Positions 1-64,000 of a stretch of DNA of 64,000 nt are shown in pieces. The stretch comes from Serratia liquefaciens (GTDB lineage: Bacteria > Pseudomonadota > Gammaproteobacteria > Enterobacterales > Enterobacteriaceae). The notes under the pieces are model-generated. The model did not search any database. It was not told the origin of the DNA and saw only the letters and a program-made list of their open reading frames with translations. The stretch spans positions 2,107,019 through 2,171,018 of the forward strand of contig NZ_CP088930.1 in the NCBI RefSeq assembly GCF_027594825.1. The letters are read 5' to 3'. The stretch's first letter is position 1. The number at the start of each line of letters is the position of its first letter. The position numbers and the translations under genes are program-made.

Positions 1-43
1 TGCAGCACTGATGACTGCACATGAGTCAGGAACGAATATTTCT

Positions 44-775
44 ATGCGTATACCCCGCATTTATCATCCGCAGCCGTTAATCGACCATGCAGAAATCGCA
101 CTGAGCGAAGACGCCGCCAACCACATCGGGCGTGTACTGCGCATGAGCGCCGGCCAGGCGCTGCAGCTCTTCGACGGCAGCAACCAGGTATTTGATGCCG
201 AAATCACCCAGGTCGACAAAAAAAACGTGCTGGTGCGGTTAGCCGCCGGCCAACAGGAAGACCGTGAATCGCCGCTCAATCTGCATCTGGGCCAGGTGAT
301 TTCTCGCGGTGAGAAGATGGAGTTCACCATCCAGAAATCCATCGAGCTCGGGGTCAATGTCATCACCCCGCTGTTTTCCGAGCGCTGCGGCGTAAAGCTG
401 GATGGCGAACGTCTGGCGAAAAAAATTCAGCAATGGCAGAAAATTGCCATCGCCGCCTGCGAACAATGTGGCCGTAACCGTATTCCGGAAATTCGCGAAG
501 CGATGAAACTGGAAGACTGGTGCGCCGAGCAAGATGGCAGCCTGAAACTTAACCTGCACCCACGCGCCAGCCACAGCATCAATACGTTGCCGCTGCCAGT
601 GGAACATGTCCGCCTGCTGATTGGGCCGGAAGGCGGTTTATCCGCCGACGAAATTGCGATGACCACAGGCCACGGATTTACTGATATCCTGCTGGGGCCA
701 CGCGTTCTGCGTACAGAAACCACAGCACTCACCGCAATTACCGCTTTGCAGGTACGTTTCGGTGATCTGGGTTAA
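44..775 (+). CDS. rsmE: 16S rRNA m3U1498 methyltransferase RsmE
   Basis: RsmE uses S-adenosylmethionine to methylate N3 of U1498 in 16S rRNA of the assembled 30S subunit. The 243-residue protein follows E. coli RsmE almost residue by residue. It keeps the SPOUT-knot signatures [10 protein letters not shown] (near residue 195) and [15 protein letters not shown] near the C-terminus, which bind the cofactor. An in-frame ATG lies upstream at 11, but the start at 44 (MRIPRIYHP) gives the family length and has an AGGAACG sequence before it. The stop is 10 bases before gshB, so the two are probably co-transcribed. In E. coli endA precedes this gene; here only 43 bases of upstream sequence are visible. 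Confidence 0.96.
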
Positions 776-785
776 AGGAGAAAAG

Positions 786-1736
786 ATGATTAAGCTCGGC
801 ATCGTGATGGACCCTATCGCCTCCATCAACATCAAGAAAGACACCAGCTTCGCCATGCTGCTCGAAGCGCAGCGCCGTGGCTGGGAACTGCATTACATGG
901 AGATGGACGATCTCTATCTGCACGCCGGTGACGGCCGCGCCCGCACCCGTCTGCTGAACGTAAAGGAAGATAAAGAAAGCTGGTTCAGCTTTGGCAGCGA
1001 ACAGGATCTGGCGCTGCACGATCTGGACGTGATCCTGATGCGTAAAGATCCGCCGTTCGATACCGAATACATCTACGCGACCTATATTCTGGAACGTGCA
1101 GAGGTCAAAGGCACGCTGGTGGTCAACAAGCCGCAAAGCCTGCGCGACTGCAACGAAAAGCTGTTCACCGCCTGGTTCCCGGAACTGACGCCGGACACCC
1201 TGGTCAGTCGCAGCGCGGCACACATCCGCAAATTCCACCAGCAGCACGGCGACATTATTCTCAAACCGCTGGACGGCATGGGCGGCGCGTCTATCTTCCG
1301 CGTGAAGCAGGATGACCCTAACCTGTCGGTGATTATCGAAACCCTGACCGAGCACGGCAGCCGTTTCTGCATGGCGCAGAACTTCTTGCCGGCAATCAAG
1401 GAGGGCGATAAGCGCATTCTGGTGGTTGACGGTGAGCCTGTGCCTTACTGTCTGGCACGCATCCCGGCTCAGGGCGAGACCCGTGGCAACCTGGCGGCCG
1501 GCGGCCGTGGCGAAGCGCGTCCGCTGAGCGAAAGCGACTGGAAAATTGCGCGTGCGGTAGCCCCGACGCTGAAAGAAAAAGGGCTGATCTTTGTGGGCCT
1601 GGACGTGATTGGCGATCGCCTGACTGAAATCAACGTCACCAGCCCAACCTGTGCGCGTGAAATAGAAGCGGCCTTCCCGGTTTCCATCACCGGTATGCTA
1701 ATGGACGCAATCGAAAAGCGTCTGGCGGCTAAGTAA
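786..1736 (+). CDS. gshB: Glutathione synthetase GshB
   Basis: GshB joins gamma-glutamylcysteine to glycine with ATP, the last step of glutathione synthesis in the cytoplasm. The protein has 316 residues, the usual E. coli length. It shows the ATP-grasp plan: an N-terminal MIKLGIVMDPI strand, the ATP-binding loop KPLDGMGGASIFR in the middle, the RILVVDGEPVPY strand and NLAAGGRGEAR loop, and the metal/substrate end motif EINVTSPTCAREIE. The ATG at 786 follows AAAGGAGAAAAG, a strong ribosome-binding site; longer readings would run into rsmE. It is the second gene of the rsmE-gshB pair. A gap of about 150 bases separates it from yqgE and holds only a weak inverted repeat (1745-1765) without a T-tract. 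Confidence 0.97.
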   Translation: MIKLGIVMDPIASINIKKDTSFAMLLEAQRRGWELHYMEMDDLYLHAGDGRARTRLLNVKEDKESWFSFGSEQDLALHDLDVILMRKDPPFDTEYIYATYILERAEVKGTLVVNKPQSLRDCNEKLFTAWFPELTPDTLVSRSAAHIRKFHQQHGDIILKPLDGMGGASIFRVKQDDPNLSVIIETLTEHGSRFCMAQNFLPAIKEGDKRILVVDGEPVPYCLARIPAQGETRGNLAAGGRGEARPLSESDWKIARAVAPTLKEKGLIFVGLDVIGDRLTEINVTSPTCAREIEAAFPVSITGMLMDAIEKRLAAK

Positions 1737-1890
1737 TTGCAAAGCGGGTGACATTGTCGCCCGCCTTCCCGACCTCCCTGAATGACGCTGTCGGCCCGCG
1801 TCAACCGAGTCGCGGCTTGAAAGGCGATGGGGATAGCCGCATACTGGCGGCTGTTTAACTTCTCACCAATCAATTACCTTGAATAACACC

Positions 1891-2454
1891 ATGAATTTAC
1901 AACACCATTTTCTTATCGCTATGCCATCACTTCAGGATCCTCGCTTCAAACGCTCGGTGATTTATGTCTGCGAGCACAATGAAGACGGCGCCATGGGCCT
2001 GGTGATCAATAAACCGGTGGAACAGTTCACGGTGGAAACAGTGCTGAGCAAACTGAAGATCATGCCGCAGGCGCGCGATCCGGCCATCAGTCTGGATAAG
2101 CCGGTGTTTGCCGGCGGCCCGCTGGCTGACGATCGCGGTTTTATCCTGCATACCCCGCGCAAAGGCTTCGGCTCCAGCATTCAGATCTCGCCGAAGACCA
2201 TGATCACCACCTCGAAAGACGTGCTGGAAACGCTGGGCACACCGGAACAACCGGATGACGTGCTGGTCGCGCTCGGCTATGCCGGCTGGGAAAAAGGCCA
2301 ACTGGAACAGGAAGTGTTGGAAAACGCCTGGCTGACCATTGAGGCCGACACTGACATTTTGTTTCATACGCCGATCGCCAGCCGCTGGCGCGAGGCCGCC
2401 AATCGCCTTGGCATCGATATCCGCAGCATTGCCAACCACGCAGGACACGCCTGA
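1891..2454 (+). CDS. yqgE: YqgE/AlgH family protein
   Basis: This is a conserved cytoplasmic protein of the UPF0301 (AlgH) family; its molecular function is not settled. The 187-residue reading from the ATG at 1891 starts [19 protein letters not shown], the family signature, and includes [13 protein letters not shown] and [17 protein letters not shown]. An ATG 12 bases upstream (1879) is also in frame, but homologues start at MNLQHHFL. The stop overlaps the ruvX start by one base (TGATG), so the two are translationally coupled, as in other Enterobacterales. Because the pairing with ruvX is widely conserved, a shared role in nucleic-acid housekeeping has been suspected, but nothing in this sequence shows it. 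Confidence 0.94.
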
Positions 2455-2876
2455 TGACCAACCGCACCATTATCGCCTTCGACTTCGGCACCAAAAGCAT
2501 CGGCGCGGCCATTGGTCAGGAGCTTACCGGCAGCGCCCGTGCGCTGGCGGCTTTCAAAGCGCAGGACGGCTCGCCGGACTGGCAGAAAATCGAGAAGTTG
2601 CTGAAAGAGTGGCAACCGGATCTGGTAGTGGTCGGCCTGCCGCTGAACATGGACGGCACCGAACAGCCGGTCACCGAGCAAGCGCGCAAGTTCGCCAACC
2701 GCCTGCACGGCCGCTTTGGCGTGCAAATCGCGCTGCATGATGAACGTCTCAGTACCGTCGAAGCCCGCGCCAACCTGTTCGATCGCGGCGGCTTCCGTGC
2801 ACTTGACAAGGGCAGCGTGGATTCCGCCTCGGCGGTGGTCATTCTGGAAAGCTGGTTCGAACGGCAATTGGGTTAA
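2454..2876 (+). CDS. ruvX: Putative pre-16S rRNA nuclease / Holliday junction resolvase RuvX (YqgF)
   Basis: This 140-residue RNase H-fold protein belongs to the YqgF family. In E. coli the member is essential and implicated in maturing the 16S rRNA 5' end; a Holliday-junction resolvase role was proposed from the fold. The first acidic catalytic residue is Asp10 in [12 protein letters not shown]. The second acidic site lies around [13 protein letters not shown], and the third in DERLSTVEA with the C-terminal [16 protein letters not shown] helix. It is coupled to yqgE by a one-base stop/start overlap. Its last codons overlap the convergent yggR stop by 3 bases, so no terminator hairpin fits between the genes. 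Confidence 0.94.
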
Positions 2877-3895
2877 TCCTCTGGCAAAGTTCCCTCCACG
2901 CCGCCCAGTAACCCCGCACCGATCCGCTGTTGCAGACCTTGCTCAAAGGTCTGCATGCCGGACTGCCCACCGGTTTGCAGCACGCTGGCAAGCTGATGGG
3001 TTTTGCCCTCGCGGATCATGCTGCTGACCGCCGCCGTCGCCGTCAGCACCTCAAAAATCGCCACCCTGCCGCCCCCGGGCCGGCTCAACAACTTCTGCGC
3101 AATCACCGCCTGCAGGCTACCGGCCAACTGAGCACGCACGTAGGGCTTTTCTTCCGCCGGGAAAACATCCACCAGCCGATCGACCGCCTGCGTCGCGCTA
3201 CGGGTATGCAGCGTCGCCAGTACCAGATGGCCGGTTTCCGCAGCGGTAAGCGCCAGCCTGATGGTTGTGGTGTCACGCAGTTCCCCCAGCAAGATGACGT
3301 CTGGATCTTCACGCAGGGCAGCGCGTAGCGCGTCGTCAAAACTGTGGCTGTCACGGCCCAACTCACGCTGCTGAATTAAAGAGTGTCGACTACGGTGAAT
3401 AAATTCAATCGGATCCTCCAGCGTAAGAATATGCCGCCGCTGGTGCTGATTGATGCCGTCAATCATTGCCGCCAGGGTCGTGGATTTACCGCTGCCGGTC
3501 GCGCCGGTCACTAAAATCAGGCCATCTTCCCTGCGCACCAGTGCCGAAATGATGTCTGGTGCCGCCAACGCCGCCAGCGTCGGGCACTCGCCGGCAATCA
3601 GCCGCAAGGCAAGCGAAACCCCGAGGCTTTGCAGAAAGAAATTGGCGCGCAGCCGAATATCGCCCGCAAGCGTCAGCGCCAGATCAAGCTGCCCCTGCTG
3701 TTGCAATTGCTGCCGCTGCTGGGGTTGTAGCAGCGCGCTGCACAAGCGGTGCATCTTGGTCTCGGTCAGTTTTTCCGCACCTTCAAGCGGCTGTAATTCG
3801 CCATCGATGCGCAACATCGGCCGATGCCCCGTACAAAGGTGCAGATCGGAAGCATTATGCTTTACACTAAGGGCCACGAATTCACCGATATCCAT
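2873..3895 (-). CDS. yggR: PilT-like type IV pilus twitching ATPase (YggR)
   Basis: This is a GspE/PilT-superfamily ATPase resembling E. coli YggR. PilT proteins are hexameric cytoplasmic motors that retract type IV pili. Visible elements are an N-terminal PAS-like domain with [12 protein letters not shown], a Walker A motif GATGSGKST, the Asp box [12 protein letters not shown], a Walker B region [12 protein letters not shown], and the His box [11 protein letters not shown]. No pilin or other pilus gene is nearby, as in E. coli, so a role in pilus retraction is only family inference. The ATG at 3895 has AGGAGA eight bases upstream. A TTG at 3913 would add six residues but leave only 2 bases to the divergent yggS start. 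Length is 340 residues. Confidence 0.9.
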
Positions 3896-3915
3896 ATCAA
3901 TCTCCTGGGTCAATA

Positions 3916-4623
3916 ATGAGCACTATCCAACAGAATCTGCAGGATGTCAGAAACCGCATTGCCGCGGCCGCTCAAGGCTGCGCTCGCGCTCCAGAAGAAG
4001 TGACGCTGCTTGCAGTGAGTAAAACCAAACCTGTGGCGGCGATCGCAGAAGCCATCGCGGCAGGCCAGCGAACCTTCGGCGAAAACTATGTGCAGGAAGG
4101 CGTGGAGAAGGTTCAGCATTTTGCCGCGCTGCCGGAAGGGGCAACGCTGGAGTGGCACTTTATCGGCCCTTTGCAATCCAATAAGAGCCGGCTGGTGGCA
4201 GAGCACTTTGCCTGGTGCCATACCGTCGATCGGCTGCGTATCGCCCAGCGGTTAAGCGACCAGCGCCCGGCAGACATGCCGCCGCTTAACGTTCTGATCC
4301 AAATAAATATCAGCGATGAACAGAGTAAATCTGGCATTGTACTGGCTGAACTGCCGGCGCTGGCTGAAGCGGTGGCTGCCTTGCCAAACGTTCGTTTACG
4401 TGGGCTGATGGCGATTCCGGCTCCGCAAGAAGACTACCAGAGCCAATTGGCGGTATTCCGCCAGATGCACGACGCCTTCCAGGCGCTGCAACAGCATTAT
4501 CCGCAGGTGGACACGCTGTCGATGGGCATGACCGATGACATGACGGCGGCCGTTACCGCAGGCAGCACTCTGGTTCGTATCGGTACCGCCATTTTTGGCG
4601 CGCGAGATTATTCGCAGTCCTGA
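3916..4623 (+). CDS. yggS: Pyridoxal 5'-phosphate homeostasis protein YggS
   Basis: YggS is a single-domain PLP-binding TIM-barrel protein of the YggS/PROSC family. It carries PLP without known enzymatic turnover and keeps the free cofactor and amino-acid pools balanced. The PLP lysine is in LLAVSKTKP near residue 36. Further family marks are FGENYVQEG, WHFIGPLQSNKSR, LIQINISDEQSKSG, LRGLMAIP and the phosphate-binding end LSMGMTDDMTAAVTAGSTLVRIGTAIFG. Length is 235 residues against 234 in E. coli. It is divergent from yggR, with only 20 bases between the two starts, so promoter elements must lie inside the neighbour. proC follows 20 bases downstream, which is the standard arrangement. Confidence 0.96.
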   Translation: MSTIQQNLQDVRNRIAAAAQGCARAPEEVTLLAVSKTKPVAAIAEAIAAGQRTFGENYVQEGVEKVQHFAALPEGATLEWHFIGPLQSNKSRLVAEHFAWCHTVDRLRIAQRLSDQRPADMPPLNVLIQINISDEQSKSGIVLAELPALAEAVAALPNVRLRGLMAIPAPQEDYQSQLAVFRQMHDAFQALQQHYPQVDTLSMGMTDDMTAAVTAGSTLVRIGTAIFGARDYSQS

Positions 4624-4643
4624 CACACTGACGAGGAATTTTA

Positions 4644-5465
4644 ATGCAACACCGTAAGATTACCTTCATTGGCGCCGGCAACATGGCTCGCGCAATCATC
4701 GCCGGCCTGGTGGCGGGCGGTTACCCGGCCAAATCCATCAGCGTCTGCGCGCCTTCGGCTAAAAACCGCGATGCGCTGGCTGCCGACTATGGCATCGTCA
4801 GCAGCGGCGATAACCTGGCCTGCGCACGCGAGGCCGACGTCATCGTACTGGCGGTGAAGCCGCAGATGATGGCAGATGTCTGCCAGCCGTTGCGCGATCA
4901 GATCGATTTCAGCGGCAAGCTGGTGCTATCGATCGCCGCAGGCATTCAGGTCAGCCGTTTTTACCAGCTGCTGGCCGACAACTTGAACATAGTACGCATT
5001 ATGCCAAACACGCCATCGCTGGTGGGAAAAGGCATGAGCGGCCTGTATGCGCCGCAGCAGGTAAGCCAACAGGATCGTGACTACACCAGTGATTTGATGG
5101 CGTCAGTCGGCAAGGTATGTTGGGTGGATGACGAAAACGGCATCAACAGCGTGATCGCCGCCGCGGGCAGTGCCCCAGCCTATTTCTTCCTGTTTATGGA
5201 AGCCATGCAGCAGGAAGCCGAACGTATGGGCTTCGACAGCCAGACGGCCCGTGCGCTGGTGCAACAAGCGGCTTCCGGCGCCGCTGCGCTGGTGGAAGCC
5301 AATCCGGAGACGCCGTTGTCGACCTTGCGTGAGCAGGTAACCTCCAAAGGCGGCACCACCGCCGAGGCGCTGCGGGTATTCAACGAGCAACAGCTGCCGG
5401 CAACCGTGGCCAAAGCCATGCAGGCGGCAGTTTCCCGTGCGCAGGAAATGGAAAAATCATTTTAA
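4644..5465 (+). CDS. proC: Pyrroline-5-carboxylate reductase ProC
   Basis: ProC reduces 1-pyrroline-5-carboxylate to L-proline with NAD(P)H, the last step of proline synthesis. The 273-residue protein has the Rossmann start ITFIGAGNMARAIIAGL, the segment VIVLAVKPQMM, RIMPNTPSLVGKGMSG, and the C-terminal dimer domain with AAAGSAPAYFFLFMEAM and TSKGGTTAEALRVF. A GAGGAA ribosome-binding site lies 9 bases before the ATG. The gene is placed between yggS and yggT as in E. coli relatives with this layout. No regulatory element is visible in the 20-base gap to yggS, so it is likely part of one transcript running from yggS towards hemW. Confidence 0.97.
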   Translation: MQHRKITFIGAGNMARAIIAGLVAGGYPAKSISVCAPSAKNRDALAADYGIVSSGDNLACAREADVIVLAVKPQMMADVCQPLRDQIDFSGKLVLSIAAGIQVSRFYQLLADNLNIVRIMPNTPSLVGKGMSGLYAPQQVSQQDRDYTSDLMASVGKVCWVDDENGINSVIAAAGSAPAYFFLFMEAMQQEAERMGFDSQTARALVQQAASGAAALVEANPETPLSTLREQVTSKGGTTAEALRVFNEQQLPATVAKAMQAAVSRAQEMEKSF

Positions 5466-5496
5466 ATAATCGAGAGTTAAGGAGAAGGACGACTTC

Positions 5497-6051
5497 ATGC
5501 TAACGCTGACTTTTTTGGTCAAAACCGTTATTGATCTTTACGTCATGGTACTGCTGCTGCGCATCTGGATGCAGTGGACACGCGCTGACTTTTACAACCC
5601 ATTCGCGCAGTTTATCGTGAAGATCACCCAGCCGGTGATTGGCCCGCTGCGCCGTATTATCCCGTCAATGGGACCAATTGACAGCGCATCACTGCTGTTG
5701 GCTTTCCTGCTGATGACCATCAAGTATCCGCTGTTGCTGCTGATTCAGGGCGGCGCGATGTCACTCAGCCCGTATAACCTGCTGTTTGGCTTGATCTCTC
5801 TGGTGAAGTCGGCCGGTTATCTGATCTTCTGGGTGATGATTATCCGCGCGCTGATGAGCTGGATAAGTCAGGGCCGCAGCCCGATTGATCAGTTGATGTA
5901 TCAACTGACCGAACCGTTGATGGCGCCAATCCGCCGTATTCTTCCGGCAATGGGCGGCATTGATTTTTCAGCGATGGTAGTGATCTTGATCCTGTATCTG
6001 ATCAACTACCTGGGTATGGATCTGTTCGGTGAGATCTGGTTCCTGCTGTGA
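5497..6051 (+). CDS. yggT: YggT family integral membrane protein
   Basis: This inner-membrane protein of the YggT family has 184 residues and two repeats of the family domain. Each repeat is a pair of hydrophobic helices followed by a motif of the type P(V/L)xxPIRRI(L/I)P. The first is [23 protein letters not shown] and the second is [23 protein letters not shown], which shows an internal duplication. Function is not established; E. coli work has linked the family to osmotic or potassium-related phenotypes. AAGGAGAAGG lies just before the ATG. The stop region overlaps the start of yggU by 4 bases (GTGAGTG-type overlap), so the two are coupled. Confidence 0.93.
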
Positions 6052-6338
6052 GTGCAGTCACCCCCGTGCTGGACGGGCTGGCAATCAGGCTATATATTCA
6101 GCCGAAAGCCAGCCGCGACCAGATTGTCGGTTTGCATGGCGACGAACTTAAAGTCGCCATTACCGCCCCGCCGGTAGACGGCCAGGCCAACGCTCATCTG
6201 ATCAAGTTTCTCGCCAAGCAGTTCAAAGTGGCGAAAAGCAACGTCACCATAGAGAAAGGCGAACTGGGGCGGCATAAACAGTTACGCATCGTTAATCCGC
6301 AACAGATCCCCGCCGTGGTCGCGGCGCTAATCGAATAA
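6048..6338 (+). CDS. yggU: YggU/UPF0235 family protein
   Basis: This 96-residue protein belongs to the DUF167/UPF0235 family, a small alpha/beta fold with no agreed function. Characteristic stretches are [38 protein letters not shown] and [16 protein letters not shown]. The start codon is GTG at 6048, inside the end of yggT, and the overlap of 4 bases indicates translational coupling. It sits between yggT and rdgB in the conserved proC-hemW cluster. rdgB follows after 17 bases with an AAGGTAG sequence before it. Confidence 0.92.
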
Positions 6339-6355
6339 ATTTCAAGGTAGTCATC

Positions 6356-6949
6356 ATGCAAAAAGTCGTTCTTGCCACCGGTAACCCGGGTAAAGTGCGC
6401 GAACTCGCCGACCTGTTGGCCGATTTCGGTCTGAACGTGGTCGCACAAACCGAATTGGGCGTGGAGTCCGCCGAGGAAACCGGCCTGACGTTTATTGAAA
6501 ATGCCATTCTGAAAGCCCGCCATGCGGCAAAAATCACCGGCCTGCCGGCGATCGCCGACGACTCGGGTCTGGCGGTGGATGCGCTGGGCGGCGCGCCAGG
6601 CATCTATTCTGCACGTTACGCGGGTGTAGACGCCTCTGACCAGCAAAACCTCGACAAGCTCCTGGTTGCGCTGAAGGACGTGCCCAAGGGCAGCCGTGGC
6701 GCACAGTTCCACTGCGTGCTGGTGTATATGCGCCACGCGGAAGACCCGACGCCGCTGGTGTTCCACGGCAGCTGGGCCGGTGAAATCACCGATGCCGCCG
6801 CCGGTGAAGGCGGTTTCGGCTATGATCCTATCTTCTACGTTCCAGAACTGGGCCGTACCGCTGCCGAACTGAGCCGTGACGAAAAACGCGCCGTATCACA
6901 CCGTGGTAAAGCTCTGAAGCTGATGCTGGAAGCGATGCGCAATGCTTAA
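6356..6949 (+). CDS. rdgB: dITP/XTP pyrophosphatase RdgB
   Basis: RdgB hydrolyses non-canonical purine triphosphates (dITP, XTP, ITP) to monophosphates and pyrophosphate, so deaminated bases stay out of DNA and RNA. The 197-residue Ham1-family protein opens with [14 protein letters not shown], the substrate-binding TxxxxK motif. It continues with [43 protein letters not shown], where the Asp pair of ADDSG coordinates metal, and ends with [12 protein letters not shown] and SHRGKALK, which recognise the base. It overlaps hemW by 8 bases, which suggests co-translation. Confidence 0.96.
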
Positions 6950-8081
6950 GTTGCCCCCGCTGAGTTTGTACATTCACATTCCGTGGTGCGTGCAGAAATG
7001 CCCGTACTGCGACTTCAACTCGCATGCGTTGAAGGGCGAAGTGCCGCATCAGGAATACGTCGATCACCTGCTGGCGGATCTTGATGCCGACCTGCCGCTG
7101 GTCAGTGGTCGTGAAATCAGCACCATTTTTATCGGCGGCGGCACTCCCAGCCTGTTGAGTGCCGAAGCGATGCAATCGCTGCTGGACGGCGTACGGGCAC
7201 GCATCCCGGTGATTGACGGCGCCGAGATCACCATGGAGGCCAACCCGGGTACCGTAGAAGCCGATCGCTTCAGCGGCTATCAGCGCGCCGGTGTGAACCG
7301 CATTTCTATCGGCGTGCAGAGCTTCAGCGCCGAGAAGTTAACTCGTCTGGGTCGCATTCATGGCCCGGAAGAGGCCAAACGCGCAGCACACTTGGCTACC
7401 GGCCTGGGTTTGCGCAGTTTTAACCTCGACCTGATGCACGGCCTGCCGGACCAGTCGCTGGAAGAGGCGCTGGACGATTTACGTCAGGCCATCGCCCTCA
7501 ATCCCCCACACCTGTCGTGGTATCAGCTGACCATCGAACCCAATACTCTGTTTAGCTCACGCCCGCCGGTGCTGCCGGACGACGACGCGCTGTGGGATAT
7601 TTTCGAACGGGGCCATGAATTGCTGAGCGCCGCCGGCTACCAGCAGTATGAAACCTCGGCCTACGCCAAACCGGGCTATCAGTGCCAGCACAACCTCAAC
7701 TACTGGCGCTTCGGCGACTACCTGGGGATTGGCTGCGGCGCACACGGCAAGTTGACCTTCAGCGACGGTCGCATTCTGCGCACCGCGAAAACCAAGCATC
7801 CGCGCGGTTTTATGCAGGGCAAGTACCGGGACAAGCAGCATGAGGTGACGGCGGCAGATCGGCCGTTCGAGTTCTTTATGAACCGCTTCCGCCTGCTGGA
7901 GGCCGCACCGCGTGCCGAGTTCGTCAACTACACCGGGCTGGATGAAAGCGCGATCCGTGCATCGCTGGACGAAGCGCTGGCGAAAGGCTATCTGGTGGAA
8001 ACGCCGGAATACTGGCAGATCACCGAGAAAGGCAAACTGTTCCTTAACTCGCTGCTGGAGTTGTTCCTGGCGGATGAATGA
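6942..8081 (+). CDS. hemW: Haem chaperone / radical SAM protein HemW
   Basis: HemW is a radical SAM protein related to HemN that acts as a haem-binding chaperone rather than a coproporphyrinogen dehydrogenase. The [4Fe-4S] motif is CX3CX2C at Cys16, Cys20 and Cys23 ([13 protein letters not shown]). Phe25 stands where genuine HemN enzymes have a fourth cysteine, which supports the HemW assignment. Further marks are [23 protein letters not shown] and the C-terminal HemN domain with NRFRLLE and [26 protein letters not shown]. Length is 379 residues. The start overlaps rdgB by 8 bases. A strong terminator follows directly at the stop codon, closing the long transcript. Confidence 0.95.
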
Positions 8082-8114
8082 AAAAAAAGCGCTGAATTAT
8101 CAGCGCTTTTTTTT
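8081..8114. terminator. Bidirectional rho-independent terminator after hemW
   Basis: The sequence reads A-run, AGCGCTGA, loop ATT, then ATCAGCGCT followed by eight T. The stem of about 9 base pairs is flanked by A8 on one side and T8 on the other, so it can stop transcription from hemW and from the opposing DUF4160/DUF2442 pair. Confidence 0.92.
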
Positions 8115-8119
8115 AAGTG

Positions 8120-8368
8120 TCAGGCAGCATGGTGGGGACAATGGGTAATATCCCCTCTTCCCTTTAGCAAGCCTTCAACAGAAATATCCTCATCCAACGT
8201 CTCCCAATGGATCCCGCGGGCACTCAGCTCAAAGTGGGCTCGCTCTTGGTCCGTTGCATTCAGCAATCGAGGAAACCAGGCGAGTGGAACGCCGATAATT
8301 CTGGCATCGCTCAACTCAACCCACATCGTTGTCTCATCGAAGTTTACGTTTTTAGCTGAAATACTCAT
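8120..8368 (-). CDS. DUF2442 domain protein (partner of DUF4160 protein)
   Basis: This 82-residue protein has the DUF2442 pattern: a strand with VNFDETTMWVELSDARIIGVPLAWFPRLLNA, then ERAHFELSARGIHWETLDEDISVEGLL. The family is a small cytoplasmic fold often encoded beside DUF4160 proteins, and the pair has been listed as a putative toxin-antitoxin module. Which partner would be which is not clear, and no activity can be read from the sequence. A GGAGG sequence precedes the ATG at 8368 by 8 bases, so the shorter start is chosen over one at 8407. It overlaps the DUF4160 gene by 17 bases. The two interrupt the hemW-yggN backbone interval. Confidence 0.85.
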   Translation of the reverse strand: MSISAKNVNFDETTMWVELSDARIIGVPLAWFPRLLNATDQERAHFELSARGIHWETLDEDISVEGLLKGRGDITHCPHHAA

Positions 8369-8594
8369 CCCAGGCCTCCAAAAATAACCCTTTATGGACT
8401 CCAACAACTTCGGTTAATTCTTTTAATATTCTGGCATTAAACCCATCATTACGGGCTACCAGCACCTCTGGCATCAGCCAAAACTTGGCTTCTGCCACGG
8501 CATCTCTGACATGAATATGAGCCGGTTCCAACGGCTCACCTTCATTCGAATAAAAAAAGAATTTATAACCTTTATAACGGAATATCACTGGCAT
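8352..8594 (-). CDS. DUF4160 domain protein (putative toxin-antitoxin partner)
   Basis: This 80-residue protein matches the DUF4160 family: MPVIFRYKGYKFFFYSNEGEP, then PAHIHVRDAVAEAKFWL, where AHIHV resembles the conserved PPHFH-type box, and a C-terminal helix NARILKELTEVVGVHKGLFLEAWDEYF. It is the first gene of a two-gene minus-strand operon, and its 3' end overlaps the DUF2442 start. A TTG codon one position upstream (8597) is possible, but the ATG at 8594 with AAGGA upstream is preferred. Such pairs are scattered in genomes and behave like mobile stability modules; the toxin-antitoxin role is inference. Low confidence in function, good confidence that it is a gene. Confidence 0.85.
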   Translation of the reverse strand: MPVIFRYKGYKFFFYSNEGEPLEPAHIHVRDAVAEAKFWLMPEVLVARNDGFNARILKELTEVVGVHKGLFLEAWDEYFS

Positions 8595-8680
8595 CAATGC
8601 AAAATCCTTTTAGTCATTGATTATAGTTTAACCAGTCTGTCAGATGTTCGTTAGAAGGTCAAAACAGACCATAAGCCAGA

Positions 8681-9397
8681 TTACTTCAATGCATTAAGCA
8701 AATCTTTGCGCTGGGTTTCCAGGCCGGTAACGCGGTTGCACACGTCGTGGCCGAAGTTCTGGAAGTCCTGCTCCTGGTTATTCCATTCGTTCTGAATCGC
8801 CTTCTGCAGGCCCCCCAGATTGCCCATAATCGCCTGCAACGGGTTACCGCCACTGTTGGCTGCCTGCTTGACGCCCATCTCATTCAGGCTGTCCTGCAAT
8901 ACGCCACCCATGCTCTGCTGGACGATATTGCGGCCATCCTGTTCAACCTGATCAATCGCCTTGTGATGGAAGGTAAGGCCGTCGCTGCGGTGCTCGATGA
9001 TACGGTTCATCTGTTGCTTAAGCTGACCGTTCAGCGTGGTCAGGCGGTTACGCACGTTGCTGTCGCTGCCCAACTCTTTGACGATCACCTTGTCCAGCGC
9101 CACCCGCGCTTTTTCCAGATGTTGCTGAGCGCCGTTGTCGATCCACGGCAGCTCTTTGCGCAATGCGCTCTGGTAGCTGAAGGCCTTCTGGCGCTGGCTG
9201 TCCGTCAGGCTCAACGCCTGGCCGTTGCGAGTGACATCGCCATCCGGTGAAATCTGCAGATTGCCGCTGGCCCCGGTCACCTGTACGTTCTGCGGGCTGA
9301 TAATCACGTCGTCCTGGGGTTTAACGTTGCACTGATACTCGGCATGGGCCTGTGAAGCAGTCAACAACAGTAAGGCTAACCCGGTTTTCTTTAACAT
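8681..9397 (-). CDS. yggN: YggN family (DUF2884) periplasmic protein
   Basis: This 238-residue exported protein resembles E. coli YggN (DUF2884), of unknown function. A clear Sec signal peptide MLKKTGLALLLLTASQAHA is cleaved before EYQCN. The mature part is mostly helical and Gln-rich, with a strand segment SGNLQISPDGDVTRNG near the start and long amphipathic helices after residue 70, plus two cysteines (Cys23 and Cys220 region) that could pair in the periplasm. It starts 30 bases after the glsB stop on the same strand, so the two may share a transcript. It is part of the conserved yggN-yggL-trmB neighbourhood. Confidence 0.92.
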   Translation of the reverse strand: MLKKTGLALLLLTASQAHAEYQCNVKPQDDVIISPQNVQVTGASGNLQISPDGDVTRNGQALSLTDSQRQKAFSYQSALRKELPWIDNGAQQHLEKARVALDKVIVKELGSDSNVRNRLTTLNGQLKQQMNRIIEHRSDGLTFHHKAIDQVEQDGRNIVQQSMGGVLQDSLNEMGVKQAANSGGNPLQAIMGNLGGLQKAIQNEWNNQEQDFQNFGHDVCNRVTGLETQRKDLLNALK

Positions 9398-9427
9398 ATA
9401 TTCTCCTGACGCCCTTCCGTGGTGGGG

Positions 9428-10351
9428 CTAAAAAATCGAACGGCTAATCCGTTGAGACAACAGTTCCAGCGCCGCAGTTCCCGCCAATGAGTTACCGGAA
9501 GCATCCAGCTCCGGCGACCAGACGGCGATCGACAGCTCGTCGGGGACGATAGCGACAATGCCGCCCCCCACGCCGGACTTGCCCGGCATGCCCACGCGAT
9601 AGGCGAATTCCCCTGCGCCGTCGTACATGCCGCTGGTCATCATCAGCGCATTAATCTGGCGTGCCTGCAGGGGGCTTATCACCTCGCGTCCGCTAAGATC
9701 ACGCCCGTGATTGGCCAGATAAACAAAGCTGCGCGCCAGCTCCACGCAGCTCATCCGCAACGCGCAGTAGTGAAAATAGGTTTGCAGCACGGTAAGCACG
9801 TCGTTTTCGAAATTGCCGAACGACTTCATCAGGTAGGCTATCGCCGCATTGCGATCGGAGTGTTCGAACTCGGAACGGGCCACCCGCGAGTCATAGGCCA
9901 GGTCATCTTCACCGGCCAGTTGGCGCACCACTTCCAGCATTCGCTGCTTGGGCGCACTGAGCCGGGTTTGCAGCATGTCGCATACCACCAGCGCACCGGG
10001 GTTGATAAACGGATTGCGCGGTTTGCCCTGCTCCATCTCCAGCTGCAGCAGCGAGTTGAACGGCAGGCCGGAAGGCTCCTTGCCAACCCGACGCCAGATC
10101 TCCGGCTCCTGATAGCGCGTCAGCGCCAGCGTCAGGCTCAGCACCTTGGAGATCGACTGAATAGAGAAACGCTCGTCGGCATTACCGGCCTGGAACATTT
10201 CGCCGTCGACGGTGCAAACGGCGATCGCCAGCCGATCGGCCGCCACTTCCGCCAGCGCCGGTATATAGTCCGCCACCTTGCCCTGGCCAATCAGCGGGCG
10301 CACCTGTTGCAGGATCTCATCCAGCAACGCGTTATCCAATGTTGTTACCAC
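9428..10351 (-). CDS. glsB: Glutaminase GlsB
   Basis: GlsB hydrolyses L-glutamine to glutamate and ammonia. It belongs to the serine-dependent beta-lactamase-like glutaminase family. The active-site Ser-x-x-Lys lies in [13 protein letters not shown], with further signatures [44 protein letters not shown] and [14 protein letters not shown] (PGKSGVGGG here). The start is uncertain. The GTG at 10351 gives 307 residues against 308 in E. coli and lies 10 bases after a GGAG sequence. A GTG at 10360 is also in frame but only one base from the same GGAG. A reading from 10393 would begin inside a terminator hairpin and is rejected. The gene is separated from yggL by that terminator and followed by yggN. 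Confidence 0.93.
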
Positions 10352-10370
10352 CGCGGTCACACTCCGGACA

Positions 10371-10397
10371 AAATAAAGGTGCCGTAAAGGCACCTTA
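10371..10397 (-). terminator. Rho-independent terminator after yggL
   Basis: On the minus strand the sequence reads AAGGTGCC, loop TTTAC, then GGCACCTT followed by TATTTT. The 8-bp stem and T-rich tail lie about 50 bases after the yggL stop and just before the glsB ribosome-binding site. This puts trmB-yggL and glsB-yggN on separate transcripts. Confidence 0.8.
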
Positions 10398-10446
10398 AAT
10401 CAATAGATTCAGCGCGACGCCAGGCCGCGCTTATCAGGCAGGAAAA

Positions 10447-10773
10447 TCAGTCCCACCAGATATCGAACAGATCGCTGACCTTAACGTCGGTCAGTTTACG
10501 CGCTTCCAGCCATTTTTTAACCAGTTCGCGTTGCTCGTCAGTGCAGTGACCAATGGTCTGCAGACAGATCAGGCCTTCCCACTGCAGGTAGCCGCTACCG
10601 TCAAAAGCCATGCCGTTCGGCTCAATCACTTCGTCGATAAAAGCGTCCAGCGTGCTGTCGATATCTTCAACCGCGGTGCCTTCGGCAAAGCGCCATGCTA
10701 CGGAGAAGCCCAGCTCCTGAAACTCTTCAATGTGTAACTTTTTACGTAAACGACGACTGCGGTTCTTAGCCAT
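10447..10773 (-). CDS. yggL: YggL family (DUF469) protein, 50S-associated
   Basis: This 108-residue basic protein is the enterobacterial YggL (DUF469). E. coli YggL has been found on the 50S ribosomal subunit, so a ribosome-related role is likely but not shown here. The sequence opens [25 protein letters not shown], a basic N-terminus suited to RNA contact, and ends in DVKVSDLFDIWWD. Its start codon shares a base with the trmB stop at 10773, so translation is coupled with the tRNA methyltransferase. A rho-independent terminator follows at 10371-10397. Confidence 0.93.
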   Translation of the reverse strand: MAKNRSRRLRKKLHIEEFQELGFSVAWRFAEGTAVEDIDSTLDAFIDEVIEPNGMAFDGSGYLQWEGLICLQTIGHCTDEQRELVKKWLEARKLTDVKVSDLFDIWWD

Positions 10774-11492
10774 TATTCTTTCCTCTCAAACATCAAGTCC
10801 CAAACGCCATGTCCCAGACGCTGGCCGCGTAATTCAAATTTTGTCAGTGGGCGTGAATCCGGACGCGGCACATAATCATTATCGCTGGAAAGATTGCGAT
10901 AGCCTGCGATCCCGTTCATAACCTCTAACATATGTTCTGCATAAGGCTGCCAGTCGGTGGCCATGTGGAAGACGCCGCCGACTTTCAGTTTGCGACGCAC
11001 CAGTTCAACAAACGGCGTCTGTACGATGCGGCGTTTGTTGTGGCGCGCTTTGTGCCACGGATCGGGGAAAAACAGCTGAACCATGTCCAGCGAACCGTCC
11101 GGGATCATATTTTCCAGCACCTCAACCGCGTCGTGACACATTACGCGCAGGTTGTTCAGTTCCGCTTCGGTAGCGTCGGCCAGGCAGGCGCCCACGCCCG
11201 GCGAATGGACTTCTATCCCCAAGAAGTTCTGCTGCGGGTTGTTGCCCGCCATGGTCACCAGCGAGGCACCCATACCAAAACCGATCTCCAGCACGGTCGG
11301 CGCGTCGCGCCCGAACAGTGCGGCGATATCGACAGGTTCAGCCTGATACTCCACGCCCATCACCGGCCAATAGTTGTCCAACGCGTGCTGCTGGCCTTTG
11401 GTCAACCGCCCCTGGCGGCGGACAAAACTGCGGATACGGCGCATCGCGCGGCCGTTCTCATCAAATTCCGGGGAGATGACGTCATTAATCAT
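10773..11492 (-). CDS. trmB: tRNA (guanine-N7)-methyltransferase TrmB
   Basis: TrmB forms 7-methylguanosine at position 46 of tRNA variable loops using S-adenosylmethionine. The 239-residue protein has the SAM-binding motif [10 protein letters not shown], the segment [11 protein letters not shown], the acidic site MCHDAVEVL, and the substrate/tRNA motif [18 protein letters not shown], followed by [10 protein letters not shown]. The ATG at 11492 ([14 protein letters not shown]) aligns with the E. coli start; an upstream codon at 11519 would add nine residues without homology. It is divergent from mutY across about 180 bases that must hold both promoters. Confidence 0.95.
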
Positions 11493-11669
11493 AGTGCTTT
11501 CTGTCTGTTTGGCTGCCAATTAGGGAAACGCGCATTATGCAAAGATACATTGGTTTAGCAAGTATTCATCTAATGTACCTGCCGTGCGACGTCGGAAAGT
11601 TCCGGTTTACAGCATCATGACTCTATGCTGCAATCGCGCTTCATTTTCTGCCGGATATCGAATCAGCTT

Positions 11670-12770
11670 ATGATGCAAGCACAGCAGTTCGCACAGGTGG
11701 TGCTTGACTGGTACCAGCGTTACGGCCGTAAAACTCTGCCGTGGCAGCTTGATAAGACCGCCTATCAAGTATGGCTCTCTGAGGTCATGTTGCAACAAAC
11801 TCAGGTTGCCACCGTGATCCCTTACTTCCAGCGCTTTATGGCACGTTTTCCCAACGTGCGTGCGCTGGCTGAAGCGCCGCTGGACGAAGTGCTGCACCTG
11901 TGGACCGGCCTGGGCTACTACGCCCGTGCGCGCAATCTGCATAAGGCGGCGCAGGCTATTGTCGCACAGCACGGCGGCGAGTTCCCGACAACCTTTGAAG
12001 AAATCCACGCCCTGCCCGGCATTGGCCGTTCAACGGCAGGCGCAGTGCTGTCGCTCGCGCTCGGACAACACTACCCCATCCTCGACGGTAACGTAAAACG
12101 CGTACTGGCCCGCTGCTATGCCGTCGAAGGCTGGCCGGGCAAGAAAGAGGTGGAAAACCGACTGTGGGAAATCAGCGAAAACGTCACTCCGGCCAAGGGT
12201 GTTGGCCAGTTCAATCAGGCGATGATGGATCTGGGGGCGATGGTCTGCACCCGCTCCAAACCGAAATGCGAACTGTGCCCGCTCAGCCTGGGCTGCATCG
12301 CCCACGCCCACCACAGTTGGGCAAAATACCCCGGTAAAAAGCCCAAGCAGACCCTGCCGGAAAAAACCGCCTACTTCTTATTGCTGCAGCACGGCGAACG
12401 AGCCTGGCTGGAACAACGCCCCGCCGTCGGTCTGTGGGGCGGTCTGTTCTGCTTCCCGCAGTTCAGCGAACGTGGAGAGATGGAACTCTGGCTGCAACAG
12501 CGCGGTCTGAAAAACAATCGCCGGGAGCAACTGACCGCATTTCGTCATACTTTCAGTCATTTCCATCTCGATATCGTGCCAATATGGCTGGAAATGGACG
12601 CTACAGGCAGCAGCATGGATGAGGGCGCCGGTCTCTGGTATAACTTAGCGCAGCCGCCATCGGTCGGCCTGGCCGCGCCGGTTGACCGCCTGTTGCAACA
12701 GTTGGCAAAACAGTCCCCGCGCCAACAGGGTTTATTTGGCGATAGCGCCATTGATGAGGAATTAGCATGA
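11670..12770 (+). CDS. mutY: Adenine DNA glycosylase MutY
   Basis: MutY removes adenine mispaired with 8-oxoguanine or guanine, starting base-excision repair. Seen in order: the N-terminal helix-hairpin-helix glycosylase core with [18 protein letters not shown], the HhH motif [16 protein letters not shown], the catalytic aspartate region [11 protein letters not shown], and the iron-sulphur loop with CX6CX2CX5C spacing ([17 protein letters not shown]). A C-terminal NUDIX-like domain follows that recognises 8-oxoG ([13 protein letters not shown] and [12 protein letters not shown]). Adjacent ATG codons at 11670 and 11673 both give the family N-terminus; an upstream start at 11625 lacks homology. 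Length is about 366 residues, slightly longer than E. coli because of a C-terminal tail. It overlaps yggX by 4 bases. Confidence 0.96.
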
Positions 12771-13039
12771 GCAGAACCATTTTTTGTACCTTCCTGCAGC
12801 GTGACGCCGAAGGGCAGGACTTCCAGCTTTATCCTGGGGAAGTCGGCAAACGCATCTATAACGAGATCTCGAAAGAAGCCTGGGCAGAATGGATGAAAAA
12901 ACAAACCATGCTGATCAACGAGAAAAAACTGAACATGATGAACGTCGACGACCGCAAATTGCTGGAAGCGGAAATGATCAAATTCCTGTTCGAAGGGCAT
13001 GACGTCCATATCGAAGGCTATACGCCACCAAGCGAATAA
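12767..13039 (+). CDS. yggX: Probable Fe(2+)-trafficking protein YggX
   Basis: YggX is a 90-residue cytoplasmic protein tied to iron availability and protection of Fe-S clusters from oxidative damage. The conserved [19 protein letters not shown] start includes Cys7, which matters for function in Salmonella. The rest matches the family ([32 protein letters not shown]). The ATG overlaps the mutY stop by 4 bases, an arrangement that links an oxidative-damage repair enzyme containing an Fe-S cluster to an iron-handling protein. mltC follows 54 bases later. Confidence 0.96.
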
Positions 13040-13093
13040 TGCTGTTGGGGCCAGGCGCTGGCCCTTCCAATACTTCTCGTATACGGCTTGCAG

Positions 13094-14170
13094 ATGAAGA
13101 AAATTTTAGCTTTGCTAGTGATAGCGCCCCTGCTGATTTCCTGTTCCGGCAAAAAAAGCACCGAAGTCAACGAAGCCTGGGTCAAAGACACCAACGGCTT
13201 CGAAATCCTGATGGGTCAGTTCGCCCACAACATCGAGAATATCTGGGGTCTGAACGAAGTTCTGATCGCCGGGCCGAAAGATTACGTCAAATACACCGAC
13301 CAGTATCAAACCCGTAGCCACATCAACTTTGATTCTGGTGCCATCACTATAGAAACCATCGCCACCACCGATCCCGCCGCGCATCTGCGCCAGGCGATTA
13401 TCAGCACCTTGCTGATGGGGGACGATCCGGGTTCCATCGATCTCTATTCCGACGTCAACGATATCCAGATCAGTAAAGAGCCGTTCCTTTACGGCCAGGT
13501 ACTGGATAACAAAGGCGCCCCTATCCGTTGGGAATGGCGAGCGGCGCACTTTGCCGACTATCTGTTGCAGACCAAGCTGCAAAAACGCACCTCCGGCCTG
13601 CACGTGATTTACTCGGTCACTATTCAACTGGTGCCAAACCACCTGGACAAACGTGCCCACAAATACCTGCCGATGGTGCGCAAGGCATCGGAAAAATACG
13701 GCGTGGAAGAGTCGCTGATCCTGGCGATCATGCAGACTGAATCGAGCTTTAACCCCTATGCGGTGAGCGGTTCAGATGCGTTGGGCCTGATGCAGGTGGT
13801 GCAGCACACCGCCGGTAAGGACGTGTTCCAGATGCGTGGGAAATGGGGCAAACCAAGCCGCAGTTACCTGTTCGATCCGGAAAACAACATCGATACCGGT
13901 ACGGCTTATCTGGCCATTTTGCAGAACAACTATTTGGGCGGGATTCAAAACCCTACCTCACGCCGCTACGCGGTTATCACCGCCTATAACGGTGGCGCCG
14001 GCAGCGTGCTGCGCGTGTTCTCGAGCGACAGGAGCCGTGCGGTGAGCATCATCAACGGCATGCAGCCGGGCGACGTCTATCAGACGCTGACCACCAAGCA
14101 TCCGGCCGGCGAATCTCGCCGTTACCTGGTGAAGGTGAACAACGCCCAGAAGAGTTACCGCAGAAGATAA
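13094..14170 (+). CDS. mltC: Membrane-bound lytic murein transglycosylase C
   Basis: MltC is an outer-membrane lipoprotein that cleaves peptidoglycan glycan strands, leaving 1,6-anhydromuramic ends. The lipoprotein signal [17 protein letters not shown] places the lipidated Cys at residue 17. An N-terminal DUF3393-type domain (residues about 20-190) precedes the SLT domain. The catalytic glutamate is in [26 protein letters not shown], and [16 protein letters not shown] and [13 protein letters not shown] complete the lysozyme-like fold. The start is set at the ATG at 13094; a TTG two codons earlier is in frame. Length is 358 residues, as in E. coli. A terminator separates it from the convergent speC; E. 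coli has nupG in this interval, which is absent here. Confidence 0.95.
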
Positions 14171-14190
14171 TTTGCGGTGGCGTTATCAAT

Positions 14191-14229
14191 GAAAAGGGCC
14201 GGTGCAAGGTACAAACCGGCCCTTATTTT
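14191..14229. terminator. Terminator between mltC and speC
   Basis: AAGGGCCGGT and AACCGGCCCTT form a 10-bp GC-rich stem around a 10-base loop, followed by ATTTTC on the plus strand and preceded by GAAAA, so it can serve both convergent genes. Its right edge touches the speC stop codon. Confidence 0.85.
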
Positions 14230-16392
14230 CTATTGCTTGATCATATAGCCGAAAATGCGTTTCCAGCCGTGATCCTTTTTCTCGATATACACGCCCTGCA
14301 GCTCCGGTGAGAAGCCCGGCAGCCGGTTGATGCCCTCTTCCAGCGCCAGGAAATAACGCTGTACCGCCCCGCTCCAGACTTCACCCGGCACCACGCACAG
14401 CACGCCCGGTGGGTAAGGTAACGCGCCCTCTGCCGCAATGCGCCCTTCGGCCTGCCCGATCGGCACCAGTTCGACGTTGTCGCGAATAAACTCCACGTTG
14501 GCGTCCTGCGGATTCATCATCACCTGCGGGAAATGACGCTGACGGAACATCTCTTTTTGCAGCTGTTTAACGTCGAAGCTAACGTACAAATCGTGCATTT
14601 CCTGGCACAGCTGGCGAAGGGTATAGCCACGATAACGCTGCTCGTTCTTGCGATACACCGTTGGCAGCACCAGGCTCAGCGGCGCGTCCTCTTCCACGTA
14701 ACGTTCGAACTGCACCAGCATATCCACCAGCTGTTCCATCTTGGCCGGGTTTTCCGCCGGGGTCAGCAGGAACAGGATCGAGTTAAGATCGCACTTCTCC
14801 GGCACGATGCCATTTTCGCGCAGGAAGTTGGCCAGAATGGTGGCCGGCACGCCAAACTCGGTGTACTGGCCGGTGGCTGCATCAATACCCGGCGTGGTCA
14901 GCAGCAGCTTGCACGGATCGACCAAATACTGGTCCTGCGCATAGCCTTCGAAACCGTGCCATTTCTCATCCGGAACAAAGTTGAAGAAACGGGCATCGTT
15001 GGCGATCAAATCGGTGTCGTGATCCTGCCAATTTTTGCCCGCAACCTGCAGCGGCACGAACGGCCTGAGCTGCGAACAACGTTCCAGCAGTTGCTTGCGC
15101 GTCTCGATGCCAAGCTTCACGCAGTCCATCCACATACGGCGACCGGCGGCCCCGGCATGCATCTTGGCGTTGACATCCAGCGCCGCAAACAGCGGATAGA
15201 ACGGACTGGTAGAGGCGTGCAGCATGAAAGCGTTGTTCAGGTGCTTGTGGTTGCAGTGGCGCTTCTGGCCCTTGATATGGTCGTCTTTCTTGTGGATCTG
15301 CGAGGTTTGCGAGAAACCGGCCTGCTGCTTGTGCACCGACTGGGTAACAAAGATGCCCGGGTCAAGCTCATCCAGCTCCAACAGCAGCGGTGAACACTCT
15401 TTCAGCATCGGGATAAAACCTTCGTAGCCCACCCATGCCGAGTCAAACAAGATGTAGTCGCACATGTGACCGATGGTGTCGATCACCTGACGCGCATTAT
15501 AAATAGTGCCGTCGTAGGTGCCGAGCTGAATGATTGCCAGGCGGAAAGGACGCGCTGCCTCGGCTTTCTCCGGCGCTACCTGACGAATTTGTTCGCGCAG
15601 ATAACGCTCGTCAAAGCAGCGGGAATCTATTCCGCCGATAAAGCCAAAGGGATTGCGCGCGGTTTCCAGATACACCGGCGTCGCACCAGCCTGGATCAAC
15701 GCACCATGGTGGTTGGACTTATGGTTGTTACGGTCGAACAGCACCAGATCGCCACGGGTCAGCAGCGCGTTGGTGACCACCTTGTTGGCGGCCGAGGTGC
15801 CGTTGAGCACAAAATAGGTTTTATCGGCGTTGAACACCCGTGCCGCATGCTTTTGAGCGTCCTTGGCCGAACCTTCGTGGATCAGCAAATCGCCCAGTTT
15901 GACGTCGGCGTTGCACATGTCGGAACGAAAAAGCGTTTCACCGTAAAACTCGAAAAACTTGCGGCCCGCCGGGTGCTTGCGGAAAAATTCCCCGCCCTGA
16001 TGCCCCGGACAGGCAAAGGTCGAGTTCTCCATTTCCACATAGGTTTTCAAGGTTTTGAAAAACGGCGGCAGCAGCGCCTGCTCGTAAGCATCCGCCGCGG
16101 CTTCCAACTGCGCCATATAAAACGCCTTGCTGGCGCCGTCCAGCGCAAAAACGCCGCTGATAAACGGCAGGTAGTCCGGGGAGAGATGCTCGTCACCGGC
16201 CACCGCCACAAAGGTCGGGATCTCAAAACCGGTGGCTTTAAGCTGCGCCAGGATACCGGCATTGACGTCATCAACCGACACCACCAACGCCGCAACGTCG
16301 GTATAATCCGTCTGCTCGACGCGGACAATCTGGCGCAGCGTTTCAATGGCGGCGACCAGGCTGGCACTGGTAGCTATTTTCAATTCTTTCAT
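14230..16392 (-). CDS. speC: Ornithine decarboxylase (SpeC type)
   Basis: This PLP enzyme decarboxylates L-ornithine to putrescine, the first step of polyamine synthesis. The 720-residue protein has the N-terminal response-regulator-like wing domain (residues about 1-110), the large PLP domain and the C-terminal domain of group III Orn/Lys/Arg decarboxylases. The PLP lysine is in VTQSVHKQQAGFSQTSQ. Other signatures are NSTFACPGHQGGEFF, NGTSAANKVV, DRNNHKSNHHGALI and the C-terminal EGALPYPPGVLCVVPGEVW. The ATG at 16392 aligns with SpeC starts and has GAGAG 8 bases upstream; a longer reading to 16455 is not supported. Position beside tRNA-Phe and mltC favours the constitutive speC over speF, whose usual partner potE is absent. 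Confidence 0.94.
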   Translation of the reverse strand: MKELKIATSASLVAAIETLRQIVRVEQTDYTDVAALVVSVDDVNAGILAQLKATGFEIPTFVAVAGDEHLSPDYLPFISGVFALDGASKAFYMAQLEAAADAYEQALLPPFFKTLKTYVEMENSTFACPGHQGGEFFRKHPAGRKFFEFYGETLFRSDMCNADVKLGDLLIHEGSAKDAQKHAARVFNADKTYFVLNGTSAANKVVTNALLTRGDLVLFDRNNHKSNHHGALIQAGATPVYLETARNPFGFIGGIDSRCFDERYLREQIRQVAPEKAEAARPFRLAIIQLGTYDGTIYNARQVIDTIGHMCDYILFDSAWVGYEGFIPMLKECSPLLLELDELDPGIFVTQSVHKQQAGFSQTSQIHKKDDHIKGQKRHCNHKHLNNAFMLHASTSPFYPLFAALDVNAKMHAGAAGRRMWMDCVKLGIETRKQLLERCSQLRPFVPLQVAGKNWQDHDTDLIANDARFFNFVPDEKWHGFEGYAQDQYLVDPCKLLLTTPGIDAATGQYTEFGVPATILANFLRENGIVPEKCDLNSILFLLTPAENPAKMEQLVDMLVQFERYVEEDAPLSLVLPTVYRKNEQRYRGYTLRQLCQEMHDLYVSFDVKQLQKEMFRQRHFPQVMMNPQDANVEFIRDNVELVPIGQAEGRIAAEGALPYPPGVLCVVPGEVWSGAVQRYFLALEEGINRLPGFSPELQGVYIEKKDHGWKRIFGYMIKQ

Positions 16393-17057
16393 AGTGCTAA
16401 CTCTCAAACGGTTAAGGATGAGGGTGTGCCACAAGGCACGGTGATGAGATAACAAAGGTTATCCCGGCAAATTGATGTCCGGGGTGGCAGCATAGAGCGC
16501 ATGCGTGACCGGCTGATGATCTTAAGATTATCAGGGTACTATCGGGAACTGGTATCAGCAGCGTCCAATAGACATCAGTAAAATCAGAGCCGCAGCTCTA
16601 TTTTTAATAATGCCTAACAGCGAGCATGAAGTTGCCTTACCGCATGCTGGGCTGGGCGTTTCTGGAGGACGGCGTTCGGGAAAGATAGCGGCGGAGTAGC
16701 GGCATCATCAGATGTCTGGTGCGCAGTGGCGCTTGAGGAACCATACCAGTCATGCCTGCAACCCTCTGACTTAAATGAGCGGAAACGCCGTTAGGGGACG
16801 TAGAGTGCTAAAATTTGCGCAATGATTGCATGTTTTTTTATGAGGTTCAAGTAACTATTATGCTGATCACCCACTTGAACACACCAGCGTAACTAACTGT
16901 TATAAAAAGAATAAAAATAAAATACAGAAAAATCAAAACGGTATAAATACACGGATTTTTTGCATACTTACCGGGTGTTGATGCCCCAAAACGCCGCAGG
17001 CTTCGATCGTCACTGCATGAAAATAGAGCAACCGATCGGCTTTGTGACAGAAAGCGA
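16393..17057. other. Long non-coding interval between speC and tRNA-Phe
   Basis: About 665 bases without a convincing gene. The part next to speC (16,393-16,520) would be its 5' untranslated region. It contains small inverted repeats, GTGCC-acaa-GGCAC (16,437-16,450 region) and GATAAC-aaag-GTTATC just upstream, which could structure the leader. The part from about 16,850 is AT-rich and leads to the tRNA promoter. I see no coding frame with a ribosome-binding site. Confidence 0.6.
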
Positions 17058-17086
17058 TTGACGATATCCGGCCAATAGGGTTAAAT
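17058..17086 (+). promoter_or_regulatory. Promoter of the tRNA-Phe gene
   Basis: TTGACG (-35, 17058-17063) and TTAAAT (-10, 17081-17086) are separated by 17 bases. The following GCGCCCC is a GC-rich discriminator typical of stable-RNA promoters under stringent control. Transcription would begin a few bases before the tRNA 5' end at 17097, so very little leader is processed. Confidence 0.75.
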
Positions 17087-17096
17087 GCGCCCCGTT

Positions 17097-17172
17097 GCCC
17101 GGATAGCTCAGTCGGTAGAGCAGGGGATTGAAAATCCCCGTGTCCTTGGTTCGATTCCGAGTCCGGGCACCA
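17097..17172 (+). tRNA. pheV: tRNA-Phe (anticodon GAA)
   Basis: The 76-base gene folds as a full cloverleaf. The acceptor stem pairs GCCCGGA with TCCGGGC and CCA is encoded. The D arm is GCTCAGTCGGTAGAGC, the anticodon arm GGGGATTGAAAATCCCC has GAA at 17130-17132, and the T arm contains GGTTCGATTCC. Its place next to speC corresponds to pheV in E. coli, a known integration site for genomic islands. The last 16 bases of the gene are repeated three more times downstream, each followed by part of the flanking sequence. Confidence 0.97.
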
Positions 17173-17671
17173 TATTTAGAGAACCCAGCCAATGGCTGGG
17201 TTTTTGCTTTTCTGGGGTAGGACTCTTCATCGAACAAGTTCGATTATTCGGCCTAAAGGCCTCCCCCTGCGGGCCAACGCTAAAGCGTTGTTCAATCCGG
17301 CGCAAGCACCGGTTGTCCGAGTCCGGGCACCATATTTAGAAGAACCCGCCTATGGCGGTTTTTTTGCTTTCTGGAGTTGAGCTCTTCATCGAACAAGTTC
17401 GATTATTCGGCCTAAAGGCCTCACCCTGCGGGCCAACGCTAAAGCGTTGTTCAATCCGGCGCAAGCACCGGGTGTCCGAGTCCGGGCACCCTATTTAGAA
17501 GAACCCGCCTATGGCGGGTTTTTTGCTTTCTGGAGTTGGACTCTTCATCGAACAAGTTCGATTATTCGGCCTAAAGGCCTCCCCCTACGGGCCAACGCTA
17601 AAGCGTTGTTCAATCCGGCGCAAGCACCGGTTGTCCGAGTCCGGGCACCATATTTAGAAGAACACGCATAT
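17157..17671 (+). repeat. Tandem array carrying copies of the tRNA-Phe 3' end
   Basis: Three complete units of about 160, 159 and 158 bases begin at 17157, 17317 and 17476, and a partial fourth unit begins at 17634. Every unit opens with CCGAGTCCGGGCACC, the last bases of the tRNA gene (the third copy has CCC instead of the CCA end). It then has a terminator-like hairpin, a shared block with short palindromes (TCGAACAAGTTCGA, GGCCTAAAGGCC, AACGCTAAAGCGTT), and ends GCAAGCACCGG(T/G)TGT. The fourth copy diverges after about 38 bases, where AT-rich DNA begins. The arrangement recalls the E. coli tyrT repeats (rtT), where units of about 178 bp also start with the tRNA 3' end. The open frames inside are by-products of the repeat and are not called as genes. 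Confidence 0.92.
17182..17209 (+). terminator. Terminator of tRNA-Phe
   Basis: AACCCAGCC, loop AAT, GGCTGGGTT and then TTTGCTTTT form a standard rho-independent terminator 9 bases after the CCA end. Related hairpins (AACCCGCC-tat-GGCGGGTT) recur in the same place in the next two repeat units (about 17,343 and 17,502). Confidence 0.88.
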
Positions 17672-18239
17672 TTCCCCCACAGGAAGGAACAATCACTATT
17701 TTTAAATAGCTAGTCTAAATGATTATATTATCTCTCATATATCACACACTATAAAATCATCATTGCAGTCGTACACATCAAGCTTATTTGTTTAAAGTAT
17801 GACATAAGGCATTCTACTTTCTTGTAAACCAATTAATAATTAATCCAATCAAAAACATACAAGGATATTTTAGTTTTCAACGTTAACCTCCTCCGTAACC
17901 CACTCTTACACAATACAAAAAAACATCACAACTCCTTGACTTTATTTAAAAAAATATATTTTAAATAAAAAACATAAACAGTAAGCGCATCACATATTAA
18001 TTCATAACAAAAACAAATAACATCAAATAGGCTAACCCACTTTAAATAATCAATACAAATCAGAACCTAAAGCTTTACCCCAATTTGAAGTTGAGCTATT
18101 TTAGCCATGTTAGATACCGAGAGAGACAATAATCAGCCTCAAATAACTTAATGCATTACCACCCTATTCCTCGGCCAACTCTCCCTCAAACAAATAAAAT
18201 ATCAATCATATTTAAATTAACATAAGGGACGTTAATACC
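17672..18239. other. AT-rich intergenic stretch upstream of the autotransporter
   Basis: About 570 bases that are far richer in A and T than the backbone, with several A-tracts and T-tracts. I see no coding frame. Such DNA is typical of H-NS-bound, horizontally gained promoters. A weak AAGGGACG ribosome-binding site (18225-18232) marks the start of the autotransporter; no confident -35/-10 pair can be singled out from many candidates. Confidence 0.6.
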
Positions 18240-21200
18240 ATGTTCAGCTTCAAAGTAAAAAAGATAGCCCACGCCATTAATGGAGCGCTAATATTAGGCA
18301 CTTCGTGTTTTTTACCCGGTTTACCTAATGCTTTTGCAGACACGCTGATTGTCACTAACGGCAAGCAAAGTGATGTAGAAAACAAAACATTCGATGGCCT
18401 TATTGCCTTCGGCAAGGATAGTAATATCACAGGGAAAAATATAACTGTACTTACCACTAGTTCAGATTATAAATCTGGGGCAATTGCTACTGGCCAATCG
18501 CATATATCGCTGACAGATGGGAGCATTACCACCCTTGGCAAGATGGGGGGCGGGCTTGTGGCGTCTGGTAACGGCTCGACTATCAGCACCACTGGCACCA
18601 CGCTGGATATCAGAGGAGATGGAACCAAGGGAGCCATGGCTCAGGATGCCGCGATAATAACCCTTAAAGGCGGCAGTATAAAAACCGCGGGTGATATGAG
18701 CAATGGGCTCCATGCATTTGGCGCGGGCAGTTCCGTTAAGGCATCTGATGTCGACATAGCTACAGGCGGAAAAGAAGCCTATGGTGCGGCGGCTTATCAG
18801 GGTGGGAAAAACATCGTCAGCGGCGGGAGTATAAAAACCACTGGGGAGAATAGTCGTGGGGTCTATGTCAGCGATGCCGATTCCTCCATTGAAGTATCCG
18901 ATACCATTATAGAAACAACAGGTCAGGATTCTTATGGTGTGGCGGCATATCAAAGCGGAAAACTTATCATTAACGACAGCACTATAAAAACCGCAGATAT
19001 TAACGGCCACGGTATTGCCGCTACGGATACGGGCTCATCTGCTGAAGTTATCAATACGACCATTGAAACCATCGGGAACAACGCTGTAGGGGCAGTGTCT
19101 CTGAATAATGCCAAAGTCACTCTTCGTGATAGCAGCATAAAAACCGCCGGAGAAGAAGGCGTAGGGTTCCTGGCCAAGAACAATAATGCCGTTATTGAGA
19201 CGTTTAACGTAAATACCGAAACAACCGGCAAAGACTCTTATGGAGCGGCTGCCTATAAAAGCGGTAAGGTTATTATCAATGATGGCACTATAAAAACGTT
19301 CAATACCCGAGGCTACGGGGTAGGTGCGGCGGATGTGGGTTCATCGGTATCTGCGACTAATGCAATCATCGAAACAAAGGGACTCAACTCGGCAGGTGCC
19401 GTAGCTGGTAATAAAGGAGAAGTTACTCTGGTTGGAGGAAGTATCACAACAACCGGCGAAATAGCTCACGGCCTTGGCGTATATAACGGCGGCCAGTTGA
19501 GCGTCACCGGTACTCAAATCCAGACCGAAGGAAGAAATGCCGCTGTTATTTTTGCCAACAGGGACGATCTATCAAATGCTGATGATACCAGCACCGTCAG
19601 TATAACTGATAGCACAATAACGGCCTCTCAGGGTAATATGCTTCATTCAAAAGGGGCTGCAATCGATGTGAATTTCAACAATGTCATTACCCCACGCTCC
19701 GGCAGCGGCCTGCTGATTAACGCCTTTGATGCAGATCCCGGTCAGCATGCCGCTGTCAATTTCACTGCAAAAAACTCCAGCCTCTACGGCAATATCATTG
19801 CCGCCCCAGAAAACGTGGTCTCAGTAAGGCTGGAAGATGCCACCCTTACCGGCGCAGCCAAAAATGCCACTAATATGGCTCTCGACCAAGGCGGAGTATG
19901 GACGGTAACCGATAATTCATCGGTATCACAGTCTGTCAGCAACGCCGGCACCCTTGCCTTCTCTGCCCCGACCGGCGGGCAGTTTAAGACACTCACCACT
20001 CAAAACTACACCGGTAACAATGGCACTCTGATTTTCAATACCCTGCTGGGTGACGATAAGTCGCAAACGGACAGGCTGGTGATCACCGGCAACTCGGCGG
20101 GTAATTCAAACGTTCAGATTAACAAGGCTGGCGGCAACGGCGCACAAACGGTCGAAGGCATCGAGCTGATTTCCGTCGGCGGAAAGTCTGAAGGCATTTT
20201 CACCAAATCAGGGCGTATTGCTGCCGGCGCCTATGATTACGACCTGGTTAAGAAAAACAAAAACTGGTATCTGACCAGCACGCAGGCAAACCCTGTCGAC
20301 CCCGGCATATCGGAAGAAAAACCTGTTATCCCACCTATCGACCCAGGGACGTCGGAACAACCTGTAACACCGGTAGAGCCTGTAATACCGGCGGATCCTT
20401 CAACGCCACTCCTCCCAGTAAATCCTCTGGAACCAGCACGCCCTACCGAGCATATCTTCCGCCCAGAAACAGGCAGCTATGCCACAAATATGCTGGCCGC
20501 CAATACGCTGTTTACTCTCTCGCTGCACGACCGTTTGGGTGAAACCCAGTACACCGACGTGCTTACCGGTGAGAAAAAAGTGACCAGCATGTGGTTACGT
20601 AACCAGGGTGGGCATCAACGCAGCCAGATGGCTGATGGTCAGAACAAGACTCAGGCCAACCGTTATGTGGTGCAGTTGGGCGCAGATATCGCTCAGTGGA
20701 CCAGCGACGGACTCAACCGTTACCACCTCGGTGTGATGTCAGGCTATGCCAACCAGAAAAGCCATACGCACTCATCAGTTACCGGCTATGGCTCACGTGG
20801 GAATATTGATGGTTACTCCACTGGCATTTACGGCACCTGGTATGCGAATGCGGCAAATAAGTCAGGGCTTTATATGGATGGCTGGCTGCAATACCAGTGG
20901 TTTAACAACGAGGTGAATGGCGACAACCTCGACGCCGAGAAATATAAATCCCGTGGATTTACCGCCTCATTAGCCAGCGGTTACAGCTTCCTTCTCGGTG
21001 AAAGCAAGAGCCGCCAGGGAATGATCAGAACCTTCTGGTTACAACCTCAGGCTCAGGTTACCTGGATGGGCGTGAAAGCGAAGGAACATACCGAATCCAA
21101 TGGCACTCGCGTGCAGGGCGACGGACAAAACAACATCCGCACCCGCCTTGGTGTCAAGGCGTACATTAAAGGGCACAGCGCTATCGACGAAGGTAAGGAT

Positions 21201-21437
21201 CGGACATTCCAACCCTTTGTTGAAGCCAGCTGGCTCCACAACAGTAAAAACTTCGGCGTGACCCTGGATGACACCAGAGTCTCAATGGCTGGCACTCGCC
21301 AGATCGGCGAAATAAAAACGGGTGTGGAAGGGCAACTCGGTAACAATCTGAATCTGTGGGCAAACATTGGGCAACAAATGGGGGATAAAGGCTACAGCGA
21401 CACCCAGGCTGCGCTTGGCGTGAAATATCTTTTCTAA
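18240..21437 (+). CDS. Pertactin-type autotransporter (type Va secretion)
   Basis: A 1065-residue autotransporter. A signal peptide (about residues 1-34, ending PNAFA) precedes a beta-helical passenger. The passenger contains related segments of about 51 residues, visible as recurring (D/A)SYGxAAYxSGKxIIND and IKTxG motifs between about residues 175 and 400. A Pro-rich linker (about 684-740) resembles the pertactin linker. The C-terminal barrel (about 741-1065) includes RPETGSYATNMLAANTLF, LHDRLGETQYTD, SMWLRNQGGH and a final Phe for barrel assembly. No protease catalytic triad or RGD motif is seen in the passenger, so adhesion or aggregation is the likelier role. Lower GC than the backbone, an AT-rich upstream region and location beside tRNA-Phe point to acquisition by transfer. 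Confidence 0.93.
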   Translation: MFSFKVKKIAHAINGALILGTSCFLPGLPNAFADTLIVTNGKQSDVENKTFDGLIAFGKDSNITGKNITVLTTSSDYKSGAIATGQSHISLTDGSITTLGKMGGGLVASGNGSTISTTGTTLDIRGDGTKGAMAQDAAIITLKGGSIKTAGDMSNGLHAFGAGSSVKASDVDIATGGKEAYGAAAYQGGKNIVSGGSIKTTGENSRGVYVSDADSSIEVSDTIIETTGQDSYGVAAYQSGKLIINDSTIKTADINGHGIAATDTGSSAEVINTTIETIGNNAVGAVSLNNAKVTLRDSSIKTAGEEGVGFLAKNNNAVIETFNVNTETTGKDSYGAAAYKSGKVIINDGTIKTFNTRGYGVGAADVGSSVSATNAIIETKGLNSAGAVAGNKGEVTLVGGSITTTGEIAHGLGVYNGGQLSVTGTQIQTEGRNAAVIFANRDDLSNADDTSTVSITDSTITASQGNMLHSKGAAIDVNFNNVITPRSGSGLLINAFDADPGQHAAVNFTAKNSSLYGNIIAAPENVVSVRLEDATLTGAAKNATNMALDQGGVWTVTDNSSVSQSVSNAGTLAFSAPTGGQFKTLTTQNYTGNNGTLIFNTLLGDDKSQTDRLVITGNSAGNSNVQINKAGGNGAQTVEGIELISVGGKSEGIFTKSGRIAAGAYDYDLVKKNKNWYLTSTQANPVDPGISEEKPVIPPIDPGTSEQPVTPVEPVIPADPSTPLLPVNPLEPARPTEHIFRPETGSYATNMLAANTLFTLSLHDRLGETQYTDVLTGEKKVTSMWLRNQGGHQRSQMADGQNKTQANRYVVQLGADIAQWTSDGLNRYHLGVMSGYANQKSHTHSSVTGYGSRGNIDGYSTGIYGTWYANAANKSGLYMDGWLQYQWFNNEVNGDNLDAEKYKSRGFTASLASGYSFLLGESKSRQGMIRTFWLQPQAQVTWMGVKAKEHTESNGTRVQGDGQNNIRTRLGVKAYIKGHSAIDEGKDRTFQPFVEASWLHNSKNFGVTLDDTRVSMAGTRQIGEIKTGVEGQLGNNLNLWANIGQQMGDKGYSDTQAALGVKYLF

Positions 21438-21459
21438 AATGCACTTTTGACTGATGTCA

Positions 21460-21510
21460 GCGTTGGCCGGGGGCATAACTCCTTAAAGGATATTTTCCCT
21501 CGGCCAGCGC
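21460..21510. terminator. Long stem-loop after the autotransporter gene
   Basis: GCGTTGGCCG (21460-21469) pairs with CGGCCAGCGC (21501-21510), with one G-T wobble, around a loop of about 30 bases. There is no T-tract, so it may be a structural or rho-assisted 3' end rather than a classical terminator. Confidence 0.4.
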
Positions 21511-21656
21511 CTCTCGTTGCAGGATAATCGTACAACCCACCGCTAACGCCGGCCGTCCAAGGTCGGTTTCCTATGCAAAGATAGGGTCGAAAGACAGGTT
21601 TTTTGCTTTCCGGCATAAATGCTAATATCGCCTTTTCTCGATAAACAGAATCCAGC

Positions 21657-22577
21657 ATGCCATCGTCTTATCGTCGCTTTCTAACCCTTGTTATCGCACT
21701 GATTATCGGCGTTGCCACCCCAGTGCTGGTACAGGCCAGGCCCGATCTGGAACGTACCATTGGCGCTACCGTTGCCGATAGCCCATCACCTGATTATCAA
21801 TTCAGCGATCTGCGGCTCACTTCCGCAGACGGCCAGCGTCGTTACCGTATCCGCATAGCGCAGCCACGCATTGCCCCACCGTCTACCGGCTATCCGGTGA
21901 TCTACTTTCTGGACGGTAACGCGGTATTAATGGAGCTGAATGCCCATTTGCTGGCTCAGCTTGCCGTACAAAAACAGCCGCCGGTGCTGGTGCTGCTCAG
22001 CTATGACAACGATCTGCGCATCGACTCCAGGGGCCGCAGTTACGACTACACGCCGGCTTCGCAGCAGGATGCTGGAAAGCAGCCCAATGGCGGCGCGGAC
22101 GCTTTCCTGAAACTGATCGAAACCCAGGTGAAACCTGCCGTTGCCGCTAAGGTTACTGTTAACCCGCAGCAACAAACGCTGTGGGGTCACTCTTACGGCG
22201 GCCTCTTCGTCTTGCATACTTTGTTAACTCAGCCAGCCGCATTCCAGAATTACATCGCCGTAGAACCTTCGCTGTGGTGGGGGAAAGGGTTTATCCTGCA
22301 AGAAGCACAGCGGGTTATTGACCGACATCCGCCTTTGTCTGCCCATCTGCAGCTGTGGATCGGCGGAGCGGAAAAAATGCGTGAAGCACCGCCGATTATC
22401 AGGCAGAGTCAGTTACCCGCAGACGCGGCTCAGAGCCTGACCAAACGGCTGGCAACTCTCGACGGGCTTAAGGTTGACTACCGGGAGTGGCCTGGCCTGG
22501 ACCATGGGGCTATGCTCAGCGCAGCCATAAAGCCAGCTTTGGAAGGCATAGCCAAAGACAATGCTGCAGGTCAATAA
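21657..22577 (+). CDS. IroE-like periplasmic alpha/beta hydrolase (putative siderophore esterase)
   Basis: A 306-residue exported alpha/beta hydrolase of the esterase D-type family (PF00756 group) that includes Fes, IroE and similar enzymes. A signal peptide with a long hydrophobic segment (residues about 8-27, ending VLVQA) leads to the mature protein. The nucleophile is in LWGHSYGGLFVLHTLL (Ser in GHSYGG). The acid is probably in the region around IGGAEK, and the catalytic His is in WPGLDHGAMLSAA. In IroE-type enzymes the substrate is a cyclic catecholate siderophore; that substrate is inference here, as no siderophore cluster is nearby and no Fur box is obvious. FecA/FecB-like and ExbBD genes occur elsewhere in the window. 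Confidence 0.82.
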   Translation: MPSSYRRFLTLVIALIIGVATPVLVQARPDLERTIGATVADSPSPDYQFSDLRLTSADGQRRYRIRIAQPRIAPPSTGYPVIYFLDGNAVLMELNAHLLAQLAVQKQPPVLVLLSYDNDLRIDSRGRSYDYTPASQQDAGKQPNGGADAFLKLIETQVKPAVAAKVTVNPQQQTLWGHSYGGLFVLHTLLTQPAAFQNYIAVEPSLWWGKGFILQEAQRVIDRHPPLSAHLQLWIGGAEKMREAPPIIRQSQLPADAAQSLTKRLATLDGLKVDYREWPGLDHGAMLSAAIKPALEGIAKDNAAGQ

Positions 22578-22914
22578 CGTGCTGAGGTTGGGGGAATGCG
22601 AAACGCGGCGGCTCCCCTTTGGCAAGTTAGCTTGCTCTACCGGTGGAGCCTGAATAACTAATGTATTCCCTGGATGGGGCCCTGGTGAGGCACAATAGGA
22701 ATAGATTGACTGAGCAGGACCAAAGGCTATTTATTACCGCGTATTACGTTATTTTCTGGCCCTGTCGCAGCTAATATAAACGCTTGAGCACATCACGGGA
22801 ACGGGTGAAAACCACCCTTGTAATACATTATGAAAAGTGATAGTTAAACCGGTTGGGGCAGCCTCAGTTTGATTGCACTGCCAAATAATTATCACAGGGA
22901 ATTATATTATAACG
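22578..22914. other. Non-coding interval between esterase and GNAT genes
   Basis: About 340 bases. No frame with a credible ribosome-binding site and no strong hairpin with a T-tract was found. The last 60 bases before the GNAT gene are AT-rich and probably hold its promoter. Confidence 0.5.
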
Positions 22915-23325
22915 ATGAATATCAATATTACCGACCAGCCAAATCCGAAAGACGAAGAGTTTGTGATTGACAGTCTTTGGGCCCATAACGCCAAAATCGA
23001 GCCCGTGGACATCCACCCTTTATTCCTGACCGTGACCGATGACGAAGGCGCAATCGTCGCCGGCCTGGTAGCCAGAACCTGGTGGGGCGGGCTTGAAGTG
23101 CAGTATCTTTGGGTCAGCGATCAATACCGTAAAAGCGGTTACGGCCGTCAACTGATGGTACAGGCCGAAGAAGAAGCCAAGAAACGCGGTTGCCACATGG
23201 CTTATGTCGATACTTTCGATTTTCAGGCCCGAGGCTTTTATGAAAAATTGGGCTATCAGGTTTACGGCAACTTAGGCGACTATGCCAAACAGCATACGCG
23301 TCACTACCTGGCGAAAAAGATTTAA
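22915..23325 (+). CDS. GNAT family N-acetyltransferase
   Basis: A 136-residue acetyltransferase of the GNAT superfamily. The acetyl-CoA pyrophosphate loop is in VSDQYRKSGYGRQLMVQAEEEAKKRG (the R/Q-x-x-G-x-G/A pattern). The preceding strand VQYLWV and the C-terminal DTFDFQARGFYEKLGYQVYG motif are typical of the fold. The acceptor substrate cannot be read from the sequence. The ATG at 22915 starts MNINITDQ; a longer frame from 22873 runs through AT-rich leader and is less likely. The next gene, a LuxR-type regulator, begins 25 bases downstream, so the two probably share a transcript together with the NCS1 permease. Confidence 0.87.
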   Translation: MNINITDQPNPKDEEFVIDSLWAHNAKIEPVDIHPLFLTVTDDEGAIVAGLVARTWWGGLEVQYLWVSDQYRKSGYGRQLMVQAEEEAKKRGCHMAYVDTFDFQARGFYEKLGYQVYGNLGDYAKQHTRHYLAKKI

Positions 23326-23350
23326 CCCAATTTCAGTCGGTGAGGTCAGA

Positions 23351-24040
23351 ATGGATTCGCCCGATAAAAGTAATGAATTCTATTTGAAAGGCCTGATTGC
23401 CATGATGGAGCACTTAAGTGAGCCCTGGGGCATTAAGGACCTGGCATCCCGTCATCTTTACATGAACCGGGCCGCCTACCTCTATACCAACACGCCATTG
23501 AGCTTTGATATAGCCGGTAAGCGAGACGACGAGTTCCCCGCCGACTGGGCCGAATCTGCGGCCGATTTTGTAGAACATGACAAAATGACCGAAATCTCGC
23601 GAGATCGGGTTGCCGTAATAGAAACGCATTATTGGTACGGGAAAGACAGCCTGACGCCGTTTATCAGCGAAAAACTGCCTATCTACAACGATAAGAAAGA
23701 AGTCTTCGGGGTAATGTGGAATGCCAAACCGCTTAACACCTTATCCCCGCTTAATTATATCAACCATCAAAAACCCAGCGTACTGACTACCGAAACCAAC
23801 AGCACCATTTTTACCCGGGCTGAGCTTGACGTTATATTTTTAATGCTGCAACGGCTGTCGGTGAAAGAAATCGCCAAAATATATAATATCAGCAATAAGA
23901 CCATAGAAAATAGAATATATAACATTTATCAGAAATCTGATGTCCACACACAGCAGCAGTTTGAGGAGTTTTGCAAATATGCGCGGCTGGACAGCTACAT
24001 TCCCGATCGCCTGATAGCTAAAGGCATCCAGTTTATTTAA
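23351..24040 (+). CDS. PAS-like sensor / LuxR-type HTH regulator
   Basis: A 229-residue regulator. The N-terminal half (about residues 1-140) looks like a PAS-type ligand domain, with the pattern WGIKDLASRHLYMNRAAYLYTNTP, a later KMTEISRDRVAVIETHYWYG segment and LPIYNDKKEVFGVMWNAKPL. The C-terminal LuxR-type helix-turn-helix is TRAELDVIFLMLQRLSVKEIAKIYNISNKTIENRIYNIYQKSDV. There is no receiver domain or autoinducer-domain signature, so it is a one-component regulator with an unknown ligand. The ATG at 23351 follows TGAGGTC. It lies between the GNAT gene and the NCS1 permease gene, and the permease begins 20 bases later, so it may control the uptake or use of the permease substrate. Confidence 0.85.
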   Translation: MDSPDKSNEFYLKGLIAMMEHLSEPWGIKDLASRHLYMNRAAYLYTNTPLSFDIAGKRDDEFPADWAESAADFVEHDKMTEISRDRVAVIETHYWYGKDSLTPFISEKLPIYNDKKEVFGVMWNAKPLNTLSPLNYINHQKPSVLTTETNSTIFTRAELDVIFLMLQRLSVKEIAKIYNISNKTIENRIYNIYQKSDVHTQQQFEEFCKYARLDSYIPDRLIAKGIQFI

Positions 24041-24060
24041 ATAGCAAGGAATACCTCACC

Positions 24061-25356
24061 GTGATCAAAATCGAAGACTACCCGTTAACCCGGGTACCTC
24101 AGGATAAAAGAGTCTCGTTTCTAAGCGTGGCCATAGTGCATATGGGCATGTTGACCGCACTGGATCAGTTTATGCTGGGTGCCGTATTGGGCCATTCCAT
24201 GACGCTGCTCGATGCATTTACCGCCATTTTCATCGGCAGCCTGATTTTTGGCGTAGTGACCTATGGCCTTGGCCTGGCGGGCATGCGTGAAGGGATCTCC
24301 GGCAGCCTGCTGGCCCGTTGGTGCGGCTTTGGTCGGCTGGGCTCGGTGTTGATCGGGGTGGTGGTCGCCGTCAGCCTGCTGGGCTGGTTTGGCATTCAAA
24401 ACGCCATCTTCGCCAAGTCGCTGGATTTTGCTCTGGGGAACAAGCTGGGCTTTGGCCTGGCGGCCGGCCTGTCCGGCACCCTGCTGACCATTCTGGTGGC
24501 CTTCGGCTTCAAAGCGCTGCGCATCGCCGCCAGGATTGCGGTACCGATGTTTATTATGCTGGTGGCCTATATCTCCATCATCACCCTCACCGGCCACAAT
24601 CTGCCTGAAATTATTCAATTGGTACCGCCGGGTGAACCTCTGTCGATCAGCGCCGGTATCACTATCGTGGTCGGGGGTGCGATTGTCGCCAGCCTGATGA
24701 CCCCCGATTTGACGCGCTACTCCAAGAACGGCAAGCATGTTTTCGGCGTAACCATTTTTACCATTATTGCCGGGGAATTCGTGGTTAACGGCCTGGCGAT
24801 ACTGATCGCCAAAACCTTGGGCACGGCGGATGTGGTCACCATCATGTCACAGGTCGCCGGTGGCGCAGGCCTGCTGGTGGTGGTGTTCTCCACCCTCAGG
24901 GTTAACGACCTAAACCTGTATTCCTCCTCGCTCGGCATCGTTAACGCCGTCGAAGGCATGACGGGCAAAAGACTGAAGTACACCGCCACCACGTTGGTGA
25001 TCGGCGTACTGGGCACCACGCTGTCGGTGCTGGGGATCCTGGACCGCTTCGTCGACTTCCTGACGGTGCTTGGCGTGGTGTTCCCGCCGATTATCGGCGT
25101 CATGCTGGTGGATTATTATCTGCTGCGCACCCACCGTAAAATTCTCGACGAGAGCCGCCGGGAAGGGAAATTGCCGGACCAGACGCCGACCATCGGCTGG
25201 GCGGCGATCATTGCCAGCATCGTCGGCAGCATCGTCGGGTTGGTAACCGAGTGGGGCGTGCCGACCATCAACTCACTGCTGGCCGCCAGCCTGTTATATT
25301 GGGTGTTCAAGTTGGCCATGAGCCGTTCCCAGAAGCCGGCGCAGGCGCAAAGCTGA
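24061..25356 (+). CDS. NCS1 family nucleobase permease (CodB-like)
   Basis: A 431-residue inner-membrane transporter of the nucleobase:cation symporter-1 family, which carries cytosine, purines, hydantoins or related compounds. About twelve hydrophobic helices are visible. Family signatures include the early segment LTRVPQDKRVSFLSVAIVHMG, the GMREGISGSLLARWCGFGRLGS turn, LGWFGIQNAIFAKSL, the conserved MTPDLTRYSKNGKHVF motif and FLTVLGVVFPPIIGVMLVDYYLL. CodB is the nearest familiar relative, but codA (cytosine deaminase) is absent, so the substrate is open. The start codon is GTG, 20 bases after the LuxR gene. No T-tract terminator is seen, only a hairpin at 25461-25477. Confidence 0.88.
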   Translation: MIKIEDYPLTRVPQDKRVSFLSVAIVHMGMLTALDQFMLGAVLGHSMTLLDAFTAIFIGSLIFGVVTYGLGLAGMREGISGSLLARWCGFGRLGSVLIGVVVAVSLLGWFGIQNAIFAKSLDFALGNKLGFGLAAGLSGTLLTILVAFGFKALRIAARIAVPMFIMLVAYISIITLTGHNLPEIIQLVPPGEPLSISAGITIVVGGAIVASLMTPDLTRYSKNGKHVFGVTIFTIIAGEFVVNGLAILIAKTLGTADVVTIMSQVAGGAGLLVVVFSTLRVNDLNLYSSSLGIVNAVEGMTGKRLKYTATTLVIGVLGTTLSVLGILDRFVDFLTVLGVVFPPIIGVMLVDYYLLRTHRKILDESRREGKLPDQTPTIGWAAIIASIVGSIVGLVTEWGVPTINSLLAASLLYWVFKLAMSRSQKPAQAQS

Positions 25357-25709
25357 TTGATATCCCTGCTCTCCCGCTCTGGGAAGTGGGGATAATCGGA
25401 ACATGAAGGGTGTTCGGTGATATTGCCGCAGCCTCTTTTAGGCGCAACAAATTGATATCGGTCGGCTAAAAGCCGACTGGCATCAATACGAAAGCGGTTT
25501 TTTTACTGCGGTGCTAAAACTGAAGACGTAGTGGGGATCCCTGGTGTCGGTAGCTAAAACATCCTTTAATACCCAGAGAATGGAAACGCCTCCCTCCCTG
25601 AGCTTTTTATTATAGAAGTTGTCAGACAATCGTTAATTAACCGTTTTGACCGTCAAGAAACACTTCAGTGTGGATGAACAGTAGCTCACGCAAACCACCG
25701 CGGTCAACA
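25357..25709. other. Non-coding interval after the NCS1 permease
   Basis: About 350 bases without a gene. GTCGGCT-aaa-AGCCGAC (25461-25477) forms a 7-bp stem, and TTGAT and ATCAA further out extend it. It may end the permease transcript, though the T-run (GGTTTTTTTAC) comes only about 20 bases later. Confidence 0.5.
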
Positions 25710-25748
25710 CAAAAGTAGACACAAAACCCACTTTTGTGTCCACTTTTG
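25710..25748. repeat. Near-perfect 17-bp inverted repeat
   Basis: CAAAAGTAGACACAAAA (25710-25726) and TTTTGTGTCCACTTTTG (25732-25748) pair over 17 bases with one mismatch around a 5-base loop. There is no gene within 200 bases on either side. It could be a transposon or integrase end, a remnant of one, or a transcription stop for both directions. No transposase is near. Confidence 0.75.
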
Positions 25749-25820
25749 AAGTGTTCTTCGTCTAAGCAATTGATTTATATTTAATTACTTTAATTTCACA
25801 TTTATCTCATCATGATAAAA

Positions 25821-25839
25821 GCATCATTTGGCATGATGC
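25821..25839. promoter_or_regulatory. Candidate operator of the XRE regulator
   Basis: GCATCAT (25821-25827) and ATGATGC (25833-25839) form a perfect 7-bp inverted repeat with a 5-base spacer, and a further CATGAT lies just upstream. A TATAAA -10-like hexamer follows at 25846-25851, about 115 bases before the XRE gene. This is a typical position for autoregulation by the HTH protein, but binding is inference. Confidence 0.45.
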
Positions 25840-25965
25840 ATGACGTATAAAAACCCATTTTCAATGATTAATCAGCCGGTTACCCCCAGCTTCTCAGCGT
25901 CAGTTCTGGACAATGTTGGCGCGTGCGATATAGTAATGCCGGCCAGAATATTGTAAGGAATGCTT

Positions 25966-26580
25966 ATGAAGACCACTAACGCGCAGCGCAAAATCAACAT
26001 CATTAAGAATATTGAATATCTGATGCGCACCCGGGGCGAAACTAAAGCATCCTTCTCTAACCGCACAGGCCTGACGCGTACCACCATCTATAAAATTCTC
26101 GACGGCCGGGTCAACAACGTGCAACAGGCCACCGTCAACCGGATTTCAGATTTCTTTGGCGTTTCCTGTGAAGAGATCGAAGATTATGATCTGGCAAAAC
26201 TGGAACTGCTGAACGAAACGCTTTCTACCGAAGGCAATAAAAACCCTTCCGCAGTCCCCGTAATTCCTCAGTCGCGTTTTTTAGCGGTTGCCGGTTGGAA
26301 AGTCGGCCAACTGGTGACGGAGTTTCCTTTGACTTATTTCTTCGGGGATGAGTCAAATATGGTAGCAATGAAAATAGAGACCGAAATAAAAGGTTCATTT
26401 ATTCCAGGCGAGGTCATTATTATAAAACGCCCGCCGGTGCTGGTTTGCGATTCGCCTTTATTGTATCACTCGGGAAAAAACGGCTTCTTTGTGGTTAACG
26501 ACAAAGAAGATTACTGCATGGAAAAAAATCATCAGGATACCGTGCAATTCCTGGGTTATATCTTTGGAGAACGGCTATAA
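25966..26580 (+). CDS. XRE-family HTH transcriptional regulator
   Basis: A 204-residue regulator. The N-terminal Cro/C1-type helix-turn-helix covers about residues 10-65 (RGETKASFSNRTGLTRTTIYKILDGRVNNVQQATVNRISDFFG). The C-terminal half (about 100-204) has a beta-rich region, SFIPGEVIIIKRPPVL to VQFLGYIFGERL, that resembles the S24/LexA-like sensor fold, but the Ser-Lys cleavage dyad is not evident. The ATG at 25966 has AAGGA six bases upstream; the ATG at 25960 overlaps that site and is less likely. The stop is immediately followed by the ATG of the queuosine-precursor transporter. It therefore probably regulates the transporter-queF operon. Confidence 0.88.
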   Translation: MKTTNAQRKINIIKNIEYLMRTRGETKASFSNRTGLTRTTIYKILDGRVNNVQQATVNRISDFFGVSCEEIEDYDLAKLELLNETLSTEGNKNPSAVPVIPQSRFLAVAGWKVGQLVTEFPLTYFFGDESNMVAMKIETEIKGSFIPGEVIIIKRPPVLVCDSPLLYHSGKNGFFVVNDKEDYCMEKNHQDTVQFLGYIFGERL

Positions 26581-27477
26581 ATGGAACCGAATCAAAAGTT
26601 CAAGCTATTGGGCTTTACCCGGCATGGCACCCTGGCCGCCAATGTCATGATATTGGCCACCGGCAAAACCATCACCATGGGGCTCAATGAGCTGGCCGAC
26701 AGCGAAATATCGGAAGATCTGAGCCGCCATGAGCTGCAGGCGCTGTACCGCAAAATCTACGGTAACAATCAGCAGCAAACCGCCTATGAGCTCAGCGATC
26801 GCCATGAACGATCGTGGTACGCCTACCTGATCATCACCGTCGCACTCAGCGTGATTTATATCTTCTCAACCCTGTGTGGCGTCAAACCGATTCAAATTCC
26901 CGCATTGAACCTCATCACTCCCCCGGCAATTTTTATTTACCCCCTCACCTTTATCCTGGTGGATATTCTGAACGAGTTTTACGGGCTGCGGCTGGCCAGG
27001 CGCACCATCATCATCTCGTTTATGGCAAACCTGATTTTCGTGCTGGGCGTCTGGGTCACCACGCTGGTGCCAAGTATTCCGCAGTGGGAATTCAGCAAGA
27101 CCTATGACGGCATCGTCCACAGCATCATGGCGGTCCTGGTGGCGTCGTCTGCGGCCTATTTAATCTCCGAGAACGTCAACTCTTACCTGCTGTGCAAAAT
27201 CAAAGAGCTGACCAACTCCCGCTACCTGTTTGTGCGCGTGATCACCAGTACCGTAGTCGCCTCGGCCATCGACAGCGTGGTGTTTTGTACGCTGGCGTTC
27301 TACAACGTCCTGAGCTGGGATATCATCAAGACCATGATCCTGTCACAGTTCTTGATCAAGGTGGTCTACGCCCTGGTGGGTGTCGGGCCGATTTACGCCG
27401 CTCGCAGCCTGTTTAACCGCTATATCAATACCGATCATGCAAGGAGCAATGAATATGCATATCAAAAAACAAGATAA
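26581..27477 (+). CDS. Queuosine precursor transporter (YhhQ/DUF165 type) with an N-terminal extension
   Basis: A 298-residue membrane protein. From about residue 78 to 290 it matches the YhhQ/QPTR family (DUF165), which imports 7-deazaguanines such as preQ0 and preQ1. Signs are about six helices and the segments [33 protein letters not shown], and the C-terminal [18 protein letters not shown]. The first 75 residues ([16 protein letters not shown] to [11 protein letters not shown]) are soluble and absent from ordinary family members of about 220 residues. I do not recognise that domain. The ATG directly follows the XRE stop, and the 3' end overlaps the queF start by about 20 bases, so XRE, transporter and queF form one operon. 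Confidence 0.87.
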
Positions 27478-28297
27478 AATCACCCATCTTGGCGCAAACT
27501 CCGATTATCCGGACCAGTACGCTCCCGAATTGCTCGAGGCCCTGCCACGCTCCCGCGGTCGGGATCTGATCGGTGTAGATGAACAAAATCTGCCGTTCAG
27601 CGGTTTTGATCTGTGGACCGCTTTCGAGCTTTCCTGGCTCAACGCCAAAGGCAAGCCGGTGGTGGGCATTGGCGAATTCACCCTGCCCCACTCTTCCACC
27701 AACCTGATCGAGTCCAAGTCATTCAAGCTTTATCTCAACAGCTTTAACCAGACGCGCTTCGACAGCGTGGAACAGGTGAGTGCCGCGATGCAAAAAGACC
27801 TGTCGCAAGCGGCAAACGGCCAGGTTGGGGTTAAGCTCTATCCGGGGCTGGACGGGTATTCGCCGCAGATCGACAGCCTGCCGGGCATCAATATCGACGA
27901 TCTGGACATTGCCGTGGATAATTTCGACTTTAAGCCGGAATATCTGCACGGCGCGGCAGACCAACAGGGGGACATCGTGACCGAAACCCTGTCGTCCAAC
28001 CTGCTGAAATCCAACTGTCTGGTCACCAACCAGCCGGACTGGGGCAGCGTGGTGATCCACTATCAGGGCCGGAAAATCGATCGCGAGCGCCTGCTGCGCT
28101 ACCTGATCTCCTTCCGCCAGCATAACGAGTTCCACGAGCAGTGTGTCGAGCGCATTTTCAACGACATCAAGCAAAGCTGCCGACCGGAAAAGCTCAGCGT
28201 TTTCGCCCGCTATACCCGCCGCGGCGGCCTGGACATCAACCCGTTCCGCAGCGACTTCGAAACGGCCCCCACTCTCGGTCGTCTGATCCGACAATAA
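27455..28297 (+). CDS. queF: NADPH-dependent 7-cyano-7-deazaguanine reductase QueF
   Basis: QueF reduces the nitrile of preQ0 to the amine of preQ1, a step towards queuosine in tRNA. The protein is of the long bimodular type (280 residues), like E. coli QueF. The catalytic Cys188 lies in [17 protein letters not shown], where the Asp of QPDWGS is the acid partner. The QueF motif [17 protein letters not shown], and the C-terminal [18 protein letters not shown] and [13 protein letters not shown], are present. The ATG at 27455 is eight bases from AAGGAG; an ATG at 27449 is only 2 bases from it. The gene overlaps the transporter. Enterobacteria normally have queF near syd, so this may be a second copy. 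Confidence 0.93.
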
Positions 28298-28308
28298 GCT
28301 TCCCCATC

Positions 28309-28500
28309 AATGCCCCCATGCGGGGCATTCAGGTTGTTGACAAAGGGGGATAAAAGCGTGGTTTTTCCCCCTTTGTGTGTTGCCAGCCGAAAATCAATAA
28401 ATTGATTTTCCTGATTTATTTTCAAAACCTTTAACGCCAGCTGACAAACATTATATGTTTGTCAGCTGTCTCAATGCCCCCTGCGGGGCATTATTTTTCC
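28309..28500. repeat. Cluster of five stem-loops after queF
   Basis: In 190 bases five inverted repeats follow each other. AATGCCCC/GGGGCATT lies at 28309-28329. ACAAAGGGGG/CCCCCTTTGT lies at 28340-28376. GAAAATCAAT/ATTGATTTTC (28389-28410) is perfect with a 2-base loop. CAGCTGACAAACA/TGTTTGTCAGCTG (28438-28468) has 13-bp perfect arms. A second AATGCCCC/GGGGCATT at 28473-28492 is followed by ATTTTTCCC. The last is a good rho-independent terminator for the queF operon. The first and last share the same stem, so the block looks like a duplicated terminator flanking other palindromes. Confidence 0.8.
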
Positions 28501-28582
28501 CCTGTTCATCTCCTTGTTATTTTTCGCCATTACCGTCGTTAGCAACTATCTTCAAAACAAACCTCAGGGAGTTTAACGACGC

Positions 28583-30730
28583 ATGCCTGACTTTTCGCGC
28601 AGAGAAATACTGCGGGCTGCCGCCATCGGATCGGCTTTTTCACTGTTACCCGCCTCGATCCGCAAAGCCTTGGCGATCCCAGCCAATAACCGCACCGGCA
28701 CGATCAACGATGTCGAACACGTGGTGATCCTGATGCAGGAAAACCGCTCCTTCGATCATTACTTCGGCACGCTGCCCGGCGTACGCGGCTTTAGCGATCG
28801 CATAACCATTCCTTTGCCCGACAACCGTCACGTCTGGCAACAGCAAGGGGAAGATCGGCTGGTGCTGCCTTACCACCTGGACAGCAAACGCGGCAATGCC
28901 CAACGGGTAAGCGGTACGCCGCACTCGTGGGTGGATGAGCAATCCGCCTGGGACAGCGGCCGCATGAGCGCCTGGCCGACCTACAAAACGCCGACTTCGA
29001 TGGGCTATTACCGTCGGCACGAATTGCCCTTCCAGTTTGCCCTCGCCGAAACCTTCACTCTGTGCGACGCCTATCATTGCTCGATCCACGCCGGCACTAA
29101 CACCAATCGCTTGTTCCACTGGACCGGCACTAACGGCCCGACGGCGGCCGGGGTCGCCGTAGTGGTCAACGAATGGGACAGCCTAGGCCCATCCGACGTG
29201 GGTTACCAATGGCAAACCTATCCGGAACGGCTGGAAGCCAGCGGCGTCAGTTGGAAGGTCTACCAGTTTTTACCGGATAACTTCACTGACAACCCTTTGG
29301 CGGGGTTCCGTCAGTACCGTGCGGCCAGCGTGAAAGTGGGCAATCCGGCGCAGCCGCCGAAGGACTTTACTGCCTTTGTCCCCTACCGCGACGAGCTGAA
29401 CGCCGAAGCGCCGTTATACAAAGGCAATGGCAATACGCTGCCGGCGGCGGACGGCAACGATTTAGAGGCCATGCTGGCCGGTTTCCGCGCCGACGTGCAG
29501 CAGGGCAAATTACCGCAGGTAAGCTGGGTCATCGCCCCGGCGGCCTACTCGGAACACCCTGGGCCTTCCAGCCCGGTGCAGGGGGGGTGGTTTACCCAGG
29601 AGATCCTCAACGCGCTGACGGAGAACCCCGAGGTGTGGAGCAAAACCGTGCTGCTGGTCAATTATGATGAAAATGATGGCTTCTTCGATCATATGCCGTC
29701 GCCCTCCGCGCCGTCGCTGCGTGAAGATGGCAGCTTCGCCGGTAAATCGACGGTGCCGTTCGACAGTGAAATCTTCCAGCATGTCGCCCCGCCAGGTTCA
29801 CAGGAACAGCCGCCGCCGGACGGCCGCATCTACGGCCCCGGCCCCCGAGTGCCCATGCTGGTGCTGTCGCCCTGGAGCCGCGGTGGCTGGGTCAATTCGC
29901 AGGTGTTCGACCACACTTCGGTGCTGCAATTTCTGGAGAAACGCTTCAAGGTGCATGAACCCAATATCAGCGCCTGGCGACGCGCGGTATGTGGCGATCT
30001 CACTTCGGCCTTTAACTTTGTCGATCCCAACGGGGAAACCTTGCCCAACCTGCCCGTCACCAGCCGCCATTCCGCCGACAGCCTGCGCCAGCGGCAGGAG
30101 CAATTGCCGCAGGTGCCTCTGCCGGCCGCGGACAAACAACAGTTGCCGCATCAGGCGCGGCTGGCACGCCCTTCACGCGCCCTGCCTTACCAATTGCATG
30201 TTGAAGAAACCCTCTATCCCAGCCAGCAATTACTGACGCTCAACCTGTACAACACCGGTGCGCAAGGGGCGGTATTTCACGTTTACGATCGGTTGGATCT
30301 GAATCAGATCCCACGTCGCTATACCGTCGAGGCCGGCAAAGCGCTCAGTGATAACTGGTCCGTGGCGGACGAGTACCACCTGTGGCTGCTGGGCCCGAAC
30401 GGCTTCCATCGTGAGCTGCGCGGCGCTATTGGGCAACCGCAGCCGGAAGTCCGGCTGACGCCACAAGGCGACCAGCTGTCATTAACGCTCACTAACCCCA
30501 CCCGCCAGGCTATAACCGTGACTATCGCCCGCTGCCCTTATACGCAAAACGGCCCCTGGTCGATTGAGCTGCCGGCGGGAGGACGCCACCAGCACGCCTT
30601 TGACGCCAGGGTCAGCGGAGGTTGGTATGATATTTCATTGCAGGGTTCCGGCGACTGGCAGCGCCGGTTGGCAGGACGGCTGGAGACCGGTGAGCACAGC
30701 GTCAGCGATCCGCTGATGGGCAAAGCCTAA
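28583..30730 (+). CDS. Phosphocholine-specific phospholipase C, Tat-exported
   Basis: A 715-residue bacterial phospholipase C of the PlcH/PlcN-type phosphoesterase family (PF04185), which cleaves phosphatidylcholine or sphingomyelin to release phosphocholine. A Tat signal is clear: FSRREILRAAAIGSAF with the twin Arg at residues 6-7, ending near KALAIPA. The catalytic domain opens DVEHVVILMQENRSFDHYFGTLPGVRGF and includes YHCSIHAGTNTNR, NYDENDGFFDHMPSP and the metal-site segment GPRVPMLVLSPWSRGG. Two C-terminal beta-sandwich domains (DUF756-like, about residues 500-715) complete the family length. AGGGAG lies about 13 bases before the ATG. It stands alone between the hairpin cluster and the iron genes. 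Whether it is haemolytic cannot be judged. Confidence 0.9.
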   Translation: MPDFSRREILRAAAIGSAFSLLPASIRKALAIPANNRTGTINDVEHVVILMQENRSFDHYFGTLPGVRGFSDRITIPLPDNRHVWQQQGEDRLVLPYHLDSKRGNAQRVSGTPHSWVDEQSAWDSGRMSAWPTYKTPTSMGYYRRHELPFQFALAETFTLCDAYHCSIHAGTNTNRLFHWTGTNGPTAAGVAVVVNEWDSLGPSDVGYQWQTYPERLEASGVSWKVYQFLPDNFTDNPLAGFRQYRAASVKVGNPAQPPKDFTAFVPYRDELNAEAPLYKGNGNTLPAADGNDLEAMLAGFRADVQQGKLPQVSWVIAPAAYSEHPGPSSPVQGGWFTQEILNALTENPEVWSKTVLLVNYDENDGFFDHMPSPSAPSLREDGSFAGKSTVPFDSEIFQHVAPPGSQEQPPPDGRIYGPGPRVPMLVLSPWSRGGWVNSQVFDHTSVLQFLEKRFKVHEPNISAWRRAVCGDLTSAFNFVDPNGETLPNLPVTSRHSADSLRQRQEQLPQVPLPAADKQQLPHQARLARPSRALPYQLHVEETLYPSQQLLTLNLYNTGAQGAVFHVYDRLDLNQIPRRYTVEAGKALSDNWSVADEYHLWLLGPNGFHRELRGAIGQPQPEVRLTPQGDQLSLTLTNPTRQAITVTIARCPYTQNGPWSIELPAGGRHQHAFDARVSGGWYDISLQGSGDWQRRLAGRLETGEHSVSDPLMGKA

Positions 30731-30763
30731 GATATCCGCACGGGGGTGTTCAAAAAGCGAAAG

Positions 30764-30782
30764 GATATGGATTATCATTAGC
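30764..30782 (+). promoter_or_regulatory. Fur box upstream of the FecB-like gene
   Basis: GATATGGATTATCATTAGC matches the 19-base Fur consensus (GATAATGATAATCATTATC) at 15 positions. It lies 34 bases before the start codon of the FecB-like gene, where it would cover the promoter. This predicts repression by Fur-Fe(II). Confidence 0.75.
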
Positions 30783-30816
30783 CTCTTTATTCAACACCCG
30801 ATGCCCAAGGATCTCC

Positions 30817-31953
30817 ATGCCTGCCGTTCTTATTGCCAAAGCCAGCCGTTGGCTGGCCGCCTGCGCCCTGCTGATGGTCAGCGCCGTACAGGCCGCACCG
30901 ATCGTCGTGACCGATGTCGCGGGTCGAGAAGTCACCCTGCAGCAGCCCGCCCAGCGGGTGATCCTGGCCGATGCCCGCGCGCTGCTGGCACTGAATATCC
31001 TGCATCCGCAGGAGCCGTTGAAAAATATCATCGCCTGGGATAACTCGCTGAAGGTGAAGGCACCGGATCTGGTGGAGGCCTACGCGAAAAAATTCCCGCA
31101 GGTGATGCAGATCCCCACCTTCGATAACCCTTACGTCAGCGATTTCAGCGTAGAAAGCGCCGTTGTCCGCAAGCCGGATCTGATCATTTTCGACATCGGC
31201 CTGCTGGGCAAGCTGAAGGACAGCGGCGTGCTGGCCCAGTTGGAAAAAATCGGCATCCCGGTACTGATTATCGACTTTCGTCAGCAGCCGCTGACCAACA
31301 CCGTCGCCAGCATGCAACTGTTGGGCAAGGTGTTTGACGAGCAGCAAAATGCCGACGCCTTTATCCAGCTCTACCAGCAACGTCTGGATCTGGTACGTCA
31401 GCGGGTGGCTACACTGAAGCCGGATCAGCGCCCCAGCGTGTTTATCGAACGCAGCGCCGGCATGAAAGGCGAGCAGTGCTGCAACACCTTCGGCAAGGGC
31501 AGCTTTGGCCAGTTTATCGATACCGCCGGCGGCAACAACATCGGCAGCAAACTGTTCCCGGAAATGGGCGGTGAGGTGAACGTGGAACAGATGATCGCCA
31601 GCAACCCGGATTTCTATCTGATGACCGGCGCCGACTGGAGCCGAGGTCATAAAGGTACATTGGCGGTTCCCTTGGGCTATGCCACCGATACGGCCATCAC
31701 AGAGAAAAAGCTGGCGGTATTGATGAACCGCACCGGGCTGAACGTGCTGAAGGCGGTCAAGGAAAAACGCGTGATGGCGATCTACCACCAGTTCTATGAC
31801 ACGCCGCTGAATTTTATTGCGGTCGAGGCCATCGCCAAACTCCTGCACCCGGACTTATTTAAAGATATTGATCCGCAAGCGGATATTGAAATGGTGCACC
31901 ATAAATTCACCGCGCTGGATTACAGCGGCGTGTTTTGGGTCACCGCAAAATAA
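30817..31953 (+). CDS. FecB/FhuD-type iron-siderophore binding protein
   Basis: A 378-residue periplasmic substrate-binding protein of the type III (TroA/BtuF-like) fold. A signal peptide ends near LLMVSAVQAA. The mature part begins PIVVTDVAGREVTLQQPAQRVILAD, the usual start of siderophore-binding proteins, continues with KPDLIIFDIGLLGKL and RPSVFIERSAGMKGEQCCNTFGKGSFGQFIDTAGG, and ends HPDLFKDIDPQADIEMVHHKFTALDYSGVFWV. No permease or ATPase gene follows; the next gene is a TonB-dependent receptor with its own Fur box. The binding protein must therefore feed a transporter encoded elsewhere. Substrate (ferric chelate or haem) is not evident. Confidence 0.88.
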   Translation: MPAVLIAKASRWLAACALLMVSAVQAAPIVVTDVAGREVTLQQPAQRVILADARALLALNILHPQEPLKNIIAWDNSLKVKAPDLVEAYAKKFPQVMQIPTFDNPYVSDFSVESAVVRKPDLIIFDIGLLGKLKDSGVLAQLEKIGIPVLIIDFRQQPLTNTVASMQLLGKVFDEQQNADAFIQLYQQRLDLVRQRVATLKPDQRPSVFIERSAGMKGEQCCNTFGKGSFGQFIDTAGGNNIGSKLFPEMGGEVNVEQMIASNPDFYLMTGADWSRGHKGTLAVPLGYATDTAITEKKLAVLMNRTGLNVLKAVKEKRVMAIYHQFYDTPLNFIAVEAIAKLLHPDLFKDIDPQADIEMVHHKFTALDYSGVFWVTAK

Positions 31954-32044
31954 TCCCCCGCTCGGGGCCCGCCAGCCGGGCTCCGACACCTTTCCCCGCC
32001 ACTTGCTTACCGGTTGAATTATTCCGCAACAAAGCTATTTACTT

Positions 32045-32063
32045 GCCAATAATTATCATTAAG
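32045..32063 (+). promoter_or_regulatory. Fur-like box upstream of the TonB-dependent receptor
   Basis: GCCAATAATTATCATTAAG agrees with the Fur consensus at 13 of 19 positions, including the contiguous ATCATTA half. It lies 53 bases before the receptor start codon, so the receptor appears to be iron-controlled separately from the FecB-like gene. Confidence 0.65.
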
Positions 32064-32115
32064 ATTGTCGTTTCTAAAAAAACACATCCGGGTTCGAAAC
32101 TTTTAAGGCATTATT

Positions 32116-34245
32116 ATGTCAATTCTTTTTCGTCTTTCGCTGTTGGCGGCTTCCGTTGCCATGGCGCTGCCAGTCCTTGCTGCTGATAATAAATCTCAAA
32201 ATGATGCGCCTGCCGACACTATTACCGTCGTCGGCAACTGGCTGGATAACCCGGATACCAGTTCGGTGTTGCTCAACCACCCCGGCGCACGTTCCATCGT
32301 GACCGAACAACAAATGCATGAACAAGGCGACCAGACCATTGCCGATACCCTGCGCGGCGTGCCTGGCGTGCAGGTGCGCGACAGCAACGGTACCGGCGGC
32401 AGCGACATTTCGCTCAACGTCGGCGTGCGCGGCCTGACTTCTCGCCTTTCCCCTCGTTCCACCATTTTAATGGACGGAGTCCCCTTGGCGGTCGCGCCTT
32501 ACGGCCAGCCGCAGCTGTCGATGGCACCGCTGTCGATTGGCAGCCTGCAATCGGTTGACGTGGTGCGCGGCGGTGGCGCGGTGCGTTACGGACCGCAAAA
32601 CGTCGGCGGCGTAATTAACTTCGTCACCAAGGACATCCCAAAAACCTTCGGCGGCGCGGCCAGCGTCCAGACCCAGGGCGCCAGCCACGGCGGCCTGAAA
32701 ACCCTGACCAGCACCTCGCTCGGCGGCACCGCCGACAACGGCTTCGGCGCAGAACTGCTGTATTCCGGCCTGCACGGCCAGGGCTATCGCGACAACAACG
32801 ACAATACCGACATCGACGATTTCATGCTGAAAACGCGCTATGCGTTTACCGATCGCGATGAGTTACTGGCCAATTTCCACTATTACGACGCAAAATCCGG
32901 CATGCCGGGCGGGCTGAGCAGCGCGCAGTATGCGCAAAACCCGTTCCAGTCGACCCGCCCATGGGATCAGTTCGAAGGCCGCCGCAAGGACATGTCGTTC
33001 AAATATAAGCACCAGGAAGACGACAAGCAGTTCGAAGTGCTGACCTATTTCACCGACAGCTATCGCGGCAGCAGCATCGAATCGGAAGGCACCGGTAAAA
33101 ACGCCGGGATGAAGCGTATGGTGTCTTACCCACGCCACTACTCCACCTGGGCGATTGAACCCAGCTACTCGCAGGTCTTCCGTTTCTGGGACATGGCGCA
33201 CGAGATCACCCTCGGTTACCGCTACCTGAACGAAACCATGGATGAAAAAGCGTCCCGTTCTGCCTGGTACAACCCGGCAGATATCGGTTCTACGCCGGAA
33301 ACGCCGGATTACTATCAGCACACCTCCGGCGGCACCGCAGCCCACGCACTGTACATAGACGACACCATCAACGTCGGCAACTGGACGGTTACGCCGGGCC
33401 TGCGCTATGAAAGCATCCGCACCCATGTAGACGATTCGTTCAACAATATCAGCCGCGAGAAGAGCTACAGCGAACCGCTGCCGTCACTGAATGTCATGTA
33501 CCACATGTCCGACGCCTGGAAGCTGTTCGCCAACGCCAACACCTCGTTCGGCAGCATGCAGTACTTCCAGTTGACCAAGGGCGGCAACGGCAACCAACCC
33601 GCACCGGGCCTGACGGCGGAAAAAGCCCATACCTATGAGTTCGGTACCCGTTACGACGACACCATCGTCAAAGCCGAAGCCACGCTGTTCTATATCGATT
33701 TCGATAACCAGCTGCAGTACATCAGCAACGACGTCGGCTGGACCAGCATGGGCGCCACCAAGCACAAGGGTATCGAGCTGGCGCTCAGCTACGATCTCAG
33801 CGAACTGAACCGCGCGCTGGATGGCGTAAGCGTCTACACCAGCTACACCTATACCAAAGCCAGCACCGACAAGGGCGACTTCGCCGGTAAGGATCTGCCG
33901 TTCTATTCTCGCCAGGTGTATACCGTCGGCACCCGCTACGCCACCGGCAGTTGGGTGTGGAATCTGGACAGCTATGCCCAGTCCAGGCAGCACTCGCCGG
34001 GCACCGGGCCGGATTACATCACGCAGGAAAGCGCCGACGGCCAGTTTGGCAACATCGCCGGGTATATGGTGTGGAATATGCGCGGGGAGTATAACTTCGG
34101 GCCGCAGCTGTCGAACCTGACGCTGGGTGCCGGGGTGAAAAACCTGTTCGATCAGCGCTACTTCACCCGCTCTAACGACAACAACTTCGGCAAATACGTC
34201 GGTGAACCGCGCACCTTCTTCGTGCAGGGTTCCGTGGCGTTCTAA
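32116..34245 (+). CDS. FecA-like TonB-dependent outer-membrane receptor
   Basis: A 709-residue outer-membrane receptor. A signal peptide (residues 1-22, ending PVLA) is followed by a TonB box-like ADTITVVG, the plug domain (about 45-170; RSIVTEQQM, LRGVPGVQVRDSNGTGGSDISLNVGVRG, VDVVRGGGAVRYGPQNVGGVINFVT), then a 22-strand barrel ending in GSVAF. It resembles FecA-type siderophore receptors but has no N-terminal signalling domain of about 80 residues. It therefore should not activate a FecIR-type sigma factor, and none is encoded here. It probably works with the FecB-like protein 160 bases upstream and with the TonB-ExbBD complex; exbBD lie at 62-63.5 kb. Ligand unknown. Confidence 0.92.
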   Translation: MSILFRLSLLAASVAMALPVLAADNKSQNDAPADTITVVGNWLDNPDTSSVLLNHPGARSIVTEQQMHEQGDQTIADTLRGVPGVQVRDSNGTGGSDISLNVGVRGLTSRLSPRSTILMDGVPLAVAPYGQPQLSMAPLSIGSLQSVDVVRGGGAVRYGPQNVGGVINFVTKDIPKTFGGAASVQTQGASHGGLKTLTSTSLGGTADNGFGAELLYSGLHGQGYRDNNDNTDIDDFMLKTRYAFTDRDELLANFHYYDAKSGMPGGLSSAQYAQNPFQSTRPWDQFEGRRKDMSFKYKHQEDDKQFEVLTYFTDSYRGSSIESEGTGKNAGMKRMVSYPRHYSTWAIEPSYSQVFRFWDMAHEITLGYRYLNETMDEKASRSAWYNPADIGSTPETPDYYQHTSGGTAAHALYIDDTINVGNWTVTPGLRYESIRTHVDDSFNNISREKSYSEPLPSLNVMYHMSDAWKLFANANTSFGSMQYFQLTKGGNGNQPAPGLTAEKAHTYEFGTRYDDTIVKAEATLFYIDFDNQLQYISNDVGWTSMGATKHKGIELALSYDLSELNRALDGVSVYTSYTYTKASTDKGDFAGKDLPFYSRQVYTVGTRYATGSWVWNLDSYAQSRQHSPGTGPDYITQESADGQFGNIAGYMVWNMRGEYNFGPQLSNLTLGAGVKNLFDQRYFTRSNDNNFGKYVGEPRTFFVQGSVAF

Positions 34246-34247
34246 TC

Positions 34248-34275
34248 ATCAGCGCCCTCTTCGGGGGGCGCTGAT
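34248..34275. terminator. Stem-loop between the TonB receptor and abgR
   Basis: ATCAGCGCCC and GGGCGCTGAT form a perfect 10-bp stem with an 8-base loop in the 31-base gap between convergent genes. No T-run follows, but the stem is strong and its place suits a shared transcription end. Confidence 0.65.
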
Positions 34276-34276
34276 C

Positions 34277-35173
34277 TCAGCGACAGTGCAAACGAAACAG
34301 GCGCGCCAGGTGTGCGCCCATCGGCGTCAGCGTGGTGTCCTTACGCTGAATCAGATAAAACGTCGCCTTAGGTAAGCTTTCTTCCAGTGCCAGCGGTACC
34401 AGATGCTTACCCAGTATTGGATCAGAGATCACATCTACCGATAAAATACTGACGAAATCACTTTGCGCCACCAGGCTGGTGCAGGCCATAAACGTCTCGC
34501 AGGTCACGCTGATTGACGGCGCCATTCCCAAATCCCCGAACAAATCGTGCAGCAGACGGTAGTAGCTGCCTTTGGGCGTCGGCATGGTCCAGTCGCAGTG
34601 CTGCAGCTGTTTCAGGGACGTCGCTCCTTCCATCGGATGCCCCTTGCGCACCACCACTCTGTACTCTTTTTCCATCAGCCGTTCGTACTGTAATTCATTG
34701 TCCAGGCTGCTGGGGTAATAAGTATTGACGGTAAAATCCAGTTCGCCCTGGCGCAGCTCCGGGATCATCGATACCAGCTGTCCTTCGACAATCCGTACTT
34801 TGACCTTCGGGTATTCACGATGAAACTGGGTGATCACCTGCGGCATGACGGTGCGCGCAATGCTGCCGCCTACGCCGATATTCACCGAACCACCCGCCAG
34901 CCCCAGCCGTTGCTGAATATCCTCCTGCGCCACCCGCAGCTCTTCGAGGATCAGGCTGGCATGCTGGAAAAAGTTATCGCCGCAGTCGGTCAGCACCACG
35001 CCCTGGCTGCGGCGGATAAACAGCTTGGCCCCCAGCACCTGCTCCAACTCCTGAATAGACTTGGTTAACGCAGGCTGGGAAAGGCGTGAAGTGCGGCTGG
35101 CGGCGCGGATGCTTCCCTGGCGACTGACTTCTACAAACGCACGTAATTGGTGCAATTTTATTGAGGCTGGCAT
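34277..35173 (-). CDS. abgR: LysR-type regulator AbgR
   Basis: A 298-residue LysR-family regulator, similar throughout to E. coli AbgR. The N-terminal winged HTH is IKLHQLRAFVEVSRQGSIRAASRTSRLSQPALTKSIQELEQVLGAKLF, followed by the effector domain with VNIGVGGSIARTVMPQV, LRQGELDFTVNTYY and WTMPTPKGSYYRLL. It is divergent from abgABT and would bind in the 273-base intergenic region, probably sensing p-aminobenzoyl-glutamate or a product. No clear T-N11-A pair was singled out there. The ATG at 35173 is chosen by homology; no good ribosome-binding site is seen, and a TTG at 35209 is an in-frame alternative. Confidence 0.9.
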   Translation of the reverse strand: MPASIKLHQLRAFVEVSRQGSIRAASRTSRLSQPALTKSIQELEQVLGAKLFIRRSQGVVLTDCGDNFFQHASLILEELRVAQEDIQQRLGLAGGSVNIGVGGSIARTVMPQVITQFHREYPKVKVRIVEGQLVSMIPELRQGELDFTVNTYYPSSLDNELQYERLMEKEYRVVVRKGHPMEGATSLKQLQHCDWTMPTPKGSYYRLLHDLFGDLGMAPSISVTCETFMACTSLVAQSDFVSILSVDVISDPILGKHLVPLALEESLPKATFYLIQRKDTTLTPMGAHLARLFRLHCR

Positions 35174-35446
35174 AGGAAAATGGCGATAACCGTTGTTTAT
35201 CAATAGCAAGATATTGGCATCTTATTTAGCCTGATTCCATTGTGTACATTCGAAAAAAATAGAATATATAACCAAATTCTTATTTCGCTTAATTAAGCGC
35301 ATTTTCTGCGCCGATAAGCGCTATTCACGGCAGTTAGTCACTAAATACGCCTTTTTTTCATTAAATAGCTTCACCGTCTGATTTCAGTTCAGCGCACCAC
35401 TGCTGCCCGGCATTTACCTGGGCGCGATAACTTATGAGATATCAAA

Positions 35447-36763
35447 ATGAATAATCCGCTTTCGATGTTGGTGACCGATCTGTACCCGCAGCTGCAGGCC
35501 TGGCGGCGTGACTTTCACCGTTACGCCGAGTCCGGCTGGTTTGAGTTCCGTACCGCTACCCTGGTGGCGGAAGAGCTGGATCGGCTGGGCTACCGCCTGC
35601 AACTGGGCCGTGAAGTGATTAACGCCGACGCCCGCATGGGGTTACCGTCGGCCGAGGCTCTGCAGGCTCAGGAGCAGCGCGCCCGCGAACAGGGCGCGCT
35701 GGAAAAATGGCTGCCACATTTTTCCGGCGGCTTCGCCGGTATTGTCGCCACGCTGGACACCGGCCGCCCCGGGCCGGTGATCGCCTATCGCGTTGACATG
35801 GACGCTCTCGATCTCAACGAAAAGCTGCAGCCTGATCACCTGCCGTTTCGCGAAGGTTTTGCCTCCTGCAACAGCGGCATGATGCATGCATGCGGTCACG
35901 ATGGCCACACCACCATCGGCCTGGGGCTGGCACACGTTTTCAAAAGCCTGGAGCCTCAGCTCAACGGCACCATCAAACTGATTTTCCAACCGGCAGAGGA
36001 GGGCACCCGTGGCGCAAAATCCATGGTGGAAGCCGGCGTAGTGGACGACGTTGATTTCTTCACTGCGGTGCATATCGGCACCGGCGTGCCGGCCGGCGAA
36101 CTGGTGTGCGGCAGCGACAGCTTTATGGCGACCAGCAAACTCGACGTCACCTACCGTGGCGTGGCCGCCCATGCGGGGGCCAAACCGGAAGATGGCCGCA
36201 ATGCGCTGCTGGCGGCGGCACAGGCCACGCTGGGGCTGTACGCCATTCCACGCCACAGCGAAGGCAGCTCGCGCATCAACGTCGGTGTGCTGCAGGCAGG
36301 GACCGGTCGTAATGTGATCGCCGACCACGCATTTATGAAAGTAGAAACCCGTGGCGCCACCAATGCCATCAACGAATTTGTCTACCAGCAGGCGCTTAAC
36401 GTGATTGAGGGCGCGGCAAAAATGCACGGCGTTGAGTGCGATATCGCACTGATGGGCGCGGCGCAGAGCAGCAAACCGACCCAGCCGTGGGTGGACTACA
36501 TTCACCGACAGGCGCAGGGCATTGCCGAACTGAGTTCGGTGGTCGACCGCCGCGAGCAGGCCGCCGGTTCAGAAGACGCAACCTACATGATGGAACGGGT
36601 GAAATCGCACGGTGGACAGGCCTCGTACGTGATCTTCGGCACCGAGCTGAGCGCCGGGCACCACAATGAGAAGTTTGATTTTAACGAACAGGTCATGGCG
36701 GTGGCAGTGAAAACGCTGGCGTCGCTGGCGCTTAACCTGCCTACTTTTGGGAGCCAAGCATGA
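35447..36763 (+). CDS. abgA: p-Aminobenzoyl-glutamate hydrolase subunit A
   Basis: AbgA pairs with AbgB to hydrolyse p-aminobenzoyl-glutamate, a folate breakdown product, to p-aminobenzoate and glutamate. This 438-residue M20-family metallopeptidase subunit has [22 protein letters not shown] at the start, the metal-site segments [13 protein letters not shown] and [18 protein letters not shown], and [18 protein letters not shown] with the catalytic Glu pair. [21 protein letters not shown] marks the dimerisation lid domain, and [16 protein letters not shown] carries the last His ligand. The ATG at 35447 follows a short AGAT sequence. The stop overlaps abgB by 4 bases (ATGA). Confidence 0.95.
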
Positions 36764-38211
36764 GCCATCCACAGCTGCTGAAGTTTATCCATCACTACAT
36801 TGACCAACACCAGCCGCGTTTTAGCGCACTGAGCGACAGCATCTGGGATCACCCGGAAACACGCTTTACCGAAACCTATTCCGCCAATTTGCTGGCCGAT
36901 GCGCTGGAGCAAGAAGGTTTTACGCTTGAACGCGGCGTCGGCGGCATTGAAACCGCATTTATCGCCAGCTATGGCAGCGGCCAGCCGGTGATCGCCCTGC
37001 TGGGCGAGTACGACGCCCTTGCCGGATTAAGCCAACGGTCAGGCTGCGCCACGCCACAACCGCTGGTCGAAAACGGGAACGGCCACGGCTGTGGTCACAA
37101 CCTGTTGGGCACCGCCGCATTGGCGGGAGCCTTCGCGGTAAAAGCCTGGATGCAGCAACAGCGCCTGACCGGCACCGTGCGTTTCTACGGCTGCCCTGGC
37201 GAAGAGGGCGGTTCCGGCAAAACCTTTATGGTACGCGAGGGGCTGTTCGATGACGTCGACGCCGCCCTCACCTGGCACCCTGAAGGCTTCAGCGGCATGT
37301 TCAATACCAGCACCCTGGCCAATATTCAGGCAGCGTTTCAGTTCAAAGGGGTCGCCGCGCACGCCGCCAACTCACCCCACCTTGGCCGCAGCGCGCTGGA
37401 TGCCGTGACATTGATGAACACCGGTGCCAACTTCCTGCGTGAGCACATCGTGCAGGAAGCGCGATTGCACTATGCGGTTACCAATACCGGCGGCAGTTCG
37501 CCCAATGTGGTGCAAGCCGACGCCGAAGTGCTGTATCTGATCCGCGCGCCGCAGCTCGATCAAGCGCAAGATATTTACCAGCGAGTGATCAACATCGCCA
37601 AGGGTGCAGCGCTAATGACCGACACCCAAATGACGGTACGTTTCGACAAGGCCTGCTCCAACTATGTGCCAAACCGCAGCCTGGAGCAGGTGATGTATCG
37701 CCACGTCTGTGGCTTCGGTCTGCCGGAGTACAGCGAGGAGGAGCGCAGCTTCGCCACCGAGATCCGCCAAACGCTGAACAAAGACGACCTGCGTAATGCC
37801 AAGCTGAACATCGCCCGGACTGGCGGGGCGGCCGGCCGTGAATGGGTGCAAAACCTGGGCGACAAGGTACTGATGGATGAAGTCGCGCCTTATGTGGCCT
37901 CGGAAGATCTGCTGTACGGCTCCACCGACGTCGGCGACGTCAGTTGGGTGACGCCGACCGCTCAGTGCTTCAGCCCGTGCTTTGCGCTCGGCACTCCGCT
38001 GCACACCTGGCAACTGGTGGCGCAGGGCCGCACCTCTATCGCGCACAAGGGCATGTGCCTGGCGGGCAAGGTGATGGCGGCCACCGCCATCGACCTGTTG
38101 AGCGACAGCGCACTGCTGGCGGAGTGCCGCCGCGAGTTCGAACGCCAACGCACAGAACAGCCGTACAGTTGCCCAATCCCGCCAGGGGTTAACCCTTCGC
38201 CGTTAAAATAA
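36760..38211 (+). CDS. abgB: p-Aminobenzoyl-glutamate hydrolase subunit B
   Basis: AbgB is the second subunit of the p-aminobenzoyl-glutamate hydrolase. The 483-residue protein (481 in E. coli) is an M20-type peptidase with [71 protein letters not shown] and a lid domain with [25 protein letters not shown]. The C-terminal [21 protein letters not shown] holds a further metal-site region. Translation starts within the last codons of abgA (4-base overlap), which suits a 1:1 heterodimer. abgT follows after about 100 bases. Confidence 0.95.
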
Positions 38212-38313
38212 AGACAGAACTGCGCAGGCCCGCCCACGGGTCTGTGAAAATAATTATAAATAAATCAAATAATAAAAAATAAACACAACAGGACAAACAC
38301 AGAGGGTAAGACA

Positions 38314-39840
38314 ATGAGTGAGGCCACAACGTCAGTCAATAAAAGCCCCGGTCGCGTTTTTTACTGGGTAGAACGCATCGGGAATAAAATCCCCAATCCA
38401 TTTTTACTGTTCGTCTATTTAATCGTTGTTTTAATGCTGGCCACGGCGCTGTTCTCCTGGCTGGACGTAGCGGTGAAGAACCCGGCCACCGGCGAGCTGA
38501 TCAAGGTGAATAACCTGATGAGCGTAGCGGGCATGCAGTGGATTTTCCCGAACATCATCCATAACTTCAGCAGCTTTGCGCCACTGGGGGCCATTCTGGC
38601 ACTGGTCATCGGCGCTGGGCTGGCAGAGAAAGTCGGGCTGTTGCAGGCGCTGATGTATAAAATGGCCTCACGCGTTAGCGCACGCTATGCCAGTTACATG
38701 GTGCTGTTTATCGCCTTCTTCAGCCACATTTCATCGGATGCCGCGCTGGTGGTGATGCCGCCGCTCGGCGCACTGATGTTCCTTGCCGTGGGCCGCCATC
38801 CCATTGCCGGGCTATTGGCCGCGATCGCCGGGGTCGCTTCCGGCTTTACCGCCAACCTGCTGATCGTCACCACCGACGTGCTGCTGTCCGGTATCAGTAC
38901 CGAGGCCACCAAAGCGGTAGACGCCACCGTTCACGTCAGCGTGATCGACAACTGGTACTTTATGGCCACCTCGGTGATCGTGCTGACCATCGCCGGCGCA
39001 CTGCTGACCGATAAGTTTATTGAACCCAGGTTGCCGGAGTGGCGCGGCAGCGCGGAAGACAAAATTGAAGCGCTGACCCCGCTACAAAACCGTGGGCTGA
39101 TGATGAGCGGCATTGCCGCACTGGTGTTTATCGCCATTATCGCCGCGCTGGTGGTACCGGAAGCCGCCCCGCTGCGCGATCCGAAAACCGGTTCGGTGAT
39201 CCCCTCGCCGTTCATCAAAGGCATTGTACCGATCATCATCCTGTTCTTTTTCACCGTCGGTATTACCTACGGCGTGGTGACCAAACAGATCCGACGGCCA
39301 GACGATATTCCCCACCACCTGATAGAGCCGATGAAGAGCATGGCCGGCTTTATCGTGATGGTGTTTCCGCTGTCGCAGTTCGTGGCGTTCTTTAACTGGA
39401 GCAACATGGGCAAGTTTATGGCCATCGGCCTGACCGACATGCTGGAAGCCGCCGGCATGAGCGGCGCACCGGCGTTCCTCGGTCTGATGTTCCTCTCCGC
39501 CTTCCTGTGCATGTTTATCGCCAGCGGTTCGGCCATCTGGTCGATTCTGGCACCGATCTTTGTCCCGATGTTTATGCTGCTCGGCTTCCACCCGGCATTC
39601 GCGCAGATGATCTTCCGCATTGCCGACTCCTCGGTGCTGCCGCTGGCACCGATGTCGCCGTTCCTGCCGCTGTTCCTCGGTTTCCTGCAGCGTTACCGCA
39701 AAGACGCCCAGCTCGGCACCTATTACGTGCTGATCCTGCCGTATCCGCTGGTGTTCTTTGCCGTGTGGATTTTACTGTTGCTGGCGTGGTACGCACTCGG
39801 CCTGCCGATCGGTCCGGGGGTCTATCCGAAGATGGGGTAA
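38314..39840 (+). CDS. abgT: p-Aminobenzoyl-glutamate transporter AbgT
   Basis: AbgT imports p-aminobenzoyl-glutamate for hydrolysis by AbgAB; some family members export sulphonamides. The 508-residue protein has an N-terminal amphipathic start (GRVFYWVERIGNKIPNPFLLFVYLI), the FSSFAPLGAILALVIGAGLAEKVGLLQALM re-entrant region, and SHISSDAALVVMPPLGALMFLAVGRHPIAGLLAAIAGVASGFTANLLIVTTDVLLSGISTEAT. A second inverted-topology half has ASGSAIWSILAPIFVPM and DSSVLPLAPMSPFLPLFLGF. An AACACAGAGGGTAAGACA sequence with GAGGGT precedes the ATG. It closes the operon, and a stem-loop follows 7 bases after the stop. Confidence 0.95.
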   Translation: MSEATTSVNKSPGRVFYWVERIGNKIPNPFLLFVYLIVVLMLATALFSWLDVAVKNPATGELIKVNNLMSVAGMQWIFPNIIHNFSSFAPLGAILALVIGAGLAEKVGLLQALMYKMASRVSARYASYMVLFIAFFSHISSDAALVVMPPLGALMFLAVGRHPIAGLLAAIAGVASGFTANLLIVTTDVLLSGISTEATKAVDATVHVSVIDNWYFMATSVIVLTIAGALLTDKFIEPRLPEWRGSAEDKIEALTPLQNRGLMMSGIAALVFIAIIAALVVPEAAPLRDPKTGSVIPSPFIKGIVPIIILFFFTVGITYGVVTKQIRRPDDIPHHLIEPMKSMAGFIVMVFPLSQFVAFFNWSNMGKFMAIGLTDMLEAAGMSGAPAFLGLMFLSAFLCMFIASGSAIWSILAPIFVPMFMLLGFHPAFAQMIFRIADSSVLPLAPMSPFLPLFLGFLQRYRKDAQLGTYYVLILPYPLVFFAVWILLLLAWYALGLPIGPGVYPKMG

Positions 39841-39846
39841 AGATTA

Positions 39847-39872
39847 CCGGCCTCTTGATATCGGGAGGCCGG
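39847..39872. terminator. Stem-loop between abgT and the Ail/OmpX gene
   Basis: CCGGCCTC and GAGGCCGG form a perfect 8-bp GC-rich stem with a 10-base loop in the 45-base gap between convergent genes. No T-run on either side, so termination strength is uncertain. Confidence 0.6.
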
Positions 39873-39885
39873 AAGCGTTCAACTA

Positions 39886-40461
39886 TCAGAAACGATAGCC
39901 AACGCCGATATTGAAACCGTTGATAGAGCGATTTTTACCACCGGCATCCAGTTTGGAGCCTTCATAACCGATATCTACCGCCAGATTTTCCATCGGGTTA
40001 ACCTGGAAACCAACACCGTACATAAAGGAGGTTTTCTTCTGGTTACCGCTCTCTTCACCCATATATTCGTAAGTGTTGTATGCGTAATTACTCCAGGAGG
40101 ACTTGTAATCCACCTTGTTATAATTCAAACCCAGCAGCACGTAAACGCTGACAAATTGATTAAAACGGTATGCCGGACCAACGGACAGTGAGTAATATTT
40201 AACTTCGGCATGATTATTAACCTTGTCGCGATAGACATTGTAAGACTCGTCCTTGTCACCGCTCATATAGGTAAATGAGCTGATAACGCTGATTGGCGAA
40301 TCCCACTCGTAACGGTACTTAACGTTCACGCCGTTGATATTCTTGAAGTCCTGCACCTTGCTCTGTGCATAACCGGCAGTGATGGTACTTTGCCCGGCAT
40401 TGGCAGCCATGCCGAAGCCCAGAGTGGAAAGAACCAAAGTGGAGATGATTAACTTTTTCAT
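39886..40461 (-). CDS. Ail/OmpX-family outer-membrane protein
   Basis: A 191-residue small barrel of the Ail/Lom/OmpX family (PF06316 type). The signal peptide MKKLIISTLVLSTLGFGMAANA is cleaved before GQSTITAGYAQSKV. Eight alternating beta strands follow with the family motifs KNINGVNVKYRYEWDSPISVISSFTYMSG, YYSLSVGPAYRFNQFVSVYVLLGLNY, and the end VGFQVNPMENLAVDIGYEGSKLD with the terminal NGFNIGVGYRF. Relatives mediate serum resistance or adhesion; the role here is not shown. GGAAG lies 6 bases before the ATG at 40461; an upstream frame to 40515 is not used. Base composition is lower in GC than abgT, similar to the genes beside cdiI. Confidence 0.9.
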   Translation of the reverse strand: MKKLIISTLVLSTLGFGMAANAGQSTITAGYAQSKVQDFKNINGVNVKYRYEWDSPISVISSFTYMSGDKDESYNVYRDKVNNHAEVKYYSLSVGPAYRFNQFVSVYVLLGLNYNKVDYKSSWSNYAYNTYEYMGEESGNQKKTSFMYGVGFQVNPMENLAVDIGYEGSKLDAGGKNRSINGFNIGVGYRF

Positions 40462-40640
40462 GCAATCTTCCTTAATCGTAAGTGGAACAACATTGGTAAA
40501 AAAATAACTATCCATATCGTACTGGCGGCATAAATCATTAATTTTGCATTATCTAACCCAATTGATAGATGAAATGACAGCGTAGCAAATTCAGTATCAT
40601 AATTAATTAGTCGTACCGGTAACTTGCGAGCTGCTTCGCG

Positions 40641-41207
40641 TCAATAGTAATTTCGTCCACCCAACAAGCCTGTTTTATAGCTGCACTCTTTATCTTCATT
40701 GCCCCAGGATTTTGGCGCATGGGTGCTACTGGTCAGGTCAACAATCCTTACACCAGAATTAACCGGGTAAATGTCATAATCGTGACCGACTTCAGGAATG
40801 AAACTGGATGAGCGCGTCTCTATTACTTGATTATATTGCGATCTAAAGGTTTCTTCTTTATAAGTAATCATAATATGCTGATTAGCTTTAATCTTATACT
40901 CTATGGCATCCCTCCCCTGCATCTCTGAAGATGGCGGCAGCATGCCCGGCAGTTTTTTGTTGTAGGTCGACTTGATACCGATGATATTAACACCAGCAGT
41001 TAAGCTCTTGGCATCTACAAGCTTGTAGCACTGCCCTGATTTCTCATAAACCTCAAAGGTTAACGGTGGCAGGTAGTTTTTCACTCTGATCCTGGAAAAA
41101 TCCGTTCCAGTGTAGTCATCGACAGATTTTGTTAAGTTCACGGAACAGCCAGAAACAGCAGTGACTGATAAAAAAACGGCAAAAATTGCACCTAATTTTA
41201 TTGCCAT
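40641..41207 (-). CDS. Unrecognised predicted lipoprotein
   Basis: I do not recognise this 188-residue protein. It has a lipoprotein signal (MAIKLGAIFAVFLSVTAVSGC) with the lipid-bearing Cys at residue 21, so it should sit in the inner or outer membrane facing the periplasm. Serine at +2 favours the outer membrane. The mature part is soluble and beta-rich, with further cysteines in SGQCYKLV and DKECSYK that could form a disulphide. The ATG at 41207 has GGAGT upstream. The gene is AT-rich and lies about 100 bases downstream of cdiI on the same strand. It may belong to the CDI cargo (for example an accessory or a second immunity factor), but nothing proves it. Confidence 0.75.
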   Translation of the reverse strand: MAIKLGAIFAVFLSVTAVSGCSVNLTKSVDDYTGTDFSRIRVKNYLPPLTFEVYEKSGQCYKLVDAKSLTAGVNIIGIKSTYNKKLPGMLPPSSEMQGRDAIEYKIKANQHIMITYKEETFRSQYNQVIETRSSSFIPEVGHDYDIYPVNSGVRIVDLTSSTHAPKSWGNEDKECSYKTGLLGGRNYY

Positions 41208-41309
41208 AATAATCACACTCCATTGTATGTAAGAATATGGATTTAAAAATATCTTAAGCATCCCTATCAAGGGGCATGCTCAGCCTTTTTCATTACGTCT
41301 ATTTATTTA

Positions 41310-41582
41310 TCAATCCTTTGGTGGTTCATTAGAGGATGATTTTTTATTAGCGTTATACTCATCTATCTTTGCAAAAATCCATGAACCAACACCGGCTGCA
41401 ACACCAACGATACCACTAACCACCAAAGAGTCTTTAAAAGATTGCTGAGTAAAGCGCAGCTCACCAAACTTTAAAAAATTAATACCAACCTTCACTATCA
41501 AAATGAACAAAAGAAAACACACAAAGCAGTAAATAACGCTAATAAACAATATTTTCAATTTCACTTTAGGTTTATTTTCCAT
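41310..41582 (-). CDS. cdiI: Candidate CDI immunity protein (two-helix membrane protein)
   Basis: A 90-residue protein starting MENKPKVKLKILF. It has two hydrophobic helices (about residues 9-30 and 52-71) with a short, mixed-charge loop between them and a charged C-terminal tail, so it is probably an inner-membrane hairpin. GGGGGA lies 5-6 bases before the ATG at 41582; an ATG at 41600 is also in frame but has a worse site. Its start overlaps the 3' end of cdiA by 11 bases, which is the position of CdiI in every CDI locus. A membrane immunity protein fits a toxin that acts at the membrane. I do not recognise its family. AT-rich like the toxin tail it would neutralise. Confidence 0.72.
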   Translation of the reverse strand: MENKPKVKLKILFISVIYCFVCFLLFILIVKVGINFLKFGELRFTQQSFKDSLVVSGIVGVAAGVGSWIFAKIDEYNANKKSSSNEPPKD

Positions 41583-44500
41583 TTTTATCCCCCACCCCAT
41601 TTATCGTGTTTTTCAATTCATTACTAATAACTTCGCCACCCATGGTGCCGAAGATATCGCTAACCATACCGGCTGATGGCCCTAATACAGGTTTAAGCAC
41701 CGTCGGAGCATAAGTTCCGATGGCACCACCGAACGCTGAGCCAGCGACACTGCCCGATAGAGCACCAGGATCAGCTCCATCAGTAAAGATAGTTCCACCA
41801 ATAGCAATACCGATATTCGCTGGGATACCTCTTCCAGGCGCTAATCCCCCCGTGACTGCCGCCGCCGTGGTGCTCCAATAATCATAAGTTTTGGATTCAT
41901 TCCCTGGCTTATTCATGTCGTACCATTGATATGCAGCATTTGCTCCACCACTTAAGACTGAGCTGACGGCAACCTTACCGATCGATGCTGCTGGCCCAAG
42001 GTAAATCGCCCCCGCAATCATTGCGCCATCAGCGTAACCATTTACTATCACTTTAGCGATATCGGCTCCCTCAGGCATATCTCCCTTGGCGTAATGACTC
42101 ATTGCAGCTTGAATTTCATCGAACGATTTTCCTTCGTTCATCATACTTGCTTGTAGAGTAGTCGCTCCTTGGCCATAACTCATCAACCCTGGTGGTAAAG
42201 TAATATTCTGGTCATTATTCTCAGAAGTATTCTTCCCGGATTGTCCACCAACGACCGCCCCCGCCGTATCACCGCTTGCCAGGCCGCCGGCCAAACCACC
42301 TGCAAGCGTAGCCAACGCGGAAACAGTCTGGCGCTGTTCTTCGCTCATTTTGCTGAAGTCACTGGTGCCGAACATCGCCTCGGCAATCGCTTTGGTGCCT
42401 AATGCAGCTGTCGCAGCGCCCGCAGCTCCCGCTGCGGCCGATTGGCCTTGCAGTTCAGCCAGTGCGCCAGCCACCACGGCATGTGCGATAATTCGGCTTT
42501 CCTCATTCGGTGCCAGACGATGAATCTGTTCAGCCAGATACGGCGCAGCCCCACCGGCAATCGCGGCTTGTAGATCGCCACCAGCTAACCCTTGCACTGC
42601 GGCAACCGCCGCCTGCATACCCTGTTGAACCTTACCGCCCGTACCATAGCCCGACTCGCTGAACGCCTGGTTATACGCCGTCTGGTAAATCTGCTCGTTG
42701 ATATCCTTATCGGTGATGACCTTGCCAGGTTTTTCTTTCGCCAGCTTATCTGCCGCGGCCTTGCGATCGGCATCGGTAACGTTATTCATTTTCTCGTTGG
42801 CGGCTTTGGTTGCGGCGATCGCCCCCTCGGTCCGCGCAATGTCCATCGCCTGATTGCCGATCTCGCCGATCAGCTGCGCCTGCTGTAGCCGTTTCTGCTC
42901 TTTCTCTTTGTCGAAGATCGGGCTTAACGTCTGGTTGGCGTGCTCCACGTCGCGGCTCAGGTCGTTGACGTCCTGCGTTTGTTTGTCCCGATCGCGGATG
43001 ATGATGGTGCCGTCGCTCACCGCCGCATGGGTGGTTGAGCTGTCGTGTCCGCTGTTGTTGGCCCCCACCAGCAGGCCGTTGGCCATGTTGCCGGCGAACT
43101 GGCTGCCGATGCTGCCGCCGGAGCTGATGCCTACGCTCTGGTGCTCCACTTCGAAATCAGCCTGATTGTGGATGTCCTTAAAGCCCAGCGTGCCGGTATC
43201 GAGCTTGTTTTTGTCGGCGGTGGCGGTGCTGCCGATCACCGCACCGTTAAGCTGGGTATGTTCGCCCACCGTCAGGTCAAAGCCGCCCTTGCCGGCGAAG
43301 ATGCCCGTCTGCTCCTGCACGCTGTCGTAATTGCTGTGCATCTTGTCTTTGCTCAGGCTGATGCTGCCCGAACCGGTCATCGAACCGAAGGTGAAGCTGC
43401 CACCGGCGCTGGCGTTTTGCTGTTTGGAATCGTAACGATCGCTGTCCTGCTGGCTTTCCAGCAGCAGATTGCGGCCCACGTCGGCCTTGACCGATTCGCC
43501 GGTGACCTGTGCGCCGATCAGGTTGGTATCGCGCCCGCTGGTAATCTTGACCTGATTACCGGCGTTAACCGTGGTTTCGGTGTGGCTGGTGCCGTTGCCC
43601 TTCTCGTTACCCTTGCCCTTGTTGACGCTGGCGGAAACGCTCAGCCCAATACCGCCGGAACCGACACCGATACCCACGCCCAGCGTACCGCCCTGGCTCT
43701 CGTTTTTACCGTCCAGATACTGGGTGTTCTCGGCGGAAAGCAGGTTAACGTCGCGATTGGCATTCAGGGTGACGTCCTTGCCCGCCTGCAACTGGCTGCC
43801 CTGCACCAGGATGTCGCCGTCCTGGCCCTTCACGCCGTTGCCGCTGGCGGTAATGCTCAGGTTGTTGCCCGCCGTCAGGCTGCTGCCCTGCGCGGTGCTC
43901 TGCCCGCTGTTTTGAGTAGACGTGGAAGACTGGGTACCGTAGGAAATGCTGATCCCCACCATGTTGTTATTGGCCGGATCGGCGCCCTGCGCCTGCGCCA
44001 AACGCGCCGCCTGCACCGCCTGTACGCCGCTCAGCGCCGCCTTGGTTCCCTGTAATGCCGCCAGACGACTGTCGTCGGTGGATTTCGCCTGCTGCGAGGT
44101 TTCTACCGCAGTGTTCAGCGCACTGCCGACCGTGCCGGACAGTGCCAGCGTCAGGCCGGATTTCTTCTGTTCGACCTTGTGAGTCTGGCTGTTCTGATCC
44201 TGCGCCTGTGTCACCGACACATTCTTGCCGCTCAGCGCCATGTCCTTGCCGGCCACCAGTTCGGACCCGGTCACCGCCAGGTTATTACCGGCCCCCAGGG
44301 TGACGTTGCCGTTTACGCTGCCGACGGTGCTGCCCTGATTGGTCAGCCCCTGCGCGGTATCCGTGGTTTTCAGGCTTTCGGTGCCGTAGCTGATGCCGAT
44401 GCCACCGCTGCTCATCAGGCCGGATTTTTTCTCCTGCTTGAGGTGCAGTTCACTGTTGCTTTCGGTCGCGCCGGTGATGCTAAGATCGTTCCCTGCCAGC

Positions 44501-47500
44501 AGTTTCACGTCCTGAGTCCCGGCCACGCTGCTGCCCTGAACCCGTAAATCGTTGCCCGCCAACACATTAATGCTGTCGCCGCTCAGGGTAGTGCCCTGTA
44601 CGGTCTGGCGATCCAGGGTGTCGCGGGTGGTGGTAGTGGTTTTCGACATCAGGCCGTTACCGCCGGTCACCTTGTGTCGCTCGTCCAGATCGAGGGTGTT
44701 CTCGCCGCTGAGAATATTGATGTCATGGCCGGCATTGAGGTTCAGCGCATCGCCGGCCGAAACCGTTGCGGCATGGGCAGTGATATCGTTCCCGGCATTG
44801 AGGGTTACGGCCCCTTTGCCCACCACTTCGCTGCCGACCTGCTGGCTATTGCCCTGTTTCAGGCTGTTGTCGCCATTCCAGATCAGGTTGTCGCGGCTGG
44901 CCGTGGTCACCGTATTCAGGGTGAGATCGCGCCCGGCACTCAGCAGGGTTTGGCCATTCTCGCCGCTGTTAACTACCTGCGCCGCATCCAACTTGATGTC
45001 GCGACCGGCCTGCAGCATCAGCTTGCCGTCAGCTCCCTGCACGTACATGCCTGCCACGCTGTCGATGTTGGTGCGTTCGAAGCTGTTGGCACCGTTAACG
45101 CTCTGTGCCGTCCGGGTGGTGCTGATGGCGTTGATATCACGCCCGGCGCTGGCCAGCAGCGAGTTGTTGCCCTGGATCACTCCGCCGATATTGTTAATGT
45201 CGGTGCGGGCAGTCAGGCCAACGTCGGCCCCCTGAATGTGGCCCGCCACGTTGGTGATGTTGGCGGCACTCAGTTTCACCACTTCACGCCCGGCGATATG
45301 GCCGCTGTTGAACAGGCCTTCGCCCAGATTGAGATTGACGTTACGCCCGGCGATCAGCGCACCGGAGCCGTCAAGATCGCCCGGTTGCATACGGGCATAC
45401 ACTTGCGGCACCAGGACGTTTTGCTGGCTGCCGTCCGGCAAGGTGACTTTGGCGTTCACCAGCCAAACGATATCTTGGGTCAACAACCCCATCTGCTCGG
45501 CCGTCAGCGCCACGCCCACCTTCAGGTTATATTGCTGGCTGAAGGCCAACCCCTGATCCATCAGCGCCTTAAACTGCTCTTCGTCGTTGTTGTAACCGTC
45601 CAGATAGCGCTGGCCGGTCAGGTTGATCACCTGTTCGCGGATCAGCCGCTGCTCGTAGTAACCGTCGCCCAGGCGCTTCAATACGTTGTCCGGGTTATTG
45701 GTTGCCTTGGCGATCATGTAGTCCGAGCCCAACCAGGCTTTCTGGTTGGTGAAGCGCGGATCGGTCTCTACCAGATACTGGCCGCCCGGTGCCGGATTGG
45801 TCTTGAACAGGCTGTTGTCCGGCAAACGGGTGTCTGACCCGACAATGCGCACCACGCTGTCCGCCGCGTCGCCCTGCTGGTTATTGACCTTGTTGGCGAC
45901 TTCGAACTGCTGGCCCGGCTGCAACGCTACGGCCTGGATCACCGGCAGCGCGCCGCTGCCAATGGTCTGCAGGCCGGCGGAAATATCACTGCCGCTGACC
46001 ACCGCATTGACCCCACCGGCAGCGCCGATAGTGGCATTGGTGCCCTGCTGCGTCAGTGGGGCAATGGCGATCGGGTTACCTGCCACCTGCCCGTGGTCAA
46101 TCAGTTGGCTCGGCTTCAGCGAAATGGTCTGAATGATGGTCGGCGGCGTATAGGCCGTGGCATTGTGCCCCTGCTTATCTTTACCCTTCTTCTTGATGCG
46201 GTAGTAACTGGTCACTTCGCCGACGTCGGTGGTCAGGCGCTGGCCCGGCACCGCCACGTTATCCACGCTGCCGGCATTAATCGCCAGCGTGCCGCCCGCG
46301 ATCACCTGGCTCTTGTCGTTCAGCAGATGCCCGGCGTTGATCGCCATATCGCTACCCGCGATGATTTTGGCCGGATCGCTTTCCTTGACCTGGGTTTCCT
46401 GCACCGTACGGTTGTAGTCGTATTGCGTAAATCTGTCGTTGTTATGCCCCGTTTTCCCGGGGGTATTCAGGTTCAACAGCGAGTCTGATGAATTGCGGTC
46501 AACGAAGACGCCCGGTTCTCCGGCCATCCAGCGTACCGGATCGCCCGATTGCTGATACTCGGTGATTTTTCCGTTGGAAACAGTAACCAGTTCGGTAGTA
46601 AAGCGGTCGTTGACGTTGTTGATCTGTCCGGCCGAAATAGCCATGTTGCCCGCAGATTCAAGGGTCGAACTGTGATTATTGAGGATGCCGGCCTGGCCGG
46701 TGGTCAGGTGGTTGGCGTCAAGCTGGCCGCCAATCGCCATGTCCCCACCGCTGTAAATCAACCCATGATCGTAGTTATTCAGCGTTTGGGTGCCGATATC
46801 CACCCGTTCGCGCCCGGCCAGCGTGGCAGCGGTGCCGTTCTCCGCCAGGTTGTTAAAGGTGACGGTTTGCACGCCAATAGCATCGCCATAAATACGGCCG
46901 GTGCCAATGTTGGTCAGCGTATTGGCCTGGATCAACGTATGTTTGCCGTCAATCAGGCCATAGTTGGTCAAGGTGCCGTTGACCGTCAGCCAATCCTGCC
47001 CGGCGTTAATCTCGCCGCTGGCGGCATTGAACAGATTATTGGCGCGCAGATCGAGCTTGGCGCCCGCCAGCAGTTTGCCGCTGTTGGTCACATCGCCCGG
47101 CGTGGTGAAGTTGAAATTGCCGTTGGCAATCATCTCACCGCTGTTATTGATGCCCTGCGCGCTGACCAGGTTCATATCGCCCAGCGACAGCAATTGCCCG
47201 TCGCCGCCGACCGCTGCGGCGTTGATGTCCAGCAGCTTGCCCGCTTTAACGATACCGCCGGTGTTCAGCAGGTTAAGCGCCGCGCCCTGCAACTGCAGAT
47301 TTTCGCTGGCGGCCAGTTGGCCAGCGCTGTTATCCAACTGACCGCCGTTGGTGATAGTCAGCTGTTGGTTAGCCAGAATGCTGCCGCCACGGTTGCTCAG
47401 CGAGCCGGTGTTCAGCGCCACGGCTTGGCCTTCCAGCCCTTTATTTTCCGCCTTGGTGTCGTCGTTGATGAACTGCAGAGCATTGAGCGTCACGGTGGCG

Positions 47501-50500
47501 CCGCTGCGGATCAGCCCCAGGGCGTTGTCGATAACCCCCTGCGCGCTGTCCAGCAACAGGTTGCCGACCGCCTGAATTTGTCCGTTGCGGTTATCCAGAC
47601 CGGCGCTGGCGAGTTGAACCGCCTGTTCGCCAATAATCCGCCCGCCGTTACCGTTGTCCAATTTCAGCGCCGCCAGGGCAAAGTCGCCTTTGGCCCCCAG
47701 CGTTCCGCCCTGATTATTGACGTCGCCACTGCCGAGCTGCAATTTACCCAGGCTGTGCAGGGTACCATTCTGGTTATCCAGCCGCTGGCCGTGGGTATCG
47801 ACATGCATATCCGCGCCCGACTGCACCAATCCACCCTGGTTATTCAGGCCGCCCGCGCCGGTGGTATTCAGCACCAATGCCTGCTGCGCCACCAGTTTGC
47901 CGCCACCGTTGAGCAGCGCCTCGGCATCGAGCTGCAAGCCTTTACCGGCAATCACCACGCCCTGGCCGTTATCGAACACGCCGGTCGTGAGGTTCATCGT
48001 CCCCTGGCTGGTGATGCCGCCCTTGTCACCGCTGTTGGCGTTGGTCAGCCGATCAACGGTCAGATCTAACCCCTCACCACTCTGGATCAGGCCGCCGTCG
48101 TTGTTATTGAGGCTATTGCCGTGCAGCTCCAGCGCCGTCTGTGCCGCCAATTGGCCGCCCTGGTTCTCCAGCAGGCCGAAGTTAATCTTCGCCGCATCGG
48201 CGCTGACCACCGTGCCCTGATTGTTCACCAGCTGATCGCTGTCCAACCGCAGTTTTTTACCTGCGCCAATCACCCCCAGATTGCTGTTATCCAGCAATTC
48301 TTTGGCATCCAGCGTCATATCCTGACCGGACTTGATCGCCCCGCCCTGGTTATTGAACGCCCTGGCGGTGGCCGACAGCTGCTTCTCTGAAGCCAGCGTG
48401 CCGCGGCGGTTATCCAGTTGCTCGCCATGCAGTTGCAGGTCGCCCGAACTGGCGATAAAGCCGGCCTGGTTATCCACGTCACCGCTGGCGATCGCCAGCT
48501 TGCCCAGGCTGCTGATACCGCCATTCTTGCCGCTATCACGGTTGCTCAACGCCTGTCCGTGGGTATCGATGCGCGCATCGCCGCCCGCCTGCAACAGTCC
48601 ACCGTCGTTGGTCAGTGCCAGGCTGTCGATATTCAGCTTCTGCTTGCCGACCAGAGTGCCCTGGCTGTTATCAAGCTCGCCGGTGAACAGATCGGTCGTT
48701 CCGGCGCCCACCAGCATGCCCTGGCTGTTGTCCAGCGCACCGCTGTGGATCGTCAGCATCCCCTGGCTGAGGATGCCGCCGGTTTCACCGCTCAGGCGGT
48801 TGCTCAACGCCGCGCCCTGGGTGTCGATATTCATGTTGCCGGCGGATTGCAGCAGGCCGGCGTCATTGTTCAGCGCCCCGCTGTTCAGGCCCAGATCGCC
48901 GCTGGCGGCAATGACGCCCTGTTGGTTATTCAGCGCCCCTTTGCCCAGCGCCAGCGAAAGCGCGCCGCCCACCACCTGCCCGGCCTGATTCTCCAACCCG
49001 GCCCCGGTCAGTTGCAGAGCCTGTCTGGCCTCGATACGGCCGCCGCGGTTATCCAGCGCCTGTCGTGCCGTGATCTCAGCGTCGCCCGTCGCGGCGGAAA
49101 CCAGCCCTTTGCGGTTATCCAACTTGTCCGTCCGCAGCTGAGTATGGCCACTGGCCGCCAGTTGACCCTGGCGGTTATCGATAGCGCCACTGACCTGCGC
49201 CTTCAGGCTGCCGTCCTGCGCAGCAATCACTTTGCCGCTCTGGTTGTTCAACCGCGCGGCGTTAAGTGCGACGTTGCCATTGGCCGCCAGTTGGCCGCCC
49301 TGGTTATCAATCCCCTCGCGGGTATTGAGGCGCATCTCACCCTTGCCGCTCTGCACCAGTTGACCGTTGCGGTTAGACAGGCTGCCGGCATCCAACGCGA
49401 TCTGCTGCGCCGAAGTGGTGCCGCCGTCCAACACATAGTCGCCGCCCTGCATGCTAAGCTGGCCGTTGGACAGCAGCTTGCCGCCATCGCCCTGCAAGCG
49501 ACCGGTATTCACCGCCAGCGCGCCTTTACCCGCATGGACGATTTGCCCGTCCTGGTTGTCGATCGAACCGGCTTCCAACGTCAAGTCATTGCCGTTGCTG
49601 GCAATACGGCCGCCGGCGTTATCCAGTTTGCCCTGCGGGTTCAACCGCAGGTTGTCTTCGCCAAGCTGGGTGATCTCCCCCTTGCGGTTGGATAAGTCAT
49701 GCGCGTTGAGCGCCAGCTTATTCGCCGCCAGCTTGCCGCCGTCATTGTTGAACAGCTTGCCGCTGCTGGCGGTCAGCTGTTGCGTGGCTTCAACCTGCGC
49801 ATTGGCCGTGGTCAAATCGCCGGCCCCGGCTTCCAGCGTGACCTGGGTAGCCGCGGTACGGCTGCCGCTGATGTCCACGCCCTGCCCATTGGCACGCAGG
49901 TTGCCTGCCGCCAGATTTTGGCCCTGTGCAGTCAGTTTGCCGCTGGTGGTTAGCGCCAGTTCGCCGCTGCCGCCAAGCCGACCATCCTGTTGCACACCGG
50001 CCGCCAGCGTACTGCCTTTGCTGCTGTTCAGACTGGCTGCCTGGACACGCACATTATTGCGGGCCGCAATAGAGCCGCTGTTTTGTACCTCACCGTCGCT
50101 GCTGACGTCGGCATGGCCCGCCGCGAACAGTGAGCCGCTGTTACTGACGCCGCCCTTCGAGGCCAGCTGCGTATCGCCGCCGCTGCTGATTTTACCGCTG
50201 TTTTCAATACGGCCATCGGCAGTGACTATCACGCTGCCGGCCTGCGCACCGATGTTACCGGCGTTACGTACCCCAACGCCGGTTTCGGTGCCGATCATGC
50301 GGATCTTACCGGCGTACATACCGCCCAGCTTAGCCACGTCCACCGCCAGCTGCGGGCGGGTGGAGGGATCGTCGCTTTGTTTGTCGATTTGTTGATGCGC
50401 GGCATCCACCTTGTTGCGCCCGGTGGTGACTTTGAGATCGTTCGCCCACAGTCCGGCATTGATCTTCGTCGAACGTGCAATGATTTCGGTGTAATCCTGG

Positions 50501-51189
50501 CGCGAACTGTCCATGCCGGCGCCTTCAACCACCACTTCGCCCCGCTCGACGTTAAAGCCGGTCAGGTTACCGTTGTTGATCTGCGCCTGACCGGTGGTCA
50601 GGGTGGCGCGGTTGGCGTTGATAAAGCCGCAACCGTTACAGGTAATGCCGGACGGGTTGGCGATCACCACCTGAGCACGCTGCCCGGCAACCTCGATATA
50701 ACCGTTCAAACGGCTGGGATCGCGGGAGTTGACCTCGTTGAGGATCACCTTGGCTTCGCCTTTCGCCAGCCACGGGTTACCGTCGACCCAGCCGCCCTGC
50801 TGGGTTTGGGTCATTTTGTGGGAGTTGTTGAGGATCGCACCCTGTTTGTCGACGTCAAACTGGCTGTAGGTATTGCGAGAAACCCCACCGGCGCTTGGCG
50901 TCTGGATATTGACCTGTGGCGTACCGTTGGCGCTGTTGACGATGGTCGGCTGCTGGCCGCCCGGCGCATTGCCGTCGGCAATAATCGCCGCCTGCACCGG
51001 TTGGATAGCCCCCAGCGCCATCAGCAGGCTAAAGCTGACGGCGTTCATCTTGCCGATGCACTGGCTCAGGGTATGCCCCAGACCAGACGAGCGGGCCGCT
51101 CCGGCACGACCGGAGCGGGCGATATCCGCCACCACCATCAGCATGCCACGCGCTTTGTTGAAAACGATACGATACAGGTTCTTGTTCAT
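41572..51189 (-). CDS. cdiA: CdiA-type filamentous haemagglutinin / contact-dependent toxin
   Basis: A 3205-residue two-partner-secreted exoprotein. Residues 1-67 are an extended signal (ESPR type, MNKNLYRIVFNKARG, cleavage after PVQA). The TPS/haemagglutination domain (about 70-320) has VVIANPSGITCNGCGFINANRATLTTG. Hundreds of short FHA-1 beta-helix repeats (LxNxxGxLxA type) follow to about 1450. A non-repetitive region (about 1500-1900, with Tyr/Pro-rich parts) may bind the receptor, then FHA-2 repeats to about 2700. A pretoxin domain near 2880-2992 ends in SENN at residues 2989-2992 (42225-42214), a variant of the usual VENN. The last 213 residues are the toxin part: hydrophobic and Gly/Ala-rich, with no nuclease signature I recognise. 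AAGGA precedes the ATG. Confidence 0.93.
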   Translation of the reverse strand: MNKNLYRIVFNKARGMLMVVADIARSGRAGAARSSGLGHTLSQCIGKMNAVSFSLLMALGAIQPVQAAIIADGNAPGGQQPTIVNSANGTPQVNIQTPSAGGVSRNTYSQFDVDKQGAILNNSHKMTQTQQGGWVDGNPWLAKGEAKVILNEVNSRDPSRLNGYIEVAGQRAQVVIANPSGITCNGCGFINANRATLTTGQAQINNGNLTGFNVERGEVVVEGAGMDSSRQDYTEIIARSTKINAGLWANDLKVTTGRNKVDAAHQQIDKQSDDPSTRPQLAVDVAKLGGMYAGKIRMIGTETGVGVRNAGNIGAQAGSVIVTADGRIENSGKISSGGDTQLASKGGVSNSGSLFAAGHADVSSDGEVQNSGSIAARNNVRVQAASLNSSKGSTLAAGVQQDGRLGGSGELALTTSGKLTAQGQNLAAGNLRANGQGVDISGSRTAATQVTLEAGAGDLTTANAQVEATQQLTASSGKLFNNDGGKLAANKLALNAHDLSNRKGEITQLGEDNLRLNPQGKLDNAGGRIASNGNDLTLEAGSIDNQDGQIVHAGKGALAVNTGRLQGDGGKLLSNGQLSMQGGDYVLDGGTTSAQQIALDAGSLSNRNGQLVQSGKGEMRLNTREGIDNQGGQLAANGNVALNAARLNNQSGKVIAAQDGSLKAQVSGAIDNRQGQLAASGHTQLRTDKLDNRKGLVSAATGDAEITARQALDNRGGRIEARQALQLTGAGLENQAGQVVGGALSLALGKGALNNQQGVIAASGDLGLNSGALNNDAGLLQSAGNMNIDTQGAALSNRLSGETGGILSQGMLTIHSGALDNSQGMLVGAGTTDLFTGELDNSQGTLVGKQKLNIDSLALTNDGGLLQAGGDARIDTHGQALSNRDSGKNGGISSLGKLAIASGDVDNQAGFIASSGDLQLHGEQLDNRRGTLASEKQLSATARAFNNQGGAIKSGQDMTLDAKELLDNSNLGVIGAGKKLRLDSDQLVNNQGTVVSADAAKINFGLLENQGGQLAAQTALELHGNSLNNNDGGLIQSGEGLDLTVDRLTNANSGDKGGITSQGTMNLTTGVFDNGQGVVIAGKGLQLDAEALLNGGGKLVAQQALVLNTTGAGGLNNQGGLVQSGADMHVDTHGQRLDNQNGTLHSLGKLQLGSGDVNNQGGTLGAKGDFALAALKLDNGNGGRIIGEQAVQLASAGLDNRNGQIQAVGNLLLDSAQGVIDNALGLIRSGATVTLNALQFINDDTKAENKGLEGQAVALNTGSLSNRGGSILANQQLTITNGGQLDNSAGQLAASENLQLQGAALNLLNTGGIVKAGKLLDINAAAVGGDGQLLSLGDMNLVSAQGINNSGEMIANGNFNFTTPGDVTNSGKLLAGAKLDLRANNLFNAASGEINAGQDWLTVNGTLTNYGLIDGKHTLIQANTLTNIGTGRIYGDAIGVQTVTFNNLAENGTAATLAGRERVDIGTQTLNNYDHGLIYSGGDMAIGGQLDANHLTTGQAGILNNHSSTLESAGNMAISAGQINNVNDRFTTELVTVSNGKITEYQQSGDPVRWMAGEPGVFVDRNSSDSLLNLNTPGKTGHNNDRFTQYDYNRTVQETQVKESDPAKIIAGSDMAINAGHLLNDKSQVIAGGTLAINAGSVDNVAVPGQRLTTDVGEVTSYYRIKKKGKDKQGHNATAYTPPTIIQTISLKPSQLIDHGQVAGNPIAIAPLTQQGTNATIGAAGGVNAVVSGSDISAGLQTIGSGALPVIQAVALQPGQQFEVANKVNNQQGDAADSVVRIVGSDTRLPDNSLFKTNPAPGGQYLVETDPRFTNQKAWLGSDYMIAKATNNPDNVLKRLGDGYYEQRLIREQVINLTGQRYLDGYNNDEEQFKALMDQGLAFSQQYNLKVGVALTAEQMGLLTQDIVWLVNAKVTLPDGSQQNVLVPQVYARMQPGDLDGSGALIAGRNVNLNLGEGLFNSGHIAGREVVKLSAANITNVAGHIQGADVGLTARTDINNIGGVIQGNNSLLASAGRDINAISTTRTAQSVNGANSFERTNIDSVAGMYVQGADGKLMLQAGRDIKLDAAQVVNSGENGQTLLSAGRDLTLNTVTTASRDNLIWNGDNSLKQGNSQQVGSEVVGKGAVTLNAGNDITAHAATVSAGDALNLNAGHDINILSGENTLDLDERHKVTGGNGLMSKTTTTTRDTLDRQTVQGTTLSGDSINVLAGNDLRVQGSSVAGTQDVKLLAGNDLSITGATESNSELHLKQEKKSGLMSSGGIGISYGTESLKTTDTAQGLTNQGSTVGSVNGNVTLGAGNNLAVTGSELVAGKDMALSGKNVSVTQAQDQNSQTHKVEQKKSGLTLALSGTVGSALNTAVETSQQAKSTDDSRLAALQGTKAALSGVQAVQAARLAQAQGADPANNNMVGISISYGTQSSTSTQNSGQSTAQGSSLTAGNNLSITASGNGVKGQDGDILVQGSQLQAGKDVTLNANRDVNLLSAENTQYLDGKNESQGGTLGVGIGVGSGGIGLSVSASVNKGKGNEKGNGTSHTETTVNAGNQVKITSGRDTNLIGAQVTGESVKADVGRNLLLESQQDSDRYDSKQQNASAGGSFTFGSMTGSGSISLSKDKMHSNYDSVQEQTGIFAGKGGFDLTVGEHTQLNGAVIGSTATADKNKLDTGTLGFKDIHNQADFEVEHQSVGISSGGSIGSQFAGNMANGLLVGANNSGHDSSTTHAAVSDGTIIIRDRDKQTQDVNDLSRDVEHANQTLSPIFDKEKEQKRLQQAQLIGEIGNQAMDIARTEGAIAATKAANEKMNNVTDADRKAAADKLAKEKPGKVITDKDINEQIYQTAYNQAFSESGYGTGGKVQQGMQAAVAAVQGLAGGDLQAAIAGGAAPYLAEQIHRLAPNEESRIIAHAVVAGALAELQGQSAAAGAAGAATAALGTKAIAEAMFGTSDFSKMSEEQRQTVSALATLAGGLAGGLASGDTAGAVVGGQSGKNTSENNDQNITLPPGLMSYGQGATTLQASMMNEGKSFDEIQAAMSHYAKGDMPEGADIAKVIVNGYADGAMIAGAIYLGPAASIGKVAVSSVLSGGANAAYQWYDMNKPGNESKTYDYWSTTAAAVTGGLAPGRGIPANIGIAIGGTIFTDGADPGALSGSVAGSAFGGAIGTYAPTVLKPVLGPSAGMVSDIFGTMGGEVISNELKNTINGVGDKNGK

Positions 51190-51199
51190 GGCAATGTCC

Positions 51200-51730
51200 T
51201 TATTGGATTTCTGACGGCTCGACGGCTAACGGGTGGCTCGCCCACCATTGCTGCGCCTGCTGATGGCTAACCTGCGCGCCTTTAAAGTTCACCACGCGCT
51301 TTCCACGCTGCTCTCCGCGGTGATACAGCGCCCGCATACACAGGTGCGGGAAGATTTCCCGCGCGACCAGATTGCGCATTTCTCGCGTATGCCCGAAGGG
51401 CGCTATCCAGTCGCAGAACCACAGGCGATCGCCGCTGTTCCAGTCACTTTCCAGCATATTCACCGCAGGCTGCGTCAGATAACGCGCCTCGGCATCTTGA
51501 TTCATCCACGCCCAGCTGAGGAAAAACACCGGCTGATTCCGATGCGACGCCAGCACATATTGCTGTCGCTTGATGATCGGCAGCAGCAGCGTCGGCAGGG
51601 TGTGCAACGGGGCATCGCGGTGCATCGGCGAATGCATCCACAGCCATACCGCCGCGCCAAAGGCTTCTGCCTCGCTGTCTTCACCGCCGAGGATCATCGG
51701 CGCCCTGATATCGTATTGGCCTATGCGCAT
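51200..51730 (-). CDS. HlyC-type toxin-activating lysine acyltransferase (CdiC)
   Basis: A 176-residue protein of the HlyC family, which transfers fatty acyl groups from acyl-ACP to lysines of a toxin. The catalytic pair is visible by comparison with E. coli HlyC: His37 in WLWMHSPMHRDAP (His23 in HlyC) and Asp107 in GDRLWFCDWIAPFG (Asp92 in HlyC). The usual substrates are RTX haemolysins, but no RTX gene is here. The gene lies between cdiB and cdiA with 10-base gaps on both sides. It therefore belongs to the CDI operon and should act on CdiA, as reported for acyltransferase-carrying CDI loci (cdiC). Which CdiA lysines are modified cannot be told. GAGGG precedes the ATG. Confidence 0.9.
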   Translation of the reverse strand: MRIGQYDIRAPMILGGEDSEAEAFGAAVWLWMHSPMHRDAPLHTLPTLLLPIIKRQQYVLASHRNQPVFFLSWAWMNQDAEARYLTQPAVNMLESDWNSGDRLWFCDWIAPFGHTREMRNLVAREIFPHLCMRALYHRGEQRGKRVVNFKGAQVSHQQAQQWWASHPLAVEPSEIQ

Positions 51731-51740
51731 GGTCGTGCCC

Positions 51741-53456
51741 TCAGTAGTTCCAGCTCAGGTTAAAGCCCAGGGTGACTGGGCTGGTGCTGAACCCCTCGGG
51801 TTTGGAGAAAGGCACGCCGGCGAACAGATCGTAACCGACCTTGAAGGCGTAGCCGCGCAGGCCCACTACGCCACCGGCCAGGTGCTGCCCAACCAGATAG
51901 TCGGAACCGTAGCCGCCCACTTCGCCGTAGTCGGCACCGAGATACAACTCTTGCCCCTGCAACGGCGTGCGCCAGGCCAGATCGTTACGGACGAACCAGC
52001 CGTGATTGGCGTTCAGGGTACGCTCGCCGTCAAAGCCGCGCACCGTCCAACGGTTGCCGATAGCGAACTGATCCTGCGGCGTCAGCGGCGTATCGCTGAT
52101 CTGACGCTGGTATTGCACGTTGTAGCGGAAGTTCTGGCTGAACAGGCTGAATGGCACGTCGAGCTGGGCGTTAAGCTGCACAATTTTGCTGAGCGCCGTC
52201 GCCTCGCCAAAGGTCTCTTCCGGCGCAGGCAATGCGCCGAACCAACGGGTACCGCGCTGATAGCTGACACCCGCGTCCAGCGTGGCTTGTTGAATGTAAT
52301 GGCGGTGCTGCAGCCCCAGGCGCCAGCCCGAGGTGCGTCGGCGCTGCACTTCCACTTCGGTATCGTTGATGTAGTTGCTGGACTCGCGCGCCAGCACGTC
52401 ATAGGTCAGCGTGGTTTTCTGGCTGCCGTTACGGTGCAGTACGCGGCTGAGTTGGAAATCCAGGTTCTTGCTCTTGCCGCTGTAGCGGTAATCCTGATTC
52501 TGGCCGGCAATGGTCTGGTGGTAGTCATAGCTGTTGGCGGTGACCCCGGCCATCCAGTAACCGAACGGCACCGAATAGTGCCCGGTGATGTTCTTCGATC
52601 CCTTGCCGCCCTGGTTTTGCAGATCGCTAGAGCCGGAGATATAGAACAGATCGCTGAGCGAAAACGGGTTATCCAGCGACAGCGTCAAACCGCCCTGATA
52701 ACGCCCGGTGCTCTTGGTGCCGGAATCATCCAGCGAGGCGCCAATACGCCACATGCGTTCCTGCTTCCAGCTCAGGGCAATGTCGCTTTCGCCGGGCTGT
52801 TCGCCGGGGATGATTTCCATATTGGCCTGCACCGTCGGCAAGCGCTGCAGGTTTTCCAGCCCCTGTTCAATATCACGCAGATCCAGCAGGTTGCCCGCAT
52901 GGGCCGGGAAGCTGCTGTAAGGCTGAATGTAATGGCCGCTGTCCGGCGTCAGTTTCACCTGCCGCACGTAGCCTGGTACCACCACCAATCGCAGTTGGCC
53001 GCTTTTCAGATCCTGCGTCGGCGCCAATACGCGGGTGGTGATATAACCGTGATCCACCAGCCGGTTTTGCAGGGTGCTCATCAGCAGGTTAATGCCCTGC
53101 CCGCCCAGGCAACGGCCCTGCGCCTGATTGGCGATGCGCTGCAACGGCAGCCAATGGGGGAGCTTGTCCTGGCCGCTCAACACGACCTGATCAATTGGGA
53201 AACAAGGTTTTTCTGCTGGGAAAGCAATGCGACCAAAGCTGGACGAAGGTGGCGACAGGCGCACATCAGGCGTCGGGGGGGTCAGCTGTTGCTCCAGCGC
53301 CTTTTGCCGCTGCTGCTGTATGATCAGCTGTTCGCTGTTTGATGTTGCCGCCAGCAGCGGTTGGCTGAATATAAATAGCGGCAAGACAACGGAGCCAAAT
53401 GGAATACAGCCCTTGCGCACAGCAAGGCTGAGCGAAGAGTAAGCGGAGTGGCGCAT
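51741..53456 (-). CDS. cdiB: CdiB/ShlB-type two-partner secretion transporter
   Basis: A 571-residue Omp85-superfamily outer-membrane transporter that exports CdiA. It has a signal peptide (about residues 1-37), an N-terminal plug helix and linker rich in Pro, and two POTRA domains (about 75-225; [15 protein letters not shown] and [27 protein letters not shown]). A 16-strand barrel follows with the conserved motif [14 protein letters not shown] (VRG(Y/F) in the L6 loop) and ends in FNLSWNY. AGGGAAAAAG precedes the ATG at 53456. It is the first gene of the cdiB-cdiC-cdiA-cdiI transcript, and the promoter must lie in the AT-rich 53.5-54.0 kb interval. Confidence 0.93.
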
Positions 53457-53700
53457 TACTTTTTCCCTGTCGAAAGACAAATAAAAGATAAGAATTGTAA
53501 AAAAGCGCAAACATTATGCGCACGAATAGCTCACGATCAACTTAATTTTGGTCGGTAATGGGCGCTGGGTAACAAAATGCTTAATAAGAATGATCTGCGA
53601 CGCTAATGCCACCGCTGTAATCCCAAGTCAAAAACAACACTCAACCAATTGTTTTAAATCATTATATTTATTATTTTATTTTGATTGTCATTCATATTCA

Positions 53701-53733
53701 TGAATAATTGCATCTAAACAATGCAATTATTCA
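53701..53733. repeat. Perfect 13-bp inverted repeat upstream of cdiB
   Basis: TGAATAATTGCAT and ATGCAATTATTCA are exact reverse complements separated by CTAAACA. It is about 245 bases upstream of the cdiB start codon and 305 bases upstream of scrK. There is no T-run of note, so a protein-binding site is at least as likely as a terminator. Confidence 0.7.
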
Positions 53734-53977
53734 TCACCGAGTGATTAATGCCAAACAGGCCATGGTCTTTAGGAAACTTCCTATTTCCAATACGGTTGAG
53801 CGCTTTATTAGTTTTCGCCAGAAATCAAATTCGCGATTAATTGCCATGCTGATTTTTAATTATATTTGTCAATGCGTTACTTATTCACAATCGATATAAC
53901 TTATTCCGCCATCAGGTCATAGCCACCTCGCAGCCTGCTGCCCTTTCGCGTTGCGCGACAGATTCTTTCATTGCAAT

Positions 53978-53993
53978 GCTAAACCGGTTCTTC
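53978..53993 (+). promoter_or_regulatory. Candidate ScrR operator upstream of scrK
   Basis: GCTAAACCGGTTCTTC matches 13 of 16 positions of the palindrome GCTAAACCGGTTTAGC, which also underlies the two sites before scrY. The left half is perfect. It lies 45-60 bases before the scrK start. Confidence 0.65.
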
Positions 53994-54037
53994 TATTTTA
54001 GCTCGCCATCTGACATGGGTGAAAACAGGGGTAGAAC

Positions 54038-54967
54038 ATGGTTAATCGCGTATGGGTTCTGGGTGACGCAGTCGTCGACCTGGTTCCAGAAAATTCAAAC
54101 AGTTACCTAAAGTGTCCCGGTGGTGCGCCCGCCAATGTGGCGGTCGGCATTGCCCGCTTGGGCGGCGACAGCGCCTTTATCGGCCGGGTCGGCCAGGACA
54201 GTTTTGGTCTCTTTCTGCAACAGGTGCTCAGCGAAGAGCAGGTGGACATTCGCCATATGTTGCTGGACGCCGATCACCACACCTCCACCGTGGTGGTGGA
54301 TCTGGATTTGTCGGGCGAACGCTCCTTCACCTTCATGGTCAACCCCAGCGCCGATCTGTTCCTGCAGCCTGGCGATCTGCCTGATTTCAAAGCCGATGAG
54401 TGGCTGCACGTCTGCTCTATCGCCCTGTCGCAAGAGCCCAGCCGCAGCACCACGTTCACCGCCATGGAGAACATCAAGGCGGCCGGCGGTTGGGTCAGCT
54501 TCGACCCGAACATTCGTGAAGAAGTCTGGCGTCAACCGGATGCGCTGCGCACCTGCCTGCAAAAAGCCCTGCTGCTGGCGGACGTGGTGAAAATATCGCG
54601 GGAGGAGCTGAGTTTTATCAGCAATATCGGTGAGTTAGAGAGCGCCATTGACTGGATGATGCAACGCTACCCGCTGCGTTTGTTGCTGGTGACGCTGGGC
54701 GGCGACGGCGTATGCGTGCATGACGGCAAGCAGATCCGGCATTTTCGTGCCCCTGCGATCACCCCGATCGACACCACCGGCGCAGGTGACGCTTTTGTCG
54801 CAGGCCTGTTGGCGGCGCTGGCGCAGATCGGCGCCTTGCCGCAGGAGGAACAATGGCCGGCGGTGATCGCTCAGGCCCAGGCCTGTGGCGCATTGGCGAC
54901 CACCGCCAAAGGTGCAATGACCGCCCTGCCGCACGCTGACGAACTGCGGGCTTTCCTCCGCCGCTGA
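54038..54967 (+). CDS. scrK: Fructokinase ScrK
   Basis: ScrK phosphorylates the fructose released when ScrB cleaves sucrose-6-phosphate. The 309-residue PfkB-family kinase starts RVWVLGDAVVDLVPE, has the substrate motif CPGGAPANVAVGIARLGGDSAFIGRVGQDSFG, and the C-terminal PfkB signature DTTGAGDAFVAGLLAAL with the catalytic Asp in GAGDAF. The start is the ATG at 54038 after GGGGTAGAAC. It stands upstream of and in the same direction as scrYAB but has its own operator-like site at 53978-53993, and about 230 bases separate it from scrY. This is the usual scr arrangement, with a separate scrK transcript. Confidence 0.95.
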   Translation: MVNRVWVLGDAVVDLVPENSNSYLKCPGGAPANVAVGIARLGGDSAFIGRVGQDSFGLFLQQVLSEEQVDIRHMLLDADHHTSTVVVDLDLSGERSFTFMVNPSADLFLQPGDLPDFKADEWLHVCSIALSQEPSRSTTFTAMENIKAAGGWVSFDPNIREEVWRQPDALRTCLQKALLLADVVKISREELSFISNIGELESAIDWMMQRYPLRLLLVTLGGDGVCVHDGKQIRHFRAPAITPIDTTGAGDAFVAGLLAALAQIGALPQEEQWPAVIAQAQACGALATTAKGAMTALPHADELRAFLRR

Positions 54968-55056
54968 GCCGTTCTCAGCCCATCGGGCCCCGAAAAACTC
55001 GAGCTTAAGCGGGCGAAATTGGGGCCGACTTCACTGTTTGTTGCTCAGGCACAATT

Positions 55057-55072
55057 TGCGGACTCGATCACA
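55057..55072 (+). promoter_or_regulatory. Candidate CRP site upstream of scrY
   Basis: TGCGG-ACTCGA-TCACA matches TGTGA-N6-TCACA with a perfect right half and three of five in the left. Centred near 55064.5, it sits just before the first operator, a suitable place for cAMP-CRP activation of a sugar operon. The match is moderate. Confidence 0.4.
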
Positions 55073-55075
55073 ATA

Positions 55076-55091
55076 GCTGAATCGGGTTAGC
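55076..55091 (+). promoter_or_regulatory. Candidate ScrR operator 1 upstream of scrY
   Basis: GCTGAATCGGGTTAGC matches 13 of 16 positions of GCTAAACCGGTTTAGC. It lies 60 bases (centre to centre) before the second operator, on the opposite side of a possible promoter with TTGATT (-35) at 55096-55101. Confidence 0.6.
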
Positions 55092-55135
55092 AAACTTGAT
55101 TGCCAGTCGCTCTTCAACTCACTATCTTTCATCCT

Positions 55136-55151
55136 GAAAAACCGGTTTAGC
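55136..55151 (+). promoter_or_regulatory. Candidate ScrR operator 2 upstream of scrY
   Basis: GAAAAACCGGTTTAGC matches 14 of 16 positions of the palindrome. It is 46 bases before the scrY start, near the expected transcription start, where a LacI-family repressor would block transcription. Confidence 0.68.
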
Positions 55152-55196
55152 AATTTAGCAAAAAATAATAACAACCTTCCCGGATGATAGAAAATC

Positions 55197-56606
55197 ATGA
55201 AAAAACTTAGCTATCTGGCCATCACTACAGGGCTTCTCATCTCTACCTCTGCGGCGGCAACAGGCGCCAACGACAGTATCGAAGCGCGTCTGAATGCGCT
55301 GGAACAGCGGCTGCAGCAGGCCGAACAACGGGCGAGCCAGGCAGAAACGCGCGCCATGGCGGCGGAGCGCAAGGCCCAGCAGTTGGAACAACGCACCGCC
55401 AACACCGAGCGGCAAACCGTTCAGGTGGCGCAGCGCACTGCAACGCTGGAAACTCAGGCCGCGCCGGCCGCCAACCTGAAGCTCACCGGTTTAACCGATC
55501 TCAAGCTGTACGGTGACGTCGAGTTCAACCTGGACGGGGCCAGCCGCAGCGGCCAGTTGACGTCGTTGAAAGGCAGCGACAACAAGGACTGGAAGCCCGG
55601 CAACAAAGAAAAGTGGGATATCAACGGTCGCATACTGGTCGGCGTGGACGGTTATCGCCGCAACCCGGACGGCAATTTCTCCGGTTTCAGCGTGCAACCG
55701 CTGGCGGATATGACCGGCAAGATGAACCTCGACGACGCCGCCTTCTTCTTCGGCAACGAAAAGAACTGGCAAACCAAGATTGGTCGCTTTGAAGCCTATG
55801 ACATGTTCCCGCTCAATCAGGACACCTTCATCCAGTATTCCGGCAATACCGCCAACGATCTGTACGCCGATGGCTTCGGTTATATCTACATGATGAAAGA
55901 AGGCCGCGGTCGTAGCAGCAGCGGCGGTAACCTGATGCTGAGCAAGTACGCCGGCGACTTCTACTTCGAACTGAATACGCTGGTCGAAGACGGTACTTCG
56001 CTGTTCCAGGACGACGCCTATCACGGCAACAGTCTGGATAACAAAAAGAATGTCGCCTATCTGCGGCCGGTGATCGCCTGGAAAAAAGATCGGCTCAGCG
56101 CGGCGGTGGCGATGGAAAGCAACGTGGTCAACAACGCCTATGGCTACCGTGACAGTCAGGGGCAATTCGTCGACCAGTCCAAACGCAACGGCTATGGCAT
56201 GACCCTCAGTTGGAACAACACCGCCACCCATCCGGACAACGGCGTGGTCGCCAACCTGAGCACCGCCTATCTTGACGCCGCCGGCGAGCAGGACTTTACC
56301 GCCGGGATCAACGTGCTGTGGCGTCGCTTTGAAGTGGGCTATATCTATGCTCACAACAACATCAAAGAGTTCAACACGGCCGGAATGACGGCCGATATCA
56401 GCAACCCGCTCAGCGAACCGGGCAAGTATGACATCCACACAATCCATACTTCGTATCAGATACCTAACATCATGAATATGAAGAATTTCAATTTGTACCT
56501 CGGCACCTACGTCTCGATGTTGGAGGCCAATGCCGAGAACAAGATAGCTAACGCCAATAACGATCAGCGCTACGGCGTACGTGCCAGATTCAAGTACTTC
56601 TTCTGA
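55197..56606 (+). CDS. scrY: Sucrose porin ScrY
   Basis: ScrY is the outer-membrane sucrose-specific porin of the LamB family. The 469-residue protein has a signal peptide (residues 1-22, ending SAAA) and then a periplasmic coiled coil of heptads (about 26-85; EARLNALEQRLQQAEQRASQAETRAMAAERK), as in ScrY but not LamB. The 18-strand barrel has LKLYGDVEFNLDG near its start and ends RARFKYFF with the terminal Phe. It is somewhat shorter than plasmid-type ScrY. Two ScrR-type operators and a CRP-like site precede it. scrA follows after about 65 bases. Confidence 0.93.
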   Translation: MKKLSYLAITTGLLISTSAAATGANDSIEARLNALEQRLQQAEQRASQAETRAMAAERKAQQLEQRTANTERQTVQVAQRTATLETQAAPAANLKLTGLTDLKLYGDVEFNLDGASRSGQLTSLKGSDNKDWKPGNKEKWDINGRILVGVDGYRRNPDGNFSGFSVQPLADMTGKMNLDDAAFFFGNEKNWQTKIGRFEAYDMFPLNQDTFIQYSGNTANDLYADGFGYIYMMKEGRGRSSSGGNLMLSKYAGDFYFELNTLVEDGTSLFQDDAYHGNSLDNKKNVAYLRPVIAWKKDRLSAAVAMESNVVNNAYGYRDSQGQFVDQSKRNGYGMTLSWNNTATHPDNGVVANLSTAYLDAAGEQDFTAGINVLWRRFEVGYIYAHNNIKEFNTAGMTADISNPLSEPGKYDIHTIHTSYQIPNIMNMKNFNLYLGTYVSMLEANAENKIANANNDQRYGVRARFKYFF

Positions 56607-56671
56607 CGCTGATGAACTGATTTCCGCCGCGAAAATCCGCGGCGGCATTTTTATTTATGAAGGGAGTGAAC

Positions 56672-58042
56672 ATGGACATAACCGCAACCGCCAACGCGCT
56701 ACTGCCACTGCTCGGCGGCAAAGAAAATATCGCCAGCGCCGCCCACTGCGCCACGCGCCTGCGTCTGGTGCTGGTGGATGACAGCAAGGTAGACAAAGTG
56801 GCGATCGGCAAGCTGGACGGGGTGAAAGGCTGCTTTAGCAACGCCGGGCAGATCCAGGTGATTTTCGGTACCGGACTGGTCAACAAGGTGCACGCGGAAT
56901 TTATCAAAGCGGCCGGCGTCAGCGAATCCAGCAAATCGGAAGCCGCCGACATAGCCGCTAAAAAACTTAATCCGCTGCAACGCATCGCCCGCCTGCTGTC
57001 GAACATCTTCGTGCCGATCATTCCGGCCATCGTCGCCTCCGGCCTGCTGATGGGCCTGCTCGGTATGGTGAAAACCTACGGCTGGGCCGATGCCAACAGC
57101 GCCCTGTTCGTGATGCTGGACATGTTCAGTTCGGCGGCGTTCATCATTTTACCGATCCTGATCGGTTTCACCGCGGCGCGCGAGTTCGGCGGTAACCCCT
57201 ATCTGGGCGCCACGCTCGGCGGCATTCTGACTCACCCGGCGCTGACCAACGCCTGGGGCGTCGCCAGCGGTTTCCACACCATGGATTTCTTCGGGCTGGA
57301 AATCGCCATGATCGGCTATCAGGGCACGGTATTCCCGGTGCTGCTGACGGTGTGGTTTATGAGCGTACTGGAAAAACAGCTGCGTAAAGTGATCCCCAAC
57401 GCGCTGGATTTGATCCTGACGCCGTTCCTGACGGTGGTGATCTCCGGCTTCGTCGCCATGCTGTTTATCGGGCCCGCCGGGCGTGCGCTGGGTGACGGCA
57501 TCTCCTTTGTCCTCAGCACGTTGATTGCCCACGCCGGTTGGTTTGCCGGCTTGCTGTTCGGCGGCCTCTATTCCGCTATCGTGATCACAGGCATTCACCA
57601 CAGCTTCCATGCCGTCGAAGCCGGGTTGTTAGGGAATCCGAATATCGGCGTTAACTTCCTGCTGCCGATCTGGTCAATGGCCAACATCGCCCAAGGTGGT
57701 GCCTGTCTGGCGGTGTATTTCAAAACCCGTGATGCAAAAATCAAAGCCATTGCGGTACCTTCCGCCTTTTCCGCCATGCTTGGCATTACCGAAGCGGCGC
57801 TGTTCGGCATCAACCTGCGCTTTGTGAAGCCGTTTTTGGCGGCTCTGGCGGGCGGTGCGCTCGGTGGAGCCTGGGTGGTGGCCAATCATGTCGGCATGAA
57901 CGCCGTTGGGCTCACGGCCATTCCGGGAATGGCGATTGTGCAAGCCAGTTCGCTGGTGAGTTATATCATTGGTCTGGTGATCGCCTTTGGCAGCGCCTTT
58001 ACCCTCTCGTTGTTGCTGAAATACAAAACGGACAGTGAATGA
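56672..58042 (+). CDS. scrA: Sucrose PTS enzyme IIBC (ScrA)
   Basis: ScrA imports sucrose and phosphorylates it to sucrose-6-phosphate. The 456-residue protein has an N-terminal IIB domain with the phosphocysteine Cys26 in SAAHCATRLRLVLVDDSKVD, a linker, and a IIC domain with about ten membrane helices (FVPIIPAIVASGLLMGLLGMVKTYG; GITEAALFGINLRFVKPFLAALAGGALGG). There is no IIA domain, so a glucose-type IIA (Crr) encoded elsewhere must donate the phosphate, as known for this family. The ATG at 56672 has GGGAG six bases upstream and gives the family length; an ATG at 56657 lies before that site. The stop overlaps the scrB start. Confidence 0.95.
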   Translation: MDITATANALLPLLGGKENIASAAHCATRLRLVLVDDSKVDKVAIGKLDGVKGCFSNAGQIQVIFGTGLVNKVHAEFIKAAGVSESSKSEAADIAAKKLNPLQRIARLLSNIFVPIIPAIVASGLLMGLLGMVKTYGWADANSALFVMLDMFSSAAFIILPILIGFTAAREFGGNPYLGATLGGILTHPALTNAWGVASGFHTMDFFGLEIAMIGYQGTVFPVLLTVWFMSVLEKQLRKVIPNALDLILTPFLTVVISGFVAMLFIGPAGRALGDGISFVLSTLIAHAGWFAGLLFGGLYSAIVITGIHHSFHAVEAGLLGNPNIGVNFLLPIWSMANIAQGGACLAVYFKTRDAKIKAIAVPSAFSAMLGITEAALFGINLRFVKPFLAALAGGALGGAWVVANHVGMNAVGLTAIPGMAIVQASSLVSYIIGLVIAFGSAFTLSLLLKYKTDSE

Positions 58043-59451
58043 TGGAAGAACTGAACCTGATGAAACAGGCCGTTCAGGCGATCATGAGCGGCATGCCCAA
58101 GGCGCTGCGCGATCCGCACCGACCGGCGTGGCACCTGGCCCCCAGCGTCGGGCTGCTCAACGATCCCAACGGTTTTATCCAGCATAACGGGGTTTACCAC
58201 CTGTTCTATCAGTGGAACCCGCTGGGCTGCGATCACCGCAACAAATGCTGGGGCCACTGGCAGTCGACGGACCTGGTCCACTGGCAGCACCAGCCGGTGG
58301 CGCTGGTGCCGGGAGCCTGCTACGACAGCCATGGCTGTTACTCCGGCTCGGCGGTAGTGGCGGACGGCAAAATCATGCTGGCGTATACCGGCAACGTAAA
58401 ATATCCCGACGGCTCGCGTACCGCCTATCAATGCCTGGCACAGGAGAATGCACAAGGCGGCTATGACAAACTCGGGCCGGTGTTGCCGCTGCCGCCGGGT
58501 TACAGCGGTCACGTGCGCGATCCGAAAGTCTGGCGCCATCAGGACAACTGGTACATGGTGCTCGGCGCCCGTGACCTGCAGGATCGCGGTGAGGTTTTGC
58601 TGCTGCGCTCCGCTGAACTGCGCAATTGGCAGCTGTTGGGTGAAATCGCAGGTTCACAGCTGAACGGCATGGGCGACTTCGGCTATATGTGGGAATGCCC
58701 GGATCTGTTTACGCTGGACGGTGCCGAGGTGCTGATCTGCTGTCCACAAGGGCTGGCGGCGGAAGCCGAACGCTATCTCAATGTTTACCAGGCGGGTTAT
58801 TTCACCGGCAGGCTGGATTATCGACAGGCCACTTTCGACCATCAGGACTTCCACGAGCTGGATGCCGGGTTTGAATTCTACGCGCCGCAGACCACCCTGA
58901 CCGAAGATGGCCGTCGGTTGCTGGTTGGCTGGATGGGCGTGCCGGAGCAAGACGAGGATTGCCACCCGACTCTGCAGTATGGCTGGATCCATATTCTGAC
59001 CTGCCCACGGGAGCTGTCGTTGCATAACGGCAAACTCTGCCAACGTCCGGCACGTGAACTGCAACAGCTGCGGGGCGAAAGCCGCCAATGGCAGGGCACC
59101 GCCGACGACGCACCTTGCTGGCCTGTCGACAGCGCGGAGCTGCTGCTGGTGCCAAACGGCACGTTCAACGCCGACTTTGGCGGGGCGATGACCCTGAATT
59201 GGGATGGCACCGTGCTGCAGCTGACGCGCAACAACCTGCGCAGCGGGCAGCAGGAACACCGTTACTGGCGCGGTGAGCTGACTCAGCTGCAGATACTGTT
59301 CGACCGTTCGAGCGTGGAGATTTTTATCAATCACGGCGAAGCGACCATGAGTTCGCGCTACTTCCCCGACCCACAACCCTTGCTGCACCTGCGCGGTAAA
59401 GCGCAGCTGGCGCTCGAGCACTGGTCGCTGACGCCATGCATGCTAGAATGA
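58039..59451 (+). CDS. scrB: Sucrose-6-phosphate hydrolase ScrB
   Basis: ScrB hydrolyses sucrose-6-phosphate to glucose-6-phosphate and fructose. The 470-residue GH32 enzyme has the nucleophile Asp42 in VGLLNDPNGFIQH, the transition-state RDP motif in GHVRDPKVWRH, and the acid/base Glu in GYMWECPDLFTL. A C-terminal beta-sandwich follows (about 330-470; VEIFINHGEATMSSRYFP). Two ATG codons (58039 and 58042) overlap the scrA stop, so translation is coupled. scrR follows after 21 bases on the same strand. Confidence 0.96.
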   Translation: MMEELNLMKQAVQAIMSGMPKALRDPHRPAWHLAPSVGLLNDPNGFIQHNGVYHLFYQWNPLGCDHRNKCWGHWQSTDLVHWQHQPVALVPGACYDSHGCYSGSAVVADGKIMLAYTGNVKYPDGSRTAYQCLAQENAQGGYDKLGPVLPLPPGYSGHVRDPKVWRHQDNWYMVLGARDLQDRGEVLLLRSAELRNWQLLGEIAGSQLNGMGDFGYMWECPDLFTLDGAEVLICCPQGLAAEAERYLNVYQAGYFTGRLDYRQATFDHQDFHELDAGFEFYAPQTTLTEDGRRLLVGWMGVPEQDEDCHPTLQYGWIHILTCPRELSLHNGKLCQRPARELQQLRGESRQWQGTADDAPCWPVDSAELLLVPNGTFNADFGGAMTLNWDGTVLQLTRNNLRSGQQEHRYWRGELTQLQILFDRSSVEIFINHGEATMSSRYFPDPQPLLHLRGKAQLALEHWSLTPCMLE

Positions 59452-59472
59452 CGCATCCTTCGATGAATTCAG

Positions 59473-60516
59473 ATGCCGTCAGTGAAAAAAAATAAACGCA
59501 TAACCATCAGTGATATTGCCGCACTGGCCGGCGTGTCGAAATCGACCGCCAGCCTGGTGCTTAATGGCCGCAGCAAGGAGTATCGGGTGTCCGACGATAC
59601 CCGCGATCGCATCCTGGCGCTGGCCGGCGAGCACCATTACCAGCCCAGTTTCCATGCCCGTTCGCTGCGTTCCTCCCGCAGCCATACCCTGGGGCTGGTG
59701 GTGCCGGAAATGACCAACTACGGTTTTGCGGTGATTTCACGCGAGCTGGAAACGCTGTGCCGCGAGGCCGGTTTGCAATTGCTGATCGCCTGTACCGACG
59801 AAAACCCGGCGCAGGAAATGATGGCGGTGAACAGCCTGGTGCAACGTCAGGTCGACGGTCTGATTGTCGCCTCCAGCCAGCTCAACGATGCGGAATACCA
59901 AAAGATTAACGCCAGCCTGCCGGTAGTGCAGATGGACCGCCTGATAACCGGCTCCGAGTTGCCGCTGGTGATCACCGACTCGCTGAGCTCGACCGCTACT
60001 CTGATTGAAAACGTCGCACGCCAGCATCCTGACGAGTTCTATTTCCTTGGCGGACAACCGCGAATCTCGCCGACCCGCGATCGCTTGGCTGGTTTTCAGC
60101 TCGGCCTTGAGCGCGCCGGCGTGGTGTGTAAACCGGAATGGATCATCAACGGCAATTATCACCCCAGCTCCGGCTACGAGATGTTCGCCCAACTCTGCGC
60201 GCAACTGGGCCGTCCGCCCAAGGCGCTCTTTACCGCCGCCTGCGGCCTGCTGGAAGGGGTATTGCGCTACCTGAATCAGCACCAGTTGATGGAGAGCGAT
60301 CTGCATTTGTGCAGTTTCGACGATCACTACCTGTTCGATGGCCTGACGCTGAAAATCGACACCGTGGCACAAGACTGTCGCGCCCTGGCCCAACAAAGTT
60401 TCGACATGGTCAGCGCGCTGATTGACGAGCGTCCGTTGGAACAGAACGCGCTTTACCTGCCGGGCAACATCCACTGGCGCCACGCCGGTTCGAAGGCGCT
60501 GCTCGGCCAGCCCTGA
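59473..60516 (+). CDS. scrR: LacI-family sucrose operon repressor ScrR
   Basis: ScrR represses the scr genes and is released by fructose or fructose-1-phosphate in known systems. The 347-residue protein has the LacI HTH and hinge ([57 protein letters not shown]) and a periplasmic-binding-like core ([21 protein letters not shown]). It ends [13 protein letters not shown]. The targets are probably the GCTAAACCGGTTTAGC-like sites before scrK and scrY. It is the last gene of the scrYABR transcript. There is only a weak site in front of its start, which suits a repressor made at low level. Confidence 0.95.
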
Positions 60517-60552
60517 CTTGAGTTTTTTCTTTTCCCGCTTAAGGAGCTCAGC

Positions 60553-61371
60553 ATGAGCCGTGAGATTAACAAAGAGACCCAGCTGTGCATGTCGCTGGCC
60601 GGTCGCCCAGGCAACTTCGGCACCCGTTTCCATAACTATCTGTATCAGGAACTGGATCTGAACTTTATCTACAAGGCGTTCACTACCCAGGATATCCAGG
60701 CAGCAGTGGGCGGCGTAAGGGCTTTGGGTATCCGTGGCTGCGCGGTTTCCATGCCGTTCAAAGAGAGCTGCATCCCTTTCCTCGATGAGCTGGACGCTTC
60801 CGCAACGGCGATTGAATCGGTCAATACCATCGTCAATGACGCCGGTTTTTTGCGGGCCTATAACACGGATTATATCGCCATCGCCAAATTGCTGGCCCAG
60901 TACCAAATCCCGACAGAAACCTCCTTTGCCCTGCGCGGCAGCGGCGGTATGGCAAAAGCGGTGACCGCGGCGCTGCGTGACGCCGGTTTCAAAAATGGCC
61001 ATATCATCGCCCGTAACCCGGAAGCCGGACAGGCTCTGGCCAGTGCATACGGTTATCAGTGGCAGGCGGAAGTCGATGAGCTAAAGGTGGATATGGTGAT
61101 CAACGTAACGCCAATCGGCATGGCGGGTGGCGCAGAAGCCGAGCAGTTGGCCTTCTCCCCGGCGACTGTCGATGCGGCGAAAATCGTCTTCGATGTGGTG
61201 GCACTGCCTGCGGAAACCCCGCTGGTCCGTTACGGACGTGAGCACGGCAAACAGGTGATTACCGGAGCAGAAGTGATTGCGCTGCAGGCGCTGGAACAGT
61301 TTGTCCTCTACACCGGCGTACGCCCTACCGATGAACAGATCGCCCGCGCAGCGGCGCACGCTCGCGGCTAA
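60553..61371 (+). CDS. Shikimate dehydrogenase-like protein (AroE family, HI0607 type)
   Basis: A 272-residue AroE-family protein. It differs from AroE in the substrate end: it begins NKETQLCMSLAGRPGNFGTRFHNYLYQELDLNF, like the HI0607 group of shikimate dehydrogenase-like proteins. The catalytic Lys is in SMPFKESC and the Asp in AYNTDYIAI, both conserved. The nucleotide-binding loop is ALRGSGGMAKAVTAAL, with GSGG replacing the usual GAGG, and VINVTPIGMAGG follows. HI0607-type enzymes are slow on shikimate with NADP, so the physiological substrate is unclear. AAGGAGCTC precedes the ATG by 6 bases. It is 36 bases after scrR and may be read through from the scr operon. Confidence 0.85.
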   Translation: MSREINKETQLCMSLAGRPGNFGTRFHNYLYQELDLNFIYKAFTTQDIQAAVGGVRALGIRGCAVSMPFKESCIPFLDELDASATAIESVNTIVNDAGFLRAYNTDYIAIAKLLAQYQIPTETSFALRGSGGMAKAVTAALRDAGFKNGHIIARNPEAGQALASAYGYQWQAEVDELKVDMVINVTPIGMAGGAEAEQLAFSPATVDAAKIVFDVVALPAETPLVRYGREHGKQVITGAEVIALQALEQFVLYTGVRPTDEQIARAAAHARG

Positions 61372-61422
61372 TAAGCGCTAAACAACGCCGGGGCCGCGGT
61401 TGGTTTGAGCGGCCCTGACGAC

Positions 61423-61716
61423 CTAGCGATGAGCCAACAGACGCAAAATATTTCTCGCCCCGTGGAGTACTCGCTCGATCCTGACATTACGTTGTATCGC
61501 TGTGGAAACGATAAGGTATTTTCCGTAGGCGCTGATCCTGACGTCCCGGCCAAGTTCAGGACGCTTTTGGTTGGCTTCCGGCGACTCGCCGATACGCTGG
61601 CATTGTTTATACAGTTCAGAAATAAAACTCAGCGCCCGGGCCGGGTTATCCTGTGCAATATGGTCGCCAATACTTTCAATGTCATATATCGCTGCTGGCG
61701 ATATTGTTAGCCCCAT
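61423..61716 (-). CDS. parE: ParE/RelE-family toxin
   Basis: A 97-residue protein of the RelE/ParE superfamily. It has the two-helix start LTISPAAIYDIESIGDHIAQDNPARALSFISELYKQCQRI, then PELGRDVRISAYGKYLIVSTAIQRNVRIERVLHGARNI, the ParE-type strand pattern with Arg/His in the C-terminal core. ParE toxins poison DNA gyrase; RelE relatives cut mRNA; the ParE type fits better with the ParD-like partner. Its ATG overlaps the parD stop by one base (TGATG), so the antitoxin is made first. Confidence 0.88.
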   Translation of the reverse strand: MGLTISPAAIYDIESIGDHIAQDNPARALSFISELYKQCQRIGESPEANQKRPELGRDVRISAYGKYLIVSTAIQRNVRIERVLHGARNILRLLAHR

Positions 61717-61976
61717 CAGTCACTTCCGTTATCCACCATCCGTTGGTATTTAGCCCGCAAGCGCGCAAACGCCTCTTCCGCCGGGACTCCCTCACCACTT
61801 TCAACTCCCTGTACAATGGCCACTTGCAACTCTTCAATTTTCATCGCGCGCTCATGTTCTTCAAGCAGGCGCAGCCCTGCCCGTATCACTTCGCTGACGT
61901 TGCCGTAACGTCCGCTGTCAATTTGCTCATGAACAAACTTTTCAAAATGAGGGCTTAAAGCAATGCTGGTTGGCAT
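61716..61976 (-). CDS. parD: ParD-like ribbon-helix-helix antitoxin
   Basis: An 86-residue antitoxin. The N-terminal half is a ribbon-helix-helix DNA-binding domain (TSIALSPHFEKFVHEQIDSGRYGNVSEVIRAGLRLLEEHE). The C-terminal half is a charged helix that should wrap the toxin (KIEELQVAIVQGVESGEGVPAEEAFARLRAKYQ). It is the first gene of the pair. The upstream region between 61977 and 62060 contains the sequence TAATTACTATTTATTAGTATTTT, with TACTA/TAGTA inverted repeats that could be the autoregulatory operator. Confidence 0.9.
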   Translation of the reverse strand: MPTSIALSPHFEKFVHEQIDSGRYGNVSEVIRAGLRLLEEHERAMKIEELQVAIVQGVESGEGVPAEEAFARLRAKYQRMVDNGSD

Positions 61977-62063
61977 AGCCGACTCCGGAAAGTAGTGTTA
62001 ATTACTATTTATTAGTATTTTCATTTGTCGGCAATGCGTCAAGCCCCGGTACGAAATTCAATC

Positions 62064-62090
62064 AATAAAAAAGGGCGCCTGAGCGCCCTT
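62064..62090 (-). terminator. Rho-independent terminator after exbD
   Basis: On the minus strand AAGGGCGC, loop TCAG, GCGCCCTT is followed by a T-run (TTTTTT, 62064-62070 on the plus strand as A). It lies about 25 bases after the exbD stop and closes the exbBD transcript. Confidence 0.92.
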
Positions 62091-62115
62091 CTAACCCTGG
62101 GTGATGACAAGCCCG

Positions 62116-62538
62116 CTACTTGGCGGTGCCTTCCATCCCCACCAGCCCCACTTTCAGGTAGCCGGCCTTACGCAGCGTATCCATTACGCTCATCAGCGTT
62201 TCGTAGTCCACGCTCTTATCCGCCTGGAAGAAGATGGTGGTCTCTTTGTTCGCCTGCGTCCGTTGATCCAGCACCGACGTCAGTTGATCTGCACTGACCG
62301 CCTGCTCGCCAACGTAAAGCTGTTTGTCCGCTTTCACCGACAGGAACACCGGCTTTTCCGGACGCGGCTGAGGTTTGGCGGAGGACGCCGGGAGATCGAC
62401 ACGGATATCTACCGTTGCCAGCGGCGCGGCCACCATAAAGATGATCAACAGCACCAGCATGACGTCGATAAACGGCGTCACGTTGATTTCATGCAGTTCG
62501 CCGCTGTCGTCCAGATCTTCATTTAAGCGCATCGCCAT
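62116..62538 (-). CDS. exbD: TonB system proton-motive-force protein ExbD
   Basis: ExbD works with ExbB and TonB to energise outer-membrane receptors. The 140-residue protein has a single N-terminal membrane helix with the protonatable Asp25 in VTPFIDVMLVLLIIFMVAAP, then a periplasmic domain (about 60-135) with KPVFLSVKADKQLYVGEQAVS and KSVDYETLMSVMDTLRKAGYLKVGLVG. It follows exbB after 3 bases and ends before a strong terminator. The receptor at 32-34 kb is one probable client. Confidence 0.97.
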   Translation of the reverse strand: MAMRLNEDLDDSGELHEINVTPFIDVMLVLLIIFMVAAPLATVDIRVDLPASSAKPQPRPEKPVFLSVKADKQLYVGEQAVSADQLTSVLDQRTQANKETTIFFQADKSVDYETLMSVMDTLRKAGYLKVGLVGMEGTAK

Positions 62539-62541
62539 AAC

Positions 62542-63516
62542 TCACCCCACCCGCAGTTGGTGTGAATGCTGTGAGCGTTTGGCTTCCGCCGTGGCGGCCA
62601 GATCCAAATCACGGCCCAGCAACAGCAGAACCTGTGCCGCTACGTCGCCAACCTGAGCGCGGTGACCACTGATCACACGGGCAAAGATGTTATAAATCAC
62701 TACCGCCGGGATCGCGGCAACCAGGCCCAGCGCGGTAGCCAGCAGCGCTTCTGCGATGCCAGGCGCAACCACCGCCAGGTTGGTGGTTTGTGAGTGGGCG
62801 ATGCCGATAAAGCTGTTCATGATGCCCCAAACGGTACCGAACAGACCGACAAACGGCGAAATGGCACCGATGGTCGCCAGGAAGCCATTGCCGCGCCCCA
62901 TGTTACGGCTGTAGCCCGCTACGCGACGCTCCAGACGGAAACCGGTACGTTCCTTGATGCCGTTGTTGTCGTTGGACGCCGCCGACAGCTCCAGCTCGTT
63001 TTGCGCATCGTTGAGCAACACGGCGCTGATGCTCTCGTCCGAGAAGCTCTGCGCCAGTTCGGACGCTTCGTCCAGCGAGCGTACGTTGGCCAACGCCAGC
63101 TGTTCGCGGCGCAGACGGCGCTTGGCGCGGAACAGTTCGCTGCCTTTGGAGAACAGGATGGTCCAGGTGACGATAGACGCCAGCACCAGGCCAATCATCA
63201 CGATTTTCACCACGATGTCCGCATGCTGGTACATACCCCAGACGGACAGGTCCATACCGCGGGTTTCCGGCGGCTGGATGGTCGGTTGCGGGTTCACCGG
63301 AGTGAGAGTTTCAGGCGCTGCCGCGGCAGGCGCGGTGGCAGCCGGAGCCACGCTTTCGGTAACGGCCGGATTAGCCGCTGGTGCCGCATGAGCACTGCCG
63401 GCCAGACCTACCACCAATACCATTGAAGCTAACAGACCACGGCCGAACGCCTGGCCCCATTGCGCCCGGCCCTGACCGAACGATCCTTGATTTAAATTCT
63501 TGCCAGCCGTTTTCAC
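62542..63516 (-). CDS. exbB: TonB system proton channel protein ExbB, Serratia-type with extended leader
   Basis: ExbB forms the pentameric proton channel with ExbD. The protein is 324 residues from a GTG at 63516, which has GGAGG six bases upstream; a TTG at 63543 is in frame but lacks a site. In contrast to E. coli ExbB (244 residues), it has a cleavable N-terminal signal (LLASMVLVVGLAGSAHA, about residues 29-45) followed by an Ala/Pro-rich periplasmic segment to about residue 85. This is a feature known from Serratia. Three membrane helices follow (VVKIVMIGLVLASIVTWTILF; LATIGAISPFVGLFGTVWGIMNSF; ATALGLVAAIPAVVIYNIF). It is the first gene of exbBD. Confidence 0.95.
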   Translation of the reverse strand: MKTAGKNLNQGSFGQGRAQWGQAFGRGLLASMVLVVGLAGSAHAAPAANPAVTESVAPAATAPAAAAPETLTPVNPQPTIQPPETRGMDLSVWGMYQHADIVVKIVMIGLVLASIVTWTILFSKGSELFRAKRRLRREQLALANVRSLDEASELAQSFSDESISAVLLNDAQNELELSAASNDNNGIKERTGFRLERRVAGYSRNMGRGNGFLATIGAISPFVGLFGTVWGIMNSFIGIAHSQTTNLAVVAPGIAEALLATALGLVAAIPAVVIYNIFARVISGHRAQVGDVAAQVLLLLGRDLDLAATAEAKRSQHSHQLRVG

Positions 63517-63591
63517 GCTGTGCCTCCACCCGTTACCGATCAAAATTGAGGAATAATTCAGCGTGCGATCATATCAAACCAATCAGGGATT

Positions 63592-63610
63592 GATAGTAGT
63601 TCTCATTATT
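63592..63610. promoter_or_regulatory. Fur-like box upstream of exbB
   Basis: GATAGTAGTTCTCATTATT matches the 19-base Fur consensus at 13 positions, with contiguous matches TCATTAT on one side and GATA on the other. It lies about 75 bases before the exbB start codon. It supports iron control of exbBD. Confidence 0.6.
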
Positions 63611-63878
63611 ATTTACCAAATAATCGGGAAAATTGCCCCTGCGGCGCACTAAAGGCCTTCTCACTAACCCATTCGCCGCCTGTTCGGGCCTATATGCACC
63701 CTTTATAGGGCTATTTCGTCACTTTTACCGCACAGGGCTGCAACAAAGACGGGGGATTTGTCGCATTTTACTGTTACATCCCGGACTCACCGATAAACCC
63801 GCTTGGTTATCGCCGTCAGGCAGAAGGATGGCATGCGAGAGCACGATTGAGCAGAAGATTATAGCCGTTTCTACATTT
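63611..63878. other. Divergent promoter region between exbB and the putative metC
   Basis: About 270 bases without a gene. A 84-codon open frame at 63633-63887 has no ribosome-binding site and overlaps the MetJ-like array, so it is not called. The region should hold the promoter of the rightward gene. Confidence 0.5.
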
Positions 63879-63910
63879 GGATGTTAAAACGTCTGGATGG
63901 CTATAAGGCG
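63879..63910 (+). promoter_or_regulatory. MetJ-like box array upstream of the putative metC
   Basis: Four contiguous 8-mers, GGATGTTA, AAACGTCT, GGATGGCT and ATAAGGCG, resemble tandem MetJ boxes (AGACGTCT). The second matches at 7 of 8 positions and the third at 5; the outer two match at 4. The pattern is close to that of E. coli met promoters. It supports the identity of the gene that starts at 63975. Confidence 0.5.
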
Positions 63911-63974
63911 TCATGCTAACGTAAGGGCTATCGCAAATGACCCGTGAAGATCAAGCAAAGGTGAGCCCGCTCCT

Positions 63975-64000
63975 ATGACGTCTAAAAACATCGAAACTAC
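63975..64000 (+). CDS. metC: Start of a gene cut by the window edge, probably cystathionine beta-lyase MetC
   Basis: Only eight codons and part of a ninth are visible (MTSKNIET). The call rests on context: in Enterobacterales metC is divergent from exbBD, and a MetJ-like box array lies just upstream. MetC cleaves cystathionine to homocysteine, pyruvate and ammonia in methionine synthesis. AAAGGTGAG lies about 15 bases before the ATG. The reading runs off the right edge. Confidence 0.6.

Follow-up and report, generated by a model that had tools for sequence, protein, structure and literature searches.

Which toxin is carried at the end of the CdiA effector of this Serratia liquefaciens locus, and what does the small gene overlapping the end of cdiA encode? 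The first-pass annotation of the window, i.e., of the whole 64,000-nucleotide stretch of DNA analyzed here, had proposed a membrane-acting toxin of the pore or ionophore kind together with a membrane immunity protein. The locus lies in a genome of 5.35 Mb on a single contig and its gene order on the minus strand is cdiB-cdiC-cdiA-cdiI, the first three genes being backed by Pfam (Table 1); judged by sequence, it is a contact-dependent growth inhibition (CDI) system. The limits given for cdiB are those of its open reading frame (ORF), inside which the real start probably lies. CdiC possesses His37 and Asp107, as counted by eye on the translation. Behind cdiI follow an ORF resembling lipoproteins and a gene for an outer-membrane protein of the Ail/Lom type (39886-41270, minus strand), both of which are kept behind the related module of S. 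proteamaculans (81% and 88%, respectively), and an Ail/Lom gene is also found behind two E. coli CDI arrays (47% in L037, partial in L039). The same genome carries a second cdiA (C1:2353111-2353260, L001) with an unrelated tail matching Pfam CdiA_helical, and the small ORF behind it is without hydrophobic segments.

Table 1. Features of the cdi locus in window coordinates; tail residues are numbered from the S of SENN.
Feature	Position	Strand	Basis
cdiB, outer-membrane exporter	51741..53510	-	Pfam ShlB (364.5 bits), POTRA_2, POTRA_3
cdiC, HlyC-type lysine acyltransferase, 176 aa	51200..51730	-	Pfam HlyC (124.2 bits)
cdiA, effector, 3205 aa	41572..51189	-	Pfam TPS, Fil_haemagg, PT-VENN, ESPR
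Pre-toxin PT-VENN domain, CdiA residues 2946-2992	42214..42354	-	Pfam; ends in SENN at 42214-42225
Predicted entry domain, tail residues 1-65	42031..42225	-	Separate homologue matches, entry profile
Predicted ionophore domain, tail residues 66-217	41575..42030	-	Domain-only profile vs EC93 CT1
Glycine zipper G162-x3-G166-x3-G170	41716..41742	-	Aligned with EC93 G168/172/176 (phmmer)
cdiI, predicted two-helix membrane immunity protein, 90 aa	41310..41582	-	ORF, hydrophobic segments, hairpin model
Candidate variable cassette, from the final ~65 codons of the toxin through cdiI to the next ORF	41183..41767	-	blastn vs S. proteamaculans

As first annotated, SENN occupies residues 2989-2992 of CdiA, where the Pfam PT-VENN domain ends, and is followed by 213 residues. 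The tail was rightly described as rich in Gly and Ala, which make up 31% of it compared to 18-22% in six CdiA tails with other toxin domains, but its hydrophobicity is merely mild (GRAVY 0.06): a strongly hydrophobic 19-residue stretch was sought and not found, the maximum being 1.46, compared to 1.04-1.74 in 29 relatives and 1.76-1.79 in three EC93-like tails. No family matched the tail in Pfam (E up to 0.1 for the tail and up to 1 for full-length CdiA), including Ntox25 (PF15530), which was looked for specifically, and neither NCBIfam (full CdiA, E up to 1) nor the PADLOC models (E up to 1) provided a match to it; a sequence search of the PDB gave no believable hit, the best being an antibody at E 0.13, and the viral contigs searched contained no relative. 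In protein searches, many weaker homologues matched either residues ~7-65 or residues ~65-217 alone, hence the tail is composed of two modules, and in tails sharing just the first of these the toxin domain is of the RNase A or EndoU type or unassigned. A structure model, built with three sequences, came out all-helical, but its mean pLDDT of 31 makes it unusable, so that a five-helix bundle is a prediction for this tail.

The affiliation of the tail was revealed by comparison with CdiA-CT1 of E. coli EC93, which a single-sequence phmmer search matched over tail residues 34-212 with 43.8 bits. A profile of the tail and 29 relatives scored 62.7 bits against EC93 CT1, hhalign gave a probability of 98.3%, and a profile restricted to the ionophore domain reached 29.3 bits, whereas its best shuffled decoy reached 10.7. 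The view that the tail is not recognisably of the EC93 family thus had to be given up, and its description as unrecognised holds for Pfam and NCBIfam as searched but not for the literature. According to passages of PMC11630599 (Halvorsen et al., 2024), type 10 toxins consist of an entry domain and a five-helix ionophore and depolarize their targets, six entry groups of these ionophores occur in E. coli, and a GxxxGxxxG glycine zipper lies in helix 4 of the ionophore. On that basis the zipper of the Serratia tail was placed in helix 4; among 19 sequences, G162 and G166 are invariant and G170 is nearly so. Over the tail, identity with four relatives from E. coli amounts to 41-52%. By sequence homology, we therefore classify the tail as a type 10 alpha-helical CDI ionophore, a family already described in PMC11630599, within which it is probably close to the AcrB groups 3 and 1. 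The kind of toxin is known and the Serratia tail is a new member of it, which places a tail that had no match in Pfam or NCBIfam in a described family. With regard to Serratia marcescens, the passages of PMC4231636 on SM39 describe CDI loci and name no ionophore.

These comparisons are based on part of the matching places of the family search. From that search 30 loci (L003-L032) were taken, among them the window itself (L003) and a duplicate of L033 (L004); eight of them (L008, L011, L017, L019, L022, L027, L029, L031) were dropped from the alignments because they were incomplete or broken, lay close to a contig end or began within the tail, and the broken E. coli locus L038 was dropped as well. 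The resulting set of 30 rows comprises the tail itself, 20 of L003-L032, and L033, L034, L036, L037, L039, L040, L041, L068 and L071. The ionophore-only and entry-only profiles were made from 26 of these rows, leaving out those with EC93-like entry domains (L006, L007, L014, L032).

The gene overlapping the stop of cdiA by 11 nt was described as encoding a 90-residue protein with two membrane helices, and the present analysis agrees. Its longest ATG ORF comprises 96 codons (from 41600), while the ATG at 41582 gives 90 aa; the latter start is preferred since GGGGGA precedes it at ribosome-binding distance, which makes it the better site. CdiI contains two hydrophobic segments (Kyte-Doolittle peaks of 3.17 and 1.99) and is modeled as a hairpin of two long helices with moderate confidence (pLDDT 70); passages of PMC11630599 describe CdiI proteins of this family as two-helix hairpins of 72-100 residues with cognate-only protection, a size and, as modeled, a shape that CdiI shares. 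Pfam and NCBIfam returned sub-threshold matches only, identity to 24 relatives is 13-45%, and EC93 CdiI is matched only weakly, with 19.6 bits compared to 11.7 for the best shuffled sequence. Linkage was assessed by scoring ORFs that are 65-115 aa long, start within -80 to +120 nt and contain two or more hydrophobic segments. Such an ORF is present behind 27 of 30 tails (the tail itself and 29 relatives), including L028, which was counted through a cut-off ORF that may be out of frame, and behind none of 64 other ATG ORFs of at least 150 aa in the window, many of which are surely not genes; the association of tail and CdiI is therefore not due to chance. No such ORF is present either (0/6) behind the CdiA tails whose toxin domains are of other types; two of these tails carry Pfam nuclease families and four are unassigned or were named by us. 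Two of the misses (L013, L036) have a second segment under the cut-off, and in the third, L030, the immunity gene appears to be broken into two overlapping short ORFs. The test was also positive behind both Ntox25 tails examined and thus marks membrane immunity, not the type 10 family; since, moreover, ten partners of other ionophore-like tails score as one-segment proteins (L037b, L039b, L055, L058, L073, L074-L077, L088), it both over- and undercounts. By analogy with the published pairs, the 90-aa membrane protein is very probably the matching antidote of the tail toxin, and homology gives good support to the proposal of an ionophore paired with a membrane immunity protein.

Following this, we propose that CdiB would export CdiA, which CdiC probably lipidates, and that after receptor binding CdiA would be cut at SENN in the target periplasm, as described for published relatives. 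The entry domain of ~65 residues would then most likely use the inner-membrane pump AcrB, enabling the alpha-helical ionophore domain of ~150 residues to insert in the target inner membrane and to dissipate the membrane potential, while in kin CdiI, as a two-helix membrane hairpin, would bind the terminal helices of the ionophore and block the toxin. Taken as a whole, this explanation, i.e., a CDI ionophore tail with membrane immunity and entry most likely via AcrB, is in our judgment highly probable. An enzymatic toxin of unusual fold, a nuclease or other, appears very improbable in comparison: entry domains of the same type do occur on nucleases and the tail is without a Pfam family, but over its toxin half the tail is homologous to EC93 CT1 and not to nuclease tails, and the partner is a membrane protein of a kind found with none of the six tails carrying other toxin domains. 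It has also been raised for EC93 CT1 and CT2, both of which need AcrB, that such toxins might depolarize cells by opening the proton path of AcrB itself without forming a pore (passages of PMC8190604). For the tail described here we regard this as improbable: passages of PMC11630599 report that the EC93 ionophore domain still inhibits when joined to YciB or DtpA/B entry domains, so AcrB need not be the channel. RefSeq labels both EC93 CdiA proteins (L094:32961-42359 and L093:11310-20639) as 'contact-dependent inhibition effector tRNA nuclease', which is at odds with their published depolarizing activity.

The receptor prediction derives from the entry domain, which resembles, by profile, that of EC93 CT2, an Ntox25 toxin according to the Pfam search that requires AcrB and dissipates the membrane potential (passages of PMC8190604). 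The entry profile scored 62.0 bits over CT2 residues 11-55 (best decoy 7.5) and also matched M15 and 774, two ionophore-like tails of E. coli that bear PEGQDPARGLL (57.9 and 54.1 bits), but it reached just 18.0 bits against EC93 CT1 (best decoy 7.5). In the passages of PMC11630599 on entry groups, the entry domains of group 3 share homology with those found on Ntox25 toxins that depend on AcrB, and AcrB is reported for groups 1 and 3 alike; the group 3 trait is thus seen here in the profile match, while the group 1 motif PEGQDP(A/V)RGLL is absent from the tail and PEGADIAKVIV stands in its place. On the strength of these sequence matches we favor AcrB as the predicted receptor with reasonable, though not high, confidence. 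Entry of the same ionophore via another inner-membrane protein, perhaps one specific to Serratia, is in our view rather unlikely, given that the profile matches the experimentally AcrB-dependent CT2 as well as the two tails with the group 1 motif and that AcrB serves both groups. It would nonetheless accord with the lack of a significant match between the single tail and EC93 CT2 (8.3 bits, E 0.084), with the use of other receptors by groups having other entry domains (passages of PMC11630599), and with the joining of related entry domains to quite different toxins: the entry profile also matches L051 (82.3 bits), L042 (52.6 bits), L046 (45.0 bits) and L048 (43.6 bits), of which L042 and L048 have a toxin domain of the RNase A or EndoU type and L046 and L051 carry unassigned toxins. 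The genome itself encodes six RND pumps above the TIGR00915 cut-off. The prediction of AcrB is testable.

Comparison with S. proteamaculans (L033), where the ionophore belongs to a second module that follows the main cdiA, points to a further level of organization. In blastn, identity with the S. proteamaculans DNA is 89.8% over the stretch 43027-41768 and 86.6% over 41182-39001, whereas the stretch between them, 41767-41183, cannot be aligned. The two tails are 100% identical over residues 1-65, 97% over 66-152 (98% over 1-152 overall) and 32% over 153-217, and the CdiI proteins are 22% identical, i.e., the ionophore front changes little in this pair and CdiI greatly. Across 25 of the 30 rows, a hand-picked CdiI set leaving out L007, L025, L028, L030 and L071, identity of CdiI correlated with that of residues 153-217 with a Spearman coefficient of 0.73 (0 of 2000 Mantel permutations), compared to 0.27 for residues 111-152 (9/2000), 0.20 for 66-110 (43/2000) and 0.07 for the entry domain (439/2000); this result is not blind, since the boundary at residue 152 was picked after the comparison with L033. 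The strong tracking of CdiI by residues 153-217 alone suggests exchange of a cassette, and we lean slightly towards the view that the terminal ~65 codons, covering the zipper helix and the last helix, are swapped together with cdiI as a specificity cassette of ~0.6 kb within the toxin domain, so that receptor use and the ionophore front would stay as they are. The conserved front and divergent end might instead be due to rapid in-place divergence under co-evolution with immunity, as co-evolving interfaces can diverge fast. This explanation, for which divergence into cognate pairs as described in PMC11630599 (in part) also speaks, is possible but the less probable one: the mismatch between front and end runs both ways (98% and 32% for the pair with L033; 55% and 77% for L006 and L009, whose CdiI proteins are 79% identical), and both flanks are 87-90% identical while blastn cannot align the middle. 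No near-identical counterpart to the end of the Serratia tail was found in a distant lineage, the best match reaching 52% identity. Passages of PMC11630599 describe helices 1, 4 and 5 as variable and in contact with CdiI, and the terminal-segment result points to where immunity specificity lies. The joint swapping of toxin tip and antidote may be a new element; no mention of such a cassette was found in the passages of PMC11630599 on recombination and exchange, which is not proof of its being unpublished. If cassette exchange is correct, the exchange unit in these ionophores is not solely the whole CdiA-CT at VENN, one recombination event could alter self-recognition without changing the target range, and the fast diversification of ionophore pairs would in part be explained.

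Relatives of the tail were detected by protein searches in 67 of 392 genomes of the bacterial family and in 45 plasmid records, 36 of them from Escherichia; a query of pre-toxin domain plus tail matched in 21 of 30 genomes of the genus, and a peptide-pattern search of the genome contigs matched L033 and L034 only. The VENN-type site reads SENNDQ at the same place in other Serratia genomes, where it precedes other alpha-helical ionophore tails in L074-L077 (51-59 bits to the profile) and an Ntox25 tail in L078, which belongs to the species of the window (145.5 bits to PF15530), and in the near-identical L079. Depending on the genome, this one Serratia site is thus occupied by an alpha-helical ionophore or by an Ntox25 tail, two toxin types for which the same effect, depolarization, is reported. 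Arrays of orphan tail/immunity modules are present in the E. coli CDI loci L037 (STEC17-183), L038 (C10) and L039 (C5), in which different ionophore-like tails stand side by side, with an additional Ntox25 tail in C10. The notion that loci bearing cdiC carry depolarizing tails only was rejected: of 36 stretches behind cdiC genes selected by hand, 33 were collected and 31 were long enough to read, of which eight were helical ionophore-like (at least 100 bits), one was Ntox25 and 22 were neither, these being other toxin domains, non-CDI proteins or not a cdiA end. The ionophore-like profiles of this survey were built from tails of other entry groups taken for ionophores, and one was derived from a single sequence.

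With respect to delivery, the locus resembles the class IV CDI systems of E. coli, to which, according to passages of PMC8510554, a cdiC between cdiB and cdiA is unique and in which CdiC, with catalytic His37 and Asp107, lipidates CdiA and the receptor is the LPS core. The likeness compared here consists in the place of cdiC and in His37 and Asp107 at the same positions. EC93 CdiA-CT2 shares the entry domain by profile and a reported loss of membrane potential, as predicted for the Serratia tail, whereas its toxin half is unrelated and predicted to be a beta-barrel (PMC11630599, in part). EC93 CdiA-CT1/CdiI (NZ_CP061330, L094) is homologous over the range matched by phmmer, but its entry domain is longer by ~10 residues and bears PEGQDPARGLL, and its CdiI is weakly similar to that of Serratia. 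The closest correspondence is with the type 10 ionophores of E. coli as portrayed in passages of PMC11630599, with which the Serratia pair shares the tail architecture, the glycine zipper, sequence homology and a two-helix CdiI overlapping the end of cdiA, and from which it differs in having SENN for VENN and a locus bearing cdiC.
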